A model generated the notes under the pieces. It was given only the letters and a program-made list of their open reading frames with translations, did not search any database and was not told where the DNA came from. From positions 1-64,000 of the forward strand of contig NZ_JAGFNP010000013.1 of the NCBI RefSeq assembly GCF_017592475.1: a DNA stretch of 64,000 bases, in the 5' to 3' direction. The translations under genes and the position numbers were made by a program. This DNA comes from Glycomyces niveus (GTDB taxonomy: Bacteria; Actinomycetota; Actinomycetes; Mycobacteriales; Micromonosporaceae). Every line of letters begins with the position of its first letter. The first letter of the stretch is position 1. Shown piece by piece: positions 1 through 64,000 of this stretch.

Positions 1-1
1 C

Positions 2-1054
2 CAGAACGCGGCGACCAACGACGGCGCGGCCGTTGTGCAGTTCAGCGATTGGGGCGGGGCCAACCAGCAGTGGCAGCTCGTCCGCGTCGACGGCGGCGGC
101 GCCGCCTGCGGCCTTCCGTCGACGTACCGCTGGACATCGACCGGCCCCCTGGCGCAACCGAAGGCGGGGTGGGCATCGCTCAAGGACTTCACCGCCGTCG
201 TCCACAACGGCCAGAAGGTCGTCTACGCCACGACGCACGGCGCGTTGCCCTATCCTGACGGCAACTGGGGTCTGATGTCCTTCAGCCCCTTCACGAACTG
301 GTCCGACATGGCCAACGCCACGCAGAACACGATGCCCTTCGGTGCCATCGCACCGACGCTGTTCTACTTCGCCCCGAAGAACATCTGGGTGCTCGCCTAC
401 AACGGGGGCGGGCAAGGCACCTTCTCCTACCGCACCTCGAGCGACCCCACCAACCTCAACGGCTGGTCCACGCAGCAGGAGCTGTTCACCGCGTCCCTTC
501 CCCCCACGGACGACGGGAGACCCCGGGGCGGGTACGACGTGACCCTCATCGGCGACGACACGAATATGCACATGTTCTTCGTCGACGGCGAAGGCAGTGT
601 CTACCGGGCCAGTATGCCCCTCGGGAACTTCCCGGGCAGCTTTGGTTCGTCGTACACGGAGATCATGCGCGACACGGCGCTCAACCTGTTCGAGGCGGTC
701 GAGGTCTACAAGGTCCAGGGGCAGAACCAGTACCTCATGATCGTCGAGGCCCAGAACTACACAGGGTTCGGTCGCTACTTCCGCTCGTTCACGGCCACCA
801 GTCTCGACGGCACGTGGACCCCGCAGGCCGGGGCCGAGACCGTGAACAGCCCCTTCGCCGGGAGTGCCAACAGCGGCGCGACCTGGACCCGGGACATCAG
901 TCACGGCGATCTGGTTCGCACCAACCCCGACCAGACCAAGACCATCGACCCCTGCAACCTGCAGTTCCTCTACCAGGGGCGCGACCCCAGCACTGACGGT
1001 GGGGAGTACGGCACGCTGCCCTATCGGCCGGGTCTGCTGACCCTGCAACGTTAG
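2..1054 (+). CDS. GH62 alpha-L-arabinofuranosidase with CBM13, 5' end missing
   Basis: The gene runs into the window; reading frame is open from base 2. The first ~28 residues are the end of a ricin-B/CBM13 lectin repeat ([11 protein letters not shown]). After a very short linker (VDGGGAAC) comes a complete GH62 catalytic domain: [82 protein letters not shown] and [11 protein letters not shown] are all family blocks. GH62 enzymes release arabinose side chains from arabinoxylan outside the cell; the CBM13 would anchor the enzyme to xylan. The signal peptide lies outside the window. The next gene is another hemicellulase, which supports an arabinoxylan role. Very confident in family, not in substrate. 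Confidence 0.93.
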
Positions 1055-1093
1055 CGGCCCTACGCAGGTCCGGCTCGGGTGTTCCTGAGGTAG

Positions 1094-1127
1094 CGGGCGG
1101 GCTCGGTGCGAGAACCGAGCCCGCCCG
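1094..1127 (+). terminator. Terminator hairpin after GH62 gene
   Basis: A perfect 14-bp GC-rich stem (1094-1107 with 1114-1127) with a 6-nt loop lies 40 bases after the stop codon. There is no T tract, as is common in high-GC actinobacteria. Confidence 0.7.
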
Positions 1128-1328
1128 GATCTGATCACTACGGCCACCTGTCCCGCTGGACCCGAGGCATGGCCGCGCTCGCGGCGGCCTCCGTCGACTG
1201 ACCGATCCGGGATCGGACCGCGGCGCAGCAGCCAGTCGGTCCGCCCCACCCCTAGCAATGAACCCGCATCTCCATGACCCGACGCATCAGCAAGGTCTGG
1301 GGAGCGAACCTCGACTAAGGAGACCAGC

Positions 1329-4300
1329 ATGGCCTGGATGGAAATCCCGAAGAGCCGCAGGCGGATGCTCATCGGCGGCGCCGGCGTGTTCGCCGGTACC
1401 GCCGCCGCGACCGCACTCGACCCGTTCACCGCAGCCGCCCAAGCCCAGCAGATGCGTGTCGACGTGTCCGGGTCGACCGGCGCCGCCCAGGCCGGGGAAG
1501 CATGGAATCCCGATTCGTCGTATACGACGACGGACACCGGCGACGGCTCCTACACGGTTCCCATGCTGAACTCCGACGTGCCGGATGTCAGTGTCGAGCG
1601 CGTCCCCGCCTCGCAGAACGATGAGAGGCGCGACATCTACTACATGGTCAGCACGACGATGCATCTCAGCCCGGGCGCACCGATCATGAAGTCGTACGAC
1701 CTCGTCAACTGGGAGATCGTGAGCTACGCGTTCGACCGCCTCGACATCAGTGATGCCGCGTCCTTGCGCAACGGCTCGAACTCCTACGGGCAGGGGCAGT
1801 GGGCGTCGTCGATCCGCTTCCACGAAGGCACCTTCTACGTGCTCATCAATTCGCTGAACCTCGGCGGCGCCTTCCTCTACCGCACCGACGACATCGAGAA
1901 CGGAGCGTGGACGAAGACTGCGTTCGGTCGCGGCTTCCACGACCCATCGCTCTTCTTCGACGACGCCAACGGCGGAACGCCGTACATCATCTACGGTGGC
2001 GTCAGCGCGGTGCGGCTCAACCCGACGCTGACAGCGGTCGAGCAGGATTTCGCTGACTTCATCCGGCGCAGCGACTACGCAAGCGAGCCGTACGTCGGCA
2101 GCGATGGGATCTTCGAGGGCGCCCAAGTGTGGTTTATCGACGGCTATTACTACGTGGTGATGATCACCTGGCGCAGCAACGGTCGACAGGTCGTCATGTT
2201 CCGCTCGACCGAACTGCTCGGACGCCTCGCGGACACCCCAGTGGCTTACGAGTCCTATGGAGCGCTGGCCTCGAACGGATTCGCGCAAGGCAGCCTGGTG
2301 CCCATCTCGAATGAAGCGGGCGACGACGACTGGTACGGCTTCTTCTTCCGCGACTCGTATCCGGTGGGTCGCATCCCTGCGCTGATCCCGGCGACCTGGA
2401 GCGACGGGTGGCCGACCTTCGGCGACAACGGCGTCGTGCCGGTCGACGGCGCCTTCGAGAAGCCGATCAGGCTCACCCCGGAGCAGGAGCGCTTCGAGCG
2501 GCTCAAGAGCATCGTCGTGTCCGACGACTTCGACAACGATGCACCGCACCGCGCCTACCAGGACGAGCAGTGGACGCTGCCGACACCGCCCGACATCGAT
2601 GAGGAACTGGTCGGGGTCGAACTCTTCGGCAATCCCGGCGTCGAGTCCGGCAACACCGAGGGCTGGATCGCCAACGACGGTGCGACGCTCTCGACGACGA
2701 CGGACGCGCACAGCGGCTCGACGGCTATCGCGGTCACCGGGAGGAGCGCCACGGGATCAGGGCCGGCGCAAGACGTCACCGGCAAGGTGCAGCACGGCGT
2801 CACGTACGACATCTCGGCTTGGGTCAAATACGAGAACCCCGCAAGCCCGGCGACCAAGCCGTTCATCATCACCGCCCGGTACGGCGGCGGCAGCACGACC
2901 TACGCCAACCTCACGCCCCAGACGGTGGTCCCCCGCGGGACCTGGGGCAAGGTGTCCGGGTCGTTCACGATTCCTGCATCCCAGGCGCTCTCCGACGTGC
3001 GCATCTTTATCGAGACTCCCTGGGTGAGCAATCCGTCGACCGACCCCGACACGCACCTCATGGACTACAAGGTCGACGACGTGTCACTCATCGGGAGGGC
3101 TGACGCCGTCGAGCTGCCGCATCCCGATGAGATCGCCCCGAACGGGTCGAACCTCGATCTGGCCTGGGAGTGGAACCACACGCCCGACAACCGGTACTGG
3201 TCGCTCACCGACCGCGAGGGGTGGTTGCGGTTGACGGCCGGCAAGGTCGTGACCGGTGCGTACACGCACCGCGACTCCGGTGGCGAGCTCACCTGGCTGG
3301 AAGAAGCGCGCAACACGCTCTCGCAGCGCTCCTTCGGACCTCGGCAGTCGGCCGAGACGAAGCTTGACTTCTCGGGCATGAACGACGGCGACGTCGCCGG
3401 ACTAGCTGCATTCGGCCAAGACTTCTCGTATGTCGCGGTCCAGCGCGTGAACGGGGAGAACACGGTGGGGGTCGTCCATCGCGGCCGGCCCTTCACTGCG
3501 CCGGTCGACCAAGCGGCGATCGAGAGTTTTCTGCCTGGAGCCACTGCGGAACTCGGGGATGCCACGGAGGTGCACCTCAAGGCGGATCTGGACTTCACCC
3601 GGAGCGAGGGGCAGCTCTTCACGACCTTCTATTGCAGTCTGGACGGGATCGATTGGACCCAGCTCGGCAACACCGTCGGACCGCTCGAGTTCGGCGGATC
3701 GATCCACTTCATGGGACACCGGGTCGCACTGTTCAACTACGCGACCCAGCAGACCGGCGGCCACGTCGACTTCGACCACTTCCTGCTGAGCGACACCCTG
3801 ACATCGCAGAACCAGCCGCTCGACAAGGGCGACCTGGAGGCAGCGATCGCGTACGCCGAATCACTGGGCTCGGGGGACTATCCCCCCGAAGCGTGGGCGG
3901 CGATGCTCGACGCGCTCGCCGAGGCGCGAACAGTGGCGGCAGGTGTGGTCGGCACGCAGAACCAGATCGATGCCCCCGAGCGAGCGCTCAGCTATGCGCT
4001 CGCCCGCCTCGGAACGTTGAAGGGGCCGGACCCCACAGCCTGGTACGTGCTGGTGAACCGCAACAGTGGCAAGGCCCTGGACGTCAGCGGCGTGTCCACT
4101 GCAGACGGAGCCCGGCTCCATCAGTGGACCCGCACGAACGCCCAGAACCAGCAGTTCCAGTTCGTGGATGCCGGCGGCGGCTACTACAAGATCAAGGCGC
4201 GGCACTCGGGCAAGGTGCTCGACGTGTCCGGCTGGTCGACCGCCGACGGTGCCGGCATCTGCCAGTGGACCGACCACGGCGGGGCCAACCAGCAGTTCCG

Positions 4301-4454
4301 GCTGGTCGACTCCGGCGGCGGCTACATGCGCTTGATCAACCGCAACAGCAACAAGGCGGTCGAGGTCCAGAACGCGGCGACCAACGCCGGCGCCATCGTC
4401 GTGCAGTACAGCGACTGGGGCGGGGCCAACCAGCAATGGCAACTCGTCCGCTGA
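1329..4454 (+). CDS. Tat-secreted GH43 xylosidase/arabinofuranosidase, multidomain with CBM13
   Basis: 1041 residues. AAGGAG sits 6 bases before the ATG. The N-terminus has a twin-arginine signal (SRRRMLIGGAG followed by an Ala-rich h-region). Residues ~55-390 form a five-bladed GH43 module (YYMVSTTMHLSPGAPIMKS, GQGQWASSIRFHEGTFYV, FHDPSLFFDD). Residues ~393-825 are the beta-sandwich typical of GH43 xylosidases (starting VVSDDFD, core WEWNHTPDNRYWSL), but a CBM4/9/22-like domain (~434-587, NPGVESGN to VDDVSLIG) interrupts it. A FIVAR-like helical linker (~828-897) and a CBM13 trefoil (~903-1041) follow. Likely cleaves xylose or arabinose from arabinoxylan oligosaccharides outside the cell. 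Family is clear, exact specificity is not. Confidence 0.9.
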   Translation: MAWMEIPKSRRRMLIGGAGVFAGTAAATALDPFTAAAQAQQMRVDVSGSTGAAQAGEAWNPDSSYTTTDTGDGSYTVPMLNSDVPDVSVERVPASQNDERRDIYYMVSTTMHLSPGAPIMKSYDLVNWEIVSYAFDRLDISDAASLRNGSNSYGQGQWASSIRFHEGTFYVLINSLNLGGAFLYRTDDIENGAWTKTAFGRGFHDPSLFFDDANGGTPYIIYGGVSAVRLNPTLTAVEQDFADFIRRSDYASEPYVGSDGIFEGAQVWFIDGYYYVVMITWRSNGRQVVMFRSTELLGRLADTPVAYESYGALASNGFAQGSLVPISNEAGDDDWYGFFFRDSYPVGRIPALIPATWSDGWPTFGDNGVVPVDGAFEKPIRLTPEQERFERLKSIVVSDDFDNDAPHRAYQDEQWTLPTPPDIDEELVGVELFGNPGVESGNTEGWIANDGATLSTTTDAHSGSTAIAVTGRSATGSGPAQDVTGKVQHGVTYDISAWVKYENPASPATKPFIITARYGGGSTTYANLTPQTVVPRGTWGKVSGSFTIPASQALSDVRIFIETPWVSNPSTDPDTHLMDYKVDDVSLIGRADAVELPHPDEIAPNGSNLDLAWEWNHTPDNRYWSLTDREGWLRLTAGKVVTGAYTHRDSGGELTWLEEARNTLSQRSFGPRQSAETKLDFSGMNDGDVAGLAAFGQDFSYVAVQRVNGENTVGVVHRGRPFTAPVDQAAIESFLPGATAELGDATEVHLKADLDFTRSEGQLFTTFYCSLDGIDWTQLGNTVGPLEFGGSIHFMGHRVALFNYATQQTGGHVDFDHFLLSDTLTSQNQPLDKGDLEAAIAYAESLGSGDYPPEAWAAMLDALAEARTVAAGVVGTQNQIDAPERALSYALARLGTLKGPDPTAWYVLVNRNSGKALDVSGVSTADGARLHQWTRTNAQNQQFQFVDAGGGYYKIKARHSGKVLDVSGWSTADGAGICQWTDHGGANQQFRLVDSGGGYMRLINRNSNKAVEVQNAATNAGAIVVQYSDWGGANQQWQLVR

Positions 4455-4540
4455 CCTGAGCGGCACGGACTCCGCCGGCCCGGGTCCGGGGCTTTTCGGG
4501 CCTCTCAGCCTCTCGCTCCTGATAGGCGTCTTGCCTGGTA

Positions 4541-5521
4541 GTGGCAGGTTGTGGTCGAGAAGCTTGTAACCCGCCTCCCTTAAGCGGGTTGCACACGAAT
4601 GCAGGCGCACCTGGCCTCGTCCAGGGCGTCGCCCTCTCCATCCGTAAGCGGACCATCTCGCAGGCCAGCGGCCTGCGTCAGCGGTCCTCCATCTGGGCAG
4701 CCCGGACGGTAGCGGTCATTGCGACCGTCTTCGGGCTCCTCCGGGACAAAGTGACTCCCGCTGCGGCGTCACTCGTTGGACGGCTCCGCGAGACCGCGGC
4801 GCCCGCCATCGAGCGAGCCGAACGGCTGGTCGCCAAGGTCGTCGACCGATTCGGCATGCGGGTGACCGTCATGGGCGCGGCCACCGCGATCTTCGTCGGT
4901 TCCACCAGCGGCACCGCTATGGCCATCGGCAACCTGGACACCGAAGCCGCCGTCCAGGCGCAGACCGGCGTCGCGGCAGCCGAGGCCGCGCTCTCCGAGG
5001 AGTCCGCGTCGGCGGCCGCCGAATCGATCGCAGAAGACCAGCGTGCGGCGGCGGCCGCGGCGGCGAAGGAAGCGGCCGAGCCCAAGCCCGTCGGCGGGAT
5101 CAGCAAGCTCCAGATGGCCAACGCCGCCGCCATCATCGAGGCCGGCGAGGACGAGGGCCTCGACCAGAAGGCCTGGGCGATCGCGTTGGCGACCGCCATG
5201 CAGGAGTCCAAGTTCCGGAACTACGCGAATGTCAACGTCGCGGAGTCCTACGACTACGAGTACCAGGCCGAAGGCGCTGACCACGACTCGGTGGGCCTCT
5301 TCCAGCAGCGTCCCTCCTCGGGCTGGGGCAGCGTCAAGGAGCTCATGGACCCGAAGACCTCGGCCTCCAAGTTCTACGACTCGCTCAAGAACGTCGACGG
5401 CTGGCAGGACATGCCCGTCACCACGGCCGCGCAGACCGTTCAGGTCTCGGCGTTCCCGGACGCCTATGCCCAGTGGGAAGACCTGGCCTGGGACATCATC
5501 GGCGCCTACAACGCCCGCTGA
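4541..5521 (+). CDS. Secreted lysozyme-like (transglycosylase-fold) protein
   Basis: Up to 326 residues from a GTG at 4541; the start is uncertain because no good ribosome binding site is visible, and a TTG at 4589 or an ATG at 4858 are alternatives. A hydrophobic export segment (VMGAATAIFVGSTSGTAMA) precedes an Ala/Glu-rich, helical, probably coiled-coil stretch. The C-terminal ~130 residues (KLQMANAAAIIEAGEDEG, AIALATAMQESKFRNYAN, HDSVGLFQQRPSSGWG) match the lysozyme-like domain of many actinobacterial cell-wall proteins; the Glu in AMQES is the likely catalytic acid. Probably acts on peptidoglycan outside the membrane. Function in growth, germination or another process cannot be read from the sequence. 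Confidence 0.75.
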   Translation: MAGCGREACNPPPLSGLHTNAGAPGLVQGVALSIRKRTISQASGLRQRSSIWAARTVAVIATVFGLLRDKVTPAAASLVGRLRETAAPAIERAERLVAKVVDRFGMRVTVMGAATAIFVGSTSGTAMAIGNLDTEAAVQAQTGVAAAEAALSEESASAAAESIAEDQRAAAAAAAKEAAEPKPVGGISKLQMANAAAIIEAGEDEGLDQKAWAIALATAMQESKFRNYANVNVAESYDYEYQAEGADHDSVGLFQQRPSSGWGSVKELMDPKTSASKFYDSLKNVDGWQDMPVTTAAQTVQVSAFPDAYAQWEDLAWDIIGAYNAR

Positions 5522-5546
5522 CGTCTGCGTCGAGACGCGAGCGATT

Positions 5547-5578
5547 GATCGGCCCCGCCGAGTTCGGCGGGGCCGATC
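5547..5578 (+). terminator. Terminator hairpin
   Basis: A perfect 14-bp stem (5547-5560 with 5565-5578) with loop AGTT lies 25 bases after the lysozyme-like gene. It separates that gene from the SpoIIE-type phosphatase. Confidence 0.85.
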
Positions 5579-5694
5579 GTCGTCTGCGACACCGTCATCA
5601 GGGGCCGATTGCGGCCGGCGTCGGGTTTCAACTGCGATCAAGGGTGTATCCGCAGGTGAGGGGAGGTAGCGTAACCCCTGGGGGTCGAAAGCTC

Positions 5695-6957
5695 GTGGAC
5701 AGGACGCGTGGGGTGCAGCATCGGTCGGCAGTGACCGACCTGGACTACGCCGCGCTCTTCGAGGCGACGCCGAGCCCGTGCGCCGTGCTCGGCCCGGACC
5801 TGGTGATCGTCGAGGTCAACCGGGCCTACCTCAAAGCCGCCGGCCGCACCCGCGACGACCTGCTCGGGCGGAACATCTTCGACGCCTTCCCCGAGAACCG
5901 CGCCGACGCGCAGACCGACGGGATGGCGCAGCTGCGGGCCTCGCTCGCCAGGGTCCTCCAGTCGCGCGAACCGGACACGATGGCGCTCCAGCAGTACGAC
6001 ATCCCCCTCGGCCGGCCCGGCGTGTTCGAAGAGCGCTGGTGGCTGCCGGTCAACACGCCGATCCTCGGCCCGGACCGCGAGGTCAAATGGATCGTCATCC
6101 GGGTGGAGGACGTCACCCCGTTCATCAAGACGATCGCCGCAGACAACGGGCCCTCGATCGAGCGGGCCGCGGAGGAGACCGAGCTGTACGCCCGCGCCCT
6201 CGAGCTGAACCACCTCAACCAGGAACTGCGGCTGGCCCACATGCGCGAGCACGAAATGACGGTCACCCTGCAGCGGACCATGCTCATGACGCCGGATTTC
6301 GAGCACCACGACGACGTCGCGGTCCGCTACCTGCCCGCCGACGACTCCCTGGCCGTCTCGGGCGACTGGTACGACCTGATCGACCTGAAAGGCGGACGCT
6401 TCGCGGTGACGATCGGCGACGTCGTCGGCCACGGACTCGAGGCAGCCGCCGTCATGGGCATGCTCCGCAGCGTGCTCAACGCCGCCGTCCGCACCTTGGA
6501 GCGGCCCGCCCACGCCCTGGAGGTCCTCGGCCTGTTCGCCCGCTCGATCGAAGGCGCCATGAACACCACCTCCATCAACGCGCTCGTGGACCCCGACAGC
6601 CGGCTGATCACCTACAGCAACGAGGGGCACCCGCCACCCGTCCTGCTGCACGCCGACGGCGAATGCGAACTCCTGAACCAGGTCCTCGACCCGCCGCTCG
6701 GCGCCCGCCCCCAGCACGTCCCCTGCTCGCAGGCCGGGCACCCCTACCTCCCCGGCGACACGCTCGTGCTCTACACCGACGGGCTGATCGAGCGCCGCGG
6801 CGAGGACATCGACGTCGGGCTCGACCGCCTCATCGCGACGCTGCGACGCCACCGCACCCGCGACCCGGAACTCCTCGCCGACGCGCTGATGTCCGAACTC
6901 GGCGTGGGCAGCGGCCTCGCCCGCGACGACATCGCCCTCATCGTCGTCGGGCTCTGA
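5695..6957 (+). CDS. PAS-domain SpoIIE-family PP2C phosphatase
   Basis: 420 residues from GTG 5695, which has GGGGG ten bases upstream; in-frame GTGs at 5713 and 5731 are alternatives. Residues ~15-135 form a PAS domain (LFEATPSPCAVLGPDLVIVEVN, NTPILGPDREVKWIVIRVEDVT). A short helical linker leads to a SpoIIE/RsbU-type PP2C domain with its acidic metal-binding motifs (SGDWYDLIDL, IGDVVGHGLEAAAVMG, YSNEGHPPP, LYTDGLIERR, ARDDIALIVV). Such enzymes dephosphorylate STAS anti-anti-sigma factors in partner-switching cascades controlling alternative sigma factors. There is no membrane segment and no RsbW-type kinase domain, and no STAS partner is nearby, so its target lies elsewhere. Confidence 0.88.
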   Translation: MDRTRGVQHRSAVTDLDYAALFEATPSPCAVLGPDLVIVEVNRAYLKAAGRTRDDLLGRNIFDAFPENRADAQTDGMAQLRASLARVLQSREPDTMALQQYDIPLGRPGVFEERWWLPVNTPILGPDREVKWIVIRVEDVTPFIKTIAADNGPSIERAAEETELYARALELNHLNQELRLAHMREHEMTVTLQRTMLMTPDFEHHDDVAVRYLPADDSLAVSGDWYDLIDLKGGRFAVTIGDVVGHGLEAAAVMGMLRSVLNAAVRTLERPAHALEVLGLFARSIEGAMNTTSINALVDPDSRLITYSNEGHPPPVLLHADGECELLNQVLDPPLGARPQHVPCSQAGHPYLPGDTLVLYTDGLIERRGEDIDVGLDRLIATLRRHRTRDPELLADALMSELGVGSGLARDDIALIVVGL

Positions 6958-6963
6958 CCGCTG

Positions 6964-7689
6964 CTAATCGCGTCGACGTCCCGCAGGCGCCGCGAGCTCG
7001 GGATAGGTCACGCCCGGATCGGCGTTCAGGATCGCCTTGAAGTCCTTCGACACCTGGTCGGCCAGGACCTCCAGCGCGCCCGACTCGATACCGTCCAGCC
7101 CGGCGCGGACCACGTCCGCAGGGTCGGCCTTCACCGCCGGAATGTCCTTGAGCATGTCCGTGTCGACCCCGCCCACATGCAGCCCGGTCACCTGCGTCCC
7201 CTGCGCGGCCAGCTCGAGCCGCGCCCCGTTCGTGAGACTCCACGACGCCGCCTTCGCCGCCGAATACGCGTGGCCGAGACCCGCCGAACGCCACGAGAGC
7301 ACCGACAGGATGTTCAGCATCGCGCCGCCGCCGTTCGAGCCGAGCACGGGCGCGAAGGCGCGCACCATGTTCAGCGTCCCGAAGTAGTTCGTCTCCATCT
7401 CGCTGCGGATCGCGTCCTCCGAGCCGGAGACCAGGTTCGCGAACGTCGCGATCCCCGCATTGTTGACCACCAGCGTCGCGTCGGAAGCGACCGCCGCGGC
7501 CGCCGCGACCGAAGCGCGGTCGGTGATGTCGAGCGGCACGACCTCCACACCGGGAATATCGACCCCCTCGACGCGCCGGACCCCGGCATAGACCTTGGCC
7601 GCGCCGCGTTCTAGGAGTTGCCGCGCGAAATGGCGGCCCATGCCGCGGTTGGCGCCGGTGACGATTGCGATCGATCCTTTGATGTCCAT
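6964..7689 (-). CDS. SDR-family oxidoreductase
   Basis: 241 residues. It carries the classical short-chain dehydrogenase signatures: nucleotide-binding TGANRGMG near the N-terminus, NNAG at mid-protein, and the catalytic YSAAK (Tyr-x-x-x-Lys) preceded by the Ser of NILSVLSW. A cytosolic NAD(P)(H)-dependent oxidoreductase; substrate unknown. It is convergent with the upstream phosphatase (6 bases between stops) and divergent from the MerR gene. No ribosome binding site is seen: a MerR-type promoter ends 8 bases before the ATG, so the mRNA is probably leaderless and controlled by the neighbouring regulator. Confidence 0.88.
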   Translation of the reverse strand: MDIKGSIAIVTGANRGMGRHFARQLLERGAAKVYAGVRRVEGVDIPGVEVVPLDITDRASVAAAAAVASDATLVVNNAGIATFANLVSGSEDAIRSEMETNYFGTLNMVRAFAPVLGSNGGGAMLNILSVLSWRSAGLGHAYSAAKAASWSLTNGARLELAAQGTQVTGLHVGGVDTDMLKDIPAVKADPADVVRAGLDGIESGALEVLADQVSKDFKAILNADPGVTYPELAAPAGRRRD

Positions 7690-7697
7690 GCGGTCGA

Positions 7698-7728
7698 CGC
7701 TAAGACCTCACGCCAGCGTCAGAGGCAA
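7698..7728 (-). promoter_or_regulatory. MerR-type promoter/operator for the SDR gene
   Basis: Read on the minus strand: -35 TTGCCT (7728-7723), a 19-bp spacer, then -10-like TTAGCG (7703-7698). The spacer and -35 contain a dyad CCTC-TGACGC-TG-GCGT-GAGG. A 19-bp spacer filled by a dyad is the hallmark of promoters activated by MerR proteins, and the MerR gene starts 43 bases away in the opposite direction. Confidence 0.75.
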
Positions 7729-7770
7729 GGAGCCGTGGCCGAAGCCACAACAACGATGGAGAGGATGCGG

Positions 7771-8121
7771 ATGCGCATCGGGGAACTGGCCGAAGCGACC
7801 GGCGCGACCGTGCGCGCCCTCAGGTACTACGAGGAGCAGGGCCTCCTGCATCCCGAACGCACCGCGAGCGGGCAGCGCGTCTACACCGACGACGCGGTGG
7901 CGCAGGTGCACTGGATCCGCGCGCTCCTCGCGACGGGCCTGCCCAGTAGGGCGATCGCCAAACTCCGCCGCTGCAACAGCGTCGACGAGGTCACGCCCGA
8001 GCAGCGCGCGGTCCTCCACGCCGAGCACGCCCGCATCGAGGCCGAGTACCAGGCCGCGGCGGCGGTCAGGGACCGGTTCGCGGCCGTGCTCGCGTTCATC
8101 GACGAGCCGCCCGTCCGCTGA
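7771..8121 (+). CDS. MerR-family transcriptional regulator
   Basis: 116 residues from ATG 7771, chosen because GAGAGG lies 6 bases upstream and the protein then begins at the canonical MRIGELAEATG; ATGs at 7756 and 7765 are alternatives. The N-terminal winged helix (IGELAEATGATVRALRYYEEQGLL, RVYTDDAVAQVHWIRALLATG) is typical MerR, followed by a dimerisation helix and a short tail without cysteine clusters. The lack of Cys argues against metal sensing; a small organic ligand is more likely. Divergent from the SDR gene, its probable target. Confidence 0.88.
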   Translation: MRIGELAEATGATVRALRYYEEQGLLHPERTASGQRVYTDDAVAQVHWIRALLATGLPSRAIAKLRRCNSVDEVTPEQRAVLHAEHARIEAEYQAAAAVRDRFAAVLAFIDEPPVR

Positions 8122-8132
8122 GCCGCAGCGTT

Positions 8133-8153
8133 GCGCACGGTGTGCGCTAGGGT
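8133..8153 (+). promoter_or_regulatory. TetR operator and -10 box of tetR gene
   Basis: Inverted repeat GCGCAC-GGT-GTGCGC at 8133-8147 directly abuts a -10-like TAGGGT (8148-8153), 7 bases before the ATG. A protein bound here would block its own promoter. The same 15-bp element recurs before the hydrolase gene. Confidence 0.8.
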
Positions 8154-8160
8154 GTGGCGC

Positions 8161-8847
8161 ATGAGTGAGGCGATTCCGTCGGTGTGGGTGCGCGAGGCGA
8201 AGGCGCCTGGTCTGAGCCGGGACCGGATCGTCACCGCGGCATTGGAGCTGCTGGACGCAGAAGGCCTGGGCGCGTTGAGCATGCGCTCCCTGGGAAAGCG
8301 GCTCGACGCGGGCGCGACCTCGATGTACCGGCATGTGGCGAACAAGGACGAGCTCATTGAGCTGGTCGTCGACGAGGTGTACGGCGAGGTCGCGGTGCCG
8401 GGCGCCGAGGAGCCGTGGCGCGAGGGGGTCGCGGCCGCGGCCGGGAGCCTGCGGGCGATGGCGCTGCGGCACCCGTGGGTCGCCGGTGTGCTCGGGCAGG
8501 TCGGTCTCGCGTACCTGGGGCCGAACCTGGCGGCGGTGTCGGAGCGGATGCAGGCGCTGTTCCTGGCGGCGGGGCTGCGTGACCTGGAGGCGCAGCAGGC
8601 GATGGCCGCTGTGACGTCCTATGTGGTCGGCACGGTGACGAGTGAGACGGCCTGGCTCGCGCTGGTCGCCCGCAGCGGGCGGACCGAGCAGGAGCTCGTC
8701 GGTGATCTGCAAGCCTCGCAAGCGCATCTGAACGAGACGCCCGCCGCGCGGGAGTACGTCGACCCGGCCGCGTTCCGCGAGGACGGGTTCGCGTTCGGTC
8801 TCGCGCTGATCCTGGACGGGCTCGAAACCCGTTTGCGACAGGGCTGA
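8161..8847 (+). CDS. TetR-family transcriptional regulator
   Basis: 228 residues from ATG 8161. The N-terminus holds a TetR helix-turn-helix (LSRDRIVTAALELLDAEGLGALSMRSLGKRLDAGATSMYRHVANKDELIELVVDEV); the remainder is a helical TetR_C-type ligand domain. No ribosome binding site; the -10 box lies 7 bases upstream, so the mRNA is likely leaderless. Identical-type operators before this gene and before the downstream alpha/beta hydrolase suggest autorepression and repression of the hydrolase, with release by an unknown small ligand, perhaps the enzyme's substrate. Confidence 0.9.
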   Translation: MSEAIPSVWVREAKAPGLSRDRIVTAALELLDAEGLGALSMRSLGKRLDAGATSMYRHVANKDELIELVVDEVYGEVAVPGAEEPWREGVAAAAGSLRAMALRHPWVAGVLGQVGLAYLGPNLAAVSERMQALFLAAGLRDLEAQQAMAAVTSYVVGTVTSETAWLALVARSGRTEQELVGDLQASQAHLNETPAAREYVDPAAFREDGFAFGLALILDGLETRLRQG

Positions 8848-8848
8848 C

Positions 8849-8895
8849 CAGGGAAGACACGATGAGGGCGGTGCCGACGGCGCCGCCCTTCCCTG
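8849..8895 (+). terminator. Terminator-like hairpin after tetR
   Basis: Two nested stems: CAGGGA (8849) with TCCCTG (8890), and AGGGCGG (8865) with CCGCCCT (8883). They begin just after the tetR stop and separate it from the hydrolase promoter. Confidence 0.6.
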
Positions 8896-8924
8896 TTGCC
8901 CCACAAGGAAACCGCGAGGGGGGC

Positions 8925-8980
8925 TTGCCAGCGCCGCATCCGTATGAGTACAGTGTTCGCATGACGCGCACAGTGTGCGC
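8925..8980 (+). promoter_or_regulatory. Promoter and tandem TetR operators of hydrolase gene
   Basis: -35 TTGCCA (8925-8930), 18-bp spacer, -10 TACAGT (8949-8954). A perfect copy of the tetR operator, GCGCAC-AGT-GTGCGC, lies at 8966-8980 over the likely start point. A degenerate copy (11 of 15 positions) at 8946-8960 overlaps the -10. The 20-bp offset puts both on one DNA face. Confidence 0.75.
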
Positions 8981-9001
8981 AGCGAAGACTGAGGAGCGAT
9001 C

Positions 9002-10198
9002 ATGACCGACACCGCCACCCCCGAAACGCCCCGCGCGGCACGCAAAGCAGGACGGCCCGCCCGGATCCTGCGCGGACTACTGCGCGCGAGCGCCTGGACC
9101 GTCGCGGTCCTGGTGCTGCTCATGGCAATCGCCTTCTTCGGCGCGCCGCTGCCGCTGGGGCCGCTCGAAGACACCGCCAGCGTCATCGCGATGCTCGTGC
9201 CCTGGACGACCGGGCTCCTCCTCGCCTTCACCGCGATCCTTGCCGCCGCCGCGGTCCTCGCCCGGCGCCGACGGAGGCTCGCAACGGTCGCGGGCATCGC
9301 CGGCCTCGCCGCCCTCGGCATGATCGCGACCCCCTGGGCCGCAACCGCTCGCGAGACCGACGTGAACTGGAGCGCATACTTCGCCGCCGCTCCCGCACCC
9401 CAGCCGGACGCGACCGACACCTACGCCTCGATCGACGGCCACGACCTCAAAGTCGACGTCTACCTGCCCGAGACCGCCGAACCCGCCCCCGCCGTCGTCT
9501 ACGTCCACGGCGGCGGCTGGTCCGGCGGCTCCCGGAGCGAAAGCGCCCCTTGGCAGCAGTGGCTCAGCGACCAGGGCTACGCGGTCTTCTCCATCGACTA
9601 CCGCCTCGCCCCCACACCCCGCTGGGAGGACGCCGTCGGCGACGTCAAATGCGCCCTCGGCTGGGTCCGCGCGAACGCCTCCGAGTACGGCGCCGACGCC
9701 GGAAACGTGTCCATCGCGGGTGACTCCGCGGGCGGGCATCTGTCCATGATGGCCGCTTACACCGTCGGCGACCCCGCGCTCGCCCCCTCCTGCGCCGTCG
9801 ACGAGGCACCCGTCGCGTCCGTCATGAGCTGGTTCGCCCCCACCGACCTCGCCTCCCTCGAAACCGACTCCGACATGCCCGACAGCGCCCGCGGCTACCT
9901 CACCGAGTTCCTCGGCGCCGGACTCGCCGAAGAGCCGAGCCGGTACGAGGCCGCCTCGCCCCTCACCTACGCCCGCCCCGGCCTGCCGCCGACCATGATC
10001 GTCCAGGGCGGCGCCGACCGGCTCGTGCCGCTGGAGCAGGGCGAGGCGCTGGCCGCCTCCCTCGAGCGGGCGGGCGTGCCCGTCGCGACGCTCGACCTGC
10101 CCTGGGCGCACCACGGCTTCACCGGCCAGTGGGGTTCGTGGGCCTCGCAGGCGCTGCGGCCGGCGGTCGTCGACTTCCTTGCCGAACATGCGCACTGA
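9002..10198 (+). CDS. Membrane-anchored alpha/beta hydrolase (HSL/esterase type)
   Basis: 398 residues with GAGGAG 5 bases before the ATG. The first ~115 residues contain three hydrophobic helices (TVAVLVLLMAIAFF; MLVPWTTGLLLAFTAILAAAAVLA; VAGIAGLAALGMIATPWAA). The rest is an alpha/beta-hydrolase with oxyanion motif HGGGW, nucleophile elbow GDSAGG, an acid in GGADRLVP and a His in WAHHGF, the layout of hormone-sensitive-lipase/carboxylesterase enzymes. The catalytic domain probably faces outside. Substrate unknown. Controlled by the adjacent TetR protein, judging by shared operators. Confidence 0.87.
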   Translation: MTDTATPETPRAARKAGRPARILRGLLRASAWTVAVLVLLMAIAFFGAPLPLGPLEDTASVIAMLVPWTTGLLLAFTAILAAAAVLARRRRRLATVAGIAGLAALGMIATPWAATARETDVNWSAYFAAAPAPQPDATDTYASIDGHDLKVDVYLPETAEPAPAVVYVHGGGWSGGSRSESAPWQQWLSDQGYAVFSIDYRLAPTPRWEDAVGDVKCALGWVRANASEYGADAGNVSIAGDSAGGHLSMMAAYTVGDPALAPSCAVDEAPVASVMSWFAPTDLASLETDSDMPDSARGYLTEFLGAGLAEEPSRYEAASPLTYARPGLPPTMIVQGGADRLVPLEQGEALAASLERAGVPVATLDLPWAHHGFTGQWGSWASQALRPAVVDFLAEHAH

Positions 10199-10229
10199 CC
10201 CTGGGGCACCCGCACGGCACAATGGGTCG

Positions 10230-10919
10230 ATGCGCACCATCGGGTTGATCGGCGGGATGTCCTGGGAGTCCTCCGCCGAGTACTACCGGCTCATCAACGA
10301 GGACGTCAGGGCCCGCCTCGGCGGGCAGCACAACGCCCGCAGCCTGATGGCGACGGTCGACTTCGGCGAGATCGAGGCGATGCAGCGGGCGGGGGACTGG
10401 GACGGCGCGGGGAAGGTCCTCGCCGAGGCGGCGGCGGTGCTCGAGCGCGGCGGTGCCGACTTCATCGGCTTGTGCACCAACACGATGCACCGGGTGGCGG
10501 ACCGGATCGAGGCGGCGGTCGCGGTGCCGTTCGTCCACTTGGTCGACGCGACCGCGGACCGCATCCGGGCGGCCGGGATCGACCGGGTCGGCCTGCTCGC
10601 CACCAGGTTCACCATGGAGATGGGCTTCTACGCCGAACGCATGGCGCGCCACGGGATCGAGGTCGCCGTGCCACCGGCCAAGGACCGCGCGGTCGTCCAC
10701 GAGGTCATCTACGGCGAACTGACGCTCGGCGTGGTGACCGACGCGTCCCGAGACGCCTACCGCCGCATCATGGCCGACCTGGCCGCAAGCGGCTGCGGGG
10801 GCATGATCTACGGCTGCACCGAGATCACGCTGCTGGTCGACGAGACCGACACGACCGTGCCGGTCTTCGACTCGACCCGCATCCACGCCGAGCGCCTCGT
10901 CGACCTCGCCCTGGCTTGA
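10230..10919 (+). CDS. Aspartate/glutamate racemase family protein
   Basis: 229 residues from ATG 10230. MRTIGLIGGMSWESSAEYY is the usual N-terminus of the aspartate-racemase group, and both catalytic cysteines are present (CTNTMH and GCTEI). Members interconvert L- and D-amino acids without PLP; some act on hydantoins or other substrates. The YgeA-like pattern suggests an amino-acid racemase of broad specificity. A -10-like CACAAT lies 6 bases before the ATG, so the transcript is probably leaderless. Confidence 0.87.
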   Translation: MRTIGLIGGMSWESSAEYYRLINEDVRARLGGQHNARSLMATVDFGEIEAMQRAGDWDGAGKVLAEAAAVLERGGADFIGLCTNTMHRVADRIEAAVAVPFVHLVDATADRIRAAGIDRVGLLATRFTMEMGFYAERMARHGIEVAVPPAKDRAVVHEVIYGELTLGVVTDASRDAYRRIMADLAASGCGGMIYGCTEITLLVDETDTTVPVFDSTRIHAERLVDLALA

Positions 10920-11008
10920 GCCCGGCTCGCTGACGGCCGCGCCGATCGGTGCTCCCGCTCGTGCGGTGCCGGCCGATCCGGCGTGTCGAGACTGGAGCGC
11001 GCTAATGC

Positions 11009-11085
11009 GAAAAGTTTCTGCAATCGGTTGCATTCGAGGTATTGACCACGGGAAAGCCCTTTCCTTAAACTCATTGAAATATTTC
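11009..11085 (+). promoter_or_regulatory. Promoter and operator cluster of pectate lyase gene
   Basis: A sigma-70-like promoter with -35 TTGACC (11042-11047), 17-bp spacer and -10 TTAAAC (11065-11070). Upstream is TGCAA-TCGG-TTGCA (11019-11032), directly after GAAAAGTTTC (11009-11018). Downstream, at the expected start point, is the perfect palindrome GAAATATTTC (11076-11085). LacI-family sugar regulators use dyads of this kind. The region is AT-rich compared with its surroundings. Confidence 0.7.
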
Positions 11086-11115
11086 GATCTCTACTCAATG
11101 AGGGAGAGCTCCCAG

Positions 11116-12678
11116 ATGAGACGAACAGTCGCACGTAGACTCGCCGCGGTGCTGGCCACCGCGGCCGTGGTCGCCGCGGGGGTCGTACTGTCGATCACCC
11201 ACGCCACCGCGGCAACCGGCGGCGTCACCGGGTACGCGACCCAGAACGGCGGCACGACCGGCGGCGCCGGCGGCGCCACCGTCAGGGCCACCACCGGCAC
11301 GCAGATCAACCAGGCCCTGTGCAACCGCGCCAGCACGAGCACGCCGATCATCATCCAGGTCGAGGGCACCATCAACCACGGCAACACCGCGGACGTCTCG
11401 GGCACCAGCTGCGACGTCGGCAATACGCTGATCGACCTCAAGGGCGTCAGCAACGTGACGATCGTGGGCGTGGGCGCCGGTGCCGTCTTCGACCAGATCG
11501 GCATCCACATCCGCGAGTCCAGCAACATCATCATCCAGAACGTCACGGTCAAGAACGTCAAGAAGTCCGGCTCGCCCACCTCCAACGGCGGCGACGCGAT
11601 CGGCATGGAGTCGGGCGTGCGCAACGTCTGGGTCGACCACACCACCCTCGAAGCCTCCGGCGGGGAGGCCGAGGGCTACGACGGCCTGTTCGACATGAAG
11701 AACGACACCAAGTACGTGACGCTCTCGTACAGCATCCTGCGCAACTCCGAGCGCGGCGGCCTGGTGGGCTCCAGCGAGACCGACCTGACGAACAGCTTCA
11801 TCACCTACCACCACAACCTGTACCAGAACCTGAACTCGCGGGTGCCGCTGCTGCGCGGCGGTACCGCGCACATCTACAACAACCACTACTCAGGGATCGT
11901 CGAGTCGGGCATCAACTCCCGCGCCGGCGGCAAGGCCAAAGTGGACAACAACTACTTCGAGGACTCCAAGGACGTCCTCGGCACCTTCTACACCAGCGAG
12001 CGCGGCACCTGGCAGACCAGCGGGAACATCCTCGACAACGTGACCTGGTCGGCCACCGGCACCGACAACTACCCGGCCGGGCCGAGCATGCCGTCGACCA
12101 CCACGATCAGCGTCCCGTACAGCTACCAGCTCGACAACGCCTCGTGCGTCCCTAGTGTCGTGGCGAAGACGGCGGGCGCGAACAAGGGCAACCAGGTCTC
12201 GGACGGCAGCTGCAACGCGCAGACGCCCTCGCAGAGCCCTTCGCAGACGCCGTCGCAGAACCCGACCACGCCGACCACCGGCCCGACTGACCCCGGCACG
12301 TCCATCCCTCCGGGAGGGACCAACCTCAGTCTCGGGGCCGGCGCCGACGGCTCCAGCAAGGCCAGCGGGACCAGCTACGGCAACGTCATCGACGGCTCGA
12401 TGAGCACCTACTGGTCGCCGAGCGGCACGACCGGGCGCGTCTCGGTGAAGTGGACGAGCGCGAAGACGGTCGACACGGTGCACATCCGCGAAGCCGCGGG
12501 CGCTGAAGGCAACATCGACGACTGGCAGGTCGTGAACAACGACACCGGCGCGGTGCTCGCCTCCGGGACCGGCGCGGGGGTGATCTCCTTCACCGCGGTC
12601 GCCACGACGAAGATCAACTTCGTGGTCACGAGCGCGAGCGGCACGCCAAGAGTCGCCGAATTCGAGGTCTACGCCTAG
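11116..12678 (+). CDS. Secreted pectate lyase (PL1) with C-terminal discoidin-like domain
   Basis: 520 residues from ATG 11116, preceded by GGGAGAG. A signal peptide (MRRTVARRLAAVLATAAVVAAG, cleaved near HATAA) leads to a PL1 parallel beta-helix: IIIQVEGTI, GVRNVWVDHTTLE, DGLFDMKNDTKYVTLSYS (calcium-binding Asp) and SRVPLLRGGTAHIYNNHY, whose Arg is the catalytic base of the family. A Ser/Pro/Thr linker (from ~residue 368) connects to a ~120-residue discoidin-like beta-sandwich (VIDGSMSTYWSPS) that may bind pectin. Cleaves polygalacturonate by beta-elimination outside the cell. Probably induced through the dyads in its promoter. Confidence 0.93.
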   Translation: MRRTVARRLAAVLATAAVVAAGVVLSITHATAATGGVTGYATQNGGTTGGAGGATVRATTGTQINQALCNRASTSTPIIIQVEGTINHGNTADVSGTSCDVGNTLIDLKGVSNVTIVGVGAGAVFDQIGIHIRESSNIIIQNVTVKNVKKSGSPTSNGGDAIGMESGVRNVWVDHTTLEASGGEAEGYDGLFDMKNDTKYVTLSYSILRNSERGGLVGSSETDLTNSFITYHHNLYQNLNSRVPLLRGGTAHIYNNHYSGIVESGINSRAGGKAKVDNNYFEDSKDVLGTFYTSERGTWQTSGNILDNVTWSATGTDNYPAGPSMPSTTTISVPYSYQLDNASCVPSVVAKTAGANKGNQVSDGSCNAQTPSQSPSQTPSQNPTTPTTGPTDPGTSIPPGGTNLSLGAGADGSSKASGTSYGNVIDGSMSTYWSPSGTTGRVSVKWTSAKTVDTVHIREAAGAEGNIDDWQVVNNDTGAVLASGTGAGVISFTAVATTKINFVVTSASGTPRVAEFEVYA

Positions 12679-12686
12679 TCGCGTCG

Positions 12687-12714
12687 CCCCGCGCGGCCTC
12701 CGGGCCGCGCGGGG
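12687..12714 (+). terminator. Terminator hairpin after pectate lyase
   Basis: Perfect 12-bp stem (12687-12698 with 12703-12714) with a 4-nt loop, 9 bases after the stop codon. Confidence 0.8.
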
Positions 12715-12775
12715 TGGCCCGACCCACCCTTCCAGCATTGGCCTCGTGACCTGCGGATTTGATACAGTCGCCGGA

Positions 12776-14059
12776 GTGCTCGCGGGGCTTTCCGTGCAGC
12801 GCGGATTCGGGGGAACGGTGAACCAGGACGAGCTCGACGCGCTGCCGCTCGCGGGGCGCGCCCGCTACGCCGTGCTCGGCGTCCTCCAGGAGGCCCAGCG
12901 CACCCGCATCGACTGGGTCGACGCCGCCTCCGACCTCGAAGCCGCCTCCGCCGACCCCGGCTGGCCCGCGGCCCTCGCCGGCGTCTTCGACGAACTCGGC
13001 GGCGACGCGGCCCTGCGCGCGTGGGAATGGGGCTGGATGCCCCGGGAAGCCTTGAGCGCCTTGCGGAAGTCGCTGAGCAATGAAGCAGTGCGAGCCGGCG
13101 CGATCATGATGCGCGGCCAACTCACCCGCTACCAGGACCACCAACTCAGCGACCGCTGGCGGGCCCACCGCGACGAACTCGCGGACACGGCCCCCTTCGC
13201 GGGCATGGCGAAAGCGAGCAGCGGCCTGGGCCGCTGGGACCGCATCGTCCTCTGGGGAGCGACCCTCGAAGTCCTCCAGTTCCTCAACGCCCTCCCCAAG
13301 ATCCCCAAGGTCGAACCGCTCCCGGGCGACCTCCTCATCACCCACGGCATCGGCATCGCCGAGTCCTCCCGCGTCTACGAGAAGATCCGCGCCCTCCTCG
13401 CCAAAGCCGAGTCCACCGACTCCGACGCCGAAGCCGAGGCCTTCACCGCCAAAGCGCAGCAGCTCATCGCCCGCCACAGCATCAACGAAGCGCTCCTTTC
13501 AGAAGCAGGCCAAGGCAAACGCGACCCCGAAGCCCTCCGGGTCCTCATCGAGCGCCCCTACGAGCAGCCCAAATCCGAACTTCTCGCCCAGATCGCCGAC
13601 GCCAACCACTGCCGCTCCGTCTACTGGCCCGAGGGCGGCTTCACCACCGTCATCGGCGACCGCGCCGACCTCCGCTCGGTCGAACTCCTCTTCAACTCCC
13701 TCCTCGTCCAAGCCACGGCCGCCATGACCCGCGTCGGCTCCATCGCCGCCAAGCGCGGCAAATCCCAGACCCGCTCCTTCCGCCAGTCCTTCCTCGCCTC
13801 CTTCGCCATGCGCATCGGCGAACGCCTCCGCGAATCCGCCGCTGACACCGAACGCGAATACACCGCCGCCACCGGCACCGACCTCGTCCCGGTCATGCGC
13901 CAACGCGACGAACGCGTCGACGCCCGCACCACCGAGCTCTTCCCCCGCCTCAAACTCGGCCGCGGCACCCGCATCACCAACTACGAAGGCCACATCGCCG
14001 GCCTCGAAGCCGCCGACAAAGCCCGCCTCACCGCCCCCGAACCCATCACCCGCCGCTAA
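12776..14059 (+). CDS. DUF2786-domain protein
   Basis: 427 residues from GTG 12776, chosen because TACAGT lies 7 bases upstream (leaderless pattern); a GTG at 12746 is the longer alternative. At about residue 200 comes the DUF2786 helical segment (IRALLAKAESTDSDAEAEAFTAKAQQLIARH), which resembles the first helices of phage and metalloprotease-associated proteins. The C-terminal region (DLRSVELLFNSLLVQATAAM, RQSFLASFAMRIGERL) is the usual DUF7168-like partner. Cytosolic, no signal. Function unknown; related proteins are common in actinobacteria and in phages. Confidence 0.75.
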   Translation: MLAGLSVQRGFGGTVNQDELDALPLAGRARYAVLGVLQEAQRTRIDWVDAASDLEAASADPGWPAALAGVFDELGGDAALRAWEWGWMPREALSALRKSLSNEAVRAGAIMMRGQLTRYQDHQLSDRWRAHRDELADTAPFAGMAKASSGLGRWDRIVLWGATLEVLQFLNALPKIPKVEPLPGDLLITHGIGIAESSRVYEKIRALLAKAESTDSDAEAEAFTAKAQQLIARHSINEALLSEAGQGKRDPEALRVLIERPYEQPKSELLAQIADANHCRSVYWPEGGFTTVIGDRADLRSVELLFNSLLVQATAAMTRVGSIAAKRGKSQTRSFRQSFLASFAMRIGERLRESAADTEREYTAATGTDLVPVMRQRDERVDARTTELFPRLKLGRGTRITNYEGHIAGLEAADKARLTAPEPITRR

Positions 14060-14069
14060 AGGTCTCGGG

Positions 14070-15005
14070 TCACACCAGCCGCTCGGCGACTTCGAGATGC
14101 TCACGGCCCCAAGCCGCCCCGAACTCGAGCACGTACAGTCCGGTCGCCACGCGCTCGAGAAAACCCCACTCCCAGATGGCGTCGCCGTGGAGGCCGCTGT
14201 GTTCGGCGAGCAGGCCGCACCGGCGCCGGACCAGTGACCGGGTCGAGCCCTGGAGGAACTCCCTAGTCCAATCCCGCAGCACGACGCCGAGGTCGTAGGC
14301 CGGTTCGGCGACGAACGCCTCGGGATCGACGAAGACGAAGCCCGACGCCGCGCCCGCGCGCGGCGAGCGCACCCGCATCGCGTTGCCTGCGTGCGGGTCG
14401 CCGTGAACGGCCACGCACCGGTCCTCGCGGTACGCGGCGGCGCGGCGCTCGGCATAGCGCAGTGCCGTATCGACCACCTCCCTGGAACAGGGCCGATCCA
14501 GTCCCCTCCAAGCACGGTCGATCAAACCAGCCAAGTCCCGCGCCTTGGAAGCCCCGGTCTGCGCCGGAACGGTCCCGGGCAACTCGACCTCCCATGCCTG
14601 CCGAAGCGTCGCGCAGACGGTCGTGACGACTTGCTCTGGCGCCCAACCGAGCTGACCCATCGACGGACCCAAAGCCTCCATCAGCATCGCGTTCCGACCC
14701 GGATCGGCGGCGAGCAGCCGCGCATAGCCGCGCCCGGCGGCCTGTTCGAGTCGCTGGATCTCATGAGCCGCCCAAAAGTGGGGCAACGCCAGTTTTAGCA
14801 CGGCCTCACGACCGTCGGCCGTTCGCGCATGCGCCACATAGGAGGAGGTGCCTCCGGTGATCGGTCCGCCGACCGTGATCGACCACTGCTGCTCCATCTC
14901 GGCGATGAGGTCGTCCAGCCCTGCCAGCCAGGCCAGGCCGGGCTCCCCGAACGACTCGGCTTTAGCGCGGACGAGCGGCGGCACCGCCACGGGAGCGTGT
15001 TCCAT
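14070..15005 (-). CDS. Aminoglycoside phosphotransferase-family kinase
   Basis: 311 residues from ATG 15005; a CAGCAT -10-like box 7 bases upstream suggests a leaderless mRNA. It has the APH kinase fold: ATP-lobe Lys in EAVLKLALP, catalytic loop HGDPHAGN and metal-binding FVDPEAF. It is closest in layout to streptomycin 6-kinase / hydroxyurea phosphotransferase-like proteins (GLAWLAGLDDLIAEMEQQW at the start). Whether it modifies a drug or a cellular metabolite cannot be told. Tail-to-tail with the DUF2786 gene. Confidence 0.8.
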   Translation of the reverse strand: MEHAPVAVPPLVRAKAESFGEPGLAWLAGLDDLIAEMEQQWSITVGGPITGGTSSYVAHARTADGREAVLKLALPHFWAAHEIQRLEQAAGRGYARLLAADPGRNAMLMEALGPSMGQLGWAPEQVVTTVCATLRQAWEVELPGTVPAQTGASKARDLAGLIDRAWRGLDRPCSREVVDTALRYAERRAAAYREDRCVAVHGDPHAGNAMRVRSPRAGAASGFVFVDPEAFVAEPAYDLGVVLRDWTREFLQGSTRSLVRRRCGLLAEHSGLHGDAIWEWGFLERVATGLYVLEFGAAWGREHLEVAERLV

Positions 15006-15064
15006 CGGGTTGATGCTGGCCCAGGGCGCGCCGCCGGTCAAGCAAGTTGCCAAGCGCTGCGACA

Positions 15065-15092
15065 AAAACCCCCCGGCGCTCAGCGCCGGGGG
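15065..15092 (-). terminator. Intrinsic terminator of Rv3235-like gene
   Basis: On the minus strand, a 10-bp stem (15092-15083 with 15079-15070) is followed by five T residues, a rare textbook rho-independent terminator in such GC-rich DNA. It lies 10 bases beyond the stop. Confidence 0.88.
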
Positions 15093-15101
15093 CCGTCTCG
15101 C

Positions 15102-15473
15102 CTAGAGCCGGTGCATTGGCCGTTGCCTTCGGTTCGCGTGCAGGAGGTCGCAGTGGTCGAGGCGCCAGCCGTGTCGTGTGGCGCGGAAGGTGAAGGTCAT
15201 CGCCTGGTGCGCGGTGCCGTTCTCGACCATCGCGACGATCTCGGCGGTGTCCAGCGTCGGGCAGTCGGCCCGCACCACCCGCACCTGCTTGAACCGCGCC
15301 GGCACCCGCCGCTGCACCCTCGTGAACGCCAGCCACCCGGCGTTAGTGGCGAGCAGGCGGGCCTCGGCGGCCGACTTGCGGCCGGTGAGGACGTTCAGGA
15401 AGAAGGTCGAGTAGGAGATGGCCTGACGCGGCGAAAGTCGCATGGTCCCAACGGGGAAGTCCTTGGGGCACAT
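15102..15473 (-). CDS. Rv3235 family (DUF6459-like) protein
   Basis: 123 residues with a strong ribosome binding site (GGAGGA, 7 bases before the ATG). Segments SYSTFFLNVLTGRKSAAEARL, FKQVRVVRADCPTLDTAEIVAMVENG and AMTFTFRATRHGWRLDHCDLL match the alpha+beta pattern of actinobacterial Rv3235-like proteins. Those are usually found next to secA; here the gene stands alone. Role unknown. Own promoter and terminator make it a monocistronic unit. Confidence 0.65.
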   Translation of the reverse strand: MCPKDFPVGTMRLSPRQAISYSTFFLNVLTGRKSAAEARLLATNAGWLAFTRVQRRVPARFKQVRVVRADCPTLDTAEIVAMVENGTAHQAMTFTFRATRHGWRLDHCDLLHANRRQRPMHRL

Positions 15474-15518
15474 AGTGTTTCCTCCATAATTCGATCGGTG
15501 GGATCGGATTCAGGAGAG

Positions 15519-15547
15519 AATCTATGCATCACTTTAGGTGAAGTCAA
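15519..15547 (-). promoter_or_regulatory. Promoter of Rv3235-like gene with spacer dyad
   Basis: Minus strand: -35 TTGACT (15547-15542), exactly 17 bp, -10 TAGATT (15524-15519). The spacer holds TCAC-CTAAA-GTGA, a likely operator. Among the best-matching vegetative promoters in the window. Confidence 0.75.
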
Positions 15548-15728
15548 CAACACGATTCGTGATTGCGGGTCGTTGCGGGCCGCCGAATTGTAGGGTCCGC
15601 ACGATTTCCACCGGCGAAGCGCCGCCACGTAAACGACAAGCACGCGGCGGTTAGAAAGGCGCTATTGACGATCCCTACAAAAATCAGGAATATCGCGCCG
15701 ACCCGCCCGGGCCTGTCGCCTATCGCTG
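15548..15728. other. AT-rich intergenic stretch, possible gene remnant
   Basis: Between the Rv3235-like promoter and the permease terminator no gene is called. The minus strand reads through a clear membrane-helix-like sequence (VGAIFLIFVGIVNSAFLTAA) without any ATG or GTG start in frame. It may be a decayed small membrane-protein gene or chance. Confidence 0.35.
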
Positions 15729-15766
15729 AAAAAGGCCGGTCCGGCGAACGCCGGACCGGCCCTTTC
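15729..15766 (-). terminator. Intrinsic terminator of sugar-ABC operon
   Basis: Perfect 12-bp stem (15734-15745 with 15750-15761) with 4-nt loop. On the minus strand it is followed by a run of T residues, 20 bases after the permease stop. Confidence 0.9.
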
Positions 15767-15779
15767 TCTGGGAGGTGAA

Positions 15780-16682
15780 TCAGCCCTTGATAGCGCCGGT
15801 GAGGACGCCGGAGGTGAAGTAGCGCTGGAGGAACGGATAGACGATCAGGATCGGGAGCGTCGCCAGGACGATCACCGCCATCTGGAGGGTGACGCCGGGC
15901 GGCGGGGGCTGATCGGGGGAGACCACTGCGCCCGGGATGGCGACGCCCGCCAGGACGTACTGCTGGAGCACGACCTGGATGGGCCACTTCTCGGCGTCGT
16001 TGATGTACAGCAGGGCGTTGAAGTAGGTGTTCCAGTAGCCGACCGCGTAGAACAGGCCCATCACGGCGAGCACCGGCTTCGACAGCGGCAGCACGATCTG
16101 GAGGAAGATCCGCCACTCGCCGGCCCCGTCGATCCGCGCGGCCTCGATCAGCTCTTCGGGCAGTCCTTGGAAGAAGTTCCTGATGACGATCATGTTGAAC
16201 GCCGAGATGAGACCCGGGATGATCAACGACCAGGTCGAGTCCAGGAGCCCGAGGTACTTGATGAGCATGAAGTTCGGGATGATCCCCGCCCCGAAGAACA
16301 TGGTCGCGAGGACCATGATCAGCACCGCCTTGGCGCCCGGGACCTGGCGAGTGCGGGCCAGGCCCCAGGCGAGCATCGAGGTCGCGGCAAGGGACAGCAG
16401 CGTGCCGACGACCGTGATGAACAGCGAGTTCAGCAGACCCTGGGTGACCGTGCCGCCGTTGAAGATCGCGCGGTACGCGTCCAGCGAGAACTCGGTCGGG
16501 AACACCACTCCGGCGCGGGCCTGGGACGGGGCGGCGAAGCTCATCGCGATGACGTAGACCAGCGGGTAGATCATGGTGATCACGATCAGCACGATCACGA
16601 TCGCCTTGACCGCCCGGACCCAGATCGAGGGCGGGCTCATCCACGGCGGGATGCCGGTGCGCCCCTTGGCGAGTGTCATCAT
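15780..16682 (-). CDS. Sugar ABC transporter permease (LplC/YtcP type)
   Basis: 300 residues from ATG 16682 (the next codon, 16679, is also ATG). GGAGAGGGG lies 8-10 bases upstream inside the preceding gene, whose stop overlaps the start (TGATG), so the two are translationally coupled. Six hydrophobic helices are evident, and the cytoplasmic EAA loop reads PEELIEAARIDGAGEWRIFLQIVLPLSKP. This CUT1 permease type pairs with large binding proteins for oligosaccharides. Third gene of a binding-protein/permease/permease operon with no ATPase gene. Confidence 0.92.
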   Translation of the reverse strand: MMTLAKGRTGIPPWMSPPSIWVRAVKAIVIVLIVITMIYPLVYVIAMSFAAPSQARAGVVFPTEFSLDAYRAIFNGGTVTQGLLNSLFITVVGTLLSLAATSMLAWGLARTRQVPGAKAVLIMVLATMFFGAGIIPNFMLIKYLGLLDSTWSLIIPGLISAFNMIVIRNFFQGLPEELIEAARIDGAGEWRIFLQIVLPLSKPVLAVMGLFYAVGYWNTYFNALLYINDAEKWPIQVVLQQYVLAGVAIPGAVVSPDQPPPPGVTLQMAVIVLATLPILIVYPFLQRYFTSGVLTGAIKG

Positions 16683-17656
16683 CAGAAGATCCCCTCTCCA
16701 CCCATGCGCTTCGCGAGGCGGTTCGCCGAGAGCACCAGAACGGTGCCGATGACGCCCTTGAGCAGGCCCGCCGCAGTCGCGACCCCCCACTGGCCGCCGA
16801 GCACGCCGCGGAAGTAGACGAACGTGTCCAGCACCTGCGCGGCTTCGGCACCGACCATGGGCTGCTGCAGCAAGAGCTGTTCGAAGCCGACCGTGAGGAT
16901 CGACCCGATGTTGAGGATGAGCAGGAGCGTCGCGACCGGGACCAGCGCCGGCAACGTGATGTGCCAGGTGCGCTGCCACGGCGTCGCGCCGTCGATCGCC
17001 GCCGCCTCGTAACGGTCGGACGGAATGCCCGCGATCGCCGCGAAGAAGATGATCGTGCCCCAACCGACGTCCTTCCACATGCCCTGGGCCACAACAAGAA
17101 GCTTGAAGGTGTCGGCGTTCGTCATCGCGTCGAACCCCGGCATCCCCATCCCGTCGAGGACACCCGCGACGAGACCGCCGCCACCGAGGACCTGCTGCCA
17201 CACCGAGATCACGATGACCCACGACAGGAAGTGCGGCAGATAGACGATCGTCTGCACGAACCGCTTCACCTTGTCGGAGAGCAGCGAGTTGAGCAGCAGC
17301 GCGAGCGCGATCGGGGCCGGGAACGCGAAGACCAGCTGCAACACCGCGATGATGAGCGTGTTGCGCAGGGCCTGCAGGATTTCCGGATCGGTCCAGATCG
17401 CGTTGAAGTTCGCGAAGCCCACCCACGGCGAGCCCTCGATCCCGCGGAACGGCGAGTACTCCTGGAACGCGATCACGTTGCCCGCCATGGGCACATACGC
17501 GAACACCAGGAAGAACAGCGCCCCGGGGACGATGAACGTGTAGGACCAGCGCTCGCGCCAGACGCGCTGACGCAGTGTGGTCTTGCGCTTGGGCGCGGAA
17601 GGCCCCGAGGCCCGCGCGGTGCGGGTCTCGGGGCGTGCGGCGGTTTTCACGCTCAC
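16682..17656 (-). CDS. Sugar ABC transporter permease (LplB type)
   Basis: 324 residues from GTG 17656, whose GTGA overlaps the stop of the binding-protein gene by 4 bases; a GTG at 17650 is an alternative. After a basic N-terminus come six membrane helices (SYTFIVPGALFFLVFAYVP onward) and an EAA loop (PSDRYEAAAIDGATPWQRTWHITLPAL). Forms the transmembrane channel with the downstream permease. The LplB/LplC pair usually imports oligosaccharides released by secreted glycan-degrading enzymes. Confidence 0.92.
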   Translation of the reverse strand: MSVKTAARPETRTARASGPSAPKRKTTLRQRVWRERWSYTFIVPGALFFLVFAYVPMAGNVIAFQEYSPFRGIEGSPWVGFANFNAIWTDPEILQALRNTLIIAVLQLVFAFPAPIALALLLNSLLSDKVKRFVQTIVYLPHFLSWVIVISVWQQVLGGGGLVAGVLDGMGMPGFDAMTNADTFKLLVVAQGMWKDVGWGTIIFFAAIAGIPSDRYEAAAIDGATPWQRTWHITLPALVPVATLLLILNIGSILTVGFEQLLLQQPMVGAEAAQVLDTFVYFRGVLGGQWGVATAAGLLKGVIGTVLVLSANRLAKRMGGEGIF

Positions 17657-19320
17657 TTGCCGGCGTCCTTGAGGGCCTGGGTGTACTCGTCCTTGACCTG
17701 CGTGCCGCCCTGCGACATGTAGTTGGAGACGAACGACTCCAGGTCGTCGATGCTCTCGCGGCCGGTGATGACCCCGCTCTCGAAGTCCGTCCACAGCTGC
17801 TTGAGCTGCGCGCCCTTCGTGATGAACGTGGGGGACGCGCCTTCGAGGCCTTCGAGCGGGCGCACGATGGAGTTCTGCGCCATGGACTCCATGACCGCGA
17901 CGAACGAGTCCGCCCAGGGAGCGGCGTTCGGGTGGATCCGGTACGAGTTGTCACCGGACGTGACCCCGACGTACTGGACGCCCATCTCAGGCAGGTTGTC
18001 GGCGTTGGGGATCGGGATGCCGTGCTCGTCGAAGTCGAAGTTGCGGCCCTCGATGCCCGAGTTGACGAACAGGTGCTCCTCCGATCCGTACGGGGCCGAG
18101 AAGTAGTCCAGGACGTTGAGGATCTGGGTCAAGCGCTCCTCGTCCTCGGCCGCCGCGGCCGAAACGCAGGTCGAGCGGCCGTAGGGCACGTTGCGCACCA
18201 CGAGCTGGGCGGAGCCGTCGAAGCCGGGCATGTCGAAGAAGTCGAACTTCGCGCCGGGCAGGTCCGCCTCCCACTGCGACAGGCCGGCCGCGCCGATCGC
18301 CCCGCCGACCGCGTCGTAGCGGATCGCGGCGCCGGAGACGATGTCGGTCGGGGTGGGGGACATGGAGACCGGGTCGAAGATGCCCTCGGCCCAGGCGCGG
18401 GCGAGCCATTCGAGCATGAGCTTGTAGTTCTCGGTCTGGGTGATGTGGACCAGGTCGCCGTCGGCGTTGTGCTGCCATTCGGGGCCGGTCTTGAACAGCC
18501 GCTGGAACATCGACGCGGTCCCGGGGTGGGCGTCGTACTTGTTGAGCCCGTACACCTTCTGGCCGCCGGGGCCCGTGCCGAGCGCGGAGACCTCCTTGAG
18601 CATGGTGAACAGCTGCTCGGCGTCCTTCGGCGAGCGTCCGATGGAGGTCTGGTCGACCAGGTCGGCGCGCATCACCGGCAGGTTCGTGAGCGCCCAGACG
18701 GTCGAGGGGATCTGGTAGATGCGGCCGTCCTTGAGGCTGGCCTTCCAGATCTCCTCTTTACGTGCTGCCAGGTTGGGCCATTTCAGGATGTTGTCGCCCG
18801 ACAGCGTCTCGGAGAGGTCGGCGAACGCGCCGTCGCGGATGCCCTGCAGGTTCACCGCCGACTGGTCGTTCACGAAGACCAGGTCCGGGACCTCGCCTGA
18901 AGCGAGCATCGTGGCGAACTTCTGGTCGAACACCGGCTGCGGCACGAACTGCGGCTCGAAGCTCACGCCGAGGCGGGCGTTGAGCTCCTGCCAGTACGGG
19001 TTCTCGTCCAAGGGCTTCGAGGGGTCGCCCCAGGTGAGCTGGAAGCTCGTGACCGTCCCGCCGGAGGCGGGCTCGCGGTTGACGGACTTGAAGTACGTCT
19101 GCACCTGCTCGGTGTAGACGTCCTCCATGCCCTCGGTCTCGGTGGCGTAGAACGGCTGCACGTCGAGCTCGGGCGCGGGCTGGAACGTGGGCAGGTCGTA
19201 GTCGCCGCCGGCGCTGCCGCCGACGTTCTCCGAGCAACCGGCGGCGGTCGCGCCGACCGCGGCAGCGGCTCCGGCGGCGCCGACCGCGCCGAGGAACTTG
19301 CGGCGAGTGAAATCGACCAT
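17653..19320 (-). CDS. Extracellular sugar-binding lipoprotein (LplA type, Tat signal)
   Basis: 555 residues; AAGGAGG lies 7 bases before the ATG. The N-terminus combines a twin-arginine motif (TRRKFLG) with a lipobox (ATAAGC), so it is exported folded and lipid-anchored. The body is a large type-1 solute-binding protein (LTWGDPSKPLDENPYWQELNARLG, GEVPDLVFVNDQ, YFSAPYGSEEHLFVNSGIEG), longer than maltose-binding types and typical of binders of long uronic or neutral oligosaccharides. Heads the importer operon; expression probably set by the dyads upstream. Ligand not identifiable. Confidence 0.9.
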   Translation of the reverse strand: MVDFTRRKFLGAVGAAGAAAAVGATAAGCSENVGGSAGGDYDLPTFQPAPELDVQPFYATETEGMEDVYTEQVQTYFKSVNREPASGGTVTSFQLTWGDPSKPLDENPYWQELNARLGVSFEPQFVPQPVFDQKFATMLASGEVPDLVFVNDQSAVNLQGIRDGAFADLSETLSGDNILKWPNLAARKEEIWKASLKDGRIYQIPSTVWALTNLPVMRADLVDQTSIGRSPKDAEQLFTMLKEVSALGTGPGGQKVYGLNKYDAHPGTASMFQRLFKTGPEWQHNADGDLVHITQTENYKLMLEWLARAWAEGIFDPVSMSPTPTDIVSGAAIRYDAVGGAIGAAGLSQWEADLPGAKFDFFDMPGFDGSAQLVVRNVPYGRSTCVSAAAAEDEERLTQILNVLDYFSAPYGSEEHLFVNSGIEGRNFDFDEHGIPIPNADNLPEMGVQYVGVTSGDNSYRIHPNAAPWADSFVAVMESMAQNSIVRPLEGLEGASPTFITKGAQLKQLWTDFESGVITGRESIDDLESFVSNYMSQGGTQVKDEYTQALKDAGK

Positions 19321-19335
19321 GAGGGGCCTCCTTAA

Positions 19336-19468
19336 ATCAACGTTGATGCAGGGGTGAGGGATGTGGCGGGTGTGAAAGTCATGGCGGCGTCCGGTGGCGG
19401 TGGCCTGCCGGGTACTGCTCCAGGTCGCCGGGGAGATAACGGTATCATCGACCATGGAAATGAGTCAA
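19336..19468 (-). promoter_or_regulatory. Promoter and LacI-type dyads of the sugar-ABC operon
   Basis: Minus strand: -35 TTGACT (19468-19463), 18-bp spacer, -10 TACCGT (19444-19439). The -10 lies inside the dyad GATAACGGTATC (19435-19446). A second, perfect palindrome ATCAACGTTGAT (19336-19347) sits in the leader 15 bases before the ATG. Both have the central CG of LacI-family operators. The rest of the 300-bp gap down to 19622 holds a third GATAACGG copy at 19601 and no gene. Confidence 0.7.
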
Positions 19469-19622
19469 TGCTTGACGTCTCGGAATCTCGGTTCTCGGCG
19501 TTTTCTGTTCGGTTGCCGCACAACGTAATCGCAGTACGATACGATTTCGATACCTAATCCTGAGGATGTTGACGGGTCGAGATCGATCGCGATACGGACG
19601 GATAACGGTTTCTATCTGTCGG

Positions 19623-20630
19623 TCAGGCCTGCCTCCACAGCGTCTCGTGGTCCACGCGGTGCAGCAGCGGCTCGCCCGCGACGTACCGCTCGGCGTCCTC
19701 CACCATGAACTGGCCCATCCGGGAGAGCTCGTTGCCGTGGGAGCCGGCCACATGCGGGGTGAGGAAGACGTTCGGGAGGTCGTAGAGCGGCGAGTGCGCC
19801 GGGAGCGGCTCGGGGTGGGTCACGTCGATGACCGCCGAGAGCCGCCCGCTGAGCACCTCGGCGGTGAGCGCATCGGTGTCGACGAGCTTCCCGCGGGCCG
19901 TGTTCACCACGACGGTGCCGTCCCGCATGAGGGCCAGGCGTTCGGCGTTGATGAGATGCTCGGTCTCGGCGAGGTCGGGGGCGTGGACGGTGACCACGTC
20001 GGCGCGGGCCACGAGCTCGTCGAGCGACACGAGGGCCGCGCCGAGCGCGGCCGCTTCGGTCTCCTCCACGTACGGGTCGGCGAGCAGGACCGTGAAGTCG
20101 AAGGGGCGCAGCAGTTCCACCACGCGCCGCCCGATTTTCGAGGCGCCGATGATCCCGATGACGCGGCCGAAGTTGCCGACCTCGGGGTGGATGTAGCCGA
20201 GCGTGAAGGTCCGGTCCTTGCGGAAGTCCTCGCGCAGCTGGAAGATGCCCTTGCCCGCCATGAGGATCGAGGCGAGCGTGTACTCGGCGACCGGCAGCGC
20301 GTTCGCGCCGGCCGCGCTCGAGACGGCCAGGCCGCGCTCCCAGCCGCTCTTGCCGATGATCCATTTGACCGTTCCGGCGGCGTGCAGCACCGCTTTGAGA
20401 CTCGGCGCCCCGGCCAGTGCCTCGTCGCTCAGGTGCGGCGCGCCCCAACTGGAGACGATGACCTCGGCCTCGGCCAGGGCCGCCTTCGCGGCGGGCTCGG
20501 TGAAGTCCCGGGCGATGAGGTCGGGGTCGAAGTCGAGCACGGCCGCCAGGCGCCGCATGAGCGGTTCGGGGAAGAGCTGGTGGAGGAACACGGGGTCCAT
20601 GGCCAGGAGGGCTCGCGGTCGGTCTGCCAC
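19623..20630 (-). CDS. D-2-hydroxyacid dehydrogenase
   Basis: 335 residues from GTG 20630, with AGGA about 7 bases upstream. The NAD-binding motif reads GIIGASKIG, where most relatives have GxG-x-G-x-x-G with glycine in place of the Ser-Lys part. The catalytic Arg (NTARGKLVD), Glu (THPEPLP) and His (TPHVAGS) are all present. Reduces 2-ketoacids or oxidises D-2-hydroxyacids in the cytosol; substrate unknown. Its place between a sugar importer and a secreted lyase-like protein, with similar promoter elements, suggests use on a breakdown product of the imported glycan. Confidence 0.88.
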   Translation of the reverse strand: MADRPRALLAMDPVFLHQLFPEPLMRRLAAVLDFDPDLIARDFTEPAAKAALAEAEVIVSSWGAPHLSDEALAGAPSLKAVLHAAGTVKWIIGKSGWERGLAVSSAAGANALPVAEYTLASILMAGKGIFQLREDFRKDRTFTLGYIHPEVGNFGRVIGIIGASKIGRRVVELLRPFDFTVLLADPYVEETEAAALGAALVSLDELVARADVVTVHAPDLAETEHLINAERLALMRDGTVVVNTARGKLVDTDALTAEVLSGRLSAVIDVTHPEPLPAHSPLYDLPNVFLTPHVAGSHGNELSRMGQFMVEDAERYVAGEPLLHRVDHETLWRQA

Positions 20631-21002
20631 TCGGGGTCCTTCGGGGTCGCCGGATAGATATCGGTTTCTAAGTTAGATCTCGATCCGCAGTTTGTCGAGA
20701 CCTCTGCATCGATCAATCCCGATCGGTCGTGATGCCGAGTCCCGAAGATCATCATGATGATACTGGTAGACAAGGTGATAGAACGAAATAACGATTCGGT
20801 AACGTGTGGTGACGAGGCTGCAGCCGCCTCGGGACCTAGTGGATAACGTTATCTGTCTGAGCCTTGATTCTCGTCTTCGCAACCGCTATCGTCCGCATAG
20901 ACGGACACCGATATGCAGCTCCCGGCCCCGCGGCCGGCCGCGCCGGCGTCCGCATCCCGCATCGGCGGACCCGGAAGGCCCCCCTTCGAAAGGACTCCTG
21001 CA
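20631..21002. promoter_or_regulatory. Divergent control region with LacI-type operator
   Basis: An AT-rich 372-bp region between divergent genes. Towards the lyase gene lies the perfect palindrome GATAACGTTATC (20842-20853), followed by TTGATT and, 16 bp later, CTATCG as possible -35/-10. Towards the dehydrogenase lies a minus-strand TTAGAAACCGATATCTA (20669-20653), sharing CGGTTTCTA with the copy at 19606. No gene is seen inside. Confidence 0.6.
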
Positions 21003-24000
21003 ATGACGCAAGTCGGGCATCGAACGCGGCCGCGCCTCACAGCGCTGACCGCCGCGCTCGCCGCAGGGATCGCGATGGTCGCGGTCCCGCCTGCGGCGCA
21101 GGCCGAGACGAGCTACGACGACCTGCTCACCGCGCACGTCGTCGAGATCAACGAGACCGTGAGCGACGCCGGGTTCGTGCACCCCGGCGTGGGCCTCTCG
21201 GCCGACGACCTCCGCAACGCCCAGGCCATGGTCCGCTCGAACCAGGAGCCTTGGGCCTCCTACTTCGACGCGATGACCCAGGTGACGCCGTGGGCCGCAC
21301 CGGGTTACACGGTCGACAACATGGTGCGCGGCAAACCGGACGTGCCCGTCACTGACACGTTCACCCAGGGCGGCATGCGCAACCGCCTCACCCGCGACTC
21401 CTTCGGCGTGCTCACCCAGGCGCTCATGTGGACGATGACCGGCGACGAGGTCTACCGCAAGGGCGCCATCATGGGCCTGCGCACCTGGTCGAACATGAAG
21501 GCCGACGGGTACGCGTACTTCCCGGACGCGCACGTCCACACCGGCAAGCCGCTCTCGCAGTTCCTCATGGCCGCCGAGATCATCCGCGCCACCGAACCGG
21601 TCGCCGACGACACCCCCGGCACGCACGACGGCTACAACGTCGAGTGGAGCGCCGAAGACGACGCGAAGCTGCTCGGCAACTTCGCGGAGCCGATCGTGAA
21701 CGTCTTCAACTTCTCCAACGAGAAGTGGATGAACCAGCACAACTTCGGGCTGTACGGCCGCATCGCGACCGCCATCTACGCCGACGACGCCGAGGGCTAC
21801 GCCAAGGGCGTCGAGTGGTTCACCGTGAACTCGACCTTCGACGACTACACGAGCGGCAGCATGGCCGCCCAGTTCCCGGTGATCGAGGCCGACGACCCGC
21901 TCAACCCGTACGGCTACGACTTCGTGCAGCTGCGGGAGATGGGCCGCGACCAGGCGCACGCCGAATGCAACATCGACAACTTCGCCGCGCTCGCGCGCTT
22001 CCTCGATGTGCAGGGCACCAAGGTCGACCCCGTCGCCGGCACGGTCTCCACGGCCGACGACGCCGTGACCGCGTACGGCTTCCTCGGGAACCGCCTGCTC
22101 AAGGGCGCCGACGCCTTCGCGGGCTTCATGATGGGCGACTGGACGCCCTATGTGGACGAGCGCAACACGGGCGGGGCCATCTCCCAGGCCTACCGCGGCC
22201 GCATCTTCAACGCCCTCTCCGAGCTGTACTACCAGTACACGTACGTCGAAGGCGTCGACGTCGAGACCGAGGCCCCCTGGCTGGCCGAGCTCCACGCGCG
22301 CATGGACGGCCCGCTCTACCAGTACGGCACCGGCACCGCGAACTTCTGGGCACCGGGCGACAAGAGCATCGAATACTGGGTGGCCTTCCCGCAGGAGATC
22401 GCCGGCACCGAACCGCGCCCGGCCGCCGACACGGCCCTGACCTTCGGCAACTACGGGCTCGCGCTCGACGACGGCACCGCGATCACCACCGAGGACGGCC
22501 ACGCCTTCGCCCGCGCCACCGCCGACGCCGACGGCACCACCAGCGTCATCAGCCGCGTCATGTTCCCGGCCAACAGCCGCATGGGCGTGCTCGTGCGCAC
22601 CGACGGGCCCGCGACCCTCGAGGTCCTCGACAAGGAGGAGCCGAACGCCGCCAACCCGGACGAGACCGCCGCGAAGATCATGGCGAGCATCGAACTGCCT
22701 GACACGCAAGGCGAATGGCGGTACGTCACCTACCCGGCGGGCGGCCTCAACACCCACTTCTTCCGTGTGAAGGGCGACGGCGCGACCGTCGACCTCGACA
22801 AGCTCATCTTCAACGCCCAGACCGCGCTCACCCCGCCGGCCTTCGAGCAGACCCGCGACCGCTACTACCTGTGGGCCGGCAACGAGGCGAGCTTCGACCT
22901 CTCGGCCGCCGACACGGGCGGATCGGTCGCGTACACCGCCGCCGGCCTGCCTCGCGGCGCGACCCTCGACGCCGCGACCGGCACGCTCACCTGGAAGCCG
23001 GGCGACCGCCAGCGCGGCGTCCACCAAGTGCAGGTCGTCGCCGACGACGGCGAGTCGATCACGGCCCGCACCTTCGAACTGTCGGTCGCCCGCAACCGCC
23101 CCAAGATGATCGAGGCGGCCGTGGCCGACGGCGTCGACGCCGAGGCCGTCTACACCACCGTCACCCGCGAGCCCTACGAAGCCGCACTCCATGCGACGAG
23201 GGACGCCTCCGAGTCGGGCACCGACGCGGAGTTCCGCACCGCCTTCGAATCGCTGCTCGACGCAATCGAGAACCTCGATCTCCTCAGCGCGCGACTCGCA
23301 GACGGCACGCTCGACTACACCGGCATGGCCGTCCCGCAAGGCATCTCGACCGGCGGGCTGAACGCCCTCGCCGACGGCGACAACACCAGCAGCTTCGGCG
23401 ACGTGCGCCTGGGCTCGGTCACGCTCGACTTCGGCACCCGCTACCGGGTCGCGGTCGACGAGTTCGACTTCCGGGCCCGGTTCTCGTTCCCGATGCGCTC
23501 CGAGGGCACCAACGTGTACGGCTCGAACGACGGGCTGTCGTGGACGCTCCTGACCGAGCGGGACACCGCGAACACCAACGACTGGGAGTCGATCCCGGTC
23601 GTCGCCGACCAGCGCGGCAAGGAGTGGCGCTACCTCAAGCTCCAGGTCGACGACCCGGGCGTCCCGATCGACCCGGCCTACCCGGGCCTGTGGTCCATCG
23701 GCGAGTTCCGCATCGGCGGCGACCGCGTCGAGGTCCCGGGCACGATCGACACGCTGACCGTGACCTCGCCGGACGCGTTGGCGGGCAGGGTGACCGCGGG
23801 CGACACCGCCCAGGTCGCCTTCACCAGCCCGGAGCCGATCAGCGACGTGACCGCCGCGATCGGCGGCCAGAACATTCCGGTGACCAGCACTGACGGCCTG
23901 TCGTGGACCGGCTCGGTCGAGCTCGGTTCGCTCAACGGCGGCGGCCGCCTCGGCCTCACCGTGGACCACACCACGGCTGACGGCGACCAGGCCGCCACCG

Positions 24001-25268
24001 TGCACGGCTCGACCGACGGCACCGCCCTGTACGGCTCGGACGAAAGCAATCTCGTCGACCTCGCCGACGCGCAAGTGATCAAAGTGGACGGGTCGATCGA
24101 CGCAACGAAAGCCGCGCAGTCCGCGTTGATGCTCGACGGCAACGCCGCCACCTTCAGCGACGTGGCCGCCGTCGACGGCGAGTTCTACCTCATCTGGGAC
24201 TTCGGCGAAGGCGCCGAGGCCACGGTGGACCGCGCCGACTTCCTGGCCCGCCAGGACAACAACGGCCTGGTCCGCATGGACGACCAGGTTCTCCAGGGCT
24301 CCAACGACCTCCGGAACTGGACGACCCTGACCGACCCGACGTTCAAGACGCTCGCCTGGCAGAACCTCCCGTCGCAGAGCGACGAAGGCTTCCGCTACGT
24401 TCGCATCGCGAACAACGTCCTCATCGACATCGCGGAACTCCGGCTCTTCGGCGCCGTCGCCTACGACCTCGACCCGATCCTCGCGCGGGCCGACGCGGTC
24501 GACCTGGCCGCCCACTCGCGCGGCTCGGCGATCCTGTTCACCCGCGAAGTGGAGGCCGTGCGAGCGGCCGCCGCCGAGGCCGGCGCCGACGAGTCCGCGC
24601 TCGCGCAGCGCCTCCTCGACGCCTGGTCCCTGCTCGAGGACGCCGCGACCACCGCCGCAGCGCCCCTCGACCAGGCGTGGGTCACCGCCAGCTCGGCATC
24701 CTGGGACGGCACCAAGAACGCGGCCGCCAACGGCTGGGCCATGTTCGACGGCAACACCGGCACGTTCACCGACACGACCACGAAGAACGGCTGGGTCTCG
24801 GTGATCCCGAGCGACGGCACCGCCTTCACGGTCGAGGCCGTGAAGTACCACCCCCGCGGCGGAGCGGTCCCCCGCGCCAACAACGTGTCCCTCCAGGGCT
24901 CGAACGACGGCGGCGCGACCTGGACCACCTTCGCCTCCACGGGCATCGCGGTCGCGGGCTGGAACACGGTCACCCTGTCCGCACCGGTCCGATACGAGGC
25001 CCTGCGCATCAGCGGCACCGACGGGTACACCAACTTCGCCGAAGTGCAGTTCCTCGTCTCAGCGATCGACAAGACCGGCCTCGACCTCTACCTCACCGAA
25101 GCCGGGGCCCTGTCCGAATCCGGCTGGACCGCCGACTCCTGGACCGCCTTCACCACCGCCCGCGACGCCGCCCAAGCAATCGCGAACGACAAGGGCGCCA
25201 CCCAAGAAGAAGTCGACGAAGCAACCGACGCCCTCGCGGCGGCCACCGCCGGCCTCACCAAGGCATAA
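21003..25268 (+). CDS. Very large secreted lyase-like protein, alginate-lyase superfamily, with three discoidin domains
   Basis: 1421 residues from ATG 21003, with AAAGGA upstream and a signal peptide ending VPPAAQA. Residues ~50-480 are helical, with blocks expected of an alginate-lyase-type (alpha/alpha) toroid: HTGKPLSQFLMAAEIIR, WMNQHNFGLYGRIATAIYADD and GRDQAHAECNIDNFAALARF. A beta-rich region follows, then an Ig/cadherin-like domain (~620-700), and three F5/8-type (discoidin) domains (~777-910, ~1025-1160, ~1225-1352) interleaved with FIVAR-like helical bundles (last ~1358-1421). There is no LPxTG anchor. Probably cleaves an acidic polysaccharide by beta-elimination; the substrate and even the catalytic residues are inferred. 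Confidence 0.72.
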   Translation: MTQVGHRTRPRLTALTAALAAGIAMVAVPPAAQAETSYDDLLTAHVVEINETVSDAGFVHPGVGLSADDLRNAQAMVRSNQEPWASYFDAMTQVTPWAAPGYTVDNMVRGKPDVPVTDTFTQGGMRNRLTRDSFGVLTQALMWTMTGDEVYRKGAIMGLRTWSNMKADGYAYFPDAHVHTGKPLSQFLMAAEIIRATEPVADDTPGTHDGYNVEWSAEDDAKLLGNFAEPIVNVFNFSNEKWMNQHNFGLYGRIATAIYADDAEGYAKGVEWFTVNSTFDDYTSGSMAAQFPVIEADDPLNPYGYDFVQLREMGRDQAHAECNIDNFAALARFLDVQGTKVDPVAGTVSTADDAVTAYGFLGNRLLKGADAFAGFMMGDWTPYVDERNTGGAISQAYRGRIFNALSELYYQYTYVEGVDVETEAPWLAELHARMDGPLYQYGTGTANFWAPGDKSIEYWVAFPQEIAGTEPRPAADTALTFGNYGLALDDGTAITTEDGHAFARATADADGTTSVISRVMFPANSRMGVLVRTDGPATLEVLDKEEPNAANPDETAAKIMASIELPDTQGEWRYVTYPAGGLNTHFFRVKGDGATVDLDKLIFNAQTALTPPAFEQTRDRYYLWAGNEASFDLSAADTGGSVAYTAAGLPRGATLDAATGTLTWKPGDRQRGVHQVQVVADDGESITARTFELSVARNRPKMIEAAVADGVDAEAVYTTVTREPYEAALHATRDASESGTDAEFRTAFESLLDAIENLDLLSARLADGTLDYTGMAVPQGISTGGLNALADGDNTSSFGDVRLGSVTLDFGTRYRVAVDEFDFRARFSFPMRSEGTNVYGSNDGLSWTLLTERDTANTNDWESIPVVADQRGKEWRYLKLQVDDPGVPIDPAYPGLWSIGEFRIGGDRVEVPGTIDTLTVTSPDALAGRVTAGDTAQVAFTSPEPISDVTAAIGGQNIPVTSTDGLSWTGSVELGSLNGGGRLGLTVDHTTADGDQAATVHGSTDGTALYGSDESNLVDLADAQVIKVDGSIDATKAAQSALMLDGNAATFSDVAAVDGEFYLIWDFGEGAEATVDRADFLARQDNNGLVRMDDQVLQGSNDLRNWTTLTDPTFKTLAWQNLPSQSDEGFRYVRIANNVLIDIAELRLFGAVAYDLDPILARADAVDLAAHSRGSAILFTREVEAVRAAAAEAGADESALAQRLLDAWSLLEDAATTAAAPLDQAWVTASSASWDGTKNAAANGWAMFDGNTGTFTDTTTKNGWVSVIPSDGTAFTVEAVKYHPRGGAVPRANNVSLQGSNDGGATWTTFASTGIAVAGWNTVTLSAPVRYEALRISGTDGYTNFAEVQFLVSAIDKTGLDLYLTEAGALSESGWTADSWTAFTTARDAAQAIANDKGATQEEVDEATDALAAATAGLTKA

Positions 25269-25280
25269 CCGCTCGACACC

Positions 25281-25316
25281 AAGGGCCCCAAGCGCAACCG
25301 CGCTCGGGGCCCTTTC
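25281..25316 (+). terminator. Terminator of large lyase-like gene
   Basis: Stem AAGGGCCCC-a-AGCGC with GCGCT-c-GGGGCCCTT, 4-nt loop, followed by TTT, 12 bases after the stop. Confidence 0.88.
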
Positions 25317-25373
25317 GCGTGCGCATTCCCGAAACGCCGACGCCCGCCGCCGCGCGCCGATACCCTCGGTCCC

Positions 25374-25769
25374 ATGGCCTCCCCGCGACTCGCATTGAAC
25401 GCGATCACCGTGACCGCACCTGACCCGCGCGCCCTCGCCGAGTTCTACGCTCGCCTCCTCAGCCTCCCCGTCACCGCCAGCGAACCACCGCGACCCCACG
25501 AACCGTCCGAAGCGGGCTGGGCGCAGATCCGCACCGCCGACGGCCTCATCCTGGGCTTCGAGTACGAACGCCACTGGCACCGCCCGGTCTGGCCCGCCGA
25601 ACCCGACGCCCCGCACGCCACGCAGCACCTCGACATTCAAGTCGACGACCTCGACGCCGCCGCCGACCACGCCGTGGCGCAGGGCGCCGCACTCGCCGAA
25701 CACCAACCGCAGGACGACGTGCGCGTCCTCTTCGACCCGGTCGGCCACCCCTTCTGCCTCTACCGCTGA
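25374..25769 (+). CDS. VOC/glyoxalase-fold protein
   Basis: 131 residues. Two beta-alpha-beta-beta-beta modules are visible: NAITVTAPDPRALAEFYARLLSLPV and QHLDIQVDDLDAAADHAVAQGA, ending DPVGHPFCLYR. The family includes glyoxalases, dioxygenases and antibiotic-binding proteins, so the role is open. TACCCT lies 7 bases before the ATG, so a leaderless transcript is likely. Confidence 0.85.
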   Translation: MASPRLALNAITVTAPDPRALAEFYARLLSLPVTASEPPRPHEPSEAGWAQIRTADGLILGFEYERHWHRPVWPAEPDAPHATQHLDIQVDDLDAAADHAVAQGAALAEHQPQDDVRVLFDPVGHPFCLYR

Positions 25770-25920
25770 ACCGCTGGGCGGCAGCGAACTGCGGTGATCC
25801 CCGGTTCACGACCGCCGAGACGTAGGGGCGCAAAGCCTGCGGCCCGACCCGATGCCGGCGCGGCGCGAGCGGCCCTCCGATCGAGCCCGCGAACCGTTCG
25901 CCCACCGCTACGATCAGGCG

Positions 25921-26388
25921 GTGAGCATCACGGCCGGGAGCGTCGCCGCGGCGGCGCTCGGCATCGCGACCATCGCCGTCCTCTGGCGGCTCTCACGCGA
26001 CCTCCGCCGCGGGCGCGGGGAACACGCCGCCGAGACGCCGCGCCCGGCACTCGTCCTCACGGCGGCCGGCGCGGTCGTCGCGGCACTCGGCGCCGCGCTC
26101 GTGCTCGCCGACCCCTGGGACACCGCCGACGCCGTCACCATCGGCACGGTCCTCGGCGGTCCCGCGATCGCACTCGTCGGCGATCTCGTCGCCGAACGCG
26201 CCACGACCGGTCGGATCGTCGCCTCGCGGATCATCGCCCTCGCCTGCCTGGCCGTGCTCGCCCTCATCGCATTCGCCCTGCCCGCCCTGGTCCTCGCGGC
26301 GCTCGCGTTCGCGGCGCTCCTGCTCCTCGCGCTCGCCGCGGCAGGCTGGTTCCGCCTGCCCGCGATGGACGTCGACGATCAGCGATGA
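25921..26388 (+). CDS. Small integral membrane protein, unknown
   Basis: 155 residues from GTG 25921; TACGAT ends 6 bases upstream (leaderless pattern). Four hydrophobic helices: near the N-terminus, around ALVLTAAGAVVAALGAALVLA, a weaker one around VLGGPAIALVG, and a long C-terminal one. No family is recognised. The Ala/Leu-rich composition could mislead, but the start signal and helix pattern support a real gene. Confidence 0.6.
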   Translation: MSITAGSVAAAALGIATIAVLWRLSRDLRRGRGEHAAETPRPALVLTAAGAVVAALGAALVLADPWDTADAVTIGTVLGGPAIALVGDLVAERATTGRIVASRIIALACLAVLALIAFALPALVLAALAFAALLLLALAAAGWFRLPAMDVDDQR

Positions 26389-26533
26389 CCGTGCCGATCA
26401 GCGGCCGAGCCGCATCGCCCCGGCCGTGCTCGCGCATCGCCGCCGCACCGCACGTGCCCGTCCTCGTCGCGAGACTCGCGCCGCTCCTGACCACTCGCAC
26501 CCTCGGGCCGGCTCCGGCCGCCTCACTTGAGCG

Positions 26534-27007
26534 TCAACGACGGTACGAGTTGAACCGCATCGCCGGTTCCGGCGACACCGTGAACCCCAGTTCCTCGTAG
26601 AGCCCTTGGCCCTGATCCGACGCCAGCAGTTCCAGGACCTGCACGTTCTGGTCCTCGAACCAGGCCAGGAGTGCCGTCGTGCACACCCGGCTGAACCCGC
26701 GCTTGCGCCACTGCGGATCGGTGACGACGTTGAAGATCCACCCGTAGCGGCCGCTCGGGTTGAACGGGCCCGGCAGCCGCTCGCTGATCGTCCCCACCGC
26801 GCACGCGGCCAGGCCCTCGCCCTCCGGCGCGTCGATCACGGTGATGCCGATCGTCGGCTTGTCCTCGCTCATGCGCCGCCGCAGGACCTCGACGGTGGCG
26901 GGCTTCCAGCTCTCGTCGGACATGTCGATCCAGTGCGAGAGCATGACCTCGCGGAGGCGGACGATCTCGGGGACGTCGTCGATTTCGGCGTGGCGTGCAT
27001 TGGTCAT
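26534..27007 (-). CDS. GNAT-family N-acetyltransferase
   Basis: 157 residues. The GNAT core is clear: VPEIVRLREVML at the start, IFNVVTDPQWRKRGFSRVC (motif A with R/Q-x-x-G-x-G/A) and YEELGFTVSPEPAMRF at the end. Transfers acetyl from acetyl-CoA to an unknown amine. TATGCT lies 6 bases before the ATG (leaderless pattern). Divergent from the metallophosphoesterase gene. Confidence 0.87.
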   Translation of the reverse strand: MTNARHAEIDDVPEIVRLREVMLSHWIDMSDESWKPATVEVLRRRMSEDKPTIGITVIDAPEGEGLAACAVGTISERLPGPFNPSGRYGWIFNVVTDPQWRKRGFSRVCTTALLAWFEDQNVQVLELLASDQGQGLYEELGFTVSPEPAMRFNSYRR

Positions 27008-27093
27008 GCCGGGAGCATACGGGCGCGAAGGCCCCGCCGCCCAGCCCGTTTCGCGGGTTCCCTCGGCGCGCAGAACGTGCCATGATGTGGTCT

Positions 27094-28773
27094 ATGTCCC
27101 ACCGCCCCAAGGACCTCAGTCCCGAACAGCTCCGCTTCCGGCCGCAGGGGCCGGTGCGCTGGCTGTCGCCGCGCACGCTCCTGGACACGAGCATGCGGTT
27201 CGGGCTCGCGCGCGTCTTCGGCGGCTATGTGGACAAGCGCGAGATCATCGGCGGCCGCCCGCAGGGCGTGTACAACCACGCCGACCGGGACGAGCTGTGG
27301 ATCGACTACGTCGCCGACATCGGCGACGGCTTCAACGCCACCTACTCGATCGCGTACCTCATGGCCCAGGACCAGATCGAGGTCGGCGGGGAGGTGCTGC
27401 CGCGCGGCTCGGTGCTCATCATGGGCGGCGACGAGGTGTACCCGGCGGGGGACTGGCTCGAGTACGAGCAGCGCATGAAGGGCCCGTACGAGGCGGCGAA
27501 CCCGGCGCATCCGGTGTCGCTGTACGCGATCCCGGGCAACCACGACTGGTTCGACGGCCTGACCGCGTTTGCCCGGCAGTTCACCGAGGGCCGCTCGGTG
27601 GGCGGGTACAAGACCGCGCAGAAGCGGTCCTACTTCGCGCTCGAGCTGCCGCACCGCTGGTGGCTGTTCGCGGTCGACGCCCAGTTCGACACCCACCTGG
27701 ACCAGACCCAGATCGAGTACTTCCGGCACGCGGCCGAGCGAATGCGCGAGGGTGACCAGGTGATCCTGTGCGTGCCGCAGCCGTCGTGGCTGTGGACCGA
27801 GGACGACCCGCGCTCGTTCGACCGGATCGACCACTTCATCCGTGACGTGGTCGCCGCGCGGGGCGCGCGCGTGCCGCTCGTCGTCACCGGCGACCGGCAC
27901 CACTACGCCCACTACCAGGAAGTGGACGGCTCGCGCCATCTCGTCACCGCGGGGGGCGGCGGCGCATACCTCTCGCCGACGCACACGCTGCCGGAGGAGC
28001 TGACGGCGCCGCGCAAGTCGGTGCCCGAACCCGATGCGCGCGAACGGGACTACCGGCTCACGAAGGAGTACCCGTCGAAGGCGAAGTCGATGGGGTACGC
28101 GTTCGGGATCTTCGCGCGCCTGCCGTGGCTCAACCGCGGCTTCGTGGCGCTCATGGCCGCGGTCGGCATCATCGCCACAGTGTCCATTCTGGAGGGCACA
28201 GGCACGTTCGTGGCGGTCACCGTCGTGCTCCTGGCCGCCGGGGTCGGCTTCGCGCACCCCGGCCAGGGCTCCCGCACGTCACGCCATTACATGCTCGGCG
28301 GCCTGCACGGTCTCGCGCAGGTCGCGCTGTGGTGGAGCGGGGCGCAGGCCATCACCATGCTCCACGACGTGAACCTGTGGACGTACCTGGCGTACCTGCC
28401 GGTCGCCGGGCTCGTCGGCACCTGGCTCGTGGGGCTCTACCTCGTCGTGGCGAACCGCGCGGGCGTCAACGCGAACGAGCTCTTCGCCGGGCTCAACGTG
28501 ATCGACCAGAAGTGCTTCCTGCGCATCAGGGTCGCCGCCGACGGCGCCACCGTCTACCCGATCGGCCTCGACCGGGTCGGCCGCCGCTGGGTCGCCGACC
28601 CCGGAGGGGGGCCGAGGGCCTCGTTCGTCAAACCGGTCGACCCGCTCAAGCCGCGCCTCATCGAGCCCGGCTTCGCGGCCCTCCACCCCGGGCCGCGCCG
28701 CGAGGAGCTGCCCCCGCAGAACCCCGTGCGCCGTCTGGTCGCCCAGGCGAACGAGTGGTTCCGCGGCGACTAG
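27094..28773 (+). CDS. Membrane metallophosphoesterase
   Basis: 559 residues from ATG 27094, chosen for CATGAT 7 bases upstream; in-frame ATGs at 27082 and 27085 are alternatives. Calcineurin-like motifs are in order: DIGDG, GGDEVYPAGDW, PGNHDWFDGL, VTGDRHHYAHY and GGGGAYLSPTH. The second half has four or more membrane helices (FVALMAAVGIIATVSIL; FVAVTVVLLAAGVGF; AYLPVAGLVGTWLVGLYLVV). Related actinobacterial proteins are annotated only as metallophosphoesterases; substrate unknown. Its stop codon overlaps that of the convergent POT transporter within the tetramer CTAG. Confidence 0.82.
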   Translation: MSHRPKDLSPEQLRFRPQGPVRWLSPRTLLDTSMRFGLARVFGGYVDKREIIGGRPQGVYNHADRDELWIDYVADIGDGFNATYSIAYLMAQDQIEVGGEVLPRGSVLIMGGDEVYPAGDWLEYEQRMKGPYEAANPAHPVSLYAIPGNHDWFDGLTAFARQFTEGRSVGGYKTAQKRSYFALELPHRWWLFAVDAQFDTHLDQTQIEYFRHAAERMREGDQVILCVPQPSWLWTEDDPRSFDRIDHFIRDVVAARGARVPLVVTGDRHHYAHYQEVDGSRHLVTAGGGGAYLSPTHTLPEELTAPRKSVPEPDARERDYRLTKEYPSKAKSMGYAFGIFARLPWLNRGFVALMAAVGIIATVSILEGTGTFVAVTVVLLAAGVGFAHPGQGSRTSRHYMLGGLHGLAQVALWWSGAQAITMLHDVNLWTYLAYLPVAGLVGTWLVGLYLVVANRAGVNANELFAGLNVIDQKCFLRIRVAADGATVYPIGLDRVGRRWVADPGGGPRASFVKPVDPLKPRLIEPGFAALHPGPRREELPPQNPVRRLVAQANEWFRGD

Positions 28774-30338
28774 CCCCGACCGTCCCCGCCGGTCGAGCCC
28801 CTGCCGAACTCGGGTTCCGGCGGCGCCTCCAGGGTCGCGTCCGGGCCGTGCCCGCCGCGGCCCATGAGCCGGTGCAGCGCCGGGCTGAACACGGCCAGGA
28901 CCACCGAGGTGAGGATCGCGATCCCGGCGAGGATGTAGAAGAACGCGGCCTCGCCCACCCGCGGCACCAGGAACGCGAACGCCTGCCCGCCCAGCGGTGT
29001 GCCCACGGCCGGGCCCAGGAACCACACGCCCATCATCTGCCCCTTGAGGTTCGGCGGCGCCAGCTGCGTCGTCACGCTCAAGCCCACGGGCGAGACGCAC
29101 AGCTCGCCGAACGTGAGCAGCAGGTACACCCAGGCCATCCAGCCGAGCGCGACGAGGGCGCCGTCGTCGGCGCGGGTCTGCAGCCAGCCGAGGAACACGT
29201 ACGAGAAGCCCACGAGGAACACGCCGATCGCGAACTTGTACGCCGTCCCGAACCGGGTGCCGAGCTTGAGCCAGACGACGCCGAAGATCGGCGAGAACAC
29301 CAGGATGAAGATCGAGTTGAAGTTCTGCACCCCGCCCGCGGGCAGGTGGAAGCCCCACGAGTCGAGGTCCACCGAGTTCGACGCGAACGCCGTGAGCACC
29401 GAGCCCATCTGGAGGTACAGCATCCAGAACACGACCGAGGCGATGAACAGCCCCACATAGGCGCGCAGGCCCGCCTTCTCGGCGGGCGTGATGCCCTTGG
29501 CCTCGCCGAAGATGTACACGAAGTACCAGACGGCGGCCGCGATCGACAGTCCCGTCACCACGGTGGGGACGGTGGCGAGCGTGAGCGTCCCCGTCCACGC
29601 CCAGATCGCGATCGCCACCGCCGCGATCGCGAGCGAGATGACGAGGATCTTCCGGGTCTGCTGCTTCTCAACTTCGCTCAGCGGACGCGCCGGGCCGATC
29701 CCGGCGTGCGTCAGGCGCGGCCAGCCGCGCACGTACCAGAGCAGGCCGAACGCCATGCCGACCGCGGCCGCGCCGAAGCCGAGATGCCAGCGGTCGTCCC
29801 CGGCCAGGTACGGGGTGATGAGGATGCCGAGGAACGCGCCGAGGTTGATGCCCATGTAGAACACCGAGAAGCCCGCGTCGCGGCGGGCGTCGGTGTCGTC
29901 GTCGTAGAGCTTGCCGACCATCACCGAGATGTTCGGCTTCAACAGCCCCGAGCCGGCGACGACGAGGAACAGCCCGAAGAACACCATCGCCGGGTTCTTG
30001 ATCGGGATCGCCATCGAGAGGTGGCCGGCCATGATGATGATGCCGCCGATGAGGACGGCGCGCCTCGGCCCCAGGATCCGGTCCGCCAGCCACCCGCCGG
30101 GCAGCGCCGTCAGGTACACCAGCCCCGAGTACAGCGAGGCGATCGGGACCGCGACCGTGTCCGGGAGCCCGAGGCCGTTCTGCGCCGTGTCGGCGACGAG
30201 GAAGGTGAGCAGGATGCCCTGCAGGCCGTAGAAGCTGAACCGCTCCCACATCTCGGTCCCGAAGAGGACGGCCAGGCCGCGGGGATGGCCGAAGAACTGG
30301 CGATCGCGGCCGACGGGACGCGTTTCGCGGTGGGACAT
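28770..30338 (-). CDS. POT-family proton-coupled oligopeptide transporter
   Basis: 522 residues from ATG 30338. Signatures of the PTR2/POT branch of the major facilitator superfamily: E-x-x-E-R-F motif (TEMWERFSFYGLQGILLTFL), GSGLLKPNISVMVGKLY, FSVFYMGINLGAFLGILITP and the late ELCVSPVGLSVTTQLAP. About 14 membrane helices, as in bacterial DtpT-like members. Imports di- and tripeptides with protons. The C-terminal tail is short, charged and glycine-rich. Confidence 0.92.
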   Translation of the reverse strand: MSHRETRPVGRDRQFFGHPRGLAVLFGTEMWERFSFYGLQGILLTFLVADTAQNGLGLPDTVAVPIASLYSGLVYLTALPGGWLADRILGPRRAVLIGGIIIMAGHLSMAIPIKNPAMVFFGLFLVVAGSGLLKPNISVMVGKLYDDDTDARRDAGFSVFYMGINLGAFLGILITPYLAGDDRWHLGFGAAAVGMAFGLLWYVRGWPRLTHAGIGPARPLSEVEKQQTRKILVISLAIAAVAIAIWAWTGTLTLATVPTVVTGLSIAAAVWYFVYIFGEAKGITPAEKAGLRAYVGLFIASVVFWMLYLQMGSVLTAFASNSVDLDSWGFHLPAGGVQNFNSIFILVFSPIFGVVWLKLGTRFGTAYKFAIGVFLVGFSYVFLGWLQTRADDGALVALGWMAWVYLLLTFGELCVSPVGLSVTTQLAPPNLKGQMMGVWFLGPAVGTPLGGQAFAFLVPRVGEAAFFYILAGIAILTSVVLAVFSPALHRLMGRGGHGPDATLEAPPEPEFGRGSTGGDGRG

Positions 30339-30519
30339 CGGCGCTCCCAAGATGCTCGACTGCGTGATCTGCAAGCCCGGCGCGACGTGCGCCGATACCT
30401 GCGTACCGTAGTGGCTCCCGCCGGGCCGGGCGGCCGAACGCGCCAACGTGTCATCCCCGAACGGATGCGTTGCGACCGTTTGTCTGATATGCACTGATCG
30501 CTGGTCTACGATCCGCCCT

Positions 30520-33307
<2,788 letters not shown>

Positions 33308-33351
33308 GCAGCCCGGCAGGGTTGCTCGCTCAGGCCGACTGAGTACTGCGA

Positions 33352-33390
33352 GGGAGGACCGCTCACTGTATCGTGAGTGGTTCTCCCTTT
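33352..33390 (+). terminator. groEL terminator
   Basis: A 15-bp stem (33352-33366 with 33373-33387, two G-U pairs) with 6-nt loop followed by TTTCTCT, 45 bases after the groEL stop. Confidence 0.9.
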
Positions 33391-33436
33391 CTCTGTACTG
33401 GCTTGCAGTGCAGACGGCGTAGTCCGCTGCGCGAGC

Positions 33437-33471
33437 GCGGCATACCGCCCCCTCCAGGGGCGGTATGCCGC
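33437..33471. repeat. Perfect 15-bp inverted repeat
   Basis: Arms at 33437-33451 and 33457-33471 (GCGGCATACCGCCCC and its complement) with loop CTCCA and no T tract. It lies 47 bases beyond the groEL terminator, in a 378-bp gap with no gene. Role unknown: a second terminator, or an operator for the next gene. Confidence 0.8.
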
Positions 33472-33685
33472 GTCTGCACGCTCCCCGCGCACTCTTTCGG
33501 GTGACACATTTCCTTACGACGGTAAGAACCGGGGTTTCCTGTCGGACCCCCGCGAAATACTTGAGCAGGGGACGCCCCCCTGGGAGGGCGGGGGACTGCC
33601 CGGAGCCGGAACGCCACTCGAACCGGCTGCGCCCCAGCAGCTTCCAGCCCTTCACAGACCGTCCGGGCCGGGCTACCCTGAGGCC

Positions 33686-35563
33686 GTGCCCCCCGCGCCC
33701 CGCAGCGAGAACCGCCTCGCGGCCGCCGTCTTCCTCGCGGTCGCCCTCCTCGGCCTGGGCGCCGCCGCGTTCCTCGCCGGCATCACCGCCGAGAGCCGCG
33801 CCCCCGACCCCCCGACCGACGACACGACCACCGCCTTCGCGCCGCCCGCCCACCGCGACACCGGCCCCGCCGTCCTCGTCTGCCCCGCCGACCCCGAGAC
33901 CTTCGCCGCCGCCAACGAAGGCGTCAACTACAACGACCGCATCATGAACGAGCAGCACTACGAAGACTGCCTCGCCGGCGGCCACCACGACCTCGCCGCC
34001 GCCATCGCCGCCGCCGCACCCGACGCCCGCATCCTCGTCCTCCCCGGCACCTACGAAACCGACGAGACCATCACCGTCGACGGCCGCACCGGACTCCAGA
34101 TCGAAGGCCTCGGCGACACCCCCGACGACGTCCACTTCACCGCAGGATTCCACGCCGACACCGTCTTCGAAGCCCGCGCCGCCGACGGCCTCCACCTCAG
34201 CGGCATCGCCTTCGGCCAAGCCCGCGACACCGCCCTCCTCCTCACCGGCACCACCGGCGCCACCCTCGACCGCGTCGCCGCCACCCAGACCGGCGCCTAC
34301 GGCCTCCGCATCACCGACTCCACCTCCATCGCCCTCACCGGCTGCCGCGCCGAAGCCGCCGACCTGGCCGGCATCGCCCTCGACACCGTCGACGGCGCCG
34401 TCACCGGCTGCGAAGCCACCGGCAACCTCGTCGGCCTCCTCGCCACCGGCGGCGACACCCTCGACCTCGCCGAGAACCGCCTCCACGCCAACACCACCGG
34501 CCTCGCCGCCACCGGCCACGACGTCGACGTCACCGCGAACCTCGTGCACGGCAACAACACCGACCACTACGACCGCCTCGACACCCCCGCCTGCGGCCCC
34601 CTCGCCGACCGCGACTGGACCGCCGGCATCTGCCCCGCCCGCACCTACCCCTCCGGCATCGGCATCCTCATCACCGACGGCGTCGGCGTCGACGTCACCC
34701 AGAACCGCCTCTGGAACCAGCAGTACGCCGCCATCGCCACCTGGGGCACCCCCGGCCTCGAAGGCGACGGCGGCGACCGCAACCGCTTCACCGCCAACAC
34801 CTTCGGCGTCCGCGACGACGGCCAGCGCCAGCGCAACCGCCTCGACCTGTGGTGGGACGGCGTCGGCGCCGGGAACTGCTTCTCCGAACCGGACGCCTTC
34901 CGCACCGCCCCCACCGCCCTGCCCGCCTGCGACATCGTCTCCGAGCCCTCCCGCCTCCTCGCCGACCCGCTGCGCACCGCGAAGCTGTGGCAGTGCGGCA
35001 TCGGCGACACCGCCGCGGGCGTCCCGGCCGGCTGCGACTGGCTCGGGGCGCGCTTCACCGACCGGCTCGAGTTCCAGGCCGCCGTGGCGTTCGCGGCCGG
35101 GCTGCTGTTCCTCACCGGCGCGGGCTGGCTGGCGGCCGCCCGCACCGACGACCCGCCGCGGGCGGGCCGGATGACGTTCTCCGCCTTGGCGACCGGTGCG
35201 GGAGGGCTGCTGCTCGTGCTCGCCGTCTGGTCGGGCCGGGCCGATTACGAGGCGCTGGCGATCGGCCTGTGGGGGTTCGGGTGGATCCTGGCGGGGCGGT
35301 CGTGGCGGCAGTGCGGGATGCCGGTGTTCGGGTTGTTCACGGGGTTCATCGGGGCGACGGCGGTGCTCGACGCGATCGACCGGGCGGTGTGGACGGTGCC
35401 GTTCGTGCCGGTCTCGCCGGCGTGGTGCTGGCTCGCCCTGCTTCCATTGTGGACTTTGGTGGCGCTGGGGCTGGCGTTCGGGCCGCGCCGCCGCGAGCCC
35501 GAGCGGCCCCCGGTGGAGCGCACGCCGGTGACGGCGCCGTCGCACGACCGCTTCGACTGGTGA
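33686..35563 (+). CDS. Membrane-anchored right-handed beta-helix protein
   Basis: 625 residues from GTG 33686, with TACCCT 6 bases upstream (leaderless pattern). An N-terminal hydrophobic helix (AAAVFLAVALLGLGAAAFLAG) is followed by a secreted-type segment with cysteines. Residues ~115-400 are repeating ~22-residue coils of a NosD/pectin-lyase-like beta-helix (LSGIAFGQARDTALLLTG, ITDSTSIALTGCRAEAADLAG, TGNLVGLLATGGDTLDLAEN). After a Cys/Trp-rich region come four C-terminal membrane helices. The beta-helix is presumably outside the cell and may bind glycans, but no catalytic residues can be assigned. Not recognised as a named family. Confidence 0.78.
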   Translation: MPPAPRSENRLAAAVFLAVALLGLGAAAFLAGITAESRAPDPPTDDTTTAFAPPAHRDTGPAVLVCPADPETFAAANEGVNYNDRIMNEQHYEDCLAGGHHDLAAAIAAAAPDARILVLPGTYETDETITVDGRTGLQIEGLGDTPDDVHFTAGFHADTVFEARAADGLHLSGIAFGQARDTALLLTGTTGATLDRVAATQTGAYGLRITDSTSIALTGCRAEAADLAGIALDTVDGAVTGCEATGNLVGLLATGGDTLDLAENRLHANTTGLAATGHDVDVTANLVHGNNTDHYDRLDTPACGPLADRDWTAGICPARTYPSGIGILITDGVGVDVTQNRLWNQQYAAIATWGTPGLEGDGGDRNRFTANTFGVRDDGQRQRNRLDLWWDGVGAGNCFSEPDAFRTAPTALPACDIVSEPSRLLADPLRTAKLWQCGIGDTAAGVPAGCDWLGARFTDRLEFQAAVAFAAGLLFLTGAGWLAAARTDDPPRAGRMTFSALATGAGGLLLVLAVWSGRADYEALAIGLWGFGWILAGRSWRQCGMPVFGLFTGFIGATAVLDAIDRAVWTVPFVPVSPAWCWLALLPLWTLVALGLAFGPRRREPERPPVERTPVTAPSHDRFDW

Positions 35564-35587
35564 CGCTCGGTCGCGTAACCTTGCTCC

Positions 35588-35788
35588 ATGACTTGGACCT
35601 GGAAGCTCGAAGACGCCGACGGCAATGCGATCGACACCCCCGACAGCGACCTGGGCAGCCAGGGCGACGCGGAGTCGTGGCTGGGCGAGCGGTGGCGCGA
35701 CTTCGCCGACCAGGGCGCGACGGCCGCGATCCTGCTCGAGGACGGCCGCCAGGTCTACCGCATGGAGCTCTCTCCGGCCGAGGAGTAG
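35588..35788 (+). CDS. Small conserved-type protein, unknown
   Basis: 66 acidic residues: MTWTWKLEDADGNAID, GDAESWLGERWRDFADQG, then ATAAILLEDGRQVYRMEL. TAACCT ends 6 bases before the ATG, so it is probably leaderless. Similar short proteins with a W-rich start are frequent in actinobacteria; role unknown. Soluble, alpha/beta, no export signal. Confidence 0.75.
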   Translation: MTWTWKLEDADGNAIDTPDSDLGSQGDAESWLGERWRDFADQGATAAILLEDGRQVYRMELSPAEE

Positions 35789-35857
35789 GGCGCTGCGGAG
35801 GGTGCCCCGTCTTTCGTGTGTCGCCGCTTGCGGCCAGCCCGTAATAGGCTGGGCGGT

Positions 35858-38155
35858 GTGACCGACGCTGGCTCCCTCACTCTGACCGCGACCCGTGCGA
35901 AGGCCGGGCTCGACGCCCGGCGCGGGATCGTGCGCCTCCACCCCGAGGCCCTGACCGCGCTCGGCCTGCGTCCGGGGGACGCGGTCGAGGTGACGGGGCG
36001 GCGCGCGACGGCCGCGATCGCGCTGGCCGCCGACCGGTACGCGTCCCGGCGGGCGCTGTACGCCGACGATCTGACGCTGGGGAACATCGGTGCGCGCGAC
36101 GGCGACCCGGTGCGGCTCGCTCCGGTCGACCTCGTGGCGGCGGACCGGGTGGTGCTGTCGGGTCCGGCGTCGGCGGTGGCCGTGGTGGATCCTGACACGC
36201 TGCGGCTGGCGCTCCTGTCGAAGGTCGTGGGCGAGGGCGACGACGTGTCGCTGCTGCCGATCGAGTTGGGGGACGCGCAGCGCGAGATCGTCGCGGCGAC
36301 GCGCCGCACCCTCAACAACACGCTCGGGATCGGCTGGACCACGATGGTGCTCAACGTGGTCGAGGCCAGTCCGGCCCATGGCGCGATGGTCACTTCGGAC
36401 ACGCGCGTGGAGTGGGAGTCGGCGGTGCCGGCCGCTGTCGAGCTGCCGCTGGAGTCCGGCCGGGTCGCGAACCTGGGCCGCGCCCGCGCCCCGATGCCCG
36501 CTTCGTACGCGGCCGGTGAGGTCGCCGCGGTCCGTCCGCGCGCCGAGGCCGCGGGCCCGGTGCGGGCGCCGCGGGCCGAGGCGCAGCCGGGTGTCGCGCC
36601 GATCCCGTATGAGGAGCTGGCCGGGGCGAAGATTCCCGCCGAGGAGCTGCGGGAGCTGCTCGACCTCGGTTTCAACCACCGCGAGGTCCTGAAGGTGGTG
36701 GGCACGGACATGGCGCTGGGCGTGCTCGTCTCGGGCCCGTCGGGCGCGGGCAAGGCCACCGTGGTCCGCTCGGTCGCGGCGGCCGTGGGCGCGCGCGTCA
36801 GCGAGGTCTCCGGTCATGATCTGGCCGCGCTCGAGGCGAACGCGGCGGCCGACCAGCTCCGCGCCGCCGTCGCCGCCCTGGCCGTCCCGGGCGTGCTCCT
36901 GGTGCGCGGCGTCGAGGCGATCGCGCCCGCGGGGAAGCGGACCTCGTTGGGCACCATGTTCACCCGGCTCGTGGACGAGGTCCTGGAGGCGCCGGGCGAG
37001 CACGCCGTGGTGTGCACGACCGCGCGCGTGGAGGACGTCGACACGGCGCTGCGCTCGCGTCTCGAGCACGAGGTCGTGGTGCCGATGCCGGACGCCGACG
37101 CCCGCCGGGACCTCCTCGTCTACTTCACGCGCGGCATGAAGGTCGCCGAGGACGTGAAGCTGGAGTCGGTGGCGCACCGCGCGCCCGGTTACGTCGCCTC
37201 CGACCTCGCGGTGATGGTCCGCGAGGCGGGCGTGCGGGCCGCCATGCGCGCCAAGGACGGCGGCGCGACCGCCCTGCAGGTCGCGGACTTCGACGGCGCG
37301 CTCGAATCGGTGCGGCCGACGAGCATGTCGGGCGACTCGGTGGAGCTCGGCGGGCTCACCCTCGCCGACGTGGGCGGCATGGAGGACCTGAAGCAGACCC
37401 TCACCGAGACGGTGCTGTGGCCGCTGACCTACCCGGACGCGTTCACGCGCCTGGGCATCGAGGCCCCGCGCGGCATCCTCCTCTATGGACCTCCCGGGTG
37501 CGGGAAGACGTACATCGTGCGGGCGGTCGCGGGCGAGGGCCATGCGAACGTCTTGAGTGTCAAGGGCTCCGAGCTGCTGAACAAGTGGGTGGGCGAGTCG
37601 GAGAAGAACGTGCGCGAGCTGTTCCGCCGCGCCCGCCAGGCCAGCCCCACTTTGATGTTCTTCGACGAGCTCGACGCCCTCGCGCCGGTGCGCGGGGCCG
37701 GGACCGACGGCGGCACCGCCGACCGCGTGGTCGCCGCTCTGCTCACCGAGCTCGACGGCGCCGAGTCCTTGCGCGACGTCGTCGTCGTGGGCGCCACGAA
37801 CCGGCCCGACATGATCGACCCGGCGCTGCTGCGCCCCGGCCGCCTCGAACGGCTCGTGTACGTGCCGCCGCCGGATTCCCAGGGCCGCGCGGACATCCTG
37901 CGCGCCAACGCGAAGAACGTCCCGTTCGCCGACGACGTGAACCTCGACGAGGTCGCCGACGAGCTGTGGCTCTACTCGGCCGCGGACTGCGCCGCGCTCG
38001 TGCGCGAGGCCGCGCTCACCGCGATGCGCGAGTCCCTCGACGCCAGCATCGTCACCGCTGCCCATGTGGCGCAGGCGATGGAGCGCGTCCGTCCCAGCCT
38101 CGACCCCGAGCAGCTCGAATACCTCGAGAACTACGCGGGCAACCGCGAGGGCTGA
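35858..38155 (+). CDS. Cdc48/p97-like tandem AAA+ ATPase
   Basis: 765 residues from GTG 35858 (TAGGCT 7 bases upstream, leaderless pattern). Residues ~1-95 form a Cdc48-type N-domain barrel (RGIVRLHPEALTALGLRPGDAVEVTG). The first AAA domain has Walker A GPSGAGKAT near residue 293, but its Walker B reads LLVRGVEAI without the Asp-Glu pair. The second is complete: GPPGCGKT (~545), FFDELDAL (~600), sensor GATNRPD and arginine-finger region ALLRPGRLERLVYV. It resembles the actinobacterial Cdc48-like protein (Mycobacterium Rv0435c type), thought to unfold proteins, possibly for the proteasome. Only the second ring is likely to hydrolyse ATP. Confidence 0.9.
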   Translation: MTDAGSLTLTATRAKAGLDARRGIVRLHPEALTALGLRPGDAVEVTGRRATAAIALAADRYASRRALYADDLTLGNIGARDGDPVRLAPVDLVAADRVVLSGPASAVAVVDPDTLRLALLSKVVGEGDDVSLLPIELGDAQREIVAATRRTLNNTLGIGWTTMVLNVVEASPAHGAMVTSDTRVEWESAVPAAVELPLESGRVANLGRARAPMPASYAAGEVAAVRPRAEAAGPVRAPRAEAQPGVAPIPYEELAGAKIPAEELRELLDLGFNHREVLKVVGTDMALGVLVSGPSGAGKATVVRSVAAAVGARVSEVSGHDLAALEANAAADQLRAAVAALAVPGVLLVRGVEAIAPAGKRTSLGTMFTRLVDEVLEAPGEHAVVCTTARVEDVDTALRSRLEHEVVVPMPDADARRDLLVYFTRGMKVAEDVKLESVAHRAPGYVASDLAVMVREAGVRAAMRAKDGGATALQVADFDGALESVRPTSMSGDSVELGGLTLADVGGMEDLKQTLTETVLWPLTYPDAFTRLGIEAPRGILLYGPPGCGKTYIVRAVAGEGHANVLSVKGSELLNKWVGESEKNVRELFRRARQASPTLMFFDELDALAPVRGAGTDGGTADRVVAALLTELDGAESLRDVVVVGATNRPDMIDPALLRPGRLERLVYVPPPDSQGRADILRANAKNVPFADDVNLDEVADELWLYSAADCAALVREAALTAMRESLDASIVTAAHVAQAMERVRPSLDPEQLEYLENYAGNREG

Positions 38156-38461
38156 ACACCCGATCGGTGAACGCGGACGGCCCGCCACTGGGCCCGGTCG
38201 CCGCGTGGTCCCACCGATCCGGGCGACCGTATGGCGGGGCTGGAGCGGCGGCTGGAGGAGATCCGCGCGATCCTGCTCGAGTTCTCCGGCGAGCTCGCCG
38301 CGCTCCAACCCGCGTCCCGCGCGCGCCCGGAGGGCAGCGCCGGCGGCGCACCGCTTCCCTCTCTGTTCCCCCGATGTTGGTGCGGCCGTTACCGAAACGC
38401 ACTAGCCTGCGCGGTGGCGCGCCATCGCGGCCCGCCGCACCCCGCCCGGGAGGGAAGCCCC
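38156..38461 (+). other. Intergenic region with promoter for glycosyltransferase
   Basis: A 306-bp gap. TTGGTG (38377-38382) and ACTAGC (38401-38406), 18 bp apart, form a possible promoter. An open frame from ATG 38231 (MAGLERRLEEIRAILLEF) is in frame with the glycosyltransferase, but its lower part loses protein-like composition and it is not called. Confidence 0.4.
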
Positions 38462-39511
38462 ATGCGACTGACGCGACTGCTGCCCGCGAGGCTGCGCCGC
38501 AGGCTCCGCGCCGCCGTGCCCCGCGACGCCCACGGCCCGCTCCCGGCCTCCTCGGAGCTGCTGCACGTCATCGCCACCCGGCACGGCATCGGCGTGTTCG
38601 ACGAGCAGTGGTTCGCCTACCGTCAGCTCCTGCTCGAGCAGCTCACACTCGCCTCGCTCGACGCCCAGTCACACCGCGACTTCGTGTGGTACATCGCGAT
38701 CGACCGCGACATGCCGCCCGAAGCGCGGCGGCGGCTCGACGCGCTCGCCGCCTCGCGGCCGTGGATCCACCTGGCCGAGACCGAGCTCAAACGCGACTTC
38801 GTCCCCGACCTCGTGGCCTGGACCCGCGAAGCGGCCCGCGCCCGCGGCAAGGGCTGGGCGCTGACGACGCGCCTGGACGACGACGACGCGGTCCACCGCG
38901 ACCTCGTCGGCCGCCTCCACGAAGCGGCCGCCGCCTACCTCGCCGAAGGCCGATCCGCGCCCGCGATCCTCTCGCCCACGTTGGGCTGCAACTGGGTCCC
39001 GGCGGAGGCCGCCGGGCACCGCACCTACCACCACAGCCCCTCGATCGGCCTGAGCCTCCTCGAGCCGGCCGCGCGGGCGCTCAGCGTCTACCGCCGCAAC
39101 CACTCCACCCTCGCCCAGAAGCTCGTGCCCACCGGTGTCAGCGTCAGGCACATCGACGGCGAGACCATGTGGTGGCTCTACGCCCACACCGGCCTCTCCG
39201 ACCAGCAGCGCGAAGGCTCCGAGCGGATGTCCAAAGTGGCCGACCACCCGAACGCGGTCGCGCTGGACGCCGACGCCCTCGCCGAGTTCGGCATCTCCGC
39301 CGAGGGCCTGCGGCTGCTGCGGCGCACGCCCGAACCGCAGCCGCACGAGACCCTGCACCTGCTCAACCGGCGCGGCCTCGACGTCGAACAGGAGATCCAC
39401 GACCTGCGCGAGGCCATGTCGCGCAGCGGCGACGGCGACGCGGCGCTGCGCGAGAAGATCGCGAAGCTCCACGCCGAGCGCCGCCGCATGCACGAGAAGC
39501 TGATCCGCTGA
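38462..39511 (+). CDS. Putative glycosyltransferase (rhamnosyl-transferase-like)
   Basis: 349 residues from ATG 38462; GGGAGGGAAG lies 5 bases upstream. Blocks IATRHGIGVFDEQWFAYR, TLASLDAQSHRDFVWYIAID, LTTRLDDDDAVHRDLV (the metal/nucleotide-sugar DxD) and HIDGETMWWLYAHTGLSD fit the putative rhamnosyl-transferase (PF11316-like) group. The C-terminal ~60 residues form charged helices (IHDLREAMSR, KIAKLHAERRRMHEKLIR), possibly a coiled coil. No membrane helix. Likely transfers a sugar to a cell-surface glycan; donor and acceptor unknown. Confidence 0.75.
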   Translation: MRLTRLLPARLRRRLRAAVPRDAHGPLPASSELLHVIATRHGIGVFDEQWFAYRQLLLEQLTLASLDAQSHRDFVWYIAIDRDMPPEARRRLDALAASRPWIHLAETELKRDFVPDLVAWTREAARARGKGWALTTRLDDDDAVHRDLVGRLHEAAAAYLAEGRSAPAILSPTLGCNWVPAEAAGHRTYHHSPSIGLSLLEPAARALSVYRRNHSTLAQKLVPTGVSVRHIDGETMWWLYAHTGLSDQQREGSERMSKVADHPNAVALDADALAEFGISAEGLRLLRRTPEPQPHETLHLLNRRGLDVEQEIHDLREAMSRSGDGDAALREKIAKLHAERRRMHEKLIR

Positions 39512-39512
39512 G

Positions 39513-40535
39513 CTACCGCTGCTTCTGGAAGACGGCCTCCTCGCACACGTACCGGTAGCCGACCGCTTCGTTGATCGCGATCATGTGGTCGTTCGAGACG
39601 GCGTTCCCGGTCCACACGTAGCGCATCCGGGGCCGCCACGCGCGGACGAGCCGCTGGTTCGCGATCTTGAGGAGCGTGCCGAGCCGGTGCCCGCGGAAGC
39701 GCGGGTCCACGATCGTGTCGCCCTGCGAGCAGTGGGTCTCCTCCCCGCCCTCGATGACGATCTCGGTGAACCCGGCGACCTCGCCGCTCTCCTGGTGCAC
39801 GGCCGCGACCTGGAGGTGCAGTTCGCCGCGCAGGCGGCGCATGTCGGACCAGTCGCGCAGCCGCTCGCGGTCGATGGCCGCCTCCTGCAGATCCCATTCG
39901 CCCAGCGGCATGTCGGTGTACATGCGCCCGTGGAGATACGCCATCCCGTCGATGATCCGCTCCGGCGCCAGCCCCTCGAACGGGACGAACTCGAACCCCT
40001 CGGCCTTCGCCGCGGCCTCGTCCCAGAGCCGGTCCAGCGCCTCCTCGTCGACGGTGTCGAGGTCGACGGCGCGGATCGCGCAGCTCAGGGACCGCTTGTA
40101 GCCCTTGGCGACCGCGAACGCGCCGCCCACCGCGCTGATGCCGGTCGCGCCGTCGCCGGGCTCCAGCACCCACGTCGAGCACGCGGTGCGCCCCTCCTCG
40201 GCCGCGCGCTCCTCCAAGTGGCGCAGCAGGGCCGAGCCGACGCCGCGCCGCCGCTCGTCGGGGTGCACGCCGAGGTCGAAGTAGGCGGCGTGGGTGTTGT
40301 CGAGCAGCGGGAGGTTCACGTCGAGGAAGCCCAGGACGCGGTCGTCGCACACGGCGACCCAGCGCTCATCGCGCACATCGGCGCGCCCCACCAGGATCCG
40401 GGAGAGTTCGCGCGCGGGGTTGAGGGGGCGGGTGCCGGTGTGGTCGTGCGCGTCGACCGCTGCCATGACCGCGAGCCGGGACCGGACCTGCCGCTGATCG
40501 CCGGGGTCGACCGGCACGATGTCGAAATGCGTCAT
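39513..40535 (-). CDS. Tandem-GNAT N-acetyltransferase
   Basis: 340 residues from ATG 40535, with CAGACT 6 bases upstream (leaderless pattern). Two GNAT folds in a row: the first has FDLGVHPDERRRGVGSALLRHLEE (complete motif A), the second VDPRFRGHRLGTLLKIANQRLV with NAVSNDHMIAINEAVGYR. This two-domain architecture occurs in mycothiol synthase-like and other actinobacterial acetyltransferases, but here no residue pattern decides the substrate. Its stop lies 1 base from the convergent glycosyltransferase stop. Confidence 0.85.
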   Translation of the reverse strand: MTHFDIVPVDPGDQRQVRSRLAVMAAVDAHDHTGTRPLNPARELSRILVGRADVRDERWVAVCDDRVLGFLDVNLPLLDNTHAAYFDLGVHPDERRRGVGSALLRHLEERAAEEGRTACSTWVLEPGDGATGISAVGGAFAVAKGYKRSLSCAIRAVDLDTVDEEALDRLWDEAAAKAEGFEFVPFEGLAPERIIDGMAYLHGRMYTDMPLGEWDLQEAAIDRERLRDWSDMRRLRGELHLQVAAVHQESGEVAGFTEIVIEGGEETHCSQGDTIVDPRFRGHRLGTLLKIANQRLVRAWRPRMRYVWTGNAVSNDHMIAINEAVGYRYVCEEAVFQKQR

Positions 40536-40959
40536 GGCCCGAGTCTGGCCGAGGCCACCGACACAGGCAAGCGCATTGCGCGCGCATTTCGCACGGAAAG
40601 GTTTGGGGGAGAGGCGATCCGGGTAAGCATCCACCGGGAGACGGGCCGCAGGCGCAGGCGAAACCTGTCGCGCGCACTAGGGGGGATTGGTCGGGAGACC
40701 GCAGTTCCTGACACCGGCTGGCGCTGCTCGACACGTTCTAGCCCCAGGACTCGCAGTCAACCGGGTGAGTGGCGACAGGGCGTCTGCGGCCTCCCGCAAG
40801 AAGAATTCTTACTTATTCAGTGAATAGGGTCAAGACCCGACGAGCGATCAATTTCTGTCGGGTACCCGACACAACCCTTCACAACGGTCACACTGAGTGA
40901 TAATTTCGGGAGTTCGGAAAGCGTTTTACAAGTCCACTCTTCCTAACTCCCCTCTCCAC
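40536..40959. other. 424-bp AT-richer intergenic region with three perfect palindromes
   Basis: No gene is seen. Perfect palindromes lie at 40801-40810 (AAGAATTCTT), 40814-40826 (TATTCA-G-TGAATA) and 40856-40871 (TGTCGGGTACCCGACA). A plus-strand -10-like GATAAT (40899-40904) follows. Transcription from it would run antisense into the 3' end of the threonine synthase gene. Confidence 0.55.
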
Positions 40960-42222
40960 TCAGGACTCCAGGAGTCCCGCTTCCTTCGCCGCCTTCAACG
41001 AAGGCTTCACGGTGTGCGTGGGTCCCACCAGGGACGACACCGCATCGAGGGTTTTGAGTCCCTCACCGGTGTTGTAAATGACGGTCTCGGCCTCCGGGTC
41101 CAACTGTCCGGACTCCAGAAGCTTACGGAGCGTAGCGACGACCACGCCGCCGGCCGTTTCAGCGAACACGCCGGTCGTCGAGGCGAGCAGCCGCACGCCC
41201 TCACGGATCTCGTCGTCGGTCACCTTCGCCATGCCGCCGCCCGTCGAGCGGCACGCCTCGATCGCGTAAGGCCCCGCCGCCGGGTCGCCGATGTTCAGGC
41301 TCTTCGCGATACCGGTCGGCTTCACCGGGGTGATCACATCGGTGCCCTCGGCGAACGCGTCCGCGATCGGGCTGCACCCGGCCGACTGCGCGCCGAACAC
41401 CCGCACCTTGCCCGGCTCGACCAGGCCGATCTCCGCCGACTCCTCGAACGCCTTGTGGATCTTCGTCAGCAGCTCGCCCGACGCCATCGGCACCACGACC
41501 TGCTCCGGCAGCCGCCAGCCCAGCTGCTCGGCCACCTCGTACCCGAGCGTCTTCGAACCCTCGGCGTAATACGGGCGGATGTTGACGTTCACGAACGCCG
41601 TCGACTCGAAGTCGTCCGTCTCCGTCAGCTCCGAGCACAGCCGGTTCACGTCGTCGTACGAGCCCTGCACCGCGACCAGCGTGCCGCCGTAGATCGCCGA
41701 CTGCACGATCTTCCCCGGCTCCAGGTCGTGCGGGATGAACACGATCGACGGGACGCCCGCCCGCGCCGCGTGCGCGGCCACCGAGTTCGCCAGGTTCCCC
41801 GTCGAAGCGCACGCGAACCGGTCGAAGCCGAGCTTGATCGCGGCCGAGACCGCGGTCGACACCACGCGGTCCTTGAACGAGTGGGTGGGGTTCGCCGAGT
41901 CGTCCTTCACCCAGAGCTTGCGCATCCCCAGGGCCTTCGCCAGGTGCTTCGCGTCGATGAGCGGGGTCAGGCCCGGGTTCAGGCTCACCCGGTCCTCGGG
42001 GTGGACGCCGACGGGCAGCAGCGGCGCGTACCGCCAGATGTTCTGCGGACCGGCCTCGATCTGCTCGCGCGTGACCTTCGCCAGCTCCGCGAGGTCGTAG
42101 TCGACCTCGAGCGGACCGAAGCACTGCCAACAGGCGTGCTGGGCGACCAGGTCATAGGTGGCGTTGCAGTTGCGGCAGACCAGGCCCTTGGCCGGGCTGT
42201 CAGCGAAAAGCGCATTGGACAT
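40960..42222 (-). CDS. thrC: Threonine synthase
   Basis: 420 residues from ATG 42222, with GGGAGGAG upstream. An N-terminal zinc-ribbon-like segment (CRNCNATYDLVAQHACWQC) precedes a fold-type II PLP domain: PLP lysine in NPTHSFKDRV, the AACASTGNLANSVAAHAARAG region and phosphate-binding Gly-rich loops. Converts O-phosphohomoserine to threonine in the cytosol. The homoserine genes are not adjacent. A SAM riboswitch in the leader ties expression to methionine/SAM status, which fits the shared precursor at this branch point. Confidence 0.95.
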   Translation of the reverse strand: MSNALFADSPAKGLVCRNCNATYDLVAQHACWQCFGPLEVDYDLAELAKVTREQIEAGPQNIWRYAPLLPVGVHPEDRVSLNPGLTPLIDAKHLAKALGMRKLWVKDDSANPTHSFKDRVVSTAVSAAIKLGFDRFACASTGNLANSVAAHAARAGVPSIVFIPHDLEPGKIVQSAIYGGTLVAVQGSYDDVNRLCSELTETDDFESTAFVNVNIRPYYAEGSKTLGYEVAEQLGWRLPEQVVVPMASGELLTKIHKAFEESAEIGLVEPGKVRVFGAQSAGCSPIADAFAEGTDVITPVKPTGIAKSLNIGDPAAGPYAIEACRSTGGGMAKVTDDEIREGVRLLASTTGVFAETAGGVVVATLRKLLESGQLDPEAETVIYNTGEGLKTLDAVSSLVGPTHTVKPSLKAAKEAGLLES

Positions 42223-42236
42223 ACGAGAAGGCTCCT

Positions 42237-42353
42237 CCCTCATCTTCCCCGCGCAGCGGGCCGGAATTGGCACCTGCCGCCCGCCCAGGCGGGCGGACCG
42301 GTGGTTGCCGCAGCGTCGCAGGGCCGGACCCCTCAGCTGCTCTGGATGAAGTA
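42237..42353 (-). promoter_or_regulatory. SAM riboswitch upstream of thrC
   Basis: Minus strand: CTTCATCCAGAG opens P1, followed by GCTGAGGG, GCGGCAACCACC, a GC hairpin (GCCCGCCTGGGCGGGC), AGGTGCCAATTCC and GGGGAAGATGAG closing P1. These are the conserved blocks of the SAM-I family. P1's 3' strand (GATGAGG) runs into the Shine-Dalgarno GGGAGGAG, so control is probably translational. TTGCGG and TAGCAT about 18 bp apart upstream are a possible promoter. Confidence 0.92.
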
Positions 42354-42506
42354 CGAGGCGAATGCTACGGGTGTGCAAGCCCCACCCGCAACCGGTGTTC
42401 CAAGTTTCGAGATGGCCCCGCCCTCCCGCCGATCAGCGCCGCCCCAGGTCAAGGCAGCCCGAAACCTCGCGCCACGTCCGCGCGATGTCCGTGATCTGTC
42501 AGGAGC

Positions 42507-43358
42507 TCAACGCGCGCGGCGCGTCGCGAGCCACACCGCCCGCGCGTCCGCCGTGCCCGCCACGTCGTGCACCCGCACGCCCCACGCGCCCGCCTCGAAC
42601 GCCAGCAGCGAGGTCGCCAGCGTCGCCGCCTCCCGCTGCCCCACCGGACGCGGCTTCCCGCTCTCGTCCTCCAGGAGCTTCCCCAGGTACGACTTCCGCG
42701 ACGACCCGAACAGCACCGGGTACCCCAGCGCCACGAACTCGTCCAGGTGCGCCGAGAGCCGCCAGTTGTGCTCCGCCGACTTCGCGAACCCCAGCCCCGG
42801 GTCCAGGATCAGCCGCGAGCGGTCCACACCGGAGTCCAGGGCCGCCTCGACCCGGTCCTCCAGCTCGGCCTTCACATCCGCCACCACGTTCTCGTAGTGC
42901 TGCAGCCGCTGCATGTCCGCCGAATGCCCCCGCCAGTGCATGAGCACCCACCGCACGCCCGTGTCCGCCACGACCCGCGCCATGTCCGGGTCGGCCAGGC
43001 CGCCCGACACGTCGTTCACCACGCTCGCCCCGGCCTCGACCGCCGCCGCGGCCACCGCCGCCCGCGTCGTGTCGATCGAGACGGCAAGGCCCCGTTCGGA
43101 CAGCGCCGCCACCACGTCCACCACGCGCGCGATCTCCGTCGCCGCGTCCACCCGGTCCGCGCCCGGCCGCGTCGACTCGCCGCCCACGTCGATGATGTCG
43201 GCGCCCTCGGCGGCCATCTGCTCCCCGTGCGCGACCGCGTCGCCGAAGTCGAGATACCGCCCGCCGTCGGAGAACGAGTCGGGCGTGACATTGAGGACGC
43301 CCATGATCTCGGGCCGGGCCGGCTCCTGTGGTGCGCGGGGGTCTGGCGGTGTGGTCAC
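42507..43358 (-). CDS. folP: Dihydropteroate synthase
   Basis: 283 residues from GTG 43358; TAACGT ends 7 bases upstream (leaderless pattern). Complete DHPS barrel: MGVLNVTPDSFSDGG, IIDVGGESTRPGA, SIDTTRAAV, NDVSGG, ILDPGLGFAKSAEHNW, FGSSRKSYLG and VRVHDVAGT. Condenses p-aminobenzoate with dihydropterin pyrophosphate in folate synthesis and is the sulfonamide target. All substrate-binding motifs look intact. It is not beside the folK/folB genes as in many actinobacteria; a second DHPS paralogue elsewhere is common and cannot be excluded. Confidence 0.93.
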   Translation of the reverse strand: MTTPPDPRAPQEPARPEIMGVLNVTPDSFSDGGRYLDFGDAVAHGEQMAAEGADIIDVGGESTRPGADRVDAATEIARVVDVVAALSERGLAVSIDTTRAAVAAAAVEAGASVVNDVSGGLADPDMARVVADTGVRWVLMHWRGHSADMQRLQHYENVVADVKAELEDRVEAALDSGVDRSRLILDPGLGFAKSAEHNWRLSAHLDEFVALGYPVLFGSSRKSYLGKLLEDESGKPRPVGQREAATLATSLLAFEAGAWGVRVHDVAGTADARAVWLATRRAR

Positions 43359-43399
43359 GGCGTCGACGTTACCCGGGCCCGGTGCGCGATCGCCTCGCA

Positions 43400-44509
43400 T
43401 TAAGCGAGGTCCGTGAGGTCCAGCACGTGCCAGACCAGCAGCTCACCCGTCCCCGTCGACCACCACAGCGACCGCGCGTCCGCGCCGGTCTCGCCCGCGC
43501 TCGACGCCACCAGGTACTCGGCGTCCCCCTGGAGGTCGAACAGCGTCACCGTCGTCCCGTCCCCGGTGGCCGCCTTGGACTCCGCGAGCGGCTCGAACCG
43601 GTCGACGAGCCCCACGTCCGGCGACACCGCCGACGTGAACCCCTCCGCCACGGTCACCCGCTCGCTCCCGTCTGGACGGACGAGGTCCACCCGCGCCCCG
43701 TCCTCGGCGTTCACGATCAAACGGCACCACGTCGCCGAGCACAGCGTCAGCTCGTCCGACCCGGAGAACACCTTCACGCCCGCACCGGTGTCGGTGCGCA
43801 CGAGCTGCGCCCCGCCGAGCGAGTCGGAGCCGGCGCTGGCGAGCCACGGCCACGCCGCGGCCTGCCACGCGCCGCGGTGGCCCACGACCTCGACCTCGCC
43901 CCCGTCGACGCTGATCGACCGGTGCTCGGTGACGAGCGCTTCGCCGCGCGCGGTGGCGAGCCAGTGCAGGCCTTCGGCGGCGAACTGGAGGTCGAAGGCG
44001 CTGCCGGCGGTGATCACGTCGCCGGTGTCGGCGGTCAGCAGCGCGGCCTCGCCGGGCCGGCCCTCCGCGTCCCGTTCGGCGGTCCACAGCTCGGAGACGA
44101 CCCTGCCTTGCGCGTCGGGCACGGACTGGAGCCAGGCGATGCGCTCCTCGGTGGCGGCCACGGCGACCACGCCGGGGACGCCGCCGGGCTCGGCGACGAC
44201 CTCGACCTCCGCTTCGCCGTCGGCGGGCCGCTCCACATAGAGCAGGTCACCGGCGTCGTCGGTGCCCAGGAGCGCGCTCGCGTCCCGGTCGGTCCCGAGG
44301 ACGGCGAGAGGCGTCCAGGCCCGGCCGTCGATGAGGCCGGGCAGGTCGACGGGCTCGGCGTCCCAGGTCTCCCACACGGTCGGCACGGCCGCGGGGATCT
44401 CGGCGGCTTCGGGCCGGTCGGGGGAGGGCCAGGCGAGCCAGGCGAGGGCGAGCACGGCCGCGCCCGCGAGGGTGAGCCGCTGCGCCGCGTCGTCCATGCG
44501 CCCTGTCAT
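43400..44509 (-). CDS. Membrane-anchored beta-rich protein, unknown
   Basis: 369 residues from ATG 44509; CAGAAT lies 6 bases upstream (leaderless pattern). One N-terminal hydrophobic helix (LTLAGAAVLALAWLAW) anchors or exports it. The rest is a repeating beta pattern with W/Y-x-ER or TAER blades (AWLQSVPDAQGR, HWLATARGEALV, CSATWCRLIVNAEDG), suggesting a beta-propeller. A Cys pair (CSATWC) may form a disulfide. No family recognised. Sits between folP and a HAD phosphatase on the same strand. Confidence 0.7.
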   Translation of the reverse strand: MTGRMDDAAQRLTLAGAAVLALAWLAWPSPDRPEAAEIPAAVPTVWETWDAEPVDLPGLIDGRAWTPLAVLGTDRDASALLGTDDAGDLLYVERPADGEAEVEVVAEPGGVPGVVAVAATEERIAWLQSVPDAQGRVVSELWTAERDAEGRPGEAALLTADTGDVITAGSAFDLQFAAEGLHWLATARGEALVTEHRSISVDGGEVEVVGHRGAWQAAAWPWLASAGSDSLGGAQLVRTDTGAGVKVFSGSDELTLCSATWCRLIVNAEDGARVDLVRPDGSERVTVAEGFTSAVSPDVGLVDRFEPLAESKAATGDGTTVTLFDLQGDAEYLVASSAGETGADARSLWWSTGTGELLVWHVLDLTDLA

Positions 44510-44546
44510 CCGCCCATTCTGCTACCGGCCCCGGTCGGGGTCGCGG

Positions 44547-45437
44547 CTAGTCCCGCTCGCGGGACTTGTACAGGTATAGCAGGCCCGCGCCGGCGCCGAC
44601 GGCGGCCGCGGTCGGCAGCGCGAGCTTCGCGGCGCGGCGCCCGCGCCGGTAGTCGAGGACGGGCCAGCCGTAGTGGCGGGCCTGCCGGGCGAGGCGCGTG
44701 TCCGGGTTGACGGCGATGGCGCGGCCGACCTTGCGCAGCATCGGCAGGTCGTTCGCCGAGTCCGAGTAGGCGGTGCACTGCTCGAGGTTGAGGCCGCGCT
44801 CGAGGGCGAGCTGGGCGATGCCGTCGGCCTTCGCGGGGCCGTGCATGAGGTCGCCGACGAGGCGGCCGGTGTAGCAGCCGTCCTCGATCTCGGCGATGGT
44901 GCCGAGCGCCCCGGTGAGGCCGAGGCGCGAGGCGAGGACCCCGGCGAGTTCGACCGGGCTGGCCGTCACGAGCCAGACCTCCTGGGCGGCTTCGAGGTGG
45001 CGTTCGGCGAGGCGGCGCACGGGCGCGAGGATGCGCGGGGAGATGTCGCGGTCGACGACCTCTTCGCAGAGCTTGCGCATCTCGTCGACGGGGAAGCCGG
45101 CGACGAGTTCGAGCGCGGAGGACTTCACCGAGGAGATGTGGCCGTGGTTCTCGGCGCCGAACTTGAAGCGGGCCTGCTTCCACGCGAAGCTGAGGATGTC
45201 GCGGCCGGAGAGCACGCCGTGCTTGGCGAGCGCGCGGGCGAGCCAGTACGTGGACGCGCCGTGCATGAGGGTGTTGTCGACGTCGAAGAAGGCGGCGGTG
45301 GGGAGGTGGGCGAGCTCGTCGCCGCCCGGCGCGGCGGGCTCGACGACGACGGCATGGGTCGGCGAGGAACCGCCGGCCCGAACGGTTCGTGGACGGGGTG
45401 TGGCGGAGGCGCTGGAGGAAGCCTCGATCTCAGACAC
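44547..45437 (-). CDS. HAD-IB family phosphatase with C-terminal membrane helix
   Basis: 296 residues from GTG 45437; TAGGCT ends 6 bases upstream (leaderless pattern). HAD motifs: nucleophile FFDVDNTLM, VTASPVELA (motif II) and YSDSANDLPML (motif IV), the HAD-IB phosphoserine-phosphatase-like arrangement (HAD-1B-hyp1). A C-terminal helix (LALPTAAAVGAGAGLLYLY) with a basic tail suggests a membrane anchor. Related actinobacterial proteins are proposed to dephosphorylate serine or lysophospholipids; substrate not determined here. Confidence 0.87.
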   Translation of the reverse strand: MSEIEASSSASATPRPRTVRAGGSSPTHAVVVEPAAPGGDELAHLPTAAFFDVDNTLMHGASTYWLARALAKHGVLSGRDILSFAWKQARFKFGAENHGHISSVKSSALELVAGFPVDEMRKLCEEVVDRDISPRILAPVRRLAERHLEAAQEVWLVTASPVELAGVLASRLGLTGALGTIAEIEDGCYTGRLVGDLMHGPAKADGIAQLALERGLNLEQCTAYSDSANDLPMLRKVGRAIAVNPDTRLARQARHYGWPVLDYRRGRRAAKLALPTAAAVGAGAGLLYLYKSRERD

Positions 45438-45888
45438 GCTAAAAGCCTACAAGCCTCAGGCAGACGCCCTGTAACGCCAGGACGCGAGCCCGGTGAATTT
45501 CCAGTGTGGCCCTGGTTATATGGGCGCCTTGCGGTGTGATGGGAACCGCTGCGCCGCGGTGAGCGGTTTGGCCGGACCGGTCCCCGCGCGAAGCGCGCCG
45601 GTCCCGCCGGCGGCCGCCGCCCGCGCCCCCTTTCGGGTGACAGCGGCGCCGCGACCCCCTCGTGCTGTCGTACCCCCGCGCCCTCATGGACCTGCGGTCC
45701 GCGGGGCGGGTGGGGGTCAGCGGTGGTATTCGGCCTACAGCACCATATGCGGCGGGCCGGGAAACCACTCGGCTTCCCGGCCCGTTACTCCACACCTTGC
45801 ATGTATACGGCTCAGCAGGCTTTCGCCGAGGCCGCATTCCTGCTCGGCCGACATCGGCCGTGTGAGGCGTACCCCGAAGGGCGCCTTG
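45438..45888 (-). other. 451-bp intergenic region with two hairpins
   Basis: No gene is supported. Two stem-loops lie downstream of the rsbN-like gene on the minus strand: a 10-bp stem at 45754-45783 (GGGCCGGGAA arms, 10-nt loop) and, at 45574-45604, GGACCGG with CCGGTCC enclosing CGCGC-GAA-GCGCG. Either could end the rsbN-like transcript. The TAGGCT box of the HAD gene is at the end near 45444. Confidence 0.6.
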
Positions 45889-47064
45889 TCATTCCCCGAA
45901 GAGGTCCGAGATGATCCCCGTCAGCTCGCCGAGGACGTCCTCGTCCTCGGTCTGGCCGGTCGGCTCGCCGGTGGTCGCCGGGTCGGTCGCGCCGCCCGTG
46001 GCCGGGTCCGTCGCCGGCTCCTCGGCGCCGGCGGCGGTCTCGCCGCCGGTCGCGGGCGCGGAGGCGCCGTCGGCTTCACCGGTGGCCTCGCCGCCGCCGG
46101 TCTCGGATGCACCGGTCTCGGCGCCGTCGCTGCCGCCCGGTTCGACCGGGGCGGTCGCGTCGACGGCGTCCTTGGCGCAGCTGCCGGGGACCGGACCGAG
46201 CTCGTCGGTCTCGCCGCCCGCCTCGGTGCAGTCGAGCGCGCCGCGCAGCTCCACCGAGCGGACCGCGGCGGCCTCGAGCACCGCGACGAGTTCCTCGCCC
46301 GCGGTCAGGGCCTCGCCGTCGAGCTCGGCCACCAGGTCCTCGAGCACCCAGCGGTACTCGTTCGTGAACAGGTCCACGTAGTCGAGCGGCGCGGGGTCCC
46401 CGTGCTCCACGGCGATCTCGCCCAGCAGCGACGTGCCGCTGCGCAGCTCCCCGGCGGCGTCGCCGAGCGCGCTCGCGACCGCGGCGTCGTCGCCGACGAC
46501 CTCGGCGGCCTCCTGGATGCGCGTGCGCGCGAACTCCAGATACAGCTGCGCCCGCCCGAGGTCGTTGCCCGCCAACGCGAGCTGCGCCTTCTCGGTGGAG
46601 CGTTTGACGCCGTACAGCGTCTCGCCCGGCAGCGCGTCGCCCGAGGCCGCGGAGACCCCGGAGACGGCGACCGTGCCGGTGAGCAGGGCCGCGACGATCG
46701 CGAGCCGCCGCCCGCCGCGCGGGCGGCGCGGGAACATGTCGTCGTGCACCGGGGCGCGCTTGGTCTCGGGCACGGCGGCGCTGGCGCGGGCCCGCGCGGT
46801 GACGCCGATGCCCTCTTCCGCGGCGACGGCCATGAGCCGCCGCCTGGTCGCGTCCTGCCAGTGCTGCGACGGCCGACTCGCGGCCATGAGCTGGTGGCCG
46901 AGGCCGCCGAGCCGTTCGGTGACGCCGACGAGTTCGGCGAACGCTTCTGTTGACGCGTCCGGTGTGTCAGCGTTGCGGCGCTGGTGAGGGAGGGCGGGGT
47001 CCTCGGAGTCAAGCAGCCGTGCGAATTCCTCCGCGCGGCGGCGCTCCATAGGGTTCAAAGTCAC
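45889..47064 (-). CDS. DUF5667 membrane protein, probable RsbN-like anti-sigma factor
   Basis: 391 residues from GTG 47064 (GTG 47073 is a close alternative). A cytosolic N-terminal ~115 residues (ERRRAEEFARLLDSED) is followed by one membrane helix (LAIVAALLTGTVAVSGVSAA) and then the DUF5667 block (GDALPGETLYGVKRSTEKAQLALAGND), a helical region and a long Ala/Thr/Glu-rich tail outside the membrane. In Streptomyces the gene next to bldN encodes the membrane anti-sigma RsbN; position and topology fit that role. A BldN-type promoter lies 47-75 bases upstream. Confidence 0.75.
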   Translation of the reverse strand: MTLNPMERRRAEEFARLLDSEDPALPHQRRNADTPDASTEAFAELVGVTERLGGLGHQLMAASRPSQHWQDATRRRLMAVAAEEGIGVTARARASAAVPETKRAPVHDDMFPRRPRGGRRLAIVAALLTGTVAVSGVSAASGDALPGETLYGVKRSTEKAQLALAGNDLGRAQLYLEFARTRIQEAAEVVGDDAAVASALGDAAGELRSGTSLLGEIAVEHGDPAPLDYVDLFTNEYRWVLEDLVAELDGEALTAGEELVAVLEAAAVRSVELRGALDCTEAGGETDELGPVPGSCAKDAVDATAPVEPGGSDGAETGASETGGGEATGEADGASAPATGGETAAGAEEPATDPATGGATDPATTGEPTGQTEDEDVLGELTGIISDLFGE

Positions 47065-47110
47065 CGGGCACACCCCCTCTCACTGCATGGATCCTGCTCC
47101 TGTACTGAGA

Positions 47111-47139
47111 ACAACGCACGAGTAGCCCCTGAGGTTACG
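47111..47139 (-). promoter_or_regulatory. Possible BldN-dependent promoter of rsbN-like gene
   Basis: Minus strand: CGTAAC (47139-47134), 17 bp, CGTTGT (47116-47111). Streptomyces BldN promoters are reported as CGTAAC and CGTTGA about 16 bp apart. It lies in the 319-bp gap after bldN, which holds nothing else recognisable. Confidence 0.6.
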
Positions 47140-47383
47140 GTTCGCCGGGCACCTTGCGACGCGGACCACTTTGTCCGCCTCGCGGCGCGGTTGCACGGCG
47201 GCAGAGGGCCGGTGAACGGCCCTGACCTGGCAGTGTCGGTCCGGCCCGGCGGTGCCGGGCGGATCGCTGATGACGGGTTCGCGGGTCGATCCCCGCGGAG
47301 ACGGGTTTTTGTCGTGTTTCCGACAGCAGCCTGAGCCGTCGGTGGAAGGGAAAGCGGTGGAGAAGGGATCGGAAACGCCTGCT

Positions 47384-48265
47384 TCAGCCTCGGAAGCCGT
47401 CCGGCAGCAGCCGCGCGAGGGTGCGCACGGCCCGGTACTGGAGGGCCTTGACCGCGCCTTCGTTCTTGCCCATGGTGCGGGCGGTCTCGGCGACGGTGAA
47501 CCCCTGGAGGAACCGCAGGACGATGCATTCCTGCTGGTCGGGGTTGAGCTTCTTGACCGCGGTGAGGAGGGTGGCGTTGGTCAGCTTCTCCAGCGCGGCG
47601 GTCTCGGGCGAGGTGGTCGGGTCGGTCTCGGGGGAGTCGGACCCCAGGACGTCGGGTTTGACGATCTCGAGCCGGTAGCGGCCCGACTTGAAGTGGTCGA
47701 CGACCAGGTTCCGCGCGATCGTCACCAGCCAGGCCCCGAAGGCCCGGCCCTGCCAGCTGAAGCTGGAGATGCGCCGCAGCGCGCGCAGGAAGGTCTCGGA
47801 GGCGAGGTCCTCGGCCAGCTGGGCGTTGTTCACGCGGAAGTAGATGTAGCGGTAGACGGTCTCGCTGTAGCGGTCGTAGATCTCGCCGAACGCGTTCGGG
47901 TCGCCGTCCTGCGCCCGCGCCACCAGGTCGGCGACCTCGTCGCCGTCCACCTGGTCGGTGCTCGGGTCGTGCTGGTCGGGCCCGGCGGCCTCGGTGGCGC
48001 CGCCCGCGCCGGCGCCGCTGCCGGAGCGCACGTGGCGCTGCTCGGCGGTGCCGGTGTCGAGGCTGAGGACCGTCCAGACGGCCTGCCGGAGCCGCTCGAA
48101 GGTCGGGGCGGGCAGCCGCGTCAGCGCCTCGACGAGGGCGCTGCCGTTGAGGTAAGGGGCGAAATCTGCGTTGAGCATCGCGGTGTTGCGGTTCGCGTAG
48201 GGCGACCTTGGCGAAGCTTGCGAGCCATACATGGGCACAGACATTGCTGGTGCAATACCGGGCAC
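47384..48265 (-). CDS. bldN: ECF sigma factor BldN with N-terminal pro-region
   Basis: 293 residues from GTG 48265, with GAGGAGG upstream. Residues ~108-190 are sigma region 2 (DPNAFGEIYDRYSETVYRYIYFRV, AEDLASETFLRALRRISSFSWQGRAFGAWLVTIARN); the C-terminus is region 4 (LNPDQQECIVLRFLQGFTVAETARTMGKNEGAVKALQYRAVRTLARLLPD). The match to Streptomyces BldN is close. About 100 poorly structured residues precede region 2, as in Streptomyces pro-BldN, which is processed. Directs genes for aerial hyphae, including chaplins and rodlins in Streptomyces. The anti-sigma gene follows on the same strand. Confidence 0.93.
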   Translation of the reverse strand: MPGIAPAMSVPMYGSQASPRSPYANRNTAMLNADFAPYLNGSALVEALTRLPAPTFERLRQAVWTVLSLDTGTAEQRHVRSGSGAGAGGATEAAGPDQHDPSTDQVDGDEVADLVARAQDGDPNAFGEIYDRYSETVYRYIYFRVNNAQLAEDLASETFLRALRRISSFSWQGRAFGAWLVTIARNLVVDHFKSGRYRLEIVKPDVLGSDSPETDPTTSPETAALEKLTNATLLTAVKKLNPDQQECIVLRFLQGFTVAETARTMGKNEGAVKALQYRAVRTLARLLPDGFRG

Positions 48266-48590
48266 TAGTGGCCTCCTCGTGTGAGGGGTCGGGCCGAGTC
48301 ATGCGATCGGGTCCCGCAGGGACTGACCCGCCTGAGTCTAGAAATCAGGAGGGCCGCCGACGCGTATTTGCGTTCGGCGTGTCGCGTTCGGTGACGGCTT
48401 GGCGACGGGTGATGTCGGCGTTCGCCCGGCGCACCGACGTACCCTTCTTCGCGGGGGCGGAATCCCACCATTACCTCCCCAAATGTTTGGAGGTCCGCGT
48501 GCGCGGACCGGTTCTGGCTCAATAGTGATCGAGGAATGACGGAGGGTGTCGCACAACTTGTGCGATCTTGCGTTCCGGGGATGGAGCAGG
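48266..48590. other. 325-bp control region between bldN and glutaredoxin-like gene
   Basis: No gene is seen. A dyad at 48473-48494 has arms ACCT..CCAAA and TTTGG..AGGT around TG. A perfect odd palindrome TCGCACAA-C-TTGTGCGA lies at 48549-48565, 25 bases before the plus-strand gene. Both are candidate operators. Confidence 0.55.
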
Positions 48591-48839
48591 GTGAACAGAC
48601 TGACGCTGCTGACTACAAGGGATTGCCATCTGTGCGGCGCGGCGCGGGCCGACCTCGACCGCGTGGCCCGCGAGACGGGCGCCGAGTGGGCCGAGATCGA
48701 CGTCGCCGACGACGCTGCGTTGGCACGCGAATACGGGGACCGCCTGCCCGTGGTGCTGCTCGACGGGCGCGAGCACTCCTACTGGGACGTGGACGTCCCG
48801 CGCCTCAAACGCGATCTCGAGGCTTCTTCGAATTCGTGA
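48591..48839 (+). CDS. Glutaredoxin-like (DUF836) thioredoxin-fold protein
   Basis: 82 residues from GTG 48591, with GGAG 6 bases upstream. LTLLTTRDCHLCGAARADLDRVA carries the redox CxxC (CHLC) at the end of the first strand, and YGDRLPVVLLDGRE has the cis-Pro strand of thioredoxin folds. Such small proteins precede rex-hemA in many actinobacteria. Probably a cytosolic thiol-disulfide oxidoreductase; partner unknown. Confidence 0.85.
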   Translation: MNRLTLLTTRDCHLCGAARADLDRVARETGAEWAEIDVADDAALAREYGDRLPVVLLDGREHSYWDVDVPRLKRDLEASSNS

Positions 48840-48911
48840 TCCCGGGGACGACGCGCCGAAAAACTGTGATTTGCGGGCATCCGCGGCTTTTTAGGGCAAA
48901 ATCGTTCCGGA

Positions 48912-49001
48912 CGGCGGCTCGACGGGAGACACCGGGTCTCGGTACAGCTGGGCTTCGCCCAGTGATACGGGGGTGTACCGCACCGGTCCCGCGAGCCGCC
49001 G
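48912..49001. other. 90-nt nested-stem element between glutaredoxin-like gene and rex
   Basis: Five stems nest in order: CGGCGGCTCG (48912) with CGAGCCGCCG (48992); GGG (48924) with CCC (48988); ACCGG (48931) with CCGGT (48983); GGTAC (48941) with GTACC (48975); and CTGGGC-TTC-GCCCAG (48948-48962). It lies upstream of the rex promoter and has no T tract. It may be a terminator, small RNA or regulatory RNA. Confidence 0.6.
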
Positions 49002-49104
49002 AGTCGCGCCCGGCCCCGCCGCCGGACGCCCCGCCGCCCGCCCCCGGTCAGCGGCCCGGTCCGAGTTAGCGCCGCCTCTGCGAGCTCCCGCACCACCCAC
49101 CTCC

Positions 49105-49136
49105 TAAGCTGGGTTGCGCGCCGGTGAACGGCGCGC
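49105..49136 (+). promoter_or_regulatory. rex -10 box and start-point hairpin
   Basis: TAAGCT (49105-49110) is a likely -10. The expected start point falls on an 8-bp inverted repeat GCGCGCCG-GTGAA-CGGCGCGC (49116-49136). It does not match the known Rex operator, so its regulator is unknown. Confidence 0.5.
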
Positions 49137-49166
49137 GAAGGAACTAGCGGACCTGGAGTTCCACCA

Positions 49167-49889
49167 TTGACGACCACCGGCGAAGGCACAGGTGCGGGAG
49201 GCGCGGCCGGGCCTGAACCGAGCGCCGCTCCCGCGGCCACGGCCGCCGACCTCCCGGCGGCGACGGTCAGGCGCCTGCCCGAGTACCTGCGGGCGCTGAG
49301 CTCCCTGGGCGAGTCCGGCGTCGAAACCGTCTCCTCCGAGACCCTCGCGGCCGCCACCGGCGTGAACTCGGCGATGCTCCGCAAGGACCTCTCCCAGCTC
49401 GGGGCCTCCGGGATGCGCGGCGTCGGCTACAACGTGGCCGCCCTCGCCGCCTACATCGCGGGTGTGCTCGGACTCACGAAAGACTCCCGCGTGGCCATCA
49501 TCGGCCTGGGCCACCTGGGCCAGGCGCTGGCCCGGTACCCGGGATTCTCCGAACGGGGGTTCGACATCGTTGGCCTCTTCGACGCCGACCCGGGCATCAT
49601 TGGGAAGGACTTGGACGGGATCCAGGTGCGCGACGTCGCGCTCCTCGCCGGCGCGGTACGTGACGAAGGCATCAACATAGGGGTCATCGCCACACCGGGC
49701 GCGGCCGCCCAACACGTGGCCGACCTCCTCGTAGATGCTGGTGTCACAAGCATTCTCAACTTCGCGCCGTGCGTCCTCGCCGTGCCGCAGGGCGTGGCGG
49801 TCCGCAAGGTCGACCTGGCCGTCGAGCTGCAGATCCTCTCCTTCCACGAACACCACAAGACCATCGGCCAGGCGAACGCAGCGATGTGA
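49167..49889 (+). CDS. rex: Redox-sensing transcriptional repressor Rex
   Basis: 240 residues from TTG 49167; GGAG lies 9 bases upstream. An N-terminal winged helix (TVRRLPEYLRALSSLGESGVETVSSETLAAATGVNSAMLRKDLSQLG) precedes a Rossmann domain (VAIIGLGHLGQALA) ending in the domain-swapped helix. Rex senses the NADH/NAD ratio and represses respiratory and fermentative genes. The first ~30 residues are Ala/Gly/Pro-rich and disordered. It heads the hemA-hemC-hemD-hemB block, the classical actinobacterial arrangement. Confidence 0.97.
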   Translation: MTTTGEGTGAGGAAGPEPSAAPAATAADLPAATVRRLPEYLRALSSLGESGVETVSSETLAAATGVNSAMLRKDLSQLGASGMRGVGYNVAALAAYIAGVLGLTKDSRVAIIGLGHLGQALARYPGFSERGFDIVGLFDADPGIIGKDLDGIQVRDVALLAGAVRDEGINIGVIATPGAAAQHVADLLVDAGVTSILNFAPCVLAVPQGVAVRKVDLAVELQILSFHEHHKTIGQANAAM

Positions 49890-49919
49890 CGGAAACGGCC
49901 GAGAGACGGGAACGGTGAA

Positions 49920-51326
49920 GTGAACCTCCTGGTAGTGGGCATCTCGCACCGCAGTGCCGCGGTGGAGACCCTGGAACGGCTCGCGGTGGGCCCCGAGGCC
50001 GCCGCCGACCTCTCGCGCGCGCTCCTGCGCGGCGGCGAGGTCCGCGAGGCCGTGGTGCTCTCGACCTGCAACCGGGTCGAGGTGTACGCCACCGCCGCCA
50101 CGTTCCACGGGGGCCTGTCCGCGATCGTCGACGAGCTCCACCGCGTGTGGGGCCTCGGCGAAGCGGACGCCGACCTGGACTTCGCCTCCTGCGGGTACGT
50201 GCGCCACGGCGCCGACGCCGCCGCCCACGCCTTCCGCGTCGCCGCCGGGCTCGACTCGATGGTCGCCGGCGAGCCGCAGATCCTCGGCCAGCTGCGCGAC
50301 GCCTACGACACCGCCCGCGAGGCCGACCAGGTCGGCCGCCACCTGCACGAGCTGTTCCAGCAGGCCCTGCGCGTCGGGAAGCGGATCCACGCCGAGACCG
50401 ACGTGGACGCCGCCGCGCCCTCGGTCGTCACCGCCGCCCTCGAGCTCGCCGAGCGCTCGCTCGTCCGGTCCGGGTTCGTCGGCCTCGCCCAGGCCCGCGC
50501 CGCCGTCGTCGGCGCCGGCGCCATGGGCAGCCTCGCCACGGCGACCCTCGCCCGCTCGGGCGTCAAGTCCCTCAAGGTCGCCAACCGCGACCGCGAGAAG
50601 GCCGAGCGCCTCGCCGCCGTCTGGGACGCCGAGGCCGCCGACTACGACGACCTGACCTCCCTTGCCGCGCAAGTGGACCTGCTCGTGTGCGCGACCGCCT
50701 CGCCCGAGCCGGTGCTGCGCGCCGAGCACCTCGCCGGGCGCACCGCGCCGCTCGTCGTGTGCGACCTGGCCCTGCCCAAGGACGTCGCCGAAGCGGTCTC
50801 CCGCCTCGAGCACGTGCACGTCGTCGACATCGCCGAGATCCAGCGCGCGGACGCGGCCGGCGCCGCCGCCGACACGCTCGCCGAGGTCGAGGCGCTGCTC
50901 GCCGAGGAGATCGCGGCCTACAACGAGGCGCTGCGCGCCGACGCCGTCACCCCGACCGTGGCCGCCCTGCGCGCCGCGGCCGCCGACATCGTCGACGCCG
51001 AGCTCGCCCGCGTCGCCCGCCGCGGCGACTTCACCGACGACCAGCGCGCCGAAGTCGCCCGCACCGTCCACCGCGTGGTCCAGCGGCTCCTGCACGAGCC
51101 CACCGTGCGCGTGCGCGAGCTCGCCGGGCAGCCCGGCGCGCCCGACTACGCCCGCGCCCTGCGCGACCTGTTCGCGCTCGACCCGGCCGCCGTCGCCGAA
51201 CCGCAGACCGGCGACCTCGCCGACGCCCTCAAGATCAACCCCGTCGCGACCGATCCGCTCGGCGCCGACGGCACCCTCGGCACTGCCCCAAAGCCGCCCG
51301 GAGCGTCTTCGCCGCGCCGGCCTTAG
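49920..51326 (+). CDS. hemA: Glutamyl-tRNA reductase
   Basis: 468 residues from GTG 49920, 30 bases after rex. Family motifs: VGISHRSAAVETLERLAV, STCNRVEVYA (catalytic Cys near residue 50), DSMVAGEPQILGQLRDAY, AVVGAGAMGSLATATLARSG (NADPH site) and a C-terminal dimerisation helix region. Makes glutamate-1-semialdehyde, the first committed step of tetrapyrrole synthesis by the C5 route. The C-terminal ~50 residues are unstructured. Likely cotranscribed with rex. Confidence 0.97.
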   Translation: MNLLVVGISHRSAAVETLERLAVGPEAAADLSRALLRGGEVREAVVLSTCNRVEVYATAATFHGGLSAIVDELHRVWGLGEADADLDFASCGYVRHGADAAAHAFRVAAGLDSMVAGEPQILGQLRDAYDTAREADQVGRHLHELFQQALRVGKRIHAETDVDAAAPSVVTAALELAERSLVRSGFVGLAQARAAVVGAGAMGSLATATLARSGVKSLKVANRDREKAERLAAVWDAEAADYDDLTSLAAQVDLLVCATASPEPVLRAEHLAGRTAPLVVCDLALPKDVAEAVSRLEHVHVVDIAEIQRADAAGAAADTLAEVEALLAEEIAAYNEALRADAVTPTVAALRAAAADIVDAELARVARRGDFTDDQRAEVARTVHRVVQRLLHEPTVRVRELAGQPGAPDYARALRDLFALDPAAVAEPQTGDLADALKINPVATDPLGADGTLGTAPKPPGASSPRRP

Positions 51327-51340
51327 GAAGGGAAAGACCT

Positions 51341-52282
51341 GTGATCCGAGTAGGGACCAGGGGATCGAAGCTCGCGCTCGCGCAGAGCGGGATGATCGCG
51401 GACGAGATAGCGCGCCTCTCGGGGGAGCAGGTCGAACTCGTCGAGATCAAGACCACAGGGGACGGCACGACGGTGCCGGTCGCCCAGCTCGGCGTCGGCG
51501 TCTTCGTCAACCAGCTGCGCGAGGCGCTCGAGCGCGAGGACATCGACATCGCCGTCCACTCCTACAAGGACCTGCCGACGGCCCAGCCCGAGCACCTCGT
51601 CATCGCGGTGCCCCCGCGCGAGGACCCGCGCGACGTGCTCGTCGCCTCCGGCGGCCGCACCCTCGCCGACCTGGGCCCCGGCGCGAAGATCGGCACCGGC
51701 TCGCCCCGGCGCATCGCGCAGCTCAACGCCATGGGCCGCGGCTTCGAATGCGTGCCGATCCGCGGGAACATCGACACCCGCATCGCCCGCATCCACGACG
51801 ACCTCGATGGGGTGATCCTCGCTGCCGCGGGCATCAAGCGCATCGGGAGGCAGGCGGAGATCACGGAATACCTGGACCCGCTAGTGATGCTTCCCGCCCC
51901 GGCACAAGGGGCATTGGCGGTCGAATGCCGCAAAGCCGACATGACATCTGCGCGGATCTCAAGTAAGCTCAACGACCGGTACGCACAGGCCGCCGTCGCC
52001 GCCGAGCGCGCCCTTCTCCAACGACTCGAAGCCGGATGCAGCGCACCCGTCGCCGCACTCGCCGATGTCGCCGAAGGCGCCTCGCCAGACGAGGTCGACC
52101 TGTATCTGCGGGGGGCCGTCGGTGCCGAGGACGGCTCCGTCATCGAGCGGCTCTCGACCACCGCCGCTCTCCCCGACACTGGCGATGCGGGCGCCGCCGA
52201 CCTGGCCGCCCGGGCCGCCGCCGTGGGGCGAGCGCTGGCCGAGGACCTCCTCGCGGCCGGTGCCGAGCAACTATTGAAGTAG
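51341..52282 (+). CDS. hemC: Porphobilinogen deaminase (hydroxymethylbilane synthase)
   Basis: 313 residues from GTG 51341, 14 bases after hemA and with GGAAGGGAAAG upstream. RVGTRGSKLALAQ, IDIAVHSYKDLP, GTGSPRRIAQL, IRGNIDTRIARI and the dipyrromethane-cofactor cysteine in LEAGCSAPVAAL are all present. Polymerises four porphobilinogen units to hydroxymethylbilane in the cytosol. Confidence 0.97.
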   Translation: MIRVGTRGSKLALAQSGMIADEIARLSGEQVELVEIKTTGDGTTVPVAQLGVGVFVNQLREALEREDIDIAVHSYKDLPTAQPEHLVIAVPPREDPRDVLVASGGRTLADLGPGAKIGTGSPRRIAQLNAMGRGFECVPIRGNIDTRIARIHDDLDGVILAAAGIKRIGRQAEITEYLDPLVMLPAPAQGALAVECRKADMTSARISSKLNDRYAQAAVAAERALLQRLEAGCSAPVAALADVAEGASPDEVDLYLRGAVGAEDGSVIERLSTTAALPDTGDAGAADLAARAAAVGRALAEDLLAAGAEQLLK

Positions 52283-52315
52283 ACCCAGCTCTAGACGACT
52301 GTTGATGGAGAGAAC

Positions 52316-53896
52316 ATGACCAGTGCCCGTAAGCCGGTGGGCCGCGTGCGTTTCGTCGGGACCGGCCCAGGCGACCCGGGACTGCTGACCAAGCGCGCCC
52401 TCGACGCGATCCGCGAGGCCGACCGGGTCTACTACGACCGGTCCCTCCCGCAGTCGCTCATCGAGACCGCCAAGGAGCTCAACGGGGACGACTCCCGGAT
52501 CAAGCTCATCGAGTCCTCCCCGAGCGACCAGGGCAAGCTCATGGCCGCCGCCGCGCGCGAGGGCGAGAACATCGCCCGCCTCATCGTCGGCGACGCGTAC
52601 CCGAACCGGCTCGCCAAGGCCGAGATCAAGGCCGCCAGCGCCGAGCAGGCCCGCTTCGAGGTCATCCCGGGCATGAGCCACGCGCAGGCCGTCGCCGTGT
52701 ACGCGGGCATGCCGCCCGGGGAGATCCGCACGGTCATCGACATCGACGACATCGCCTCCATCGAGCCGCTCATGATCGCCGACGCGATCAAGCGCGGCAG
52801 CCTCACCGTCACCGCCGACGTCTCCGACCTGTCGTCCCTGCGCGACATCCTGCTCGCGGGCGGCGTCTCCGGCGAGACCGCCGTGGCCGTCACCGGCGAC
52901 GCGACCGGCGAGACCGAGTACACCACCACGTCCTCTGTGGACACGTTCGTGGAGGCCGCGCTCGGCTACGCCGGCCAGGTCGTGCTCACCATCGGCCCCG
53001 GCGTCGACGACCGCCACGAGCTCGCCTGGTGGGAGGGCCGCCCGCTCTACGGCTGGAAGGTCCTCATCCCCCGCACCAAGGAGCAGGCCGGCATCATGTC
53101 CGAGCGCCTGCGCGCCTACGGCGCCATCCCGTGCGAGGTCCCGACCATCGCCGTCGAACCGCCCCGCACCCCCGCCCAGATGGAGCGGGCCATCAAGGGC
53201 CTCGTCGACGGCCGCTACGCCTGGATCGTCTTCACCAGCCAGAACTCCGTGAAGGCCATCTGGGAGAAGTTCAAGGAGCACGGCCTCGACGCCCGCGCGT
53301 TCGGCGGCCTGCGCATCGCCTGCATCGGCGAGGCCACCGCGGACGCGGTGCGCGAGTTCGGCATCGAGCCCGAGCTCATCCCCACCGGCCAGCAGTCCTC
53401 CGAAGGCCTCCTCGAGGTCTTCCCGCCGCACGACCCGATCCTCGACATGGTCGGCCGGGTCCTCCTCCCGCGCGCGGACATCGCCACCGAGACCCTCGTG
53501 TCGGGCCTGACCGAGCGCGGCTGGGAGGTCGACGACGTCACCGCCTACCGCACCGTGCGCGCCTCGCCGCCCGCCGCGGACATCCGCGACGCCATCAAGT
53601 CCGGCGGCTTCGACGCGGTCCTGTTCACCTCGTCCTCCACCGTGCGCAACCTCGTCGGCATCGCCGGCAAGCCGCACCAGCGCACCGTCGTCGCCTGCAT
53701 CGGCCCGGCCACCGCGGACACCGCGACCGAGTTCGGCCTGCGCGTCGACGCCAAGCCCGACAACGCCTCCGTCCCGGACCTCATCGAGGCCCTCGCGGAG
53801 TACGCCATGGAGCTCAAGCAGCGCCTGGCCGAAGGCCCGATCAAGACCCGGCGGGGCCAGAAGATCCAGGGCCCGACCGCCCTGCGGTTCCGTTGA
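52316..53896 (+). CDS. hemD: Uroporphyrinogen-III synthase fused to a divergent SUMT-like domain
   Basis: 526 residues. The N-terminal ~245 residues have a tetrapyrrole-methylase fold start ([22 protein letters not shown]) and [18 protein letters not shown], but the SAM-site GDP-x-x-x-x-R-G motif is replaced by [14 protein letters not shown]. The C-terminal ~260 residues are Hem[82 protein letters not shown]. Closes hydroxymethylbilane to uroporphyrinogen III. Mycobacterial and Streptomyces HemD share this fusion. Methyltransferase activity is doubtful. Confidence 0.93.
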
Positions 53897-53927
53897 GAGA
53901 CGACGATTTAAGGAAGAAGTGGTCGCA

Positions 53928-54914
53928 GTGCCGAACAGTCCTGAGTTCCCGGTCATCCGCCCTCGGAGGCTGCGACGCACTGCGGCCCTTCGCCGTCTCA
54001 CGGCCGAGACGCGCGTCCACCCGTCCGACCTCGTGCTGCCCGTCTTCGTCAAAGAGGGCCTGACCGAACCGGTCGAGATCGCCACCATGCCCGGCGTGTA
54101 CCAGCACTCGGTGGACTCGGTCCGCAAGCTCGCGGTCGACGCCGCCCGCGCCGGACTCGGCGGGATCATGCCGTTCGCGGTCCCGCTGGTGCGCGACGCG
54201 ATCGGTTCGGCCGCCACCGATCCGAACGGCATCCTCAACGTCACCACGCGGGCGATCAAGGAGGAGATCGGCGACGACCTCGTCGTCATCCCCGACCTCT
54301 GCCTCGACGAACTCACCGACCACGGCCACTGCGGCGTCCTGCGCCCCGACGGCTCCGTGGACAACGACGCGACCCTCGTCCGCTACGGCGAGATGGGCCT
54401 GGCGCTGGCCGAATCGGGCGCGGACCTGCTCGGCGCGTCGGGGATGATGGACGGCCAGATCGGTTACGTGCGTGCGGCATTGGACGCCGCGGGCCACACC
54501 GACACGGGCCTGCTCGCCTACGCGGTGAAGTACGCCAGCGCGTTCTACGGACCGTTCCGCGAGGCCGTCGAGTCGCAGCTCCAGGGCGACCGCCGCACCT
54601 ACCAGCAGGATCCCGCGAACGCGGCCGAGGCGATCCACGAGCTCGAGCTCGACCTCGAGCAGGGCGCCGACATCGTCATGGTCAAGCCGGCCCTGCCGTA
54701 CCTCGACATCCTGCGCACCGTCGCCGACCGGAGCCCGGTCCCCGTGGCCGCGTACCACATCAGCGGTGAATACGCCCAGATCGTGGCGGCGGCCGAGCGC
54801 GGCTGGATCAACCGCGAGGCGGCCATCATGGAGTCCCTGACCAGCATCAAGCGGGCCGGAGCCGGCATCATCGCCACCTACGCGGCGATGGAGGCGGCGG
54901 CCCTCCTCCGCTAG
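53928..54914 (+). CDS. hemB: Delta-aminolevulinic acid dehydratase (porphobilinogen synthase)
   Basis: 328 residues from GTG 53928 (an in-frame GTG at 53919 sits too close to AAGGAAG). [38 protein letters not shown], Schiff-base lysines in [17 protein letters not shown] and [10 protein letters not shown], and [11 protein letters not shown] are intact. The metal loop reads [14 protein letters not shown]: two of the three zinc-ligand cysteines with an Asp between. Condenses two aminolevulinate molecules to porphobilinogen. Last gene of the block. Confidence 0.97.
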
Positions 54915-54971
54915 GAGCCCGCACCCCCGGCCGCTTCGAGCGCGCCTCGGTTCGTGTTTCCTTGCGCGCGT

Positions 54972-56036
54972 TCAGAAGTCGGCGTTGACGGTGACCGGTT
55001 CGGGGTGCAGGCGGACGCCGAAGTCCGCTTCCACCTTGTCGGCGACTGCCGTTGCGAGCGCGAGGAGTTCGGCCGCGGTGGCGCCGCCCCGGTTGGTGAG
55101 CGCCAGGGTGTGTTTCGTGGAGAGGCCGACGTTCCCTCTCCGGTAGCCCTTCTCGAAGCCCGCGGCGCCGATGAGCCACGCGGCCGAGACCTTGACCTTG
55201 CCGTCGGCCGTCTTCCAGTGCGGGGGTTCGCCTCCGGCCTTGTCGGCCAGCTCGTGGTAGACGTGCGCGCCGATGATCGGGTTGGTGAAGAACGAGCCGG
55301 CGCTCCAGGTGTCGTGGTCGTGCTCGTCGAGGACCATGCCCTTGCCGCGCCGCAGCTCCAGCACCGCATCGCGGACGAGGCCGAGCGGCGCCCGGTCGCC
55401 CACCTCCACCTCGAGGCGCTTCGCCAGCTCCGCGTACGCGATCGGCTGGGACGTCTCGGCCCGCTCGAGCCGGAAGTCGACGCTCAGCACCAGGTACCGG
55501 TCCGAGTGCTTGAAGACGCTGTGGCGGTAGGCGAACGCGCATTCGGCCGGGGTCCAGTCGCGGATCTCGTCGGCCTCGCGGTCCCAGACCCGCACCGCCT
55601 CGATGGTGTTCGCGACCTCCTGGCCGTACGCGCCCACGTTCTGGATCGGCGTCGCACCGGCCGAACCGGGGATGCCGCTCAGGCACTCCACGCCCGAGCA
55701 GCCGTGGGCGACGGTCCACGCGACGAACTCGTCCCACACGTGCCCGGCCTGGACCCGGACCAGCCCGTCGCCGGCCTCCTCCACGCCGCCGCCGCGCAGC
55801 ACCACCACGGTGCCGTCGAAGCCCGCGTCGCCGATGACGACGTTCGAGCCGCCGCCGAGCACCAGGGTCGGCCCCTGCGCGCCGCGCAGCACCTCCACGG
55901 CCTCCTCCGAGGAGGCCGCCTCGATCAGTTCCCTGGCAGGACCCCCTATCCTCAGCGTCGTGTACTCGCTGAGTGATTTGCCCGGAATGCGGCTGTCGGC
56001 GGCCTGCTCGCGCGGTGTCGGACTGGCGTGTGTCAC
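54972..56036 (-). CDS. murB: UDP-N-acetylenolpyruvoylglucosamine reductase MurB
   Basis: 354 residues from GTG 56036; TAGGCT ends 7 bases upstream (leaderless pattern). FAD-binding LGGGSNVVI, substrate loop SGIPGSAGATPIQNVGAYGQE, AFAYRHSVFK, SAGSFFTNPI and KVSAAWLIGAAGF fit MurB type I. Reduces enolpyruvyl-UDP-GlcNAc to UDP-MurNAc for peptidoglycan. Convergent with hemB, divergent from the MDMPI-like gene 47 bases away. Confidence 0.96.
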   Translation of the reverse strand: MTHASPTPREQAADSRIPGKSLSEYTTLRIGGPARELIEAASSEEAVEVLRGAQGPTLVLGGGSNVVIGDAGFDGTVVVLRGGGVEEAGDGLVRVQAGHVWDEFVAWTVAHGCSGVECLSGIPGSAGATPIQNVGAYGQEVANTIEAVRVWDREADEIRDWTPAECAFAYRHSVFKHSDRYLVLSVDFRLERAETSQPIAYAELAKRLEVEVGDRAPLGLVRDAVLELRRGKGMVLDEHDHDTWSAGSFFTNPIIGAHVYHELADKAGGEPPHWKTADGKVKVSAAWLIGAAGFEKGYRRGNVGLSTKHTLALTNRGGATAAELLALATAVADKVEADFGVRLHPEPVTVNADF

Positions 56037-56083
56037 ACCGGAAAGCCTAAGCTTTACGCAGGCTACGAGGAACGGCGGTCACC

Positions 56084-56830
56084 ATGGCTAAGCTGCGCAT
56101 CACCGACTACCTCACCGAGTTGAAGACCGAGGCCGCGGGCCTGCGCTCGGCGTGCGGACCCGACGTCCTCGACCGCATCGCGCCCTCCCGCCCCGACACC
56201 ACCGTCGCCGGCATCCTCCTCGAACTCGCCCGCGAGTACCGCTGGGCCGTCGAAGCCCTCTTCACCCCTCCCCACCACGACGACGACCTCCCCCAGCCAC
56301 CGCCCGTGACCGCCGCCGGCACCGCCGTACTCGACGTCTTCGACCAGGCCCTCGCCGCCGTCCTCGACGCCGTCGAGTCCCGCGGACCCGACTCGCCGGC
56401 CTGGACGTGGGCGCCCGTCGAATGGCGCGCCGAGTTCTGGCACCGGCGCGTCGCCGTCGCCACCGGCCTCGCCCGCTGGGACGTGCAGATGGCCGCGGGC
56501 GCGACCGCGCCCGTCCCCGCCGCCCTCGCCTCCGAGGCGATCAGCGAGGTGTTCGAGGCGTTTCTGCCCGTCGGCGCCCGCCGCGGCACCCACCCCGAAG
56601 CCACCGGCCTCGTGCAGCTGTTCGCCCAGGACGCCGATGCGACCTGGTTCGTGCGCCTGCGCGGCGGCCGCGTCGCCCTCCTCGACCAGCCCGACTCCCG
56701 CACGGAATTGCAGGCCCGCGCCGCGGGCTCGGCTTCGGACATCGCGCTGGCGCTGTGGGGCCGGCTGCCGTTCGGGATCTGCGATGTGGCCGGGGACGAG
56801 CGGCTGCTGCAGGCCCTGCGAGTGGAATAA
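56084..56830 (+). CDS. Mycothiol-dependent maleylpyruvate isomerase-like protein
   Basis: 248 residues; GAGGAAC lies upstream of the ATG. DinB/MDMPI superfamily: a helical N-terminal domain (TVAGILLELAREYRWAVEALF), the central WRAEFWHRRVAVATGLARWDVQMAAG, and a C-terminal domain ending AAGSASDIALALWGRLPF. The segment usually reads RxxHExxVHRxD; here both metal-binding His are replaced (VAVATGLARWD), so a catalytic metal site is doubtful. Its partner may be mycothiol, the actinobacterial thiol, or it may be a binding protein. Confidence 0.78.
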   Translation: MAKLRITDYLTELKTEAAGLRSACGPDVLDRIAPSRPDTTVAGILLELAREYRWAVEALFTPPHHDDDLPQPPPVTAAGTAVLDVFDQALAAVLDAVESRGPDSPAWTWAPVEWRAEFWHRRVAVATGLARWDVQMAAGATAPVPAALASEAISEVFEAFLPVGARRGTHPEATGLVQLFAQDADATWFVRLRGGRVALLDQPDSRTELQARAAGSASDIALALWGRLPFGICDVAGDERLLQALRVE

Positions 56831-57059
56831 CGTTTCGGTAAACCTTCGCGGGAAACCGGACAAACGTTCGGCAGCGACTTGGCAAAGGCATTCCCGCGCG
56901 GCTAGGCTCACCACACGACCGCACGGTGCTGCGCATCACGCGTTCGTGTCGCAGCGCAGGGTCGCGCCGCCCCGGCGAAGTCCTGCTCTGTGATGGCTAC
57001 AACCGCCTTTTACCACGGATCGTCTGGCACGTACCTGCCAGTGAAAGGGACAGAACATC

Positions 57060-58154
<1,095 letters not shown>

Positions 58155-58194
58155 CGTGAAAGGGCCTGTAACGGCCCGATCGCAGCAGTACCTG

Positions 58195-58225
58195 AAGGGG
58201 CCGCGCGTCAGCGCGGCCCCTTTCC
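58195..58225 (+). terminator. Intrinsic terminator of ATPase gene
   Basis: Perfect 12-bp stem (58195-58206 with 58211-58222), 4-nt loop GTCA, ending in a T run. Confidence 0.92.
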
Positions 58226-58291
58226 ACATGCAAGCGCTTCGTGTCGATGCCGCAACACAGCGGCAACAACGCGGGCGCTACGGTGGTGGGT

Positions 58292-59473
58292 ATGGCCACC
58301 CTCACTCCCCGTAGGCCACGGGTCGAAGGCGCAGACGAGTTCACCGTCGGCACCGGTTTCCACCGCGCCCTCGACGACGGCCGCCTCGAGTGCACCGTCT
58401 GCCCGCGGGCCTGCCGCCTGCGCGACGGCCAGCGCGGCCTGTGCTTCGTGCGTGCCCGACACGGCGACGAGATCGTCCTCACCTCGTACGGGCGCTCCTC
58501 GGGGTTCTGCATCGACCCGATCGAGAAGAAGCCTCTCAACCACTTCCTGCCCGGCACGCCCGTGCTCTCCTTCGGCACCGCCGGCTGCAACCTGGCCTGC
58601 CGTTTCTGCCAGAACTGGGACATCTCCAAGTCCCGCGAGATCGACACGCTCGCATCGGAGGCCGAGCCCGAGACGCTGGCCACGACCGCGAAGCGCCTGG
58701 GCTGCAGGTCGATCGCGTTCACCTACAATGACCCTACGGTGTTCCTCGAATACGCGGCCGACTGCGCGGACGCGGCCCGCGACGCCGGCCTCAAGGCCGT
58801 GGCCGTCTCGGCGGGGTACATCAGACCCGAAGCGCGCCGAGAGCTCTACGCGCACATGGACGCCGCGAACATCGACCTCAAGGCGTTCACCGAGGAGTTC
58901 TACCGCAAGATCGCGTTCGCTTCACTGAGGACTGTCCTCGATACACTCGAATACCTGGTGCACGGGACGGACGTGTGGACCGAGATCACCACGCTGCTGA
59001 TCCCCGGCCACAACGACTCGGACGAGGAGATCGCGGCCGAATGCGACTGGATCGCGGCACACCTCGGCCCCGATGTGCCGCTGCACTTCACCGCGTTCCA
59101 CCCGGACTTCAAGATGCGCGACGTGCCGCCGACTCCGGTCGCGACACTCCGCCGGGCCCGGCGGATCGCGCACGACGCGGGGCTCCGGCATGTCTACACC
59201 GGCAACGTGCACGACCCCGAAGGCCAGACCACGACCTGCTCGAGCTGTGGCGAAGCCCTCATAATGCGTGATTGGTACCGAATTGACCGGTATGCAGTGT
59301 CGGATAGCGGACACTGCAACGGTTGCGGCGCGTCCGTTCCCGGAGTTTTCGAGGGACCGGCGGGAGACTGGGGTCCCAAGCGGCAACCGATCCGCCTGGC
59401 CCCGCCGTCCAACAGACGAGCACCGGCACCAGACCACGCACAGGCTCACCGACCAGAGCCGCACCGACCATAG
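58292..59473 (+). CDS. amrS: AmmeMemoRadiSam system radical SAM enzyme
   Basis: 393 residues from ATG 58292; TACGGT ends 7 bases upstream (leaderless pattern). N-terminal Cys pairs (CTVCPRACRLRDGQRGLC) precede the radical-SAM cluster CNLACRFC, then FTYNDPTVFLEYA, KAVAVSAGYI, DLKAFTEEFYRK and a C-terminal zinc-ribbon-like CSSCGEAL..CNGCGA. The last ~30 residues are Pro/His-rich and disordered. AmrS-type proteins accompany MEMO1 (AmrB) and AMMECR1 (AmrA) homologues; the reaction is not established. Confidence 0.92.
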   Translation: MATLTPRRPRVEGADEFTVGTGFHRALDDGRLECTVCPRACRLRDGQRGLCFVRARHGDEIVLTSYGRSSGFCIDPIEKKPLNHFLPGTPVLSFGTAGCNLACRFCQNWDISKSREIDTLASEAEPETLATTAKRLGCRSIAFTYNDPTVFLEYAADCADAARDAGLKAVAVSAGYIRPEARRELYAHMDAANIDLKAFTEEFYRKIAFASLRTVLDTLEYLVHGTDVWTEITTLLIPGHNDSDEEIAAECDWIAAHLGPDVPLHFTAFHPDFKMRDVPPTPVATLRRARRIAHDAGLRHVYTGNVHDPEGQTTTCSSCGEALIMRDWYRIDRYAVSDSGHCNGCGASVPGVFEGPAGDWGPKRQPIRLAPPSNRRAPAPDHAQAHRPEPHRP

Positions 59474-59496
59474 GAACCACCACCGGAAGACCTGCG

Positions 59497-60303
59497 ATGC
59501 CTTCGATCAAGTCAGACACCGTACGGCCCACCGCCGTCGCCGGACGCTTCTACCCGGCCGACCCCGGGCAGCTCCGCGCCGACATCGAGCGACTGCTCGA
59601 CGCCGCCGGCCCGGTCAGCGAACCGCTCGCCGCCGCCTACATCGCGCCGCACGCCGGATACCGCTACTCCGGCCCCGTCGCCGCCCAGGTCTACGCCCGC
59701 CTCGCCGCCCACCGCGGCCGCGTCAAGCGGGTCGTCCTCGTCGGACCCTCGCACCACTACCCGCTCCGCGGGCACGCCGCCGCGCCCTACGCGCGCTGGG
59801 AGACCCCGCTCGGGGAGGTGAACGTGGCCGCGACGCACGTGGTCGGCTCGTCGCGGCTCCCGCACGAGCACGAGCACTCGCTCGAAGTGCAGCTGCCGTT
59901 CCTGCAGGTCGCGCTCGGGCCGGACATCGAGGTCACGCCCGTCGCCTTCGGCATGGGCCTGACCCCGGACGGCGCCCGGCTCATCGCCGCGCTCCGCGAG
60001 GAGGCCGGGGAGGACGCCGTGGTCATCTGCTCCACGGACCTCTCCCACTACCACGACCAGGCGACCGCCGAGCGCCTCGACGCCGTCACCGCCGAGGCCA
60101 TCCGCAGCCTGCGCCCGCGCGAGATCGCCCCGCAGCACGCCTGCGGCGTCTTCGCCCTGCGCGCCACGCTCGCCTGGGCCGACGCCACCGGCCGCCGCCC
60201 CCGCCAACTCGCCCTGGCCACCTCGGCCGACACCGTCGGCAGGCCCGACCGCGTCGTCGGCTACCCGGCCTTCGCCATCGAAAGGGCGATCCTGGCCGAT
60301 TAG
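59497..60303 (+). CDS. amrB: AmmeMemoRadiSam system protein B (MEMO1 homologue)
   Basis: 268 residues, 23 bases after amrS. VAGRFYPADPGQLR, AAYIAPHAGYRYSGPVAAQVY, VVLVGPSHHYPL, HEHEHSLEVQLPFLQ and ICSTDLSHYHD match the MEMO family, a dioxygenase-like fold with conserved metal-binding His residues (HAG, SHHY, HSLE). Human MEMO1 binds copper/iron; the bacterial role is unknown. amrA is not between or beside these genes in the window. Confidence 0.93.
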   Translation: MPSIKSDTVRPTAVAGRFYPADPGQLRADIERLLDAAGPVSEPLAAAYIAPHAGYRYSGPVAAQVYARLAAHRGRVKRVVLVGPSHHYPLRGHAAAPYARWETPLGEVNVAATHVVGSSRLPHEHEHSLEVQLPFLQVALGPDIEVTPVAFGMGLTPDGARLIAALREEAGEDAVVICSTDLSHYHDQATAERLDAVTAEAIRSLRPREIAPQHACGVFALRATLAWADATGRRPRQLALATSADTVGRPDRVVGYPAFAIERAILAD

Positions 60304-60386
60304 CGAGCGCGAAGACGTCTCGCATCCGAGATCATGTCGGACCCGTGTGGGACCGTGGTCGCATTTCTCTGGTTGGTAGGAGGCGG

Positions 60387-60494
60387 ATGCGGGTGGGAAG
60401 GGGCACGCCCTACGGCCGCCGCCGGGCGCGCCGCGCCAGCGGCGCAGCCGCCCGCCGCACCCGCCCGCAGGGGCGGTGTGACACGGTGCGATGA
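60387..60494 (+). CDS. Possible 35-residue Arg-rich peptide
   Basis: An ATG at 60387 follows AGGAGG by only 3 bases. The frame gives 35 residues, about a third Arg ([17 protein letters not shown]). It lies in the 240-bp gap before lysS. Composition follows the local GC skew, so chance is likely. Confidence 0.2.
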
Positions 60495-60543
60495 GGGGAA
60501 ACTCGCATGCTGTGCCGCGGGGGCGACCTCTACGCTTGGAGGC

Positions 60544-62052
60544 GTGACCGAGCACGAGCAGAACACCGACAGCGGCGACGACCTTCCCGAGCAGATGCAG
60601 ATCCGGCGCGAGAAGCGCGCCGCCCTCCTCGCCGAAGGCAAGGAGCCCTACGCGCTCGGCTACCCGCGCACCCACACCCTCGCCGAGCTGCGCGAGCAGT
60701 TCGCCGGCCTCTCGGAGGACGGCGAGTCCTCCGGCGTCACGGTGGGCACCACCGGACGGGTGATCTTCGTCCGCACCGGCGGGAAGCTCTGCTTCGCCCG
60801 CCTGCGCGACGGCGACGGCACCGAGTTCCAGGTCATGATCTCCCTCGCCCAGGTCGGCGAGCAGGCCCTCGCGGACTGGAAGCGCCTGGTCGACATCGGC
60901 GACCACATCGGCGTCACCGGCGAGGTCATCACCTCCAAGCGCGGCGAGCTGTCGGTCATGGCCGACTCGTTCGACATCACCGGCAAGGCCCTGCGCCCGC
61001 TGCCCGTGGCGCACAAGCCGCTCGCCGAGGAGACCCGGGTCCGCCAGCGGTACGTGGACCTCATCGTGCGCCCGGAGGCGCGCGCGAACGCCCGCAACCG
61101 CGCGAAGGTCGTGCGCTCGCTGCGCGAGCAGCTCGACCACCGCGACTTCGTCGAGGTCGAGACCCCGATGATGCAGGTGCAGCCGGGCGGGGCGACCGCG
61201 CGGCCGTTCGTGACGCACATGAACGCGTACGACATGGACCTGTACATGCGCATCGCCCCCGAGCTCTATCTGAAAAGGTGCGTCGTCGGCGGCATCGACC
61301 GCGTATTCGAGATCAACCGGAACTTCCGCAACGAGGGCGCCGACTCGTCGCATTCGCCGGAGTTCGCGATGCTGGAGGCCTATCAGGCCTACGGCGACTA
61401 CCGCACGATCGCGGGGTTGACGAAGTCGCTCATTCAAGGCGCGGCGCGTTCGGTGTTCGGCACTGAGACCGTGGAACTCGCGGACGGCACCCAGTACGAT
61501 CTCGGCGGCGAGTGGGCCGAGATCACGCTCTTCGGGTCCCTTTCCGAAGCGCTCGGAGAAACAGTGACGGTGGACACGCCGCTGGAGACGCTGCGCGCTT
61601 ACGCGGAGAAAGTCGAACTCGGCGTCGACCCCAAGTGGGGGGCCGGGAAACTCGCGGAGGAATTGTTCGAGCTGCTGGTCTCCGACCACATCACGGCGCC
61701 GACCTTCGTGTTCGACTACCCGGAGGAGACCTCCCCGCTCACGCGCGGTCACCGCACCACTCCCGGCCTCACCGAGAAATGGGACCTGTACGTGCGCGGC
61801 TTCGAACTCGCCACCGGCTATTCGGAGCTGATCGACCCGGTGATCCAGCGCGAGCGGCTGGAGGCGCAGGCCAGACTGGCCGCGAAGGGCGACGACGAGG
61901 CCATGGGCGTCGACGAGGACTTCCTGCGCGCGATGGAGTACGGCCTCCCGCCGCTGTGCGGGATGGGCATGGGAATCGACCGGTTGCTTATGGCGCTCAC
62001 CGGACTCGGTATCCGAGAGACCATCCTCTTCCCGCTGGTGAAACCCGAATAG
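60544..62052 (+). CDS. lysS: Lysyl-tRNA synthetase, class II
   Basis: 502 residues from GTG 60544; TACGCT ends 7 bases upstream (leaderless pattern). An OB-fold anticodon-binding domain ([26 protein letters not shown]) is followed by class II motifs: [21 protein letters not shown] (1), [20 protein letters not shown] (2) and [15 protein letters not shown] (3). Charges tRNA-Lys in the cytosol. The order lysS-lsr2-clpC is conserved in actinobacteria. Confidence 0.97.
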
Positions 62053-62059
62053 CAAAGCC

Positions 62060-62121
62060 AAAGGAACCGCGCCGGATGGCCGCCCTCTTTTTTCAAGGGC
62101 CCCTCCGGCGCGGTCCCTTTT
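62060..62121 (+). terminator. lysS terminator
   Basis: Long stem, 16 of 17 pairs (62060-62076 with 62104-62120), with a 27-nt loop that holds a smaller CCCT/AGGG stem; ends in TTTT. Confidence 0.9.
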
Positions 62122-62304
62122 CGCCCGGAACCCGGGAGTCCCGGGGCCCATTCGAGTGGGCAGGTGACCTGGACGGTAGCCGCGTATTCACAAATAGATG
62201 TGCCCACCCTCTTTCCCTTCGCTAATGGACTCGTATATGCTCTGGCACTAGCAAGACGGTTGTACCGGCAGCGGTGAGTCGCTACAGTTCGAGAGGAATT
62301 TGCC

Positions 62305-62661
62305 ATGGCGAAGAAGACACAGGTCATCCTGATCGACGATATCGACGGCAGCAAGGCTGAGGAGACCGTCAAATTCGCTATCGACGGGCAGGCCTACGAG
62401 ATCGACCTCTCGGCGGGACACGCCAAGGAACTGCGCGACGCTCTGGAGAAGTTCCAGGAGGCCGGCACCCGACTCGGCCGTTACAGCCTGGGCGCCCCCC
62501 GCGGCCCGGTCCGCGGCGCCGTGGCCCCCCGCCGCCAGACGGTCGACCGCGAGCAGAACAAGGCCATCCGCGAGTGGGCCGAGCGCAGCGGCAAGCGCGT
62601 CTCGCCCCGCGGCCGCATCCCGCAGGCGATCGTCGAGGAATACAACGCCGCGCACAACTAG
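62305..62661 (+). CDS. lsr2: Nucleoid-associated protein Lsr2
   Basis: 118 residues; GAGAGGAA lies upstream of the ATG. The N-terminal dimerisation domain (KTQVILIDDIDGSKAEETVKFAIDGQAYEIDLS) and the C-terminal AT-hook-like domain with the RGR motif (SPRGRIPQAIVEEYN) are intact, joined by a basic linker. Lsr2 bridges DNA and silences AT-rich, often horizontally acquired genes, as an H-NS analogue. A 250-bp AT-richer leader with TATATG (62236) lies upstream, compatible with autoregulation. Confidence 0.97.
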   Translation: MAKKTQVILIDDIDGSKAEETVKFAIDGQAYEIDLSAGHAKELRDALEKFQEAGTRLGRYSLGAPRGPVRGAVAPRRQTVDREQNKAIREWAERSGKRVSPRGRIPQAIVEEYNAAHN

Positions 62662-62712
62662 TCCGGCCGCCGCGAACCGACTTCATGCCCGCTCCCCTCA
62701 GGGGGCGGGCAT

Positions 62713-62727
62713 TTCGCGTACAGCGAA
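62713..62727. promoter_or_regulatory. ClgR-like box 1 upstream of clpC
   Basis: TTCGC-GTACA-GCGAA, a perfect dyad close to the ClgR consensus (CGC-N5-GCG with AT flanks). It lies 325 bases before clpC in a 391-bp gap without a gene. Confidence 0.7.
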
Positions 62728-62880
62728 CAAGGGCGGGGGCGTACCGCGAACAAGGACACCGGGCGTTCCGGGAAGAAGAGCGCAGTTCCTTGGACGATCG
62801 GGACCCCACTGCGTTCCAAAGCGCGGGACTTGTCGTACCCGTGCGGCACCATTGGGATTGCCGCGGCGGGGGCGCGGGTA

Positions 62881-62897
62881 TTGCGCTCACAGCGAAC
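62881..62897. promoter_or_regulatory. ClgR-like box 2 upstream of clpC
   Basis: The core CGCTCACAGCG (62884-62894) fits the reported ClgR pattern CGCYNANRGCG exactly. ClgR activates clp genes in actinobacteria under protein stress. Confidence 0.78.
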
Positions 62898-63052
62898 CTG
62901 TTATCACCGGGAATGGTCGAAGAGGCACGCTTGTTGTCACCCACGTGGCACCCGTCGTCCGCGGACCCGGGAGATAAGGTGTACCCACAGGGTTTTGCAA
63001 GCCACGACCAGTAACGACGACAAGTAGCGGCGGACGCGAGGAGCAGAAGCGC

Positions 63053-64000
63053 ATGTTTGAACGGTTTACGGACCGTGCCCGACGCGTGGTCGTCTTGGCT
63101 CAAGAAGAAGCCAGGATGCTCAACCACAACTACATCGGCACGGAACACATCCTGCTCGGCCTCATCCACGAGGGCGAGGGCGTGGCGGCGAAGGCCCTGG
63201 AGAGCCTGGGCATCTCCCTCGAAGGCGTCCGCCAGCAGGTCGAGGAGATCATCGGCCAGGGCCAGCAGGCCCCGTCCGGGCACATCCCCTTCACCCCGCG
63301 GGCGAAGAAGGTGCTCGAGCTGAGCCTGCGCGAGGCGCTGCAGCTCGGCCACAACTACATCGGCACCGAGCACATCCTGCTGGGCCTGATCCGCGAGGGC
63401 GAGGGCGTCGCCGCCCAGGTCCTCATCAAGCTCGGCGCGGACCTCAACCGCGTCCGCCAGCAGGTGCTGCAGCTGCTCTCGGGCTACCAGGGCAAGGAGC
63501 CCGCGGGCGCGACCTCGGGCGGAACCTCCCAGGAGGCGCAGCAGTCCGGTTCGCTCGTGCTCGACCAGTTCGGCCGCAACCTGACGCAGTCCGCGCGCGA
63601 CGGCAAGCTCGACCCCGTGATCGGGCGCCAGCGCGAGATCGAACGCGTCATGCAGGTCCTGTCCCGCCGCACCAAGAACAACCCGGTGCTCATCGGCGAG
63701 CCCGGCGTCGGCAAGACCGCCGCCGTCGAGGGCCTGGCGCAGGCGATCAACAAGGGCGAGGTCCCCGAGACGCTGAAGGACAAGCAGCTCTACACGCTCG
63801 ACCTCGGCGCCCTGGTGGCCGGCTCCCGGTACCGCGGCGACTTCGAGGAGCGCCTGAAGAAGGTGCTCAAAGAGATCAAGACCCGCGGCGACATCATCCT
63901 GTTCATCGACGAGATCCACACGCTCGTCGGCGCGGGCGCGGCCGAGGGCGCGATCGACGCGGCCTCGATCCTCAAGCCCATGCTGGCCCGCGGCGAGCTG
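63053..64000 (+). CDS. clpC: ATP-dependent Clp protease ATPase ClpC, 3' end missing
   Basis: 316 codons from ATG 63053 (GAGGAG 8 bases upstream) to the window end. [21 protein letters not shown] begins a double Clp_N domain in which [13 protein letters not shown] occurs twice. A Ser/Gly-rich linker leads to the first AAA domain: Walker [10 protein letters not shown] (~213) and Walker [13 protein letters not shown] (~285). ClpC unfolds substrates for ClpP1P2 and is essential in actinobacteria. The second AAA domain and UVR region lie beyond the window. Confidence 0.98.

Follow-up and report, generated by a model that had tools for sequence, protein, structure and literature searches.

LYA1 of Glycomyces niveus, a secreted modular protein with a predicted alginate-lyase-superfamily toroid in a probable LacI-type regulon

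Closest described systems and the LYA1 gene

In PL5, the catalytic set of lyase A1-III is Asn/His/Arg/Tyr, while PL17 enzymes have a C-terminal antiparallel beta domain that carries the catalytic His. Lyase products are usually processed next by GH88/105 enzymes. The toroid polysaccharide lyases listed in Table 4 of PMC12088678 use Tyr and His, most of them with an Asn as neutraliser. Gum-arabic Rha-GlcA lyases are found in PL27 and PL42. According to PMC10688797, the Bifidobacterium AAfase cluster comprises GH39, GH36, a LacI regulator, a solute-binding protein and two permeases, and its GH39 AAfase is proposed to free a disaccharide whose terminal sugar is removed by the intracellular GH36. 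The locus presented here lies in a 64,000-nucleotide stretch of Glycomyces niveus DNA (the window) and resembles the AAfase/GAfase clusters, as described there, in partner genes and logic; however, the place of GH39 is taken by the secreted toroid protein LYA1, and a 2-hydroxyacid dehydrogenase is added. No report on the LYA1 clade was recognised among open-licence papers on PL38, PF05426, glucuronan lyase, PL27, PL43-45 and Glycomyces lyases, and no phage record matched.

The LYA1 gene is real. An open frame on the plus strand from the ATG at 21003 to the stop at 25268 encodes 1421 residues, an AAAGGA stretch resembling a ribosome site lies just 5' of the ATG, and relatives at 41-79% identity, a match far beyond chance, are encoded at 28 loci of named genomes. 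An earlier note on this DNA had placed the protein at 20631-25268; its length and signal peptide hold, but its start is intergenic, as 20631 is the first base past a divergent 2-hydroxyacid dehydrogenase gene (19623-20630, minus strand) and 20631-21002 is the promoter region common to both genes, with no LYA1 coding. The signal peptide (residues 1-34, 21003-21104, plus strand) is classical when read by eye, with a basic start, a hydrophobic core and an AQA end (AVPPAAQA, followed by ETS), and the mature protein begins at residue 35.

Predicted fold and accessory domains

The AlphaFold2 model (pLDDT 85.9) supports a predicted (alpha/alpha) toroid of the alginate-lyase superfamily at residues ~35-475 (21105-22427, plus strand), as the earlier note had guessed. 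VIA-align matches it to PL17 Alg17c (4ok2; Z 23.4, rmsd 3.0, 296 residues aligned), PL5 A1-III (Z 22.0) and PL38 (Z 21.6 for BoPL38, 8bdq, and 21.7 for 3nnb). Alg17c and A1-III are the best fold matches, yet identity over the aligned residues is 13% and 11%, respectively, and a human epimerase also has this fold (Z 17.9). Several of the best VIA-align rows end at model residues 438-454 and a few continue to 481-552; the best PL17 rows align up to about the end of the toroid, after which LYA1 has the CBM35-like module.

All accessory domains are encoded on the plus strand. The CBM35-like beta-sandwich (residues ~476-605, 22428-22817), absent from the domain list of the earlier note, aligns by VIA-align with the CBM35 of CsxA in complex with glucuronic acid (2vzr; Z 12.5, rmsd 2.4, 111 aligned). 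Its nearest matches are CBM35s solved with glucuronic acid, and CBM6 modules score nearly as high. Pfam places the expected Ig-like domain, He_PIG, at residues 621-695 (22863-23087; PF05345, 44.3 bits). Three discoidin domains had also been claimed: the whole protein does pass PF00754 (F5/8 type C; 58.2 bits, cut-off 28.2), and at a lax limit (E up to 1) Pfam gives three stretches, but single pieces fall below cut-off, with 22.7 bits for the first (residues ~785-884, 23355-23654) and 22.0 bits for the second (residues ~1039-1135, 24117-24407). The third (residues 1228-1343, 24684-25031) is the best PF00754 stretch and matches PDB 2yb7 (E 1.1e-5), an entry titled carbohydrate binding family 6; as a piece alone it is listed only with PF22633 (26.5 bits, cut-off 27.8). 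The predicted FIVAR bundles come down to one domain by Pfam (residues 1373-1418, 25119-25256; PF07554, 29.0 bits in the whole protein and 34.9 as a piece, cut-off 29.2).

Operator sites and neighbouring genes

LYA1 probably sits in a newly seen LacI-type regulon for the digestion of an acidic plant polysaccharide, the repressor of which would be of LacI type. The operator GATAWCGWTATC is found in six copies in the 5.26-Mb genome, all of them adjoining LYA1, one of the two LYA1 paralogues or a relative with RDQxH. One of two exact genomic copies of GATAACGTTATC, the degenerate form of which marks the regulon, lies at 20842-20853, followed by a promoter-like TTGATT-17-TATCGT (20864-20892, plus strand) that by eye is largely conserved among nine aligned divergent regions. 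Across 22 Glycomyces genomes, 44 of 48 operator sites are situated within 3 kb of such enzyme or relative genes, a count based on 80 of 87 relative matches (the complete set of 35 strong matches plus 45 of the 52 weaker, seven weak pieces being excluded) in which the weaker matches were called RDQxH relatives without each being checked. No site was found in four of these genomes that lack the enzyme, nor in three that have it.

The divergent D-2-hydroxyacid dehydrogenase (PF02826, E 1.5e-47) belongs to a cluster present in 15 of 34 loci, which are not independent (L048/L049 are one gene, as are L035/L052, and several are cut by contig ends). Beyond it, on the minus strand, lie the extracellular solute-binding component of an ABC importer (17653-19455; PF13416, 21.7 bits, cut-off 27), for which a PDB search to E 0.01 gave two AlgQ1 sequences (E 0.002) and nothing else, and two permeases of unsettled start (16682-17794, PF00528, E 1.1e-15; 15780-16670, PF00528, E 4.6e-11). 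A second importer protein resembles AlgQ1, AlgQ2 and other solute-binding proteins. The neighbour genes were called by a simple GC-based caller, which missed the permeases of the window, and family scans covered some members of the neighbour clusters, all outside the 'permease' cluster c5. A GH36 is also among the neighbours, its nearest curated model being beta-L-arabinopyranosidase (541 bits, cut-off 1100). GH88/105 was absent from all 22 Glycomyces genomes, with three of 14 controls positive. KduI-type genes (PF04962) occur in 13 of the 22 genomes; they were not used, as the family includes IolB as well and five enzyme-bearing genomes (G399, G401, G403, G408 and G414) are without PF04962.

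Catalytic register and possible reactions

The two sequence blocks highlighted previously, WMNQHNFGLYG and GRDQAHAECN, are located at residues 242-252 and 314-323, respectively. The motifs NQH (residues 244-246, 21732-21740, plus strand) and ExxRDxAH (residues 312-319, 21936-21959, plus strand) are both kept without change in all 41 of 41 distinct relatives, which come from four named bacterial families, this set being 65 matches minus 23 duplicates and one short piece, with three window copies excluded beforehand. In the best sequence register, LYA1 resembles BoPL38 at the base position (His246, His243 in BoPL38) and in the Arg of ExxR (Arg315, Arg292), but has Gln245 for Asn242 and, for the catalytic Tyr298, His319, the His of GRDQxH. 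The earlier note had taken GRDQ-H and NxH for known lyase motifs; BoPL38 and Streptomyces PL38 rows instead have NNH and R-4x-H-Y, although the Streptomyces rows were chosen for the PL38 motif and their count proves nothing. Of the His/Asn/Tyr set, whose absence from the cleft had been named in advance as counting against a lyase, the His stands, whereas by this alignment the other two, Asn and Tyr, appear to have given way to Gln and His; another Tyr could take the catalytic place in the cleft. The register is supported by a Gly 19 residues past the His in 37 of 41 relatives and 19 residues past the Tyr in 14 of 14 PL38 rows, in BoPL38 and in 3nfv, which groups with BoPL38 by sequence. A model of PL38, built to compare helix boundaries, was set aside, having a pLDDT of 66 that fell below 50 at 301-318, the motif region.

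We tentatively favour, at slightly less than even chances, the reading that LYA1 is a secreted modular polysaccharide-cleaving enzyme of a distinct RDxxH branch of the alginate-lyase superfamily, acting as a lyase of atypical type whose substrate is an acidic plant glycan. It would cleave next to a uronic acid, perhaps in an arabinogalactan-type glycan, with Arg315 and Gln245 holding and neutralising the carboxylate, the base and acid roles of the usual His/Tyr falling to His246 and His319, and the CBM35-like and discoidin-like domains holding the substrate. Products would enter through the ABC importer with its AlgQ1-like binding protein and be finished inside the cell by GH36 and the D-2-hydroxyacid dehydrogenase, all pathway genes being under one LacI-type repressor. 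This reading draws on the fold match, a common superfamily with the RDQxH proteins, the invariant motifs, the Gly spacing, the affinity of the CBM35-like domain to glucuronic-acid CBM35s, the AlgQ-like importer proteins and the regulon. Against it stand the loss of the canonical Tyr and Asn, the absence of GH88/105, the neutral-sugar hydrolase as nearest curated model of GH36, the epimerase with the same fold, the acid at the lyase His position of the sister NWD/NWE branch, and the alignment that sets the register, which was forced global (LYA1-family set A1 and RDQxH set A3 against PL38; HMM-HMM 96%, 11% identity; L059, L062 and L074 excluded), local comparison with PL38 matching a short stretch elsewhere. 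The new or little-studied lyase specificity proposed earlier is borne out in that no characterised specificity can be assigned, while lyase chemistry itself is something we infer. A gum-arabic Rha-GlcA lyase function is a further possible candidate.

A bolder version, to which we give about one chance in four, is a new family combining Tyr to His and Asn to Gln exchanges on the toroid, the GATAWCGWTATC regulon for an acidic plant glycan and GH36 instead of GH88/GH105; within the cell, GH36 would remove an end that is arabinopyranosyl or a (possibly unsaturated) uronic residue, and the dehydrogenase would reduce the resulting alpha-keto acid. If true, the pathway would start with a lyase but lack the second step given in textbooks. 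An invariant clade without Tyr and Asn would test the need of that set for elimination against a changed chemistry of the fold, and the operator would provide a ready list of partner genes, making substrate and pathway genetically testable in one culturable genus.

The RDxxH branch also gives rise to the strongest competing explanation. In hhalign, the LYA1 family aligns with RDQxH (NWD/NWE) proteins at 99.8% across 326 columns, and the A3 model, from which L062 and L074 were dropped for stop codons in one coordinate set, matches 68 of 68 A1-type proteins, duplicates included, which was counted for one superfamily. These proteins, annotated as 'alginate lyase family' or RICIN-domain proteins, occur in Actinomycetota and on plasmids of Bacillota and Pseudomonadota, and no characterised member was found among the open-licence papers searched. 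They occur in nine of 34 loci, also adjoin the same operator and, like LYA1, have ExxRDxxH (28 of 30 examined), but carry Trp-Asp or Trp-Glu where the LYA1 family has Gln-His, and some bear RicinB rather than the CBM35-like and discoidin domains. Of these 30, 27 have an Asp or Glu as the base-position residue, the other three giving no reading under an N-W-x site pattern that allowed only some residues. With an acid at the lyase His position in this sister branch, the branch may not perform elimination at all, and LYA1 could be a glycoside hydrolase on a toroid scaffold that frees a disaccharide whose terminal sugar is then removed by intracellular GH36. The exchanged Tyr and Asn, the missing GH88/105 and a neighbour set like that of the AAfase cluster (PMC10688797), with GH39 swapped for LYA1, all fit such an enzyme. 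We nevertheless hold it to be somewhat unlikely, as the base-position residue of the LYA1 family itself is a His, a pair of catalytic carboxylates was not identified in LYA1, and the dehydrogenase and AlgQ-like importer fit an acid product better.

An ordinary PL5, PL17 or PL38 member acting on alginate or glucuronan, with the Tyr loss an error of register, is improbable. These families give the best fold matches, PF05426 matches weakly in 21 of 21 rows of the family alignment, and invariant toroid tyrosines exist at residues 266, 358, 397, 409 and 412. However, PF05426 never exceeds its 22.2-bit cut-off (15.9 bits for the whole protein, 19.4 for the catalytic part and 21.3 in the genome search), the PL38 model matches 0 of 68 LYA1 relatives, duplicates included, the reverse search likewise gives 0, and the altered motifs are without exception. 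The PF05426 and PL38 models do not place LYA1 in a known lyase family. A single-protein search of PDB sequences returned the third discoidin domain only, and a 21-row A1 profile gave one chance match and no PL38 chain at E up to 10. Local hhalign to PL38 reached 60% over just 33 columns, away from the register region; PL38 stayed out of reach when two RDQxH proteins served as phmmer queries, and was reached with a pair of Streptomyces PL38 proteins.

A chiefly glycan-binding or surface protein with a dead toroid, suggested by five or more accessory domains and the changed key residues, is most improbable, given motif invariance across four families that argues for selection on the active site and a regulon common to LYA1, enzymes and importer.

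The second paralogue adjoins GH5-CBM46 genes and a BNR-repeat gene (read as GH74-like). Xyloglucan was considered and rejected as a general substrate: GH5-CBM46 occurs in only two of the 34 loci, and in the stretch of the second paralogue the operator lies solely between the paralogue and GH36.

Gene, domains and predicted fold of LYA1

LYA1, the gene of the secreted toroid enzyme, lies in the part of contig C5 of the 5.26-Mb genome represented by the window, and is read on the plus strand as an open frame of 1421 residues from an ATG at 21003, preceded by a ribosome-site-like stretch, to a stop at 25268. The start had earlier been put at 20631; this is the first base past the divergent gene, and 20631-21002 is the shared promoter region. 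An antisense frame over LYA1 (20886-24851, minus strand, 1321 residues) was not counted as a gene, being a typical by-product of G+C-rich coding DNA. The protein comprises a signal peptide recognised by eye (residues 1-34), a toroid (about 35-475, from the predicted model and structure comparison), a CBM35-like domain (about 476-605, from structure comparison of the model), an Ig-like domain (621-695, domain scan), three discoidin-like domains (785-884, 1039-1135 and 1228-1343), each weak when scanned alone, and FIVAR (1373-1418, domain scan). The Ig-like and discoidin-like domains of the earlier note were thus recovered, while its several FIVAR bundles reduce to one. The sole NCBIfam result was a protease model that matched part of the C-terminal end at a score far below its cut-off. 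A GH43 gene encoding CBM4_9, GH43_C2 and RicinB domains is located about 17 kb upstream (1329-4454).

An AlphaFold2 model, based on an alignment of 21 LYA1 relatives, had a mean pLDDT of 85.9 and a pTM of 0.88. Foldseek matches included PL17, PL38, PL39, PL8 and PL40 lyases and, for the last model domain, carbohydrate-binding modules, all with modest query TM-scores of 0.42 or less. With VIA-align, the toroid matched PL17 Alg17c (Z 23.4, 296 residues, rmsd 3.0), PL5 A1-III (Z 22.0), 3nnb (Z 21.7) and the PL38 lyase BoPL38 (Z 21.6), so that the proposed alginate-lyase-superfamily (alpha/alpha) toroid is upheld at the level of the predicted structure. Human dermatan sulfate epimerase was also among the toroid matches (Z 17.9), indicating that the fold is not limited to lyases. 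Model residues 442-569 (protein 476-603) matched a CBM35 solved with glucuronic acid (Z 12.5) and CBM6 modules (Z 11.7-11.9).

Sequence family and active-site residues

Of the lyase families named for HMM searches in the earlier note, PF05426 gave a weak match in all 21 alignment rows and scored 15.9, 19.4 and 21.3 bits against LYA1 in three scans, never reaching its cut-off of 22.2. As a PL38 yardstick we used two Streptomyces proteins close to BoPL38 (L057 and L058, E 7.9e-64), and a PL38 model built from 14 such rows matched none of 68 LYA1-type (A1) proteins; nor did the A1 model match any of the strong PL38 matches, and hhalign aligned the two models at 60% over 33 columns only. In contrast, a model of RDxxH proteins (A3, comprising RicinB-bearing sequences of Glycomyces and others of Streptomyces) aligned with A1 at 99.8% over 326 columns and matched 68/68 A1-type proteins. 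These matches place LYA1, by sequence, in an RDxxH branch distinct from PL38. RDxxH proteins named 'alginate lyase family' (L036-L041, L045 and others) have NWD or NWE at the position of the lyase His; a literature search found no described function for them.

Three blocks were invariant in all 41 distinct catalytic domains: Asn244-Gln245-His246, ExxRDxAH (Glu312, Arg315, Asp316, His319) and Tyr397-Arg-Gly-Arg. Many toroid lyases use Tyr, His and usually Asn, the neutraliser being Asp, Glu or Arg in some (PMC12088678, Table 4). In BoPL38, His243 and Tyr298 are described as bases or acid (PMC13169297), and Asn242 would, by analogy with related lyases, neutralise the carboxylate. A global HMM alignment of A1 plus A3 with PL38 (96%, but forced global and at only 11% identity) paired Gln245 with Asn242, His246 with His243 and Arg315 with Arg292; beyond a gap of two residues, His319 falls opposite Tyr298. 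The last register agrees with a separate count of Gly spacing, in which Gly lies 19 residues past His in 37/41 A1 and 12/13 A3 rows, and 19 residues past Tyr in 14/14 PL38 rows, BoPL38 and its sequence relative 3nfv. In this sequence register, of the expected His/Asn/Tyr set, His is kept (His246), while Asn and Tyr appear to be replaced by Gln245 and His319. Of 30 A3-type proteins, 20 have Trp-Asp and 7 Trp-Glu in place of the Gln-His pair, the other 3 giving no reading there.

Neighbouring genes, regulon and possible chemistry

Across 34 loci, some overlapping and thus not independent, the neighbours include a 2-hydroxyacid dehydrogenase (15), LacI and solute-binding proteins (13 each), GH36 (12) and an RDxxH relative (9), with GH28, GH43, GH51 and GH2 genes at two or three loci each. 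The sole PDB match of the window solute-binding protein was AlgQ1 (E 0.002). Against the beta-L-arabinopyranosidase model of NCBIfam, four of six tested GH36 proteins scored 529-580 bits, below its 1100-bit cut-off, and the other two only 91-92 bits; PDB relatives of one GH36 are alpha-galactosidases. The GH2 neighbour falls between beta-glucuronidase and beta-galactosidase types. GH88/105 (PF07470) was found in 0/22 genomes of the genus, with 3/14 controls positive. From these neighbours, our guess at the substrate is an acidic arabinogalactan-like plant glycan. Beside the 64% paralogue, locus L048 (C28, 192-212 kb, of the same genome) is a cluster of three GH5 genes, two of them with CBM46, together with genes for a BNR-repeat (GH74-like) protein, a ROK regulator and a second GH36.

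We rank first a lyase of altered chemistry, tentatively and at slightly less than an even chance; a uronate-directed lyase is favoured by the importer type, the acid-handling dehydrogenase, the CBM35-like domain and the retention of Arg and His. The loss of Tyr and Asn, the missing GH88/105 and the presence of GH36 speak for another activity, possibly that of a hydrolase acting in the way proposed for GH39 AAfase in a Bifidobacterium cluster whose partner genes are similar (PMC10688797).

The divergent region between the dehydrogenase and LYA1 is partly kept in nine loci and contains a LacI-type palindrome, exact in the window and with at least one mismatch elsewhere. The exact operator, GATAACGTTATC, has two copies genome-wide, at 20842-20853 of the window and at C28:237546. 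Its degenerate form, GATAWCGWTATC, has six sites in this genome (reversed control pattern, one): one before LYA1, one between the paralogue LYA2 and GH36, two before the paralogue LYA3, and two between a second dehydrogenase and an RDQxH enzyme. Across 22 genomes of the genus the degenerate form has 48 sites, spread over 15 genomes, and the control pattern a single one, with 0.08 per genome expected by chance from a simple base-frequency estimate; sites were absent from the four enzyme-less genomes and from three enzyme-bearing ones (G398, G402 and G408). A strong or weak A1-model match is found no more than 700 bases from 37 of the 48 and no more than 3 kb from 44; of the 35 full-length matches, 20 have a site at up to 700 bases and 15 do not. 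Among the leftover four, one coincides with the called start of a LacI gene that diverges from a solute-binding protein gene and one precedes a LacI-permeases-solute-binding protein-GH2 set, identities being assigned by similarity to earlier gene clusters. GATAWCGWTATC marks a Glycomyces regulon that comprises LYA1 and its paralogues together with genes for RDQxH enzymes, the 2-hydroxyacid dehydrogenase, GH36, the importer and LacI, and on which the neighbouring LacI would act. The remaining two operator-like sites (GATATCGATATC; G397:C32:185870 and G403:C35:117438) are on contigs without a known regulon gene.

Distribution and possible transfer

The genus is very likely Glycomyces: catalytic domains of genomes assigned to it are found again, as identical copies, on named Glycomyces contigs. 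A full-length A1 match was present in 18/22 genomes of the genus, and the own genome has three copies, on C5 and on C28 at 212 kb (64%) and 233 kb (42%). Of 396 genomes sampled across the phylum, nine had any A1-model match; in two of these, the genome of the window and a genome from genus g8, the match was of the full-length type. A pattern-based scan of named genomes, which reaches close relatives only, found relatives in Glycomyces, four Streptomyces, and one each of Promicromonospora, Microbacterium, Herbiconiux and Agromyces. Three Streptomyces rows grouped with the window copy in a 7-row group (100/99) and the Promicromonospora row joined a Glycomyces row (99/97) within a Glycomyces clade, placements which suggest transfer; three long branches were of unsure place. 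NWD/RDQxH relatives occur on Rahnella, Burkholderia and Paenibacillus plasmids, and Lactobacillus helveticus plasmid pLH1 encodes a truncated catalytic-domain relative with NQH and EMGRDVGH (L147:4998-5744), which adjoins transposase and recombinase genes.
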